From: Lacunisphaera sp.
GTDB lineage: Bacteria > Verrucomicrobiota > Verrucomicrobiia > Opitutales > Opitutaceae
Length of the DNA: 36,360 bases
Assembly (NCBI GenBank): GCA_029945855.1
Contig: JAQSDJ010000107.1
Coordinates: 1 to 36,360, forward strand
Direction: 5' to 3'
Shown here: piece after piece, positions 1 through 36,360 of the stretch
Position numbering within the stretch: the first letter of the stretch is position 1
Layout of the letters: each line of letters opens with the position of its first letter
Program-made: the position numbers and the translations under genes
Notes under the pieces: model-generated
What the model was told of the DNA's origin: nothing
Database searches by the model: none
What the model saw: only the letters and a program-made list of their open reading frames with translations

Positions 1-93
1 CGGAGCGGGGGTCTGCGCCGACAACGGGCTGCGTGCGAGCAGACCCAGCGAGACAGCCGCCCCGGATTGGAGGAGAAAATCACGGCGGTTCAT
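1..93 (-). CDS. N-terminus of a Tat-exported protein (partial)
   Basis: Reading the minus strand from an ATG at 93 gives 31 codons before the window edge. The peptide starts with a twin-arginine motif (NRRDFLL) followed by a hydrophobic stretch (AAVSLGLLA) and an Ala-rich cleavage-like site (LSAQ). This is a Tat signal peptide, so the mature protein is probably folded and exported, often with a cofactor. The mature domain lies outside the window, so no function can be given. It is divergent from the sigma-factor gene at 210. Confidence 0.7.
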   Translation of the reverse strand, partial: MNRRDFLLQSGAAVSLGLLARSPLSAQTPAP

Positions 94-150
94 GACGCGG
101 AACCTAGGCCCCGGCCCCGGGGCCACGCCAGCCCCTTTTGGGCGAAACCC

Positions 151-178
151 GGTAACCTTTCCCCGGCCGGACAGTATT
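151..178 (+). promoter_or_regulatory. Possible autoregulated ECF promoter
   Basis: The sequence GGTAACCTTTCC upstream of the sigma-factor gene resembles the AAC-rich -35 element of many ECF promoters, with GTATTA about 16 bases further on. A similar GAACCTTTTCC lies at 879-889, before the anti-sigma gene. This is a resemblance only; neither -10 partner is convincing. Confidence 0.25.
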
Positions 179-209
179 ACCTGCCGCACACCACCCATGA
201 ACCCTCTCC

Positions 210-842
210 ATGATCCTCGCCCCCGTCACCCAGTTCCGAGTTCCCTCCCGGCCCGCCGCCGCTAGTGTGCCCGTCGCCGTGGAAGCCGCCTCCGACCATG
301 AACTCATGATTGCCGTGCGCGCCGGGGAAATCCGGCGGCTCGGGGATCTCTTCGAGCGGTATAACCGTCCGCTCTACGGTTTCTTCGTGCGCCTGACCAA
401 CCAGCCGTCGGTCAGCGAGGATCTCGTCCAGATCGTCTTCTACCGCATCCTCAAATACCGGCACACCTACCGCGACGAGGGCAAGTTCTCCGCCTGGATC
501 TACCACCTCGCCCGCAAGGTCGCCGCCGACCACTTCCGCAAGCACGCCGCCACGCCGGTCCCGACCGACCCGGCCCACCTGCTCGAGCAGGCCACGCCCG
601 AGCCCCAGCCCTCCGAGCAGGCCGCGACGGCCGACGACACCGTGCTCCTCCGCGCCGCCCTCGCCCGCCTGCCGCTCGAGCACCGCGAGGTCCTCGTGCT
701 CTCGCGCCTCCAGAACATCGAGCACAAGGAGATCGCCCGCCTCCTCGACTGCTCCGTCGGCGCCGTCAAGGTCCGCGCCCACCGCGCGCTCAAGGAGCTG
801 CGCGAGGTCTATTTCAAGCTCCGCAAGGAAAAGGCCGCCTGA
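210..842 (+). CDS. ECF-type sigma-70 family RNA polymerase sigma factor
   Basis: A 210-residue protein with the two-domain layout of extracytoplasmic-function sigma factors. Region 2 is at about residues 35-112 (RRLGDLFERYNRPLYGF, then SEDLVQIVFYRILKYR and FSAWIYHLARKVAADHFRK). Region 4 is at about 147-205 (LPLEHREVLVLSRLQNIEHK and the helix-turn-helix CSVGAVKVRAHRALKEL). The first ~30 residues are low-complexity, so a start at the in-frame ATG at 297 is also possible. The next gene encodes a zinc-finger, membrane-anchored anti-sigma factor, so activity is probably set by that partner. The trio sigma/anti-sigma/DUF4097-like protein suggests an envelope-linked response, which is inference from context. 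Confidence 0.9.
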   Translation: MILAPVTQFRVPSRPAAASVPVAVEAASDHELMIAVRAGEIRRLGDLFERYNRPLYGFFVRLTNQPSVSEDLVQIVFYRILKYRHTYRDEGKFSAWIYHLARKVAADHFRKHAATPVPTDPAHLLEQATPEPQPSEQAATADDTVLLRAALARLPLEHREVLVLSRLQNIEHKEIARLLDCSVGAVKVRAHRALKELREVYFKLRKEKAA

Positions 843-943
843 TGAAGGCCAAAGTGAGAGTGAAACGATAAAGTGTCCGAACCTTTTCCATCGCCCCTTC
901 ACCACTCACTCACCCTCACTTTCACTCTCCCCTCCTCCCTCCC
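843..943. repeat. Word-iterated spacer with inverted arms
   Basis: The 101-base gap holds a purine-rich arm (GAGAGTGAAA at 856-865) and its exact complement in a pyrimidine-rich arm (TTTCACTCTC at 920-929), the latter within repeated CTCAC/TTTCAC words that reach nearly to the anti-sigma ATG. The 18-mer TCACCCTCACTTTCACTC at 910-927 occurs again, exactly, before nuoC (7138-7155). RNA across this gap could fold and sequester the leader of the anti-sigma gene. Confidence 0.6.
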
Positions 944-1855
944 ATGAACTGCACCCGCGTCCAGGATAGCTTCATCGATTATCAGGACGGCACCCTGCCG
1001 CCCGATGAATCCGCCGCGCTCCGCGCCCACCTCGCCAGCTGCCCGACGTGCCAGCGCGAGTGGTCCGCCCTGCAGGAGATGTCCCGCAAGCTCGATACCC
1101 TCGCCGCCGCCCCCGAGCCCGGCCCGCGCCTGCGCGAGAATTTCTACGCCATGCTCGAGACGCACCAGCGCGAGGCCGACGCCCCGAGCCCGTTCGCCCT
1201 CGCCCGCAGCCGGATCGACCGCTTCTTCGCCGCGCTCCTGCCGGCCCAGCCCGCGCTGCAGTTCGCCTTCGCCCTGGCGCTGCTGATCGGCGGCCTGTTC
1301 GCCGGCCAGCATTACCTCGCGCCCAAACCCGTCGTGACCACCGATGATTCCGCCAAGAAGGAACTCGCCGCCCTCAAGGCGCAGGTTGATTCGATGGGCC
1401 AGCTCGTCACCTACTCGCTGCTCCAGCAGCAGACCACCAGCGACCGCCTGCAGACCGTGCTGGCCAAGATGGACCTCAAGAGCCCCGACCGCAAGGTGCT
1501 CACCGACCTCGTCGGCGCGCTCGCCTTCGACCCGTCCATCAACGTCCGCCTCTCCGCCGTCGAGGTCCTGGCCCAGCACACGGACGACTCGATCGTCCGC
1601 GCCGGGGTGCTCTCCGCCCTCCCGCGCGAGCGCGCCCCGCTGGTGCAGGTCGCGATGATCGAGCTGCTCGCCGACGCCCGCGAGCAGAACGCCCTGCCCG
1701 TCTTCGAGAAAATTTCCCGCGACGAGGCGCTCGACGTCAATGTCCGTGACGCCGCCCGCCGCGCCCTCGCCTCCTTGCGCACCCCCACCACCCGGCCCGA
1801 AACCACCAACCCGTCCGTCACGCAGTCCACCACCGTCAAGCCCGTCCTTACATGA
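944..1855 (+). CDS. Membrane-anchored zinc-finger anti-sigma factor with HEAT-like C-terminus
   Basis: A 303-residue protein. The N-terminus has a zf-HC2 module: Cys3, then H-x3-C-x2-C (HLASCPTC) at about 29-36, the hallmark of ZAS-type anti-sigma factors that bind and silence an ECF sigma factor. A hydrophobic segment at about 104-126 (QFAFALALLIGGLFAG) is a single membrane span. The outer part has a helical stretch and then HEAT-like helical repeats at about 185-285 (VRLSAVEVLAQH, VQVAMIELLAD, VRDAARRALASL). The HEAT part is unusual for an anti-sigma factor and may sense a protein partner; that is inference. Its stop overlaps the next start (ATGA at 1852), so the two are translationally coupled. 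Confidence 0.85.
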   Translation: MNCTRVQDSFIDYQDGTLPPDESAALRAHLASCPTCQREWSALQEMSRKLDTLAAAPEPGPRLRENFYAMLETHQREADAPSPFALARSRIDRFFAALLPAQPALQFAFALALLIGGLFAGQHYLAPKPVVTTDDSAKKELAALKAQVDSMGQLVTYSLLQQQTTSDRLQTVLAKMDLKSPDRKVLTDLVGALAFDPSINVRLSAVEVLAQHTDDSIVRAGVLSALPRERAPLVQVAMIELLADAREQNALPVFEKISRDEALDVNVRDAARRALASLRTPTTRPETTNPSVTQSTTVKPVLT

Positions 1856-2994
1856 AAAACCTTCTCCTCACCCGCACCCTGCTCGCGCTCACCGTGCTCA
1901 CCACCGCCACGGCCCTGCCGGCGCAGTCCCCGCGCGCCGCCGAGCAATCGTCGATCAACCGCAACCAAGGTGGTTCCGCTGGCATCCGCAGCCTCACCGG
2001 CGCCGAAATGGCCGCCCAAGAAGCGAAACTCAGCCAGGACACCTCCGCCACGGTCAAGCTCTCCGATCCCGCCAAACCGGCCACGCTGACCCTCGACATG
2101 CCCTGGGCCGACATCCGCATCGTCGGCGTCGACGGCGACACTGTCACGGTCGAGTCCACCCTCACGCAGAAGAACGCCAAGCCCACGCGGCCCGGCGGCC
2201 TGCGCCGCCTCGACGACGAGGTCAGCTTCGAACTCACCGAGAACGATAACGTCGTCACCCTCCGCCTCGCGGGCGACAATCCCTGGGCCGGCCACGACGC
2301 CGAGTTCAAGATCTCGGTGCCGCGCGCCATGAAGCTGAACCTCAAGACCGACGCCGGCGGCGATCTCGTCGTGCGGGACGTCGAGGGCGACATCGAGGTC
2401 AACAACATGAACGGCGAGGTGAAGCTCGAGGGCCTGGTCGGCTCCGCCGTCATCAACACGATGAACGGCGAGGTGCGCGCCATCTACGCCAAGGCTCCGA
2501 CCAAACTGGTTTCCATCACCTCGATGAACGGCGAGGTGGACCTCCGCATCCCGGCCGACACCAAGGCCAGCATCCGGATGCGCACCCACAACGGTTCCAT
2601 CCTCACCGATTTTCCCGAGGACGCGCTCAAGACGAAGTCCGAGGGCAGCAAGCACAGTGGCTACAGCTACGCCTACGGTTCCGAGGCCAACGCCCGCGAG
2701 ATCGCCCGGGCCGCCGCCGACGCCGCGCGCGCCGCGGTCCAGATCGGGCGGGAGGTTTCGCGCGAAGTCGCGCGGGCCGTCAAGGAGGCCAGCGAGGAGA
2801 TCGAAGCCGCCGAGACCCCCGAGGCTCCCGAAGCCGCAGCCACGCCGAAACCCGCGCGCGCCCCCCGCGCCCCGCGACCCCCGATGCCCCCCATCACCGG
2901 CGGCAAGCTGGTCACCGGCGAACTCAACGGCGGCGGCGTGGATATCAAGATCTCCACCATGAACGGCGAGATCACCCTCCGGCAGACGAAGTAA
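1852..2994 (+). CDS. Exported DUF4097-like repeat protein (putative adhesin fold)
   Basis: A 380-residue protein with an N-terminal signal peptide (LLLTRTLLALTVLTTATALPAQ). Residues ~75-250 look like the DUF4097 beta-helix: short strands with the recurring motif MNGEV, seen three times about 20 residues apart. A fourth copy (TMNGEITLRQ) ends the protein. Between the third and fourth copies sits an Ala/Arg/Glu-rich helical stretch (about 275-325) followed by a Pro/Ala/Arg linker, an insertion splitting the repeat region. Such proteins often sit beside ECF sigma and anti-sigma genes and are thought to act in the envelope; the precise function is unknown. Translation is coupled to the anti-sigma gene, and a terminator follows at 3018. 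Confidence 0.75.
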   Translation: MKNLLLTRTLLALTVLTTATALPAQSPRAAEQSSINRNQGGSAGIRSLTGAEMAAQEAKLSQDTSATVKLSDPAKPATLTLDMPWADIRIVGVDGDTVTVESTLTQKNAKPTRPGGLRRLDDEVSFELTENDNVVTLRLAGDNPWAGHDAEFKISVPRAMKLNLKTDAGGDLVVRDVEGDIEVNNMNGEVKLEGLVGSAVINTMNGEVRAIYAKAPTKLVSITSMNGEVDLRIPADTKASIRMRTHNGSILTDFPEDALKTKSEGSKHSGYSYAYGSEANAREIARAAADAARAAVQIGREVSREVARAVKEASEEIEAAETPEAPEAAATPKPARAPRAPRPPMPPITGGKLVTGELNGGGVDIKISTMNGEITLRQTK

Positions 2995-3017
2995 ATCTGC
3001 CGTCCCTTTCCGCCTCG

Positions 3018-3045
3018 AACCCGCCGGACACCCGGCGGGTTTTTT
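3018..3045 (+). terminator. Rho-independent terminator of the sigma/anti-sigma operon
   Basis: A perfect 10-bp stem (AACCCGCCGG / CCGGCGGGTT) with a 4-base loop is followed by a run of T. It starts 23 bases after the stop of the DUF4097-like gene. Confidence 0.9.
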
Positions 3046-3060
3046 ATGCCCCGACAAATT

Positions 3061-3115
3061 CCACGGCGAGGTAGCCGTGGCTCCAGCCGTTGGAGCGCGG
3101 GCGACCCCGCCCGCG
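3061..3115. repeat. Three tandem hairpins
   Basis: Three inverted repeats follow one another with no gap: CCACGGC/GCCGTGG (3061-3080), CTCCA/TGGAG (3081-3095) and CGCGGGCG/CGCCCGCG (3096-3115). There is no T-run, so it is not a normal terminator. It looks like a composite palindromic element of the kind dispersed in bacterial genomes. Confidence 0.7.
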
Positions 3116-3125
3116 AAGGGCCGCG

Positions 3126-3360
3126 CTATTTCAGCGCCACTTCCTCCGGCACCGTGCCGTCGGGCCGCGTGAATGTGAAATTGCCGATGAGCCGGATGTC
3201 CGCAGACGAGGCGCCGACGAACACCGTGAGCCGCCCAGGCTCGACCCTCCACCCTTGGTCGCCTGGAAATCACCATTCGACGATCGCCGGCACGTGCTTC
3301 GCGGCCCAATTGGGTTGAGCGGCCGGCCGTTGCTCAGCCCGAGCACCAGCGCCTCGCGCC
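3126..3360 (-). pseudogene. Remnant of a GH3 beta-glucosidase C-terminus
   Basis: Three pieces on the minus strand, in different frames, resemble the end of family 3 glycoside hydrolases. The first is EALVLGLSNGRPLN (about 3314-3358), like the family's 'vlvlsnGRPL' strand. The second, after a frameshift, is NWAAKHVPAIVEW (about 3270-3309), like 'WAaehvpAIleaw', ending in a stop. The third, after loss of what is normally a long segment, is WRVEPGRLTVFVGASSADIR to the stop at 3126, like the C-terminal Fn3-like domain ('Y.VyvGaSs.diRl.g.f'). The frame breaks and the missing middle mark it as a decayed gene. The family assignment is from memory of the motifs. Confidence 0.65.
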
Positions 3361-3386
3361 ACGGCCGCCTCGATGCCGGCCTGACC

Positions 3387-3413
3387 AAAACACCTGCGAA
3401 CAGGTGTTTTTTT
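3387..3413 (+). terminator. Orphan rho-independent terminator
   Basis: A 10-bp stem (AAAACACCTG/CAGGTGTTTT) with a CGAA tetraloop is followed by more T. No intact plus-strand gene lies directly upstream, so it may be left from a lost gene or limit read-through towards the kinase gene. The A-run on the other side gives a short T-run on the minus strand, so it could also work weakly in that direction. Confidence 0.7.
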
Positions 3414-3582
3414 ACCGCGATAAGAATCCCGGCTTTGATATGCGTTGAGCCGACATGCGCACAAGGGCCTTCAGCTCCTGCCCGCGCAGGCTGAAATCGA
3501 GGACCCGGCATCAGGCCGGCGGTTCTCCGCGCCATCATCATCCGCGGGGCCGGCCGCAGGTATTGCTCCCTTTCCCAGAACC

Positions 3583-5502
3583 ATGAATCCGCTCCGCCCC
3601 ATGAAAATCCTCCACCTCGAGGACGACCGGGATGACGCCGAGTCGCTGCGCGTATTGCTGCGCGCCGAATGGCCGGAGGGCGATATCACGCTGGTCGGCG
3701 ACCGCACCGCCTTCCTCGGGGCCTTGCGCCAGGGAAACCACGGACTCATCCTGTCCGGATTCACGCCGCCCGGCTTCGGCGGCCGCGAGGCGCTGGCGCT
3801 CGCCCGCGAGCTATCCCCCGACACCCCGTTCATCTTTGTCGACGGCCCGATCGGCGAGGATCTGGCCGTCGAAGCGGTGCAGGCCGGCGCCGCCGACTAT
3901 GTGCTCAAGGAGCGGCTGCACCGCCTGCCCGCCGCCATCGAACGCGCCTGGCGCGAAAACCACGACCGCCGGGTCCGTGACCGGGCCGGGGCCGTGCTGC
4001 GCGATCAGGCTGATTACATCAACATGGCGCGTGATGCCATCGTGGTCACCAGCCTGGACGGCGGCATCACCCTGTGGAATGACGGCGCGGAGCGGCTCAG
4101 CGGCTGGCGGTGGGAGGAGGTGATGGGCCGGCCCCTGACCGAGTTGGTCGTCACGGGCCAGGACGAACGCGTGGACCACATCCGCCGGCTCGTCGGCGAG
4201 GCCGGCGCCTGGCAGGGCGAGGTCCGGATCCTGACGAAAAGCGGCACCGCCTTGGAACTGGACCTGCGCGTCACCCTGTTGCGCGACGCGGCCGGCCGGC
4301 CGACGGGCCGGCTCAACATCGGCACCGACATCACCGAAAAAAAGAAGCTGCAGGAGCAGTTCTTCCGCGCCCAGCGCCTGGAGGGCCTCGGGATGCTGGC
4401 CGCGGGCATCGCCCACGACCTGAACAATGTGCTCACCCCGATCCTGATGACCGGCCCCATGCTGCGCACCCGGGCCACCGATCCGCTCGACCTGCGGCTG
4501 CTCGAGACCCTCGAGCACAGCGCCGAGCGCGGCGCGAACCTGGTGCGGCAGATCCTGGCGTTCGCCCACGGCACCGCCGGCGAACCGCGGGTGCTGCAGG
4601 TCAAGCACCTCATCCGCGACATCATCGTGCTGATCGAGGAGAGTTTTCCCAAGTCCATCCGGTTGGAGCAGGCCATCCCTTCCGATCTCTGGCCCGTCAC
4701 GGCCAACCCCACGCAGATCCACCAGGTCCTGCTCAACCTTTGCGTCAACGCGCGCGATGCCATGCCGAACGGCGGCACGCTCCGGCTGGCCATGGGCAAC
4801 CGCCGGCTGGAGGCGAAGGAAGCCGCGGCCCTCACCGGGGCGCGCCCGGGCCGTTTCCTGGTCATCGAGGTCAGTGACAACGGCAGCGGCATCCCGCCCG
4901 AGATGTTCGCGCATATTTGGGAACCCTTTTTCACGACCAAGGGCGAAGGCAAGGGCACCGGACTCGGGCTTTCCACCGTCCGTGGCATCGTGGAAAATCA
5001 CCAGGGCTTCATCACGCTGCAGACCACCGTCGGAGCCGGCACTACCTTTGAGGTTTACCTGCCCGCCGCCGAGGCCGATCTGGCCGCCCGCCGCGACTCC
5101 CGGGTGCCGTTCGCCCCCCGGGGTAATGGCGAACTGCTGCTGCTGGTCGACGACGAGGCGGCCAACCGCGAGGTCGCCCAGCTCACCCTGGCCCGCCAGG
5201 GCTACCGGGTGCTGGCCGCCGCCAGCGGCGCCGAGGCGGTGTCGGTGTTCATTCCCCGGGCCGCCGAGATCCGGCTGCTCATCACCGACGTGCACATGCC
5301 GACCATCGACGGCGCTGCGCTTTCCCATATCCTCCGTCGTTTCCGGCCTGGCTTGAAAATTCTCGCCGTGAGCGGCTTGTCCCAGACCGCCGGCACCGAA
5401 TCGGAGCGGCCCGAGCAATACGCCAGCGATTTCCTCGCCAAACCCTTCAAACCCGAGACGCTGCTGACCAGGGTGCACGCCCTGCTCCATCCGTCGCCTT
5501 GA
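3583..5502 (+). CDS. Hybrid sensor histidine kinase (receiver-PAS-kinase-receiver)
   Basis: A 639-residue cytosolic signalling protein; no membrane span is visible. Domains in order: N-terminal receiver (about 7-125, MKILHLEDDRDDAESL), PAS sensor (about 140-250), HisKA dimerisation domain with His278 (AAGIAHDLNN), HATPase_c (N box NARDAMPN, G boxes SDNGSGIP and GTGLGLS), and a C-terminal receiver with Asp569 (LITDVHMP) and Lys620 (AKPF). The N-terminal receiver has Gly59 (LILSGFTPP) where the phosphorylated Asp normally stands, so it is a pseudo-receiver. A start at 3601 (MKILHLEDD) is equally plausible; an upstream TTG at 3445 would add unlikely residues. No separate response regulator is adjacent, so a phosphotransfer partner lies elsewhere. 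Confidence 0.9.
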   Translation: MNPLRPMKILHLEDDRDDAESLRVLLRAEWPEGDITLVGDRTAFLGALRQGNHGLILSGFTPPGFGGREALALARELSPDTPFIFVDGPIGEDLAVEAVQAGAADYVLKERLHRLPAAIERAWRENHDRRVRDRAGAVLRDQADYINMARDAIVVTSLDGGITLWNDGAERLSGWRWEEVMGRPLTELVVTGQDERVDHIRRLVGEAGAWQGEVRILTKSGTALELDLRVTLLRDAAGRPTGRLNIGTDITEKKKLQEQFFRAQRLEGLGMLAAGIAHDLNNVLTPILMTGPMLRTRATDPLDLRLLETLEHSAERGANLVRQILAFAHGTAGEPRVLQVKHLIRDIIVLIEESFPKSIRLEQAIPSDLWPVTANPTQIHQVLLNLCVNARDAMPNGGTLRLAMGNRRLEAKEAAALTGARPGRFLVIEVSDNGSGIPPEMFAHIWEPFFTTKGEGKGTGLGLSTVRGIVENHQGFITLQTTVGAGTTFEVYLPAAEADLAARRDSRVPFAPRGNGELLLLVDDEAANREVAQLTLARQGYRVLAAASGAEAVSVFIPRAAEIRLLITDVHMPTIDGAALSHILRRFRPGLKILAVSGLSQTAGTESERPEQYASDFLAKPFKPETLLTRVHALLHPSP

Positions 5503-5607
5503 GCGGTGGAGTAACCTGCAGGGGTGCCGTCAGGCGAAGCCCCTACAAAACCCATCGCCCGTCCCGGATGGGACGAACGTGACGCTGCTGGCGGAGCAAC
5601 CGTCGCC

Positions 5608-5841
5608 TCAGGCGCCGTCGGTGCCGATGGAGCAGGTCGCGCAGTCGTTGGCGACTTGTTCCAGCAAGGCGACCTCCTCCGGGGTCACCGGCTGGCGGGT
5701 GACGGTGGAGAAACTGGTGTCGGCATTGCGGGTGAAGAAGTCCGGGGCCTGGACCCGGCACTGGTCGCAATCGATGCAACTCGAGTCCACATAGAAGCGG
5801 CCGGCAACATTTTCGGACAGGCGGTCGGATAGGGTAGCCAT
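5608..5841 (-). CDS. Single [4Fe-4S] ferredoxin
   Basis: A 77-residue acidic protein with Cys22-x2-Cys25-x2-Cys28 and a C-terminal Cys67 or Cys70 (NDCATCSI), the pattern of one-cluster ferredoxins that carry single electrons in the cytosol. The N-terminus (FYVDSSCIDCDQC) is typical of this family. It faces away from the nuo operon that starts 225 bases beyond its start codon. With PFOR at 20418-24014 it could form an electron path into complex I; that link is inference from neighbourhood. It converges on the kinase gene across a 105-base gap that holds weak hairpins only. Confidence 0.88.
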   Translation of the reverse strand: MATLSDRLSENVAGRFYVDSSCIDCDQCRVQAPDFFTRNADTSFSTVTRQPVTPEEVALLEQVANDCATCSIGTDGA

Positions 5842-6065
5842 ATATATTACAGGGGTGGGGTGGTTGCGGTTAGCCTAGCAGCGGTCCCGGCGGGCGACTC
5901 TGCACGGATTGACCAAAGCTTGGCGTATATTGCCCGGGTGGCGCCGCCTTCTTGCTCGACCGGCGGGGGCCATTAGATGAATGACAAGGGATGAGAAGCT
6001 TTGGACAACGGGCAGGGAGGATTTGCCATTGAAGCGGACGGTGTCCCCGCCCACTTTTACCGCCC

Positions 6066-6437
6066 ATGAGCGACCACCCTTATGCCTTCCTCGCCCTCTT
6101 CGCAGGGGTGGCACTGGCATTTCCGCTCATCCTCCTCAGCCTGACGTGGCTTTGGACGGGCATTTTTCAGCCGGCCAAGCCCGGAGCTTCGAAAAACTCC
6201 ACCTATGAATGCGGCCTACCTTCGTCCGGCGATTCGTGGATCCAGTTCAAGGCTCATTACTACCTCTACGCCATCCTCTTCCTGATTTTCGACGTCGAGG
6301 TGCTGTTCCTCCTGCCCTTTGCCGTCACCTTCACCAGCCTCCCGGTCGGCGCGCTGCTCGCCATGCTGGTCTTTATTCTCCTGCTCGCCGAGGGCCTCGT
6401 CTGGGCCTGGCACCGCGGTTACCTCGAGTGGAAATGA
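6066..6437 (+). CDS. nuoA: NADH-quinone oxidoreductase subunit A
   Basis: A 123-residue, three-span membrane subunit of respiratory complex I, near the quinone site. The family signature is clear: [20 protein letters not shown] in the loop and the acidic [13 protein letters not shown] motif in the second span. The length matches the family. It is the first gene of a 12-gene operon and is followed by nuoB after one base. The 224 bases upstream hold no other gene; the operon promoter is probably there, but I see no strong consensus. Confidence 0.96.
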
Positions 6438-6438
6438 C

Positions 6439-7116
6439 ATGAGCGAACTTCCATCCACGCCCCTTCCCGCGCCCTTCCCCGCCGCGGGCAACATCACCGA
6501 CGCCGACCGCGAGGAGCTGCGCCGGCATGGTATTTTGATGACCAGCCTGGAGGAGCTCTACAACTGGGGCCGCAGCAATTCCATCTGGCCGCTCCAGTTC
6601 GGCCTCGCCTGCTGCGCCATCGAGATGATCGCCGCCGCAACCGCGCGCTTCGACATCGCCCGTTTCGGCGCCGAAATTTTCCGTCCCTCCCCCCGCCAGG
6701 CCGACCTGATGATCGTCTCGGGCACCGTCACCAAGAAGATGGCCCCGCAGGTCGTCCGTCTCTGGAACCAGATGCCGGAGCCGAAATATTGCATCGCGAT
6801 GGGCGCCTGCGCGATCTCGGGCGGCCCCTTCAAGCAGGGCTACAACGTCCTCAAGGGCGTCGACCGTTTCATCCCCGTCGACATCTACATCCCCGGCTGC
6901 CCGCCGCGCCCCGAGGCCCTGCTCCACGGGCTCATGGAACTGCAGAAGCAGATCAAGCGCGAGCATCTCACCGGCGCCGACGCGGCCCGCCACACCCGTC
7001 CCGAGGTGCCGAGCGAGTTCCCTATCCCGGCCTACGGCGCACACGACCTCGAGCCGACCATGAATCCCGCGGTCTGGAAACCCGCGCCGCCGCTTCCCCG
7101 CTCCGGCAAGGCCTGA
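6439..7116 (+). CDS. nuoB: NADH-quinone oxidoreductase subunit B
   Basis: A 225-residue hydrophilic subunit that holds cluster N2, the last iron-sulfur centre before quinone. Ligand cysteines are visible: the Cys58-Cys59 pair (LACCAIEM), Cys124 (GACAISGG) and Cys154 (PGCPPRPE). The ATG at 6439 follows the nuoA stop with one base between; upstream in-frame starts lie inside nuoA and are rejected. The C-terminal ~45 residues after the conserved core are Pro-rich and variable. Confidence 0.97.
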
Positions 7117-7137
7117 GCCGCGCTTCACTTTCCCCTC

Positions 7138-7157
7138 TCACCCTCACTTTCACTCCT
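7138..7157 (+). repeat. Pyrimidine-rich leader before nuoC
   Basis: The spacer between nuoB and nuoC is almost pure C/T with TTTCAC/CTCAC words. It contains the 18-mer TCACCCTCACTTTCACTC (7138-7155), identical to 910-927 before the anti-sigma gene. No Shine-Dalgarno sequence is present ahead of the TTG start. Confidence 0.6.
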
Positions 7158-7823
7158 TTGGAATCCCTCGAGCAGATCCGCGACCGCCTCCTCGCCCGTT
7201 TCCCGGGCGCCACGGTTACGCTCGTGACCAATCCCGGCGTGGCCGCCGAGCATTCGCTGCTCCTCGACGCCGCCCATGGCGCCGAGCTCGCCCTTTTCCT
7301 GCGCGATGACCCCGCGCTGCAGCTCGACTACTGCTCCAACGCCACCGGCGTCGACTGGCCGGACAAGGAGATCACCGACGTCAAGAAGACCACCGTGCCC
7401 GATCCCGCCGGCGGCGCGCCCAAGGTCGTCGAGGAAAAAACCAAGCACGTCGAGCCGGGCTGCCTCGAGGCGGTCTACCACCTCTACTCGATGGCCCTGC
7501 GCCACGGCCCGGTCGTCATCCGGCTGCGCACCGCCAACCGCTCCGACCAGGTGAAGCTGCCCTCGCTCACCCCGGTGTGGCGCTCGTGCGATTTCCAGGA
7601 GCGCGAGATCTACGACCTCTACGGCATCGTGTTCGAGGGCCACCGTGACCTGCGCCGGCTCCTCATGTGGGAAGAGTTCAAGGACCACCCGATGCGCAAG
7701 GATTACGTGGACCCGGACGATTACGAGTGGGAGCCCACCCCGCACGCCGCCGTGCTCGAACGCGCGAAGGCCCACTATCCCGTGCCTCCCGCGGCCACTC
7801 CACCGGAGGCGCCCAAGCCATGA
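7158..7823 (+). CDS. nuoC: NADH-quinone oxidoreductase subunit C (TTG start)
   Basis: A 221-residue subunit of the peripheral arm, with the signature DFQEREIYDLYGIVFEGH at about 142-160 and the following HPMRKDY. The frame has no ATG near the family's N-terminus. The best start is TTG at 7158, 41 bases after the nuoB stop. A ~25-residue charged insertion (from DVKKTTVPDP) lies in the middle. The C-terminus is Pro/Ala-rich. It overlaps nuoD by four bases (ATGA). It is separate from nuoD, unlike the fused nuoCD of E. coli. Confidence 0.93.
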   Translation: MESLEQIRDRLLARFPGATVTLVTNPGVAAEHSLLLDAAHGAELALFLRDDPALQLDYCSNATGVDWPDKEITDVKKTTVPDPAGGAPKVVEEKTKHVEPGCLEAVYHLYSMALRHGPVVIRLRTANRSDQVKLPSLTPVWRSCDFQEREIYDLYGIVFEGHRDLRRLLMWEEFKDHPMRKDYVDPDDYEWEPTPHAAVLERAKAHYPVPPAATPPEAPKP

Positions 7824-8992
7824 GCGTCTCCGATCTCTCCTCGTTCACGCCCTCGTCCGGACCCACCGTCCGCGCCGTCAAGGATCCCTTCCACGGCGAC
7901 CTGCTCGAGGTCTCGATGGGGCCGCAGCATCCGTCCACCCACGGTGTGTTCCGCATGGTCGTGACGCTCGACGGCGAGGTCGTCGTCAAGCTCAAGCCCG
8001 TCTTCGGCTACCTGCACCGCAACCACGAGAAGATCGCCGAGAACACGACCTACCTCGGCTCGATGCCCTACACCGACCGGCTCGACTACCTGTGCTCGAT
8101 GACGACCAACTGGGCCTACGCGCTGGCCGTCGAGAAGCTCGCCGGCCAGGCCGTGCCCGACCGCGCCCAGTATCTCCGGGTCATCCTCGCCGAGATGACG
8201 CGTCTCGTGAACCACAGCTGCCTCGTCGGCTTCCTCTTCAACGACCTCGGCACCTCGTTCACCCCGCTGCTCTACGCGTTCCGCGAGCGTGAAAAAATCC
8301 TCGATCTCTTCGAGGCCCTGAGCGGCTCGCGCATGATGTGCAACTTCCAGCGCTTCGGCGGCTGCCGCGTCGACCCCACCCCCGAGTGGCTCGCCGCCGC
8401 CAGCCGGCTGGTCGACAATTATCCCCGCTTCCTCGACGAATACGAGACGATGCTCACGGCCAACGAGATCATGCTGGCCCGCACCCAGGGCATCGGGATC
8501 CTCGACGCCAAGCTAGCCGTCAACGCCGGCATCACCGGCCCCTGCCTCCGTGCCTCCGGCTACAATTACGACCTCCGCAAGGTCGACGGCTACGGTTTCT
8601 ACCCGCGCTTTGATTTCAAGGTGCCCCTCGGCGCGCACGGCGACACCTATGACCGCTACATGATGCGCATCCTCGAGATGCGCGAGTCGGTGAAGATCCT
8701 CCAGCAGGCCTTCCGCGATCTCCCCGGCGGCCCGGTCATGGACCCGAAGGCCAAGATCCGCGGCTTCCGGCCCAAGGCCGGCGAGGCCTACGGCCGCATC
8801 GAGAGCCCCAAGGGCGAGCTCGGCTTCTACCTCATCAGCGACGGCACGCCCAACCCCTACCGCTACCGCGTCCGCCCTCCCTCCCTCATCAATCTCACCC
8901 TCCTCGAGGAGATGTGCCTCGGCCACACCATCGCCGACTCCGTCGTCATCCTCGGCTCCGTCGACATCGTCCTCGGCGAGGTCGACCGCTGA
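7820..8992 (+). CDS. nuoD: NADH-quinone oxidoreductase subunit D
   Basis: A 390-residue subunit related to the large subunit of NiFe hydrogenases that forms the quinone pocket with NuoB. Family motifs are present: GPQHPSTHGVFR near residue 35 (with the quinone-site His), RNHEKIAE, and the C-terminal ending GSVDIVLGEVDR. The hydrogenase Ni-ligand cysteines are absent, as expected. The ATG at 7820 overlaps the nuoC stop. In the canonical operon nuoE, nuoF and nuoG would follow here; instead there is a 148-base repeat-bearing gap and then nuoI. Confidence 0.97.
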   Translation: MSVSDLSSFTPSSGPTVRAVKDPFHGDLLEVSMGPQHPSTHGVFRMVVTLDGEVVVKLKPVFGYLHRNHEKIAENTTYLGSMPYTDRLDYLCSMTTNWAYALAVEKLAGQAVPDRAQYLRVILAEMTRLVNHSCLVGFLFNDLGTSFTPLLYAFREREKILDLFEALSGSRMMCNFQRFGGCRVDPTPEWLAAASRLVDNYPRFLDEYETMLTANEIMLARTQGIGILDAKLAVNAGITGPCLRASGYNYDLRKVDGYGFYPRFDFKVPLGAHGDTYDRYMMRILEMRESVKILQQAFRDLPGGPVMDPKAKIRGFRPKAGEAYGRIESPKGELGFYLISDGTPNPYRYRVRPPSLINLTLLEEMCLGHTIADSVVILGSVDIVLGEVDR

Positions 8993-9001
8993 CGGGAACG
9001 C

Positions 9002-9134
9002 CTGAAAGAGCGAAAACTGAAGGACTGAAATGAAATCTCCCGAAACAACCTCCCGGCCCGCCTTCCACCGCCCCAGGTCCATTTCAGTTTCCCCTTCTTC
9101 AGCTTTTCAGTCTTTCCGCCTTTCAGCCCTTTCC
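9002..9134. repeat. Iterated CTGAAA/TTTCAG spacer between nuoD and nuoI
   Basis: The left part (9002-9035) repeats CTGAAA-like words and the right part (9081-9134) repeats their complement TTTCAG (ATTTCAGTTT, CTTCAG, TTTTCAGTC, CTTTCAG). Together they form a long imperfect inverted repeat with a GC-rich centre. It is the only gap of more than ~41 bases in the nuo operon and lies where nuoEFG are normally found. Confidence 0.65.
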
Positions 9135-9140
9135 TAAACC

Positions 9141-9776
9141 ATGCTCGGCTCCGGCATCATCAACGGCCTGATCGTCACCGCGAAGAACTTCGTGGGAAGC
9201 TACCATGATCCCAAGCGGATGGTGACCGTCCAGTATCCGGAGGAGCGCGCCAAGCTGCCGGAGAACTACCGCAACTTCCCCTTCCTCATCACCGAGAACG
9301 CCACCGACCCGATGGGCACGCTGCGCTGCGTCGCCTGCCAGATCTGCGAGAAGGAATGCCCGCCGCAGTGCATCTACATCGAGAAGAGCAAGGACAAGAA
9401 GCCGGACGCCACCGGCAAGCCCCAGCTCTACCCGGCCGTCTTCGCCATCGACACCTCCGTCTGCATGAGCTGCCAGATCTGCGTCGAGGTCTGCCCCTTC
9501 GACGCGATCAAGATGGACCAGGTGTTTGAGGTGGCCGCCACCGACCGTTTCACCGGCCTGCTCCTGGACCGCGAACAGCTCGCCAAGCCCAACAGCTACT
9601 TTCACGAGATCCACCCGACCGACGCCGCCGAGGTCGACACCCGCCTCGCCACCGAGCGCCAGGCCGCTGAGGAGAAAGCCAAGGCCGCCGCCGCCGCGAA
9701 GGCCGCCGCCGCCGCCAAAGCGGCCGCGCCCAAAGCCGCCGTGAAACCCGCGGCTGAAGGCGGGCCCACCGCATGA
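9141..9776 (+). CDS. nuoI: NADH-quinone oxidoreductase subunit I with Ala/Lys-rich tail
   Basis: A 211-residue subunit carrying clusters N6a and N6b. The two ferredoxin motifs are CVACQICEKECPPQC (about 58-72) and CMSCQICVEVCPF (about 107-119), with the usual spacing. The conserved core ends near residue 165. The last ~40 residues are an Ala/Lys/Glu-rich tail (KAKAAAAAKAAAAAKAAAPK) not found in typical NuoI of 150-180 residues; it may be a flexible or helical extension. It overlaps nuoH by ATGA. The gene order I-H is the reverse of the usual H-I. Confidence 0.95.
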   Translation: MLGSGIINGLIVTAKNFVGSYHDPKRMVTVQYPEERAKLPENYRNFPFLITENATDPMGTLRCVACQICEKECPPQCIYIEKSKDKKPDATGKPQLYPAVFAIDTSVCMSCQICVEVCPFDAIKMDQVFEVAATDRFTGLLLDREQLAKPNSYFHEIHPTDAAEVDTRLATERQAAEEKAKAAAAAKAAAAAKAAAPKAAVKPAAEGGPTA

Positions 9777-11005
9777 TCATCGCGGCCATAGATTCCTACC
9801 TCGAGGTCGCCCCCCTCGCCTGGCGCGACGCCGTCGTGCAGTGGTGCCCCGAGCCCACCCAGTGGCTGGTCCACCACCTGATCACGATCGTCGCGATCCT
9901 CGCCGTCTTCGGCACCCTCTTCGCCTTCACCCCCCTCGCCGAGCGGAAGCTGCTCGGCCGCCTGCAAAACCGGCTCGGGCCCAACCGCTCCGGCCTGCCG
10001 TGGTGGCAGAACGGCCCCAAGCTCTGGGGCCTCACCCAGCCCTTCGCCGACGCCGTGAAGGCGCTGACCAAGGAGGACATCGTCCCCGCCGCCGCCGACA
10101 AGCTCCTGCACTTCCTCGCCCCGGTGCTCATCGTGGCGTTCTCGCTGCTGACCTTCGCCGTGCTGCCCTTCGGCCGGCACCTGGTCCCCGTCGGGCTCGA
10201 CGCCGCGCTCCTCTACTTCTTCGCCGCCGGTTCCGCCACCGAGCTGGCCATCTTCATGGCGGGGTGGGCCAGCCGGAACAAATACTCGCTGCTCGCCGCC
10301 ATGCGCGCACTCGCGCAGGTCATCAGCTACGAGCTGCCCCTCATCCTCTCCGTCGTGCCGATCGTGCTCATCGCCGGCACGCTCTCCCTGCAGGACATCG
10401 TCCTCGCCCAGGGCTTCTGGACCTTCGGCTTCCTGCCGCACTGGTTCGTCTTCACGCCGTGGGGCTTCGCGGGCTTCCTTCTCTTCCTCGTCTCGGCGCT
10501 GGCCGAGAGCAACCGCTCGCCGTTCGACCTGCCCGAGGCCGAGAGCGAGCTCATCGCCGGCCACCTCACGGAATACTCCGGCTTCAAGTATGCGCTGTTC
10601 TTCATGGCCGAGTATTTCGGCCTCACCGCCCTGAGCGGTCTCGGCGTCACCCTCTTCCTCGGCGGCTGGCAGGCCCCGTGCGCCTTCCTGCAGTTCATCC
10701 CCTCCTGGCTCTGGTTCATGGGCAAGGTTATCGGGATGCTTCTTCTCTTCATCTGGATCCGCGGCACGTTGCTCCGCCTCCGCATCGATCAGCTCACGCG
10801 CCTCGCCTGGCAGTTCATGGTGCCGCTGACGCTCATCAACCTCGGCAACGCCGCCTTCTGGTCGCTGACCGCCGGGTGGACCGGCCCGCTGCAACTCGTC
10901 CGCTGGGGCGTGTCGCTCGCCATCATCGTCATCCCCTTTGTCCTCCTGGGCCGCCGCCTGAGCGCCGGCCGCCACCCGCGCACCTACCGCTACGCCGCGT
11001 CATGA
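9773..11005 (+). CDS. nuoH: NADH-quinone oxidoreductase subunit H
   Basis: A 410-residue membrane subunit (about eight or nine spans) that joins the membrane arm to the quinone chamber. Signatures are AERKLLGRLQNRLGPNR near residue 60, and the charged loop ESNRSPFDLPEAESELIAG with the following EYSGFKYALFFMAEY. It is longer than many homologues (~330-350), mainly through an N-terminal hydrophilic segment and two extra hydrophobic stretches. It overlaps both neighbours by four bases. Confidence 0.96.
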   Translation: MIIAAIDSYLEVAPLAWRDAVVQWCPEPTQWLVHHLITIVAILAVFGTLFAFTPLAERKLLGRLQNRLGPNRSGLPWWQNGPKLWGLTQPFADAVKALTKEDIVPAAADKLLHFLAPVLIVAFSLLTFAVLPFGRHLVPVGLDAALLYFFAAGSATELAIFMAGWASRNKYSLLAAMRALAQVISYELPLILSVVPIVLIAGTLSLQDIVLAQGFWTFGFLPHWFVFTPWGFAGFLLFLVSALAESNRSPFDLPEAESELIAGHLTEYSGFKYALFFMAEYFGLTALSGLGVTLFLGGWQAPCAFLQFIPSWLWFMGKVIGMLLLFIWIRGTLLRLRIDQLTRLAWQFMVPLTLINLGNAAFWSLTAGWTGPLQLVRWGVSLAIIVIPFVLLGRRLSAGRHPRTYRYAAS

Positions 11006-11520
11006 CCTTCGCGCTCATCATCATATCCGCCCTGATCCTTGGCTGCGCCGCGGTGGCGATGGCGTTGCGCAACCTGATCCACAGCGCGCTGCTGCTCATC
11101 GGCTCGTGGGCGGGCGTCGCGGCTTTCTACCTCTGGGCGGGCGCCGAGTTCGTGGCCTTCGCCCAGATCCTCATCTACATCGGCGCCATCTCCATGGTCG
11201 TGCTCTTCGCGGTGCTCCTCACCCGGCAGGGCGACGCGCCGGAGCCGGTGGAATTCCCCTCCCTGAGCCGCTTTGTCACCGGGCTGATCGCCGGCGGCGG
11301 CGTGGCGGGCGTCTTGATCGGCGCGATTTTGGGCATGCCATTCGATGTCCGGACGGCCCAGTCCGCCCCCGCTCTGTCTGTCAAGGAACTGGGCGCGCAG
11401 CTGATGGGGCCGCACGCGGTCTCGCTGCTCGTCATCGGCCTGCTCCTCACCGTGGCGCTGCTCGGCGCCGTGCTGCTGGCCTCGGACCGGCGCCCCGACC
11501 AACCGGAGGACACCCCATGA
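11002..11520 (+). CDS. nuoJ: NADH-quinone oxidoreductase subunit J
   Basis: A 172-residue, five-span membrane subunit. The central motif FAQILIYIGAISMVVLFAVLL (conserved Tyr and Gly of TM3) is recognisable. The start at 11002 overlaps the nuoH stop (ATGA); the open frame extends far upstream only because of high GC. It overlaps nuoK by four bases. Confidence 0.93.
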   Translation: MTFALIIISALILGCAAVAMALRNLIHSALLLIGSWAGVAAFYLWAGAEFVAFAQILIYIGAISMVVLFAVLLTRQGDAPEPVEFPSLSRFVTGLIAGGGVAGVLIGAILGMPFDVRTAQSAPALSVKELGAQLMGPHAVSLLVIGLLLTVALLGAVLLASDRRPDQPEDTP

Positions 11521-11828
11521 GCCCGCTGCAGATCTGCCTCCTCCTCTCCAGCCTGCTCTTCTGCATCGGCCTTGTCGGCGTGCTCTCGCGCGGCAGCGCC
11601 ATCCTCGTGCTGCTCGGCGTCGAGCTGATGCTGAACGCCGCGAACATAAACTTCATCGCCTTCTGGCGTTACGGCCCGAATCCCGACGCGGGCACGGGCA
11701 TCGTCTTCGTCCTGTTCTCCATCGCCGCTGCCGCGGCCGAGGCCGCCGTCGGCTTCGCCCTGGTCATCGCGGTCTACCGCCACCAGCGGAACATCCGCCT
11801 GCAGGAGGCGAACCGCCTCAAGGGCTGA
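11517..11828 (+). CDS. nuoK: NADH-quinone oxidoreductase subunit K
   Basis: A 103-residue, three-span antiporter-like small subunit. Both conserved membrane glutamates are visible: GVELMLNAANINF (TM2) and AAEAAVGFALV (TM3). Length matches the family. It overlaps nuoJ by ATGA and is followed by nuoL after three bases. Confidence 0.96.
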   Translation: MSPLQICLLLSSLLFCIGLVGVLSRGSAILVLLGVELMLNAANINFIAFWRYGPNPDAGTGIVFVLFSIAAAAAEAAVGFALVIAVYRHQRNIRLQEANRLKG

Positions 11829-11831
11829 ACC

Positions 11832-13859
11832 ATGACGCTCTCCGCCCAATATCTCTGGCTCATCCCCGCGCTGCCGCTCGCCGCCGCCGCCGTCGGGGCG
11901 CTGGTGCCGCGCACCGGCCGGGCCCTCGCCGCCGGCGCCGCCATCGCCGCGCTGGTCGCCTCCTTCCTCGTCTCCTGCGTCGCGCTGGTCACCGCACTCG
12001 CCGACCCGGCCGCCAAGCTCGTCTACAACTTCGCCTGGTTCGACCTCGGCGCCGGTGTCTTCCGCCTCGGCTGGCTGCTCGACCCACTCACGGCGTTCAT
12101 GTGCGTGATGGTCACCTTCGTCGGCACCCTGATCTTCATATTCAGCCTCGGCTACATGAAGGCGGACGCGAACTTCAAGCAGTTCTTCTGCTTCCTTAGC
12201 CTCTTCGCCGCGGCGATGCTCGGCCTGATCGTCGCCAACAGCCTCCTGCTGCTCTTCATCAGCTGGGAACTCGTCGGCCTCGCCTCCTATCTGCTCATCG
12301 GTTTCTGGTTCCACAAGCCGTCCGCCGCCGCCGCCGCGAAAAAGGCCTTCATCACGACGCGCATCGGCGACCTCGGCCTGCTGCTCGGCCTGCTCTGGCT
12401 CTACGACTCCACCGGCTCGCTGCTCTTCTTCGACGGCGGCGCCGGCGTGCTCGAGGCCGCCGCGCTGGGCTCGCTCGCGGCCCAGGTCACCGTGGGCGGG
12501 CTCGTGGTCTCCACCGCCATCGGGCTCCTGATTTTCTGCGGCGCCATCGGCAAGTCCGGTCAGTTCCCGCTACATGTGTGGCTCCCCGACGCGATGGAGG
12601 GCCCGACGCCCGTCAGCGCGCTCATCCACGCCGCCACGATGGTGGCCGCCGGCGTCTTCCTCATCGCCCGCGTCTACCCGCTGATGCAAGCCGACGCCCT
12701 GCTCGCCGCCGTGCCGGTCCACGCCCTGACCGTCGTGGCCTTCATCGGCGCCATCACCGCGCTCATGGGCGCGTGCATCGCCGTCGCGCAAAACGACATC
12801 AAGCGCGTCCTCGCCTTCTCCACCGTCTCGCAGCTTGGCTACATGATGCTCGCGCTGGGCGTCGGCTCGTGGGTCGCCGCCATCTTCCACCTGCTCACGC
12901 ACGCCTTCTTCAAGGCCCTCCTCTTCCTCGGCGCCGGCTCGGTCATCCACGCCGCGCACCACGAGCAGGACATTCGCTCGCTTGGCGGATTGTCGGCGAA
13001 GATGAAGGTCACCTTCGTCACCTTCGCCCTCGGCACCTGCGCGCTCGTCGGCGTGCCGCTGTTCTTCTCCGGCTTCTGGTCGAAGGAGGCCATCCTCCAC
13101 GCCGCGCACGGCTGGGATGTCTCGCATCTGCCCTTCTACGCCGCGGTCCTCGGCGTGGTCCTCACTGCTTTCTACAACACCCGCCTGATGGCCGAGACTT
13201 TCTTCGGCAAACCGCGCTCGCCCGCGGCCGAGCACGCCCACGAGAACAGCCCCGTCATGACGCTGCCGCTCGTGGTGCTGGCCGTCTGCGCTGTGGTGCT
13301 CGGTTTCCTCAACACCCCGGTCTGGCCCTGGCTGGACACCATGCTCCTCGGCAAGACCGAGGTGCACGGCCATTCCCTCATGGAAGGGGCCGGTCTGATG
13401 GGCTTGTCCGTCGTCCTCGTCGCCCTGGGTCTCGGCGCCGGCTGGGCCCTCTATGGCCGCCGGACGCGCGTCAGCGCGACCGCCCCCGATCCCCTCGCGG
13501 TCAAGGCGCCGCGCCTCATGGCTTTCCTCGCGGCCAAGCTCAAGTTCGACGAGCTCTACGATGCCACCGTCGGCCGGCTCAACTCCGCCTCCGCCGCCTT
13601 CGCTGATTTCCTTGAATTCTGGGTATGGGGCGGTCTCGTGACCTTGCTGGCCCGGCTCGGCGAATTCACCGGTCTGGTGAACCGCGAGACCGATGAGCGC
13701 ACCCTCAACGGCGGCTTCGACAACGTGAGCGAACAGGTTCGCGGTCCCGGCCGGGTCTATTCCCGCGCTCAGACCGGCGACGTGCACGGCTACCTGCGGT
13801 TCCTCGCCCTCGGCTTCGTCGTCCTCGTGCTGCTCGTCGTGATGGGAGGTGCCAAGTGA
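11832..13859 (+). CDS. nuoL: NADH-quinone oxidoreductase subunit L with extended lateral-helix region
   Basis: A 675-residue proton-pumping subunit, about 60 residues longer than E. coli NuoL. Pumping residues are present: TM5 Glu (SWELVGLASY), TM7 Lys (GKSGQFPLHVWLPDAM) and TM12 Lys (FWSKEAIL). The C-terminal part after ~550, where the long lateral helix HL and last span lie, carries extra sequence at about residues 598-630 (LVTLLARLGEFTGLVNRETD and ERTLNGGFD) before the conserved QTGDVHGYL anchor. NuoL insertions in this helix have been described in complexes with a second NuoM, which is the case here. It overlaps the next gene by GTGA. Confidence 0.95.
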   Translation: MTLSAQYLWLIPALPLAAAAVGALVPRTGRALAAGAAIAALVASFLVSCVALVTALADPAAKLVYNFAWFDLGAGVFRLGWLLDPLTAFMCVMVTFVGTLIFIFSLGYMKADANFKQFFCFLSLFAAAMLGLIVANSLLLLFISWELVGLASYLLIGFWFHKPSAAAAAKKAFITTRIGDLGLLLGLLWLYDSTGSLLFFDGGAGVLEAAALGSLAAQVTVGGLVVSTAIGLLIFCGAIGKSGQFPLHVWLPDAMEGPTPVSALIHAATMVAAGVFLIARVYPLMQADALLAAVPVHALTVVAFIGAITALMGACIAVAQNDIKRVLAFSTVSQLGYMMLALGVGSWVAAIFHLLTHAFFKALLFLGAGSVIHAAHHEQDIRSLGGLSAKMKVTFVTFALGTCALVGVPLFFSGFWSKEAILHAAHGWDVSHLPFYAAVLGVVLTAFYNTRLMAETFFGKPRSPAAEHAHENSPVMTLPLVVLAVCAVVLGFLNTPVWPWLDTMLLGKTEVHGHSLMEGAGLMGLSVVLVALGLGAGWALYGRRTRVSATAPDPLAVKAPRLMAFLAAKLKFDELYDATVGRLNSASAAFADFLEFWVWGGLVTLLARLGEFTGLVNRETDERTLNGGFDNVSEQVRGPGRVYSRAQTGDVHGYLRFLALGFVVLVLLVVMGGAK

Positions 13860-15376
13860 AATCCCTCCCGCTGCTTTCCCTGATCGTGTTCGCCCCGTGG
13901 GCCGGAGCCGTGGTGCTTGCCTTCGTCGGCCGGCACGTCGGCGCCAACGCCAACCGCACGATCGCCCTGCTCTCCAGTTTTTCCACGCTGGCGCTGGCCG
14001 GCGTGGCCCTCGCGTCCTTCGATCCCGCCGCCGTCGGCTACCAGTTCACGGAGCGGCATGCCTGGATCAGTGCGCTGCACGTCGACTATCACCTCGGCCT
14101 CGACGGCCTGAGCCTGCTGCTCGTGCTGCTCACCGGCATCATTTCGCCGCTCTGCCTGCTCGCCTCGTGGCGGGTCGGGCGCTGCCCGCGCGCCTTCGGG
14201 ATGCTCTTCCTCCTCCTGCAGGGCGCGGCCCTCGGCGTGTTCCTGGCGCTGGATTTCTTCCACTGGTTCGTCTTCTGGGAACTCAGCCTCGTGCCGGCGT
14301 TTTTCCTGATCAAGATCTGGGGCGGCCCCGGGGCGTCGCGCGCGGCCTACCAGTTCGTCATCTACACCCTCGCCGGCGGCGCCTGCATGCTGCTCGGCTT
14401 CGCCGCCCTCTACGTCGCGACCGGCACGCTGAACTTCACCGAGCTCGCCCAGCTGGCGGCCGCGGGCGAACTCGCCCCGAAGCTCGCCACGCTCGGCACC
14501 TTCTGGCCGCAGGTCGTCTTCGTCGGCGTCCTCTTGGGCCTGGCGGTCAAGGTTCCGCTCTTCCCCTTCCACACCTGGCTGCCCCCGGCGTATGCGGAGG
14601 CTCCGACCGGCGTCTCGATGTTCCTCACCGGCGTGATGTCGAAGATGGGCGTCTACGGTTTCCTGCGGATCCTCTGGCCGCTCTTCCCGGAGCCGCTGCA
14701 CGCCGCGGCCCCCTGCCTGCTCTGGCTCGCGCTCGGCGGCGTGGTGCTCGGTGCCTTCGCAGCGATGAAGCAGACCGACCTCAAGCGCATGATCGCCTAC
14801 TCGTCGATCAACCACCTCAGCTACTGCCTGCTCGCGCTGTTCGCCGTCGCCGGCGCGTCGAAGCCCGACGCCGCGGCCGCCGCGCTCAGCGGCACCCTCC
14901 TGCAGATGTTCAACCACGGCCTCTCCGCCGCCGCGCTCTTCGCCTGCGTCGGCATCATCGAGGCCCGCTCGGGTGGCCCGCGCGGCCTGAACGACTTCGG
15001 CGGCCTGCGCACCGTCACCCCGCTCTTCGCCGGTTTCTGCGGCATCGCGCTGTTCTCGTCCCTCGGCCTGCCGGGGCTCAACGGCTTCGTCGGGGAATTC
15101 CTCATCTTCCGCGGCGTGTTCGGCCTCGCGCCGTGGGCCGCCGGCGTCGCCTGCCTCGGCCTGCTCGCCACCGCGCTCTTCCTCCTCACCTTCTGGCAGC
15201 GCGTCTTCCACGGCCCCGTCGCCGCCGGCGTCGCGGCCTTCCGCGACCTCGACCGCGTGGAATTCCTCACGCTGCTGCCGCTCGTCATCCTGATGTTCCT
15301 GCTGGGCGTGCTGCCGCAGATCGTCATCGCGCTCTTCAACCCGCTCGTCACCGCCTGGGCGGCGAACCTGCCATGA
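13856..15376 (+). CDS. nuoM: NADH-quinone oxidoreductase subunit M, first copy (GTG start)
   Basis: A 506-residue antiporter-like proton-pumping subunit. All key charges are visible: TM5 Glu (VFWELSLVPAFFLIKIWG), TM7 Lys232 (LAVKVPLFPFHTWLP), TM8 Lys (SKMGVYGFLRI) and TM12 Glu (GFVGEFLIF). It starts with GTG at 13856, overlapping the nuoL stop and preceded by GGGAGG. It looks like the conventional NuoM of the pair. It overlaps the second copy by ATGA. Confidence 0.94.
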   Translation: MKSLPLLSLIVFAPWAGAVVLAFVGRHVGANANRTIALLSSFSTLALAGVALASFDPAAVGYQFTERHAWISALHVDYHLGLDGLSLLLVLLTGIISPLCLLASWRVGRCPRAFGMLFLLLQGAALGVFLALDFFHWFVFWELSLVPAFFLIKIWGGPGASRAAYQFVIYTLAGGACMLLGFAALYVATGTLNFTELAQLAAAGELAPKLATLGTFWPQVVFVGVLLGLAVKVPLFPFHTWLPPAYAEAPTGVSMFLTGVMSKMGVYGFLRILWPLFPEPLHAAAPCLLWLALGGVVLGAFAAMKQTDLKRMIAYSSINHLSYCLLALFAVAGASKPDAAAAALSGTLLQMFNHGLSAAALFACVGIIEARSGGPRGLNDFGGLRTVTPLFAGFCGIALFSSLGLPGLNGFVGEFLIFRGVFGLAPWAAGVACLGLLATALFLLTFWQRVFHGPVAAGVAAFRDLDRVEFLTLLPLVILMFLLGVLPQIVIALFNPLVTAWAANLP

Positions 15377-16875
15377 ACCTGCTGCCCTGGACCATCTACG
15401 TCTCGTTCGCCGGCGCGTGCCTCGCGCTGGTCGCCGGGGCGCGCTCGGCCGCCGCCGCCCGCTGGACGGCCCTCGCCACCGCCGTGGCCGCCACGACGCT
15501 GACCTTCCTCGCCGCGCGGGACTTCGTCCCCGGCGCCGGCCTGCAGACCCTGGTGGATGTGCCGTGGATCGCCGGGCTCGGTGTGAGCTACCACCTCGCC
15601 GTCGACGGCATCAGCCTGACGCTGCTCGTGCTCACCGGCCTCGCCGCCACCGCGGGCATCCTGTTTTCCTGGAACATCGAGGAGCGCCCGGGCGAGTTCT
15701 TCGCCCTGTTCCTCGCGCTGATCGGCGGCGTGTATGGCGTCTTCCTCAGCGCCGACGTCTTCCTGCTGTTCGTGTTCTACGAGATCGCGATCGTGCCGAA
15801 GTATTTCCTCATCGCGATCTGGGGCTCCACCAATCGCGAATACGGCGCGATGAAGCTGGTGCTCTATTCCTTCGCGGGCAGCAGCCTGGTGCTCGCCGGC
15901 ATGATCTGGGCCTTCGCCGCGGGCGACGCCACCGGGTTCGGCCTGACGGAGCTTGCCCTCGCGGGCGCCCGCCTCCCCTTCCCCGAGCAGGTCGCCATCT
16001 TTGCGCTCCTGTTCACCGGCTTCGCCACCCTGGCGGGCATGTTCCCGCTGCACACGTGGGCGCCGACCGGCCACGTGGCCGCGCCGACTGCCGCCTCGAT
16101 GCTGCTCGCCGGCGTCGTCATGAAGCTCGGCGCCTACGGCTGCCTGCGCGTGGCCATGCCGCTGTTCCCCGACGCCTTCCTTTACTGCCAGCCGGTGATC
16201 GCCTGGCTCGCCGTGGTGGGCATCGTCTACGCAGGCTGCATCGCCCTCGTGCAGGATGACTTCAAGTTTGTCATCGGCTACTCGAGCGTGAGCCACATGG
16301 GTTTCGTGCTGCTCGGCCTCGCGGCCGCCACGCCGCTGGCGCTGGCGGGCGCGGTGCTCCAGATGTTCTCGCACGGCGTCATCGCCGGCCTGCTCTTTGC
16401 CGTGGTCGGCCGCATGGTCTATGAGCGCACCCATACCCGCCGCCTCGCCGACCTGAAGGCCATGCCGCTGCACCGGTTGCTGCCGTTCGCCGCCACCATC
16501 TTCGTCGTCGCCGGCCTCGCCTCGCTCGGCCTGCCGGGCTTCAGCGGCTTTCCGGCCGAGTTGAGCATCCTCATCGGGACCTGGCAGGAGAATCCGCTCT
16601 GGGCCGTGGTCGCCGCCCTCGGGATCATCGTCGCCGGCGCCTTCACCCTGCGCGTCATCCAGATTTCCTTCTTCGGCACCACCAACCTGGCCGCCATCGC
16701 GGCCGCCGGGGACCATCCCCTGCCCCCGATCACCCGGGCCGAGAAGGCCGGTGCCCTCCTGTTGATCTCCGCGACGCTTTATGTCGGCCTCAAGCCGGAC
16801 GTGCTGCTCGACTGGATCGTGCCCGCACTGCAATCGCCGGTCTTCCAGGCCGTGATGAAAGGAGGCAACCCATGA
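15373..16875 (+). CDS. nuoM: Second, diverged NuoM paralogue lacking the TM7 lysine
   Basis: A 500-residue antiporter-like subunit directly after the first NuoM. It keeps TM5 Glu137 (FYEIAIVPKYFLIAIWG), TM8 Lys251 (VVMKLGAYGCLRV) and TM12 Glu396 (GFPAELSIL). At the TM7 lysine position, five residues before the PLH/PFH motif, it has Leu220 (FATLAGMFPLHTWAP). The two copies are too different to be a recent duplication. Tandem nuoM genes are known from so-called 2M complexes, where the extra subunit lengthens the membrane arm. Whether this copy pumps is open. It overlaps both neighbours by ATGA, so it is co-translated at matching stoichiometry. Confidence 0.92.
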   Translation: MNLLPWTIYVSFAGACLALVAGARSAAAARWTALATAVAATTLTFLAARDFVPGAGLQTLVDVPWIAGLGVSYHLAVDGISLTLLVLTGLAATAGILFSWNIEERPGEFFALFLALIGGVYGVFLSADVFLLFVFYEIAIVPKYFLIAIWGSTNREYGAMKLVLYSFAGSSLVLAGMIWAFAAGDATGFGLTELALAGARLPFPEQVAIFALLFTGFATLAGMFPLHTWAPTGHVAAPTAASMLLAGVVMKLGAYGCLRVAMPLFPDAFLYCQPVIAWLAVVGIVYAGCIALVQDDFKFVIGYSSVSHMGFVLLGLAAATPLALAGAVLQMFSHGVIAGLLFAVVGRMVYERTHTRRLADLKAMPLHRLLPFAATIFVVAGLASLGLPGFSGFPAELSILIGTWQENPLWAVVAALGIIVAGAFTLRVIQISFFGTTNLAAIAAAGDHPLPPITRAEKAGALLLISATLYVGLKPDVLLDWIVPALQSPVFQAVMKGGNP

Positions 16876-18329
16876 GCACCCCCTATGGCGAACTCCTGAT
16901 CGCGCTGCGCCCTGAGATCTGCCTCGTCGGCGGCGCGCTGGCCGTGCTGGCCGTCGACCTGCCGAAAAACTCCCGCAGCGCCCAGGCGCGCCTGCACCTT
17001 TCCGTGGCCCTCGGCCTGCTCGCCCTCGCCACCGCCTATGCGTGGAACCTGAGTGCGGGCGTGCCGGGGCCGCTGTTCGGCGGCGTCCTGACGCTGGACA
17101 TGCTGGGCCAGGCCACCCGCGCCGGCGTGCTGGGCCTCGCGGTCCTGACCCTCGGTATCACCGCCGGCACCTCGCGGCTGCGCCACCCGGCGGAGCTGGT
17201 GGCGATGATTTTGCTCGCGACCGCGGGCTTCACGCTCATGGCGGTCGCCCAGCAGCTGCTGCTGGCGTTCCTCGCGCTCGAGTCGGCCAGCCTCTCGCTC
17301 TACGTGCTCGCGGGCTTCGACAAGACGCGGCCCGAGTCCGCCGAGGCGGGCCTGAAGTATTTCCTGTTCGGCGGCGTCTCCGCGGCCTTCCTGCTCTTCG
17401 GCTTCAGCCTGATCTACGGCCTGACCGGCTCGATCGAGCTGCCGGTGATCTCGGCCCAGCTGGCCCTGACCGGCCCGAGCCCGCTGCTCGTCGTGGCGCT
17501 CGTGATGATTCTGGTCGGCTTCGGTTACAAGGCCGCCGCCGCCCCGTTCCACCTGTGGGCACCGGATGTCTATGAGGGCGCCCCGGCTCCGTCCGCCGCG
17601 CTCATCGCCTCGGCCTCGAAGCTGGCCGGCCTGGCCCTGTTTGTGCGGCTGCTCTGGCCCGGGCTCGGGGCGGCGTCCGGCAACCTGAGCGGGGCTGCCG
17701 GCTGGCTGCCCGTGGTGGCGATGATTTCCGGCGCCTCGATTTTGCTCGGTAATTTTGCCGCGCTCGCCCAGCGGAACGTCCGCCGGCTGCTCGCCTACTC
17801 GGCCATTGCCCATGCCGGCGCCCTGCTGCTCGGCGTCATCGCCGCCGGCCTGATCGGACCGGGGGCTCTTTATTATTATGCGCTGACCTACGGCCTCGCC
17901 ACGGTCGGGGCCTTCGGGGTCATCGCCGTGGTCGAACGCTCCGGCCGCTGCCAGGATATCACGGATCTCGCCGGCCTGCGGGCCCGCTCGCCGTTGCTCG
18001 CCGGCTGCCTCTTTGTGTTCGTGCTGTCGCTGGCGGGTATCCCGCCCCTGGCGGGGTTTGTCGGCAAGTTCGTGGTCTTCACCGGCGCACTGCAGATGGG
18101 CGGAATCGCCAGCCCCGCCGGCTGGCTGGCCGTGCTCGCCATCGCGCTGAGCGCCGTGGCCCTCTATTATTATCTGGTCATCCTGAAGCAGGCCCTGGTC
18201 GTCGCCCCGGCCAAGGGGGCGGCGCCCATCAAGGTGCCCGCCCCCGCCGCCCTCGCGCTGCTGGGCGCCGCCGCGCTGATCGTGCTCTTCGGCGTGTGGC
18301 CGTCGCTGCTGCTGGGGTTGTTCCAGTAA
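16872..18329 (+). CDS. nuoN: NADH-quinone oxidoreductase subunit N
   Basis: A 485-residue antiporter-like subunit and last gene of the operon. Key residues are visible: TM5 Glu (LALESASLSLYVLAGF), TM7 Lys (GYKAAAAPFHLWAPDVYEG), TM8 Lys (SASKLAGLALFVRL) and TM12 Lys (LAGFVGKFVVF). Length matches the family. It overlaps the second nuoM by ATGA and is followed after 24 bases by a strong terminator. Confidence 0.96.
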   Translation: MSTPYGELLIALRPEICLVGGALAVLAVDLPKNSRSAQARLHLSVALGLLALATAYAWNLSAGVPGPLFGGVLTLDMLGQATRAGVLGLAVLTLGITAGTSRLRHPAELVAMILLATAGFTLMAVAQQLLLAFLALESASLSLYVLAGFDKTRPESAEAGLKYFLFGGVSAAFLLFGFSLIYGLTGSIELPVISAQLALTGPSPLLVVALVMILVGFGYKAAAAPFHLWAPDVYEGAPAPSAALIASASKLAGLALFVRLLWPGLGAASGNLSGAAGWLPVVAMISGASILLGNFAALAQRNVRRLLAYSAIAHAGALLLGVIAAGLIGPGALYYYALTYGLATVGAFGVIAVVERSGRCQDITDLAGLRARSPLLAGCLFVFVLSLAGIPPLAGFVGKFVVFTGALQMGGIASPAGWLAVLAIALSAVALYYYLVILKQALVVAPAKGAAPIKVPAPAALALLGAAALIVLFGVWPSLLLGLFQ

Positions 18330-18353
18330 CTGGCCGCGCCCGGAGCGTTCTTT

Positions 18354-18388
18354 GCCGTTGCCCGCAAGCAGCCGGGCAACGGCCTTTT
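18354..18388 (+). terminator. Terminator of the nuo operon
   Basis: A perfect 11-bp stem (GCCGTTGCCCG/CGGGCAACGGC) with an 8-base loop is followed by CTTTT. It lies between the nuoN stop and the stop of the convergent HDOD gene at 18391. Confidence 0.88.
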
Positions 18389-18390
18389 GC

Positions 18391-19209
18391 TCACACCGCG
18401 GACAGCATCGATTGCATTTCCTCGCGGACGTCGGCGAGGAAGGCTTCGAACTGGCTCTCGGCGACCAGCCTGAATTCGCGCATCACTTCCTGGTCGGGAT
18501 TGGGGTGCGGTTCGGCGCACAGCGATGACCGCACGAGGCGGCCGATATAGAACGTGCGTTCCGTCGGGGTGAGCGGCGGACGGTATTGCCGGCCCACGGT
18601 CGAGACGACGGAGTCGGGAAAACCGAGCTGTCGCAGCATTTCGCCGCCAAGGGTGGCCTGGTCGAAACCACACAGGCGCCGCTCGTCGGCCGTCCATTCG
18701 TGATCGATATCGACGTGGTGCAGCCGCCCCGCGCCCGCCTGTCGCAGCCAAAGCTTGTCGACCACCAGCATGCCCACGAGGTGCAGGAGCCCGACCATGT
18801 AGGCGGCGGAGCGATCCTCGCCCTGGCGGCCGGCGGCCAGTTCGGCGCCGACGGCCGTCGCCACGGAGCGATGCCAGATGGCATCGGCGGGCAGGCCATA
18901 CGCGGCCAGAGGTCGGATCATGGATGCGTTCGCCAGCACCTGGGCGAAAATGCGTGTCAGCTGAAGCGTGCCAAGCCGGTTGACGGCGTCCTCGATGGCC
19001 GCGCAGGGCTGGCGGCTGAAGAATGCGGAGTTGGCCACGGCCATGACCCGCGCGGTGAGGGTTGGGTCCGTGCGCAGGTAGTCCGCGAGGTCGCAGGCAT
19101 TGTAGTCCTCCCGCTGGAGCATGCCCTGCACCTGGGAGATCGAACGGGAAAGCGGCAGCGCGCCCGTGGCTAGAAAGGCCCGAACCAAGGTGGAGGGAGT
19201 GGCGGTCAT
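18391..19209 (-). CDS. HDOD-domain protein
   Basis: A 272-residue cytosolic protein dominated by an HDOD domain (about 15-215), the catalytically inactive relative of HD phosphohydrolases found in bacterial signalling. Typical pieces are DLADYLRTDPTLTARVMAVA followed by NSAFFS, AVNRLGTLQLTRI, and YMVGLLHLVGMLV. No additional output domain is seen. The start at 19209 was chosen because the protein begins normally there; an in-frame ATG at 19257 adds 16 uninformative residues. It is the last of three minus-strand genes after PFOR and the DHODH-like gene, but 219 bases separate it from them, so it probably has its own promoter. Confidence 0.85.
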   Translation of the reverse strand: MTATPSTLVRAFLATGALPLSRSISQVQGMLQREDYNACDLADYLRTDPTLTARVMAVANSAFFSRQPCAAIEDAVNRLGTLQLTRIFAQVLANASMIRPLAAYGLPADAIWHRSVATAVGAELAAGRQGEDRSAAYMVGLLHLVGMLVVDKLWLRQAGAGRLHHVDIDHEWTADERRLCGFDQATLGGEMLRQLGFPDSVVSTVGRQYRPPLTPTERTFYIGRLVRSSLCAEPHPNPDQEVMREFRLVAESQFEAFLADVREEMQSMLSAV

Positions 19210-19428
19210 GGGAGAGTCATCGCGGAACGCGCTGACGCCGCCCGACAAAGGACCCATTCCGTCATCGGCTCGATGGGACGGTTGGTTGAGCGCCTATCGA
19301 ACAATGGCCCACCTTTCCGCCTGTCGGGGCGCCGAGGGGGGCGCCCGCGGGGGTGACTTTACGGGATATTGCCGGGGCCAGACGGTTCCCGGGGAATTGG
19401 CGACCCCGACCAACCGGACAATCCCCGG

Positions 19429-20417
19429 TCACACCCGCCAGCTCTGCAGCACGCGGATGTAGTTCGCGCGCTCATAGGCGGAGGGATCCGGGCAGCGGCG
19501 CTGGTTGAGCGCGCCGCGGAGCTGGTCGACGCTCTCGTAGCCGTGGTCCTCCATCCATTTCCGCATGCCCTGGAGCAGCGTGTAGAGATAGCGGGGACCA
19601 TTCTTGAGGAGCACCGAGACCAGTTGGATGGTGTGCGCCCCGGCCAGCAGGGCCTTGATCGCATCATCGGAGGTGTGCACGCCGCCGGTCGCCGAGAGCG
19701 AGCCCTTCATGTGCGGCGAGAGGTTGGCCAGCCAGCGCAGGCGCAGCAGCAGTTCGCTGGAGTCAGAGAGCTTCAGCTGCGGATGCACCTCGAAATCCTC
19801 GAGGTTGAAGTCGGGCTGGTAAAACCGGTTGAACAGCACCACGCCCTTCGCGCCGGCCTTTTCGAGCTCCAGGCCGAAGTTCACCGGCGAGGCATGGAAC
19901 GAGGAGATCTTCACCGCGACGGGAATGTGCACCGCACCGACCACGCTCTTGACGGTCTCGAGCATGTCCGCCTCGACCTCGGCGCCGGAAATATTCGGAT
20001 CCGTGGCGAGGTTGTAGAGGTTCAGCTCGACGGCATCCGCGCCGGCTTCCTGGAAGCGCCGCGCGAAGTCGGTCCAGCCGCCGGGCTGGTAGCCATTCAG
20101 CGAGGCGATGACCGGCACCTTCACCAGCGCCTTCAGGCCCTGGATCTGGCGCAGGTAGCGGTCGAGCGACAGCTGATACTCCGAGTATTCGGGGAAGTAG
20201 CTGGTCGCCTCGGCGCTGCCGGAGGCCGCCAGCTCGATGTCGCGCACCATGGCGCGCTGCTCGAGGTCGATCTGCTCCTCGAAGAGCGAGCGCATGACCA
20301 GCGCGCCGGCGCCGGCGTCCTGGAGCTGGCAGGCCAGCTTGACGTTGTCGCAGAACGGCGAGGCGCCGACGATGAGGGGGTTGCTCAGCTTGAGCCCGAG
20401 GTAGGTGGTCGCGAGTT

Positions 20418-20421
<4 letters not shown>
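19429..20421 (-). CDS. Dihydroorotate dehydrogenase-like flavoprotein
   Basis: A 330-residue TIM-barrel protein of the class-1 DHODH superfamily, expected to bind FMN (N-terminal LGLKLSNPLIVGASPF; C-terminal phosphate-binding GGVHTSDDAIKALLAGA). The catalytic-loop motif of true class-1 enzymes (SCPN) is replaced by LNLYNLATDP, so the usual Cys base is missing and pyrimidine synthesis is doubtful. Its start overlaps the PFOR stop by four bases (ATGA), so it is co-translated with PFOR and probably linked to its redox chemistry. In other genomes this type of gene is also found beside PFOR; substrate unknown. Confidence 0.85.
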
Positions 20422-24014
<3,593 letters not shown>

Positions 24015-24061
24015 GGTTGTAAAAAGGACGGCATCCATAATGCCACATATGCCCTAGCGGC

Positions 24062-24073
24062 ATCTGCGCAGAT
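24062..24073. promoter_or_regulatory. 12-bp perfect palindrome upstream of nifJ
   Basis: ATCTGCGCAGAT is a perfect palindrome 48 bases before the chosen PFOR start, in the gap shared with the divergent DUF3667 gene. It could be an operator for a dimeric regulator. Nothing else supports it. Confidence 0.3.
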
Positions 24074-24197
24074 ATTGCGTAACGTGGGGCAGTGCTTGCC
24101 GTAAATCATCCCCTCAGCCGCCCTCCGCCCCTCTGAAGCACCCGGGAAGGTGCGCGGCCCGGCTTTCCTTTTTGGCAGAAGCTGCTCTTATCGCCGG

Positions 24198-25502
24198 GTG
24201 CCCATTGACGCCGAGCCACCCGAATTGTCCGCTCCTCTGCCCGATCCGGTCGCAACGCTTGCCACGGACGCCGCCGGCGCGGAGGTGACCGGAGCTCATG
24301 GCCCCCATGGGCCCTTCCACACCCATTGCGAGAACTGCGGCACAAAACTCGACGGCCCTTGGTGCCACACATGCGGTCAGCACGACTTCGAGTTCCACCG
24401 GTCGTTCTGGCATGTCTTCCTCGAGGCGCTGGAGACCATCTTTCACTTCGAGGGAAAATTCTTCCGCAACACGGGCACGCTGCTCTTGCGGCCCGGCCAG
24501 CTGACCGCGGATTTCAACAGCGGCCGGCGCGCCGCCCAGATGCCGCCGTTCCGGCTCTACATTTTCGTCAGCTTTCTCTTTTTCCTCATCATTTTCCTGG
24601 GCAAGGACACCAACGAGGCCATCGACCTGAGCGCGGAAAAGCAGCCCGGCGTCAACCTTGCCCACCCGGCCGCCGTGGCCGGCAAAGCCTGGAGCGATGC
24701 CTGGCGGGAGGTCTCCGCCGGAACCGATCCCGCGGACTGGCAGGATCCCGCGAAGGTCCGAGCTAATCTGGAGAAAGTCCGCGCCCGGATCGCCGCGGAC
24801 GCCACGGCGAAATCGGCCGAGCCCGGCGCCCCCACCGGCGCGGCCGCCGCCGCCGAAACCCCGCCCGCGGACAGCGCGATCGCAACACCGGCCTCCACCG
24901 GCACGCCGAAGGAGGAACGCCTCGTGGACCGCCTGCAGAAAAGCGCCGACTCGCTCCGGGAGGAACAGCTCCGCGCCAAGGGCAAGAAACCCTACTCCCT
25001 CGAGGAAACGCTCGAGGACGTGAAGAACGATGCGAACAAGTCCACCTTCGCCCGCTGGATCGCCAGCCAGGGCCAGCGGGCCTCCGACCCCGAGCAGCAG
25101 AAAAAGATGGTCGAGTCCTTCAAGCACCACCTCGGCCACATGATGCTGGCCTGCCTGCCGATCTTCGCGCTGCTCACGCGCTTCCTGTTCCGTAAATCCG
25201 GCCTGGTTTATCTGCAGCACCTCGTCATCGCGTTGCATTTCCACACCTTTATCTACCTGTGGGTCCTGTGCCGCGACCTCGGCGTCTATGTGGTCGGCCT
25301 GCCGGACTGGGGCCCCAAGGGCCTGGTCGCCTTCGCCGCCAATCTCTGGCTCACCCTCTATCCGTTCCTGATGCTCCGCCGGCTGTTCGCGAACTCCTGG
25401 CCCAAGACCATCCTCAAGACCGGCCTGCTGGCCATGTTCTATTTCATGACCCTCGCCCTCGCCTTCAGCCTCACCGGCTTCATTCTCTTCGCCCTGCTGT
25501 AG
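24198..25502 (+). CDS. DUF3667 membrane protein with zinc-ribbon motif
   Basis: A 434-residue protein of unknown function. Near residue 37 it has C-x2-C-x8-C-x2-C (CENCGTKLDGPWCHTCGQ), the mark of DUF3667 proteins, followed by HRSFWHVFLEALE and a GKFFRNTGTLLLRPGQ segment. One membrane span (about 120-138) is followed by a ~170-residue hydrophilic, Ala/Glu/Lys-rich stretch and then about four spans at the C-terminus. The long hydrophilic middle is larger than I expect for the family. The GTG at 24198 is the likeliest start; a GTG at 24150 is possible. It is divergent from nifJ. Confidence 0.75.
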   Translation: MPIDAEPPELSAPLPDPVATLATDAAGAEVTGAHGPHGPFHTHCENCGTKLDGPWCHTCGQHDFEFHRSFWHVFLEALETIFHFEGKFFRNTGTLLLRPGQLTADFNSGRRAAQMPPFRLYIFVSFLFFLIIFLGKDTNEAIDLSAEKQPGVNLAHPAAVAGKAWSDAWREVSAGTDPADWQDPAKVRANLEKVRARIAADATAKSAEPGAPTGAAAAAETPPADSAIATPASTGTPKEERLVDRLQKSADSLREEQLRAKGKKPYSLEETLEDVKNDANKSTFARWIASQGQRASDPEQQKKMVESFKHHLGHMMLACLPIFALLTRFLFRKSGLVYLQHLVIALHFHTFIYLWVLCRDLGVYVVGLPDWGPKGLVAFAANLWLTLYPFLMLRRLFANSWPKTILKTGLLAMFYFMTLALAFSLTGFILFALL

Positions 25503-25519
25503 GCCGGGCCGGATTTCAA

Positions 25520-25548
25520 TTGGCGAAAGAACCCGGGCGCGCTAGATT
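25520..25548 (+). promoter_or_regulatory. Predicted sigma-70-type promoter
   Basis: TTGGCG and TAGATT are separated by exactly 17 bases in the short gap before the DUF3016 lipoprotein gene (start 25572). The TAGATTATG region stands out as AT-rich among GC-rich surroundings. Confidence 0.5.
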
Positions 25549-25571
25549 ATGCGGCGCAATCCCCTTGCCCT

Positions 25572-26081
25572 ATGAAAATCCGCCTCGCCCTGCCCCTGCT
25601 CATCACCGGACTCCTGCTGTCCGCCTGCACGACCCCGGTCGACAACGGTGTCACCGCGGCCGACATCACCGTCGAGTTCCAGAACCCGGATAAATTTCAG
25701 GACGCCCGCGATTCCTTCGGCGGCTCGACGGACCAGTCGGCCCTCGATACGTTGCGCGCCGCCGTGAAGGACTCCGCCCGGCCCCATCTCAAGGCCGGAC
25801 AGAAACTGCAGGTCACCTTCACCGACATCGACCTGGCCGGCGAATTCGAGCCCCAGGCGGGCCCCTCGGCCGGCCATGTCCGTTTCATCAAGGCCATCTA
25901 TACACCCAGGCTGACCCTCACCTTCGAGTTGACTGATGCGGCCGGCGCCATGCTCCGCCAAGGTCAGCGCACGCTGACCGACATGAACTTTCAGGCGAAC
26001 TCCCTGCGCATCGGTTCCGACCAGCCGTTTTTCTACGACAAGGTCCTGGTCCAGGACTGGGTGCACGCCGAGTTCCGGTAA
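25572..26081 (+). CDS. DUF3016-family lipoprotein
   Basis: A 169-residue protein with a lipoprotein signal (LLITGLLLSAC, lipobox LSAC with Cys19). The mature part matches what I know of DUF3016: ADITVEFQNPDKFQDARDSF near the start, LQVTFTDIDLAGEFEP in the middle, and an R/K-bearing C-terminus (VLVQDWVHAEFR). It is probably periplasmic, anchored to a membrane. Function is unknown for the family. It has its own predicted promoter and is followed 57 bases later by the gamma-glutamyltransferase gene. Confidence 0.82.
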   Translation: MKIRLALPLLITGLLLSACTTPVDNGVTAADITVEFQNPDKFQDARDSFGGSTDQSALDTLRAAVKDSARPHLKAGQKLQVTFTDIDLAGEFEPQAGPSAGHVRFIKAIYTPRLTLTFELTDAAGAMLRQGQRTLTDMNFQANSLRIGSDQPFFYDKVLVQDWVHAEFR

Positions 26082-26138
26082 GCCCTGCGCCCGACGGCGC
26101 TGCGTTGACCCCGGGTCTCTGCCGGCCAGCATGCCGTC

Positions 26139-27872
<1,734 letters not shown>

Positions 27873-27905
27873 GTTGTATGTAAACCCTGTTAGACTCCCA
27901 AAACC

Positions 27906-28002
27906 TGTCATTCTGCGCACAGCGAAGAATCCAGTTGGATCATCGGCTCCCTTGAAACGCGGCGTATGTCCTGATGGATTCTTCGCTGCGCTCAGAATGA
28001 CA
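27906..28002. repeat. Palindromic repeat element (REP-like)
   Basis: Two 28-base arms, 27906-27933 (starting TGTCATTCTGCGC) and 27975-28002 (ending TCAGAATGACA), are reverse complements with 26 of 28 matches, separated by 41 bases. The arm sequence (TGTCATTCTGAGCGCAGCGA followed by AGAATCCA) resembles a dispersed palindromic repeat seen in many bacterial genomes. It fills the gap between the gamma-glutamyltransferase and malQ genes. Confidence 0.85.
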
Positions 28003-28028
28003 ATCCCGTCTGGTAATGCTCCTTTCTA

Positions 28029-29591
28029 ATGAAGTCTTCCGTCAAAAAACATGCTCCCGCTAAAAAATCCGCGGATCTCCCGCTCTTCAACTGGCTCGAG
28101 GAGCGCGGCGCCGGCGTGCTGCTTCATCCCACCTGCCTGCCGGGCGACCAGGGTTGCGGCGTGTTCGACGCGCACGCGGTCCGCTTCCTCGATTTCCTGA
28201 AGGACGCCGGGTTGAAATACTGGCAGATCTGCCCGCTCGGACCGACCGGCTATGGCGATTCACCCTACCAGTGCTTCTCCGCCTTCGCCGGCAATCCCTA
28301 CCTGGTCGATCTCGCGGCCCTCGTGCCCTTCGGCCTGCTGGTGGCGGACGACCTCGCCGAACTCGCCGCCTTGCCCCCCGACCGCACGGATTACGGCGCG
28401 CTCTACCGTATCAAGCCGCGCCTGCTCGCCGCCGCCTCCACGAAATTCCATCAGAAAAAAACCGCTCTGCCCTACGGCGATTTTCCCACCTTCTGCAAGC
28501 AGGAGGCGCACTGGCTCGACACCTACGCCTACTACCGCGCGCTGAAGGATCACCTTGAGGGGCTCGCCTGGTGGGAGTGGCCCGCCGAGGTGCGCAATCA
28601 CGCCAAGGCGATGAAATCCCCGCTGCGCGCCAAGCTCGCGGCGGCCATCGCCGCCTACCAGTTCGGCCAGTATCTGTTTTTCGGCCAGTGGGCGCAGGTC
28701 CGGGCCGCCGCACAGGCCCGCGGTATCGCGATCATCGGCGACCTGCCCATCTTCGTCGCCGGCGATTCCGCCGACGCGTGGGGCAACCCCGAACTGTTCG
28801 AACTCAACCCGAAGACCTTCCTCCCGCTCGCCGTGGCCGGCGTGCCGCCGGATTATTTCTCGGCCGACGGCCAGCTCTGGGGCAACCCGCTCTACCGCTG
28901 GGCCGCGCACCGGGCCGACGGCTATGCCTGGTGGCTGGCCCGCCTGCGCGCGTCGCTGGCGCAATGCGACATCGTGCGCATCGACCACTTCCGCGGCTTC
29001 GACGAATACTGGCGCATCCCCTACCCGGCGAAAAACGCGCGTGTCGGCGAATGGACGCCGGGCCCGGGCCTTGACCTCTTCCGGGCGTTCCGCGCCGCGC
29101 TGCCCGAAGCCCGCATCATCGCCGAGGATCTCGGCGTGCTCACCGACTCCGTCGTCGCGCTGCGCGAGGACTCCGGCCTGCCGGGCATGCTCGTGCTGCA
29201 ATTCGCCTGGGGCGGCGACGCGAAGAATTCCTACCTGCCGCACAACGCCGGGCCCAACTCCGTCATCTATCCCGGCACGCACGACAACGACACCACGCTC
29301 GGCTGGTATCAGTCGGCAACCGAGGCGGAGCGCGACCATGTGCGCCGCTACCTGCGCGTTGCGGGCAATGACGTCGCGTGGGATTTCATCCGCGCCGGCT
29401 GCGCCAGCGTCTCGCGGCTCGCGGTCTTCGCGCTGCAGGACGTCCTCTCGCTCGGGACGGACGCTCGCTTCAACACGCCGGCGCAGCCCGCGGGCAACTG
29501 GCAGTGGCGCTACCGCGCGGCCGCGCTGGAAAAATTATCCGGCGGCACCACGGCTTATTTGCACGAACTGCTGCAGCTCACCGGCCGCTGA
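28029..29591 (+). CDS. malQ: 4-alpha-glucanotransferase (amylomaltase, GH77)
   Basis: A 520-residue cytosolic enzyme that transfers alpha-1,4-glucan segments in glycogen and maltodextrin metabolism. Catalytic residues of GH77 are visible: nucleophile Asp319 (IVRIDHFRGFDEYW), acid/base Glu366 (IIAEDLGVLT) and stabilising Asp419 (PGTHDNDTTLGWY). The N-terminus has the family's GVLLHPTCLPGDQGCGVF and PLGPTGYGDSPYQCFSAFAG. The length is standard. The ATG at 28029 adds a short Lys-rich lead before the domain. It stands alone, flanked by a palindromic element and AT-rich repeats. Confidence 0.96.
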   Translation: MKSSVKKHAPAKKSADLPLFNWLEERGAGVLLHPTCLPGDQGCGVFDAHAVRFLDFLKDAGLKYWQICPLGPTGYGDSPYQCFSAFAGNPYLVDLAALVPFGLLVADDLAELAALPPDRTDYGALYRIKPRLLAAASTKFHQKKTALPYGDFPTFCKQEAHWLDTYAYYRALKDHLEGLAWWEWPAEVRNHAKAMKSPLRAKLAAAIAAYQFGQYLFFGQWAQVRAAAQARGIAIIGDLPIFVAGDSADAWGNPELFELNPKTFLPLAVAGVPPDYFSADGQLWGNPLYRWAAHRADGYAWWLARLRASLAQCDIVRIDHFRGFDEYWRIPYPAKNARVGEWTPGPGLDLFRAFRAALPEARIIAEDLGVLTDSVVALREDSGLPGMLVLQFAWGGDAKNSYLPHNAGPNSVIYPGTHDNDTTLGWYQSATEAERDHVRRYLRVAGNDVAWDFIRAGCASVSRLAVFALQDVLSLGTDARFNTPAQPAGNWQWRYRAAALEKLSGGTTAYLHELLQLTGR

Positions 29592-29683
29592 TTTTTTCGC
29601 GCGCGAATAATATTTCGCCGCGTGTTTTTGTTTTTTTTGCCGAAAAAATTATTTTTCGCGCGCCAAAAAATATTTCGGCGAAG
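29591..29683. repeat. AT/CG-rich imperfect direct repeat with bulged hairpin
   Basis: Two ~30-base units, at 29591-29622 and 29651-29682, share ATTTTTCGCGCGC followed by an A-rich stretch and TATTTCG. The second unit also folds: GCCGAAA (29639-29645) pairs with TTTCGGC (29673-29679), and TATTTTT (29650-29656) pairs with AAAAATA (29666-29672), leaving a 4-base bulge. A T8 run lies just before the hairpin. The base composition is strikingly unlike the flanking genes. It may end malQ transcription or act in cis on the micro-ORF downstream. Confidence 0.6.
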
Positions 29684-29729
29684 TGAAGATTTTTCGTGCA
29701 ACCGCGGAATAATTTTACGACAATGTTGC

Positions 29730-29789
29730 ATGGCCAAAAAGAAACCTGCCAAGAAGAAGGCTAAAAAAGCCGGCAAAAAAAAGAAGTAG
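29730..29789 (+). CDS. 19-residue lysine-rich micro-protein
   Basis: ATG at 29730 opens MAKKKPAKKKAKKAGKKKK, then TAG. Twelve of 19 residues are Lys and the rest are Ala, Pro, Gly and Met, like the tails of histone H1-like bacterial proteins, so DNA or RNA binding is a reasonable guess. It is preceded by an AT-rich region with promoter-like TAATTT (29710-29715) and followed after 34 bases by a strong terminator, so the unit is set up like a real short transcript. No Shine-Dalgarno sequence is seen. It could instead be a chance reading of a small RNA. Confidence 0.5.
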   Translation: MAKKKPAKKKAKKAGKKKK

Positions 29790-29823
29790 TAACGTTTTCG
29801 TTGCTGCTCTTCTCTTCACCCTC

Positions 29824-29854
29824 AACACCGGCCACCCCAGCCGGTGTTTTTTTT
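29824..29854 (+). terminator. Terminator after the micro-ORF
   Basis: A 9-bp perfect stem (AACACCGGC/GCCGGTGTT) with a 7-base loop runs into eight T in total. It is a strong rho-independent terminator on the plus strand. Confidence 0.9.
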
Positions 29855-29909
29855 GGCCCGGATTTTTTCGCCGCCACCAGGAGCGCAGATTCAGGCTCAT
29901 GTCGTTTAA

Positions 29910-29981
29910 TGTAGGGTCGTCGCTGGTCGACGGACCGTTCCGCGGGTGCACGACGGCCCGGCGACAAGCGCCGGCCCTACA
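29910..29981. repeat. Palindromic element bounded by TGTAGGG/CCCTACA
   Basis: TGTAGGG at 29910-29916 and CCCTACA at 29975-29981 bound a 72-base GC-rich element whose inner sequences are imperfect complements (GTCGTCGCTGG against GGCGACAAGCGCC-type words). It looks like a dispersed repeat in the gap between the micro-ORF and yebC. Confidence 0.55.
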
Positions 29982-30048
29982 CAATTCGATACCGCGGATT
30001 GCCGGCTGCCCGGCCAAGCTGCGAGTCGGTGTGGCTGCGGCTTCCCGG

Positions 30049-30080
30049 TTCGACGGGCTCACGGCCCTGAGCTTGTCGAA
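30049..30080. repeat. Palindrome TTCGAC...GTCGAA
   Basis: TTCGAC (30049-30054) pairs with GTCGAA (30075-30080), and GGCTCA pairs with TGAGC inside. The core (CTGAGCTTGTCGAAGGGC) resembles a palindromic repeat that is common in bacterial genomes. Confidence 0.6.
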
Positions 30081-30103
30081 GGGCAGCCGCAGTATTCCAA
30101 GCC

Positions 30104-30122
30104 CACCGGCTGGCAGCCGGTG
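30104..30122 (-). repeat. Perfect 9-bp hairpin downstream of yebC
   Basis: CACCGGCTG and CAGCCGGTG flank a single G. It lies 22 bases past the yebC stop on the minus strand. There is no T-run, so it may be a repeat unit that only stabilises the mRNA end. Confidence 0.6.
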
Positions 30123-30144
30123 CCACTTCAAACCCCCGCCCGCG

Positions 30145-30876
30145 TCACTTCACCGCGGCCCACACGCGCTGGACGTCGTCGTGATCCTCGAGCGCCTGCA
30201 GGAATTCGCCGACCTCGGCGCGGCCGGCGTCGTCGAGCTCGGGAAACTGCTTGGCCACGTAGCCGATCTCGCTCGTGACGACCGCCCAGCCGTGCTGCTT
30301 GAGCCAGCTGGAGACGGCATGCACCGCGGTGCGGTCGGTGACGAAACGCGCGCCGGTGACGCCCTCGGGGATGTCGTCGTTCTCCGCGTGGGTCAGCGGG
30401 CTAAAATCATTGGCCCCGGCCTCGATGGCGGTGCCCTCGAGGTCCGCGCCGGCGGCCGCCGTGTGCGCCTCGACGAGGCCGACATGGTCGAACAGGAACT
30501 TGTTGCTGCCGGCCGCGCCCAGCACGCCCTTCTTGAAGAGCACGCGGACTTCCGGCGCGGTGCGCTGGTTGTTGTCGGTGTAGATTTCCACGATCACCGG
30601 CACCTTGTGCGGCGCGTAGCCCTCGTAGATGATGTGGTCGAGCGAGGACTTCTCGCCGCCGCTGCCCGTGCCCTTGGCGATGGCGCGCTCGATGGCGTCG
30701 CGGGTGACGTTGGCCTTGCGGGCCTTGTCCAGGACGGCGCTCAGCCGCGCGTTGCCGGCGGGATCGCCGCCGCCCAGCTTGGCGGCCACGGTGATTTCCT
30801 TCACCAGTTTGCCGACCGTCTGGCCCTTCTTCAGGTTAACGATCGCGCGTTTCGCATGCAGCCATTGACGTCCCAT
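30145..30876 (-). CDS. YebC/PmpR-family DNA-binding regulator or translation factor
   Basis: A 243-residue cytosolic protein of the YebC/TACO1 family. The N-terminal helical domain begins MGRQWLHAKRAIVNLKKGQT, a variant of the usual MAGHSKWANIKHRK opening. Family landmarks follow: AKLGGGDPAGNARLSAVLDK, NVTRDAIERAIAKGTG, and IYEGYAPHKVPVIVEIYTDN. The ATG at 30876 fits the family start; the frame continues open upstream only because of high GC. The gene is divergent from tag (117 bases apart). YebC proteins regulate transcription or help ribosomes at proline stretches; which applies here cannot be told from sequence. Confidence 0.93.
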   Translation of the reverse strand: MGRQWLHAKRAIVNLKKGQTVGKLVKEITVAAKLGGGDPAGNARLSAVLDKARKANVTRDAIERAIAKGTGSGGEKSSLDHIIYEGYAPHKVPVIVEIYTDNNQRTAPEVRVLFKKGVLGAAGSNKFLFDHVGLVEAHTAAAGADLEGTAIEAGANDFSPLTHAENDDIPEGVTGARFVTDRTAVHAVSSWLKQHGWAVVTSEIGYVAKQFPELDDAGRAEVGEFLQALEDHDDVQRVWAAVK

Positions 30877-30950
30877 AAGGCGGGAAGGTATGCCGGGGGC
30901 CCCGGCCGCGGGCAAGGCCGAAGACACCATGGCCGAAAAACGCGGTTCAT

Positions 30951-30987
30951 CTGCTGACATGACGTGGTCAGCAGCCTCTGCTAGGAT
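30951..30987 (+). promoter_or_regulatory. Palindrome overlapping a predicted tag promoter
   Basis: CTGCTGAC (30951-30958) and GTCAGCAG (30967-30974) form a perfect inverted repeat with 8-base spacing. ATGACG (30959-30964) and TAGGAT (30982-30987) are 17 bases apart and would be the -35 and -10. With that -10, transcription would begin at or next to the tag ATG (30994), giving a leaderless mRNA. Confidence 0.45.
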
Positions 30988-30993
30988 GTCCGC

Positions 30994-31566
30994 ATGAAGC
31001 AAAACCGCTGTCCCTGGGCCAAGGCCGAAAGCCAACACGTTTACCACGACACCGAGTGGGGCGTGCCGTCGCACGACGACCGCCACCTCTTCGAAATGCT
31101 CCTTCTTGAGGGCGCGCAGGCCGGCTTGAGCTGGGCCACTATCCTCAAGAAGCGGGAGAACTACCGTGCGGCGCTCGACGGGTTCGACGCCGGAAAAATC
31201 GCCCGCTACGACGCGCGGAAGGCCGCGCGCCTCCTCGCCGATCCCGGCATCGTGCGCAACCGCCTGAAAATCCGGTCGGTCACGCTCAACGCCCGCGCTT
31301 TCCTCGCCGTGCAGGCGGAATTCGGCTCGTTCGACCGCTATCTCTGGCGGTTCGTCGGCGGCCGGCCGCTCCAGCCCCGGCGACGGACCTCGGCGCAGAT
31401 CCCCGCCCGCACCGCCGAATCCGACGCGCTGAGCCGGGACCTGAAGCTGCGCGGCTTCAAGTTCGTCGGCACGACGATCTGCTACGCGTTCATGCAGGCG
31501 ACCGGCATGGTCAACGACCACCTCGTCTCCTGCCCCCGGCACGCGACGTGTGCCAGGCTGGAGTGA
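30994..31566 (+). CDS. tag: DNA-3-methyladenine glycosylase I
   Basis: A 190-residue base-excision repair enzyme that removes 3-methyladenine from alkylated DNA. The zinc site of the family is complete: Cys6 (RCPWA), His18 (VYHDTEWGVP), His176 and Cys180 (NDHLVSC). The conserved LLLEGAQAGLSWATILKKRE with the catalytic Glu is near residue 38, and GFKFVGTTICYAFMQATGMV is near the end. The length is standard. It starts 117 bases from divergent yebC, and a palindrome overlaps its predicted promoter. The EamA transporter gene follows 78 bases later. Confidence 0.96.
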   Translation: MKQNRCPWAKAESQHVYHDTEWGVPSHDDRHLFEMLLLEGAQAGLSWATILKKRENYRAALDGFDAGKIARYDARKAARLLADPGIVRNRLKIRSVTLNARAFLAVQAEFGSFDRYLWRFVGGRPLQPRRRTSAQIPARTAESDALSRDLKLRGFKFVGTTICYAFMQATGMVNDHLVSCPRHATCARLE

Positions 31567-31644
31567 GGCGTCGCCGGCCGCCCGGCCCGTGACTCGTTGC
31601 GGCCTTGCGTGGTGACGGCGGGAACGTCACACCTCGCCCCTTTC

Positions 31645-32541
31645 ATGCATTGGATCGTCGCCAGCCTCCTGTCCGCGCTGTTCCTCGGCTGTTACGAGCT
31701 GGGAACCAAGCACGCCGTGCGCGACAACGCCGTGCTGCCCGTGCTGTTCTTCGCCAACCTCTGCAGCGCCGCCGTCTGGTCCGGCCTGCTCGCCGTCGCC
31801 GCGCTGGCGCCGGGCACGCTGCCGGCGGTGCTGCTGGTCGCACCGCTGACCTGGCACCAACACCTGCTCCTGCTCGGCAAGTCCGCGCTCGTCGCCTCGT
31901 CGTGGGTCTGCAGCTATTTCGCGATCAAGCACCTGCCGATGACCCTGGCCTCCCCCGTGCGCGCCACCGGCCCGATGTGGACCCTGGGCGGCGCCGTGCT
32001 GCTGCTGGGCGAGCGGCCGACCGCCCTCGAGGGCGTCGGCATCGTCATCACCCTCATCTCCTTCTTCGGCCTGTCTGTCGCCGGTTCGCGCGAGGGCATC
32101 CATTTCCATCGCAACAAATGGATCGGGTTTCTCTTCGCCGGCACCCTGCTGGGCGCGACCAGCGGGCTCTACGACAAATTCCTGCTCGGCCGGATGGGCT
32201 TCAGTGCGGCGACCGTGCAATGCTGGTTTTCCCTCTACCTCGCGGCCCTGTTCCTGCCCCTGGCCCTCGGCTGGAAGCTGCGCCTGTGGCCGCGCCATGA
32301 ATTCCACTGGCGCGGGAGCATCGTCGTGGTCTCGTTCGCCCTGCTCATCGCCGATTTCGTGTATTTCGACGCGCTGCGCAACCCCGACGCGCTCGTCTCG
32401 CTGGTCTCGAGCCTGCGGCGCGGCAGCACGCTCGTGGCCTTTGCCGGCGCCGTGTTCCTCTTCAAGGAGCAGCACGGCCGCGCCAAGCTGCCGGCGGTGC
32501 TCGGCATCATGACCGGCATCGTCCTGACGATCCTCGGCTGA
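31645..32541 (+). CDS. EamA-family (DMT) transporter
   Basis: A 298-residue membrane protein with about ten hydrophobic spans and the two-half layout of drug/metabolite transporters. EamA-type features are AIKHLPMTLASPVRATGPMW (end of the first half) and VSLVSSLRRGSTLVAFAGAV with FLFKEQ (second half). The start ATG at 31645 opens directly into the first span (MHWIVASLLSALFLGCYELG); an upstream non-ATG start is less likely. The substrate is unknown. It is convergent with the GH43-like gene, with only two bases between stops. Confidence 0.87.
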   Translation: MHWIVASLLSALFLGCYELGTKHAVRDNAVLPVLFFANLCSAAVWSGLLAVAALAPGTLPAVLLVAPLTWHQHLLLLGKSALVASSWVCSYFAIKHLPMTLASPVRATGPMWTLGGAVLLLGERPTALEGVGIVITLISFFGLSVAGSREGIHFHRNKWIGFLFAGTLLGATSGLYDKFLLGRMGFSAATVQCWFSLYLAALFLPLALGWKLRLWPRHEFHWRGSIVVVSFALLIADFVYFDALRNPDALVSLVSSLRRGSTLVAFAGAVFLFKEQHGRAKLPAVLGIMTGIVLTILG

Positions 32542-32543
32542 TC

Positions 32544-33569
32544 CTACCGCTGCACGCGGATCGTGTCGCCCAGATCCTCCATCTCCATGAACACGGCACG
32601 CTCCTGCGGCGTGATGTTCGGTTGGTGCAAGATCATCATCAACCGGCCGTCGAGCCGCCTGAACAGCATCGCATGCCCGCCGTCCGCGCCGAAAATCGGC
32701 TCGGCCTGGTGCTTCCACGGCCCCGCCAGCTTGCCTGATTCTGATATCGCCAGCCCGGTCGTGTAACCGGCGGCGCCGCCGGAGGTCCAGAGCATCACAA
32801 GCTTCCCGGTCTTGGTGTGGTAGAGCCACGGGCCGTCGGTGACGACGCAGCCGTATTGGGCGGATTTTTTCACCCACGGCGCGTCGCTGCCGTTGAACAG
32901 CCGCACCGGTTCACCGTCGGTCGCGGACAGGTCGGGCTTCAGCTTCACGTATTCCACGGTGCCGTCCTTGATCTGCACCCATTCGTGGCAAAAAACCATG
33001 TAGGGCGTGCCGTCCTCCACCCAAAGCGTGCCATCCAACGTCATCAGGTCGGGCGGCAGCGTGGAGCGCGTGGTGTCGAAGGGTCGGAACGGCCCATCCA
33101 CCTTGTCCGCCACGAGCACCTGCGAGCCGCGTTTCACCCGGGGCAGCCAGTCGCGCCACTGCTCGGGGAACGGCTGGTCGCTGTCGAAGGTGAGGAACAG
33201 GTAGAACTTGCCCTCGTGGGCGTGCAGCTCCGGTGCCCAGATGGCGCGCTGCGTCCAGAAATTCTCGGGAATCTCAAAAATCACTCGCGGCCCGTTCCAG
33301 GTCTGCAGATCCCGGCTCGTGTATTGGACGACGGCGGGCCGGCCGTTCGGTCCGCGACGTCGCGCGCTCACCAGGTAATAGGTCTGCGCCGCCTCGTCGA
33401 CCCACACGCACGAGTCGCGCAGCCGCTCGTCGGCGAGCTTCACGTCGCGCGGCGCCGGCAGCGGGACGTTTCGCCAGCGTTCGGGGCCGGGCGGCGGGGT
33501 GGCGGGCGCCGGAGCGGGGGTCTGGGCTGTCGCCAGGACCGCGAGCAAGAGGAAGAGGAACGATCGCAT
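32544..33569 (-). CDS. Exported GH43-like glycoside hydrolase
   Basis: A 341-residue protein with a short signal peptide (about 1-16, LFLLLAVLATAQ) and a Pro/Ala linker, then a five-bladed beta-propeller typical of GH43-type enzymes: LRDSCVWVDEAAQTYYLV with candidate base Asp52, WAPELHAHEGKFYLFLTF, GTLWVEDGTPYMVFCHEW with candidate acid Glu, and VTDGPWLYHTKTGKLVMLW. It would act outside the cytoplasm on arabinose-, xylose- or galactose-containing glycans. The exact substrate and subfamily cannot be told. The assignment of catalytic residues is tentative. Confidence 0.85.
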   Translation of the reverse strand: MRSFLFLLLAVLATAQTPAPAPATPPPGPERWRNVPLPAPRDVKLADERLRDSCVWVDEAAQTYYLVSARRRGPNGRPAVVQYTSRDLQTWNGPRVIFEIPENFWTQRAIWAPELHAHEGKFYLFLTFDSDQPFPEQWRDWLPRVKRGSQVLVADKVDGPFRPFDTTRSTLPPDLMTLDGTLWVEDGTPYMVFCHEWVQIKDGTVEYVKLKPDLSATDGEPVRLFNGSDAPWVKKSAQYGCVVTDGPWLYHTKTGKLVMLWTSGGAAGYTTGLAISESGKLAGPWKHQAEPIFGADGGHAMLFRRLDGRLMMILHQPNITPQERAVFMEMEDLGDTIRVQR

Positions 33570-33706
33570 GGGGTTGGGGATTAAAACCAGGATGCCCGGC
33601 GTCCCGTCGGGAGCAATGCCGCGCCGGACGTTCAGTCAGAATGCAACGGGCGGAAAATGCCGGGCCGCCCTTTCCTTTTCCCCGAACCGTGGTATCTTGC
33701 CGACCG

Positions 33707-33979
33707 ATGTTCGCCGATCTTTTCCCGTGGCTCAACCGCCGGTCGCCCGAGGCCTACGAACAGGCCTTTGTCACCGCCGTGGTGGTGCGCCACCCGGCGC
33801 CCCGCAATCTCCGCCTTGAGAAGATCATTTTGCTCTGCTGGGCGTTGATTGCTGTGAAGCATGTCGCCGTCATCTGGGCCGTGCACCACTACGCCGTGCC
33901 GTTCCACCCACTCTGGATCAACGCCCCGACCTTCCTGCTCGGGCTGCTCGCCACCCTCGCCTACTACCGGGGCGAGTGA
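33707..33979 (+). CDS. Small two-span membrane protein
   Basis: A 90-residue protein with a charged N-terminal half (PEAYEQAFVTAVVVRHPAPR) and two membrane spans (about 42-60, IILLCWALIAVKHVAVIWAV, and about 72-86, APTFLLGLLATLAYY). The ATG at 33707 follows a pyrimidine-rich leader without a Shine-Dalgarno site. I do not recognise the family. It is followed by a word-iterated spacer and a DUF5069 gene. Confidence 0.6.
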   Translation: MFADLFPWLNRRSPEAYEQAFVTAVVVRHPAPRNLRLEKIILLCWALIAVKHVAVIWAVHHYAVPFHPLWINAPTFLLGLLATLAYYRGE

Positions 33980-33987
33980 CGCGGCAA

Positions 33988-34108
33988 TTTTGGATTTTAG
34001 ATTCTCGATTTTCGAACCGGGGTGCTGCTATTACATTTCAGCCGGTGGTGCCGCCGGCTCCGGTCAAACCGGCGTCCATCCGATCCAAAACCTTCAATCG
34101 AAAATCGA
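33988..34108. repeat. Word-iterated inverted spacer before the DUF5069 gene
   Basis: TTTTGGAT (33988-33995) and TCGATTTTCGA (34005-34015) on the left are matched by complements ATCCAAAA (34083-34090) and TCGAAAATCGA (34098-34108) on the right. The words come in the same order on both sides rather than nested, so this is not a simple hairpin. The middle is GC-rich with AGCCGG/CCGGCT. The AT-rich arms stand out from their surroundings. Confidence 0.65.
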
Positions 34109-34110
34109 AA

Positions 34111-34563
34111 ATGCCCGTCGTTCCCGGTCTCCGCAGTCCCTACGCCAAGGTCGGCCGCCTCGTCTATTTCGGCCGCATGCTCGACAAGATCCGCCTGCAG
34201 GCCGGCCAGAACCTCCCTGCCGACTACCAGGCGAACCTCGGCAAGGGCTTCGACGCCCGCTGCTGCACCTTCCTGCGCGTCAGCCATGCCGAACTCACCG
34301 CCCGGGTGCTCGCGGGCGGCCTCGACGACGCCCAGCTGCTGGGCTGGGGCCACGAGCGCGGCGGCGCCCGCACCGACGAGGACTGCGAGGTCTGGAACGG
34401 CTTCATGATGAAGCGCGGCTGGCGCGACGCCGGCGCCGAGGTGCTCACGAAGCGCATCCGGGAGAGCGCGCTCGAAGCCGCCCCGATCCAGACCATGTTC
34501 GATTATCTGGATTTCGACGAAGGCCGCGACCCGGTCGCCAGCCAGGCCTGGGCGCAGCCCTGA
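34111..34563 (+). CDS. DUF5069 family protein
   Basis: A 150-residue cytosolic protein of unknown function. It has the family's opening GLRSPYAKVGRLVYFGRMLD and a middle GFDARCCTFL, ending with IQTMFDYLDFDEGR. The ATG at 34111 was chosen because upstream residues would be encoded by the repeat spacer. It starts two bases after the right repeat arm and has no Shine-Dalgarno site. DUF5069 proteins are frequent in Verrucomicrobiota, which supports the taxonomic guess. The penicillin-acylase gene follows 13 bases later. Confidence 0.83.
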   Translation: MPVVPGLRSPYAKVGRLVYFGRMLDKIRLQAGQNLPADYQANLGKGFDARCCTFLRVSHAELTARVLAGGLDDAQLLGWGHERGGARTDEDCEVWNGFMMKRGWRDAGAEVLTKRIRESALEAAPIQTMFDYLDFDEGRDPVASQAWAQP

Positions 34564-34576
34564 TCCCCTTCCTGCC

Positions 34577-36360
34577 ATGTCCGCCCTGCGCATCCGCCTG
34601 CAATATCTTCTCTCAGTCCTGAGCGTGGTGCTCGTGCTCGTGCTGGCGGCGGTCGCCTGGGCCTGGTGGCAGATGCGCGGCAGCCTGCCCCAGCTCGACG
34701 GTGAACGCGCGGTCGCCGGCCTCGCCGCCCCGGTGAAGATCGAGCGCGACGCCCTCGGCGGGCCGACCATCACCGGCACCACGCGGGCCGACGCGGCCCG
34801 GGCGCTCGGCTTCCTCCATGCGTCGGACCGCTTTTTCCAGATGGACCTGCTGCGCCGCAGCGGAGCCGGCGAGCTGGCGGAGCTCTTCGGCGCGATGGCC
34901 GTGCCGCTCGACCAAAGCCACCGCCTGCACGGTTTCCGCCGCACCGCCGGCTCGGTCGTCGCGGCGCTGGCGCCGGCCGAGCGCGCCATGCTCGACGCCT
35001 ACACCGCGGGGGTGAACGCCGGCCTCGCCGCCCTGCCCAAGACCCCCTGGGAATACCTCGTGCTCCGCACCACCCCGCAACCTTGGCGCGCGGAGGACAG
35101 CCTGCTGTGCATCTACGCCATGTGGTTCGATCTGCAGGATTACCGCGGAGCCTTCGAACTGAACCGCGCCGCGCTCCGCGAGGCGCTCGGCCAGTCCGCG
35201 CTGGAGTTCCTCGCCCCGCGCGGCAACTCGTGGGACGCCGCGCTCGACGGCAGCCTGTTTGCCCCGCCTCCGTTGCCGTCGTTCCGCTTCACCAAGCCCG
35301 GACCTGAGACGGTCGTGGCCGGTGTCCCGCCCGGACCGGAACCGGAATCCAAGCGCGTGGTGGGCTCCAATGCGTTCGCCCTCGCCGGCACCCACACGGC
35401 CAGCGGCGCCGCCTTGCTCGCGAACGACATGCACCTCGACCTCAACCTGCCGCAGACCTGGTATCGCGCCGTGCTGCAATGGACGGACCCCGCCGGACCG
35501 GGCTGGGTGGCCGGCGTCACGCTGCCGGGCGTCCCCGCCATCGTCGTGGGCAGCAATCGCCACGTCGCCTGGGGCTTCACCAACGCCTACATCGACACCA
35601 CCGACGTCATCATCGTCGAGACCGATGCCATCGCGCAGAGCCACTACCGCACCGCGGCGGGCTGGAAGGAAATCGAGGAACGCCACGAGGAGATCAAGGT
35701 GAAGGGCAAGCCGTCCGTGAAATTCCTCGTCCGCTGGACGGAATGGGGCCCCGTCATCGGCGGCCCCGCGGAAGGCCGCTACCAGGTTTTGCGCTGGAAC
35801 GCCCACGATGTGTCGGCCGCCAACCTCGGGCTCTTGGCGCTGGAACAGGCGCAAACGGTCGCCATCGCCCATCGCACGGGCATGCCCAACCAGAATTTTT
35901 TCGTCGCCGATGCCGGCGGCACCGTGGCCTGGACCATCATCGGCCGGGTCCCCCGCCGCGTCGGCTATGACGGCCGCCTGCCGGTCTCCTGGACCTACGG
36001 CGACCGGCGCTGGGACGGCTGGCTGCCCCCGGAGGAAATCCCCGTGGTCACTTCCCGCCCCGGCGGCCAACCCGCCGAAATTCCCACGCCGGACGGTGCG
36101 GTCTGGAGCGGCAACAACCGCGCCGTCGGCGGCGCGGCCTACACCCGGCTGGGCGACAGCGGCTACGACGACGGCCCCCGCGCGCGTCAGATCCGCGACG
36201 ACCTGCGGGCGCTCATCGCGAGCGGGAAGAAAGCCGCCCCCGCCGACCTGCTCGCCGTCCAGCTCGATGATCGCGCGGTGTTCCTGGAACGCTGGCAGAA
36301 ATTCCTGCTCGAGGTCCTGACCGACGAGGCGGTCGCCGGGAACCCGTCCCGCGCCGCGCT
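34577..36360 (+). CDS. Penicillin acylase family protein (partial)
   Basis: 594 codons are visible and the frame stays open at the window edge. The protein has an N-terminal membrane anchor or signal (LLSVLSVVLVLVLAAVAWAW) and the penicillin-amidase layout: an alpha-chain (KIERDALGGPTITG, ARALGFLHASDRFFQMDLLR), a spacer, and the beta-chain starting at nucleophile Ser264 (VVGSNAFALAG), followed by LANDMHLDLNLPQTWY and PGVPAIVVGSNRHVAWGFTN. These Ntn-hydrolases are made as precursors and self-cleave before Ser to hydrolyse amides such as acyl-homoserine lactones or beta-lactam side chains. The substrate is unknown. Confidence 0.92.
   Translation, partial: MSALRIRLQYLLSVLSVVLVLVLAAVAWAWWQMRGSLPQLDGERAVAGLAAPVKIERDALGGPTITGTTRADAARALGFLHASDRFFQMDLLRRSGAGELAELFGAMAVPLDQSHRLHGFRRTAGSVVAALAPAERAMLDAYTAGVNAGLAALPKTPWEYLVLRTTPQPWRAEDSLLCIYAMWFDLQDYRGAFELNRAALREALGQSALEFLAPRGNSWDAALDGSLFAPPPLPSFRFTKPGPETVVAGVPPGPEPESKRVVGSNAFALAGTHTASGAALLANDMHLDLNLPQTWYRAVLQWTDPAGPGWVAGVTLPGVPAIVVGSNRHVAWGFTNAYIDTTDVIIVETDAIAQSHYRTAAGWKEIEERHEEIKVKGKPSVKFLVRWTEWGPVIGGPAEGRYQVLRWNAHDVSAANLGLLALEQAQTVAIAHRTGMPNQNFFVADAGGTVAWTIIGRVPRRVGYDGRLPVSWTYGDRRWDGWLPPEEIPVVTSRPGGQPAEIPTPDGAVWSGNNRAVGGAAYTRLGDSGYDDGPRARQIRDDLRALIASGKKAAPADLLAVQLDDRAVFLERWQKFLLEVLTDEAVAGNPSRAA

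Follow-up and report, generated by a model that had tools for sequence, protein, structure and literature searches.

The stretch of DNA analysed here (the window, 36,360 nucleotides) contains an operon of twelve genes, nuoABCDIHJKLM1M2N, which lacks nuoEFG and belongs to an Opitutaceae bacterium (Verrucomicrobiota). As judged by its genes, the encoded complex I is of the known 2M kind. In the reading that we favour, with a probability of about 0.72, this NADH-module-free 2M complex would be a ferredoxin:menaquinone oxidoreductase, assembled with four antiporter-like subunits arranged as N-M2-M1-L, working in the direction of menaquinone, and with a proton number that may differ from that of ordinary complex I. 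This reading builds on the genes themselves, the lineages of the two NuoM proteins, a helix insertion in NuoL, the states of the pump residues and the joint presence or absence of M1 and M2 in relatives.

All twelve genes lie on the forward strand, with gaps of no more than 148 bases between neighbours. The best NCBIfam match of nuoA (6066-6437) was the NuoA model (99.5 bits, under its cut-off of 163). Curated cut-offs were exceeded by nuoB (6436-7116; TIGR01957, 244.1 versus 142.7 bits; cysteine motifs of cluster N2 present), nuoD (7814-8992; NF004739, 432.6 versus 360; HPSTHG motif), nuoK (11517-11828; NF004320, 97.3 versus 57), nuoL (11832-13859; 675 residues; TIGR01974, 595.7 bits) and nuoN (16872-18329; TIGR01770, 348.6 versus 332.6). 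Scores under the cut-off were obtained for nuoC (7137-7823, start codon uncertain; TIGR01961, 100.7 versus 122), nuoI (9141-9776; TIGR01971, 91 versus 113; two CxxCxxCxxxCP motifs, at residues 63 and 108), nuoJ (11002-11520; NF005163, 84.8 versus 174) and, slightly, nuoH (9773-11005; NF004741, 299 versus 305). Core subunits A-D and H-N are thus all encoded, and E, F and G are missing from the operon, as in an 11-subunit complex I; a search for NuoE, NuoF and NuoG across the window gave no match, which agrees with the preliminary description. By its motifs (two 4Fe-4S clusters in NuoI, the NuoB cysteines and the NuoD histidine) the electron path from N6a/N6b over N2 to quinone is intact.

The same description had reported two full-length NuoM genes in tandem, overlapping by four bases, and both points were confirmed. 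nuoM1 (13856-15376, GTG start, 506 residues) and nuoM2 (15373-16875, ATG start, 500 residues) share positions 15373-15376, contain no internal stop codons in their reading frames, and matched TIGR01972 (NDH_I_M) with 470.3 and 436 bits, respectively, which is far over the cut-off of 263.8 and far beyond chance. Genome-wide, only M1 and M2 exceeded this cut-off as a single stretch. A third NuoM (344 bits, in two fragments) is part of a separate canonical complex I.

An insertion of about 26 residues in the lateral helix of NuoL is a reported mark of 2M complexes. The lateral-helix tail of NuoL in the window measures 104 residues. The canonical NuoL of the same genome has a tail of 77 residues and that of E. 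coli one of 73, so that the insertion amounts to 27 and 31 residues, respectively. Single-M complexes without NuoEFG at the locus (Bacteroides, Prevotella and the genome G012) have tails of 75-77 residues. The interpretation as a 2M complex I was borne out by the operon genes together with this insertion. As a mark exclusive to 2M complexes the insertion was ruled out by genome G272, which has a long NuoL helix and only one detected NuoM, and such insertions have been reported outside the 2M group as well (PMC9040806). Predicted structures and comparison with the PDB confirmed the NuoL and NuoM folds and added little further; in the AlphaFold model of NuoL, pLDDT falls below 50 at residues 607-656, so that the helix end is of low confidence. 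In the proposed arrangement the lateral helix, being about 27 residues longer than usual, would bridge the four-subunit arm, with M1, the standard NuoM with a lysine in TM7, next to L, and M2, from a lineage with a leucine in TM7, next to N.

Several known systems resemble this complex in part; the 2M clade numbers used here follow the scheme of Chadwick et al. 2018 as given in papers citing it. The preliminary description regarded the combination of a second NuoM with missing nuoEFG as an unusual pairing, but it is already in print for heterotrophic marine Thaumarchaea (PMC7300363), and a 2M complex without NuoE and NuoF is reported for Nitrospira (PMC6606698). The thaumarchaeal complex (clade 2) is described as having a second NuoM, no NuoEFG and an uncertain electron donor; the Opitutaceae complex differs in being bacterial and in having genes for ferredoxin and pyruvate:ferredoxin oxidoreductase (PFOR) nearby. 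With the Nitrospira complexes (clade 3) it shares the second NuoM, a lengthened NuoL, separate NuoC and NuoD, and a canonical complex I alongside (PMC6606698, PMC12342949). N. moscoviensis, however, is reported to keep an enlarged NuoG and to lack NuoE, NuoF and NuoH, whereas NuoH is present and NuoG absent here. The Chloroflexi 2M operons have the same nuoL-M-M-N order (PMC7117926), but their nuoBCDI genes are reported to lie apart and nuoCD to be fused. In Acidobacterium capsulatum, too, nuoM is duplicated and a canonical complex I is present alongside (PMC11636273). The 11-subunit complex I of Desulfitobacterium and of Bacteroidota also has no NADH module at the locus; the Desulfitobacterium enzyme is described as feeding menaquinone, with PFOR and ferredoxin as the proposed donor (PMC11238625), which parallels our proposal. 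This form differs in having one NuoM, and the two Bacteroidota loci have normal NuoL tails of 75 and 77 residues. No 2M complex I in Verrucomicrobiota was found in the open-licence literature, and among the matches listed there no paper dealt with a complex I of this type in Opitutaceae or Opitutus.

The neighbouring genes suggest the electron donor. A single-cluster ferredoxin (Fer4_13) is encoded divergently from nuoA (5608-5841, reverse strand; Pfam PF13370, 57.7 bits, cut-off 24.5). Beyond nuoN, also on the reverse strand, lie the genes for a dihydroorotate-dehydrogenase-like protein (19429-20421; PF01180, 42.1 bits, cut-off 27) and, overlapping with it, for a NifJ-type PFOR of 1206 residues (20418-24038; PF01855, 260.6 bits; also PF01558 and PF10371). 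On this basis reduced ferredoxin is probably the electron donor of the 2M complex. NifJ would make reduced ferredoxin, whose electrons would enter at NuoI, pass over N6a/N6b to N2 and reach menaquinone, and this flow would drive the membrane arm. The genome has a MenA match over the cut-off; a futalosine pathway for menaquinone was rejected, as no MqnA/D-family match was found in the genome. Among relatives such neighbours are in the minority: a ferredoxin gene flanks the operon in 10 of the 23 loci having both flanks, and 10 of 55 loci have a PFOR gene no more than 6 kb away from nuoN. These counts cover loci with sufficient flanking sequence and PFOR hits above 55% identity.

It is unlikely that the same 2M arm instead oxidises NADH with a borrowed module, be it the NuoEFG of the canonical complex I or a NuoF-like diaphorase, or one of other origin. 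This idea would be in line with the finding of a NuoF-family match in all 17 genomes tested, 15 with a 2M complex and 2 without, although only 3 of these 17 matches, and 2 of the 15 in 2M genomes of the phylum sample, were over the curated cut-off. In the window's own genome the NuoF match sits inside the canonical complex I. Furthermore, Nitrospira has a separate nuoF that has been proposed as a partner (PMC6606698). A NuoF match was also present in 2 of 4 termite-gut relatives. Against the idea, G289 and G290 have retained the two M genes although no match to NuoF was detected in them (their genome completeness is not given). Moreover, when calculated from midpoint potentials, electron transfer from NADH to menaquinone pays for five protons only up to a proton-motive force of about 98 mV, whereas ferredoxin at -500 mV does so up to about 170 mV.

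We are likewise distinctly sceptical that the complex runs backwards, the proton-motive force driving the reduction of ferredoxin by quinol, as has been proposed for the 2M complexes of nitrite oxidisers (PMC6606698, PMC12342949). The neighbour in the window encodes a pyruvate:ferredoxin oxidoreductase, which is a source of reduced ferredoxin in catabolism. The suggestion in the preliminary description that 2M complexes drive energetically hard reactions stands as a proposal for Nitrospira in the form of reverse flow, but in the window the flanking genes favour the forward direction, in which ferredoxin is oxidised. This context suggests a use in which a longer pump is matched to a stronger donor, instead of reverse electron flow.

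The arrangement is conserved in relatives. M1 adjoins M2 in 73 of 80 Opitutae loci, the other seven being three cuts at contig ends and four split operons, and NuoE, NuoF or NuoG was matched in none of the 80. The two proteins were jointly present or jointly absent in all 26 sampled genomes of the family, M2 being absent from all 13 that lack M1, and both were present in the 15 genomes of the phylum sample with a true M1. Five relatives have kept both genes although these have moved apart (G166 and G288-G291); in these split genomes M2 stays with N in five of five cases and M1 with L in just three. These observations bear on the idea that each complex incorporates a single NuoM, the two acting as alternatives and yielding two forms of a three-pump complex. 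The single-M complex of G272 with its long NuoL helix might be taken to favour this, but we consider it very improbable in view of the joint occurrence of M1 and M2, their retention after unlinking, and the single length of the NuoL segment, which was 86 residues in every one of the 70 rows compared (the window and 69 loci). Relatives not labelled as metagenome-assembled include Ereboglobus sp. PH5-10, Geminisphaera colitermitum TAV2, IMCC26134 and Opitutaceae EW11, and experiments therefore look possible.

Across 481 aligned columns, M1 and M2 share 37% protein identity; at the DNA level blastn gave only short matches between them, the longest of 58 bases. They are therefore not recent copies, as had been noted from the outset. 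To call them diverged is correct but too weak, since the tree and the AU test indicate that they stem from different old NuoM lineages. In a tree built on a subset of the 80 loci, from which MrpD-like hits and locus L029 were excluded by name, a tandem duplication making M1 and M2 sisters was rejected (monophyly, p-AU 0.000297); sisterhood is not a published requirement for 2M complexes. The M2 clade also holds the NuoMs of single-M complexes of Bacteroidota and Verrucomicrobiota. On these sequence comparisons M1 and M2 are separate ancient NuoM lineages, a non-sister origin for which no earlier report was found in the open-licence literature. That one of them is instead part of an Mrp antiporter or of a group 4 hydrogenase, which the preliminary description had named as grounds for refutation, is next to impossible. 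These proteins are of the same superfamily as NuoM, and the genome also has genes for an MrpA/MrpD-like pair (C295) and for a protein resembling hydrogenase-4 subunit B (C85), none of which reaches its curated cut-off. Both Ms, however, have NDH_I_M as their top match, over its cut-off, and are flanked by nuoL and nuoN in an operon made up exclusively of nuo genes.

The two lineages also differ in their pump residues (residue counts cover ORFs that scored above 150 bits in phmmer). According to a review of complex I (PMC10212512), the TM7 lysine of each antiporter-like subunit pairs with a conserved TM5 glutamate. The NuoM TM7 lysine, K234 in E. coli, has long been held essential for pumping. 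In the window, M1 has the full set of TM5 glutamate, TM7 lysine (K232, aligned with K234), TM8 lysine and TM12 glutamate, and the TM7 lysine is present in 72 of 74 M1 rows, the remaining two being gaps. At this position M2 carries a leucine (L220), as do all 80 M2 rows; the TM5 glutamate, TM8 lysine and TM12 glutamate are each kept in 80 of 80. A TM5 lysine, K143, which falls at the position of M150 in E. coli NuoM, is likewise invariant in the 80 M2 rows, and M2 is alone in having it. The same TM7 leucine is found in the NuoMs of Bacteroides and Prevotella. It also occurs in HycC of the E. coli formate hydrogenlyase (PMC5061711), which is an antiporter-like subunit of a hydrogenase complex and not of complex I. 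Apart from the remark on HycC in that paper, the matches listed in the open-licence literature contained no mention of a NuoM clade without this lysine.

A fifth proton per cycle is a hypothesis of the 2M family that may apply here, but it is weakened because M2 lacks the TM7 lysine. We tentatively put forward, at clearly less than even odds, that the 2M arm is a mosaic in which a TM7-lysine NuoM (M1) was joined to an old TM7-leucine NuoM (M2) unable to use the E/K ion pair. M2 would then be a proton relay or a modified gate, perhaps via its own TM5 lysine, and not a fourth ordinary pump, and the proton number therefore need not be five. If this is true, the whole single-M clade of Bacteroidota and Verrucomicrobiota would function without the 'essential' NuoM lysine. 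A natural, conserved lysine-less clade that sits beside a lysine NuoM in the same operon would provide a ready-made test of E/K-pair models and of the 2M proton count.

The genes nuoA-B-C-D-I-H-J-K-L-M1-M2-N form an operon on the forward strand at positions 6066-18329, in which no intergenic gap is longer than 148 bases. The coordinates previously assigned to the forward-strand genes M1 (13856-15376) and M2 (15373-16875) were confirmed. Each gene of the operon obtained its best family score for the Nuo subunit after which it is named, the scores of nuoA, nuoC, nuoH, nuoI and nuoJ being under the curated cut-offs, and queries with NuoE, NuoF and NuoG had no match in the window. Contig C107, which makes up the window, comes from a draft genome of 5.0 Mb (330 contigs, 99.1% complete). 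Among named relatives, a Lacunisphaera sp. MAG (Opitutaceae, Verrucomicrobiota) is the closest, with 86% identity over M2. This genome also encodes a separate canonical complex I, with NuoE, NuoF, NuoG and one NuoM, on contigs C231 and C326, the ends of which share 12 bases and overlap inside nuoM.

2M complexes are marked by a second NuoM and a lengthened NuoL with a lateral-helix insertion of about 26 residues (PMC9040806 and PMC6606698, citing Chadwick et al.). The lateral-helix segment of NuoL measured 86 residues in all 70 rows compared (69 loci and the window), and, counted from the FDxLY motif, the NuoL tail comprised 104 residues in the window versus 77 in the canonical NuoL of the same genome and 73 in E. 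coli. The tail has 75-77 residues in the single-NuoM complexes of Bacteroides, Prevotella and genome G012, whose loci show no NuoEFG. Judged from its genes, the operon encodes a 2M complex I, as the preliminary description had proposed. The accompanying view that it is unusual to find a 2M arm without nuoEFG does not hold, because this combination has already been published (PMC7300363). The long helix was rejected as an exclusive 2M mark, since genome G272 has a long-helix NuoL with a 103-residue tail, yet only one NuoM, of the lysine type, was detected at its locus and in its genome.

M1 and M2 stem from two old NuoM lineages. In a tree of 59 rows (56 NuoM and 3 NuoN), M1 formed its own clade of 17 rows (support 97/96), and M2 fell inside a 27-row clade (100/100) with the NuoMs of Bacteroidota and of canonical Verrucomicrobiota complex I; a single clade of M1 and M2 was rejected (p-AU 0.000297). 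The TM7 residue changed once on this tree, its column having been kept in the alignment.

Among 80 Opitutae loci with M2, M1 was adjacent in 73, cut off by a contig end in 3 and split from M2 in 4, and nuoE, nuoF or nuoG was seen in none. We also sampled 288 Verrucomicrobiota genomes, drawn evenly and each at least 90% complete. M1 matches with E ≤ 1e-60 occurred in 38 of these, 15 of which had a true M1 (at least 49% identity): 13 of the 26 genomes in the window's family, its own included, and two in another family of the same class. All 15 had M2, in G160 on a different contig. M2 was absent from the 13 family genomes without M1, where the NuoMs were just 36-39% identical to it. Five genomes (G166 and G288-G291) carry M1 and M2 at separate loci and retain both; M2 adjoins nuoN in all five and M1 adjoins nuoL in three. 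This pattern fits the predicted arm order L-M1-M2-N. G288-G291 are Puniceicoccales MAGs (loci L106, L110, L105 and L098) in which the 2M operon is broken up, M2-N and M1 lying on different contigs; going by record names, our guess is that they come from termite guts. The operons at L071 and L108 contain M1 and M2, respectively, in two pieces, possibly due to frame breaks in the sequences.

The position of E. coli K234 is occupied by lysine in 72 of 74 M1 rows (two gaps) and by leucine in all 80 M2 rows; HycC of formate hydrogenlyase likewise has leucine there (PMC5061711). K234, K265 and E144 of E. coli NuoM have been called essential (PMC5061711). M2 retains the TM5 glutamate, the TM8 lysine and the TM12 glutamate in all 80 rows, and all 80 have a lysine six residues past the TM5 glutamate. 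In the tree set, this lysine was present in 18 of 18 M2 proteins, and in none of 9 other leucine-type, 17 M1 and 12 other lysine-type NuoMs. One might guess that it compensates for the missing TM7 lysine. Canonical Verrucomicrobiota NuoMs and the NuoMs of Bacteroidota (L025 and L026, from the window's genome, L143 and L144) also lack the TM7 lysine, and the genome's own canonical NuoM has two neighbouring lysines in TM8.

In some Opitutaceae (L059, L073, L094, L097, L148 of G010 and L150 of G282), the 2M operon is followed after a few kb by a second NuoEFG-less complex I. Where fully visible, in G010 and G282, this second complex resembles the rhizobial one of S. meliloti pSymA in that two MrpD-like subunits replace NuoL; this kind also occurs in G099, G119 and other families. 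The second MrpD-like subunit (L148:8574-10382, L150:4241-6091, L152:8089-9882 and similar) has asparagine at the TM7 position, and both kinds of four-pump arm therefore contain one subunit without this lysine. On C295, an MrpD-like protein adjoining an MrpA-like gene (L027:1282-3237) has about 158 additional N-terminal residues in open frame, which may reflect a fusion or a late start.

As to the electron donor, a single-cluster ferredoxin gene (5608-5841) is divergent from the adjoining nuoA. Past nuoN, and convergent with it, lie an HDOD gene, a dihydroorotate-dehydrogenase-like gene and a gene for a NifJ-type PFOR of 1206 residues. A ferredoxin gene flanks the operon in 10 of the 23 loci having both flanks, and 10 of the 55 with enough sequence have a PFOR gene no more than 6 kb from nuoN, both out of 80; in the class relative G013, PFOR and dehydrogenase-like genes also adjoin nuoN. 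Four POR_N genes in the genome scored over the cut-off, the window's NifJ best. The genome encodes MenA and had no match to the MqnA/D family; therefore, menaquinone is likely to be made by the classical route. Computed from midpoint potentials, with ferredoxin taken at -500 mV, five protons would be affordable up to about 170 mV with ferredoxin as donor to menaquinone, but only up to about 98 mV with NADH. That the 2M arm instead oxidises NADH through a borrowed NuoEFG or NuoF-like partner seems to us improbable. NuoF-family matches in all 17 genomes tested (15 with 2M) do count against ferredoxin as the donor; such matches occurred in two of the four relatives of putative termite-gut origin, but the other two of these Puniceicoccales genomes had none. 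Transfer from ferredoxin to menaquinone has been proposed for the 11-subunit enzyme of Desulfitobacterium (PMC11238625).

Among the listed matches from the open-licence literature, there was no report of a 2M complex in Opitutae, of a mosaic of two NuoM lineages or of a lysine-less M2 clade. By its genes, the complex is a 2M complex I, a kind already known, and the residue oddity of M2, for which we found no report in that literature, is testable.
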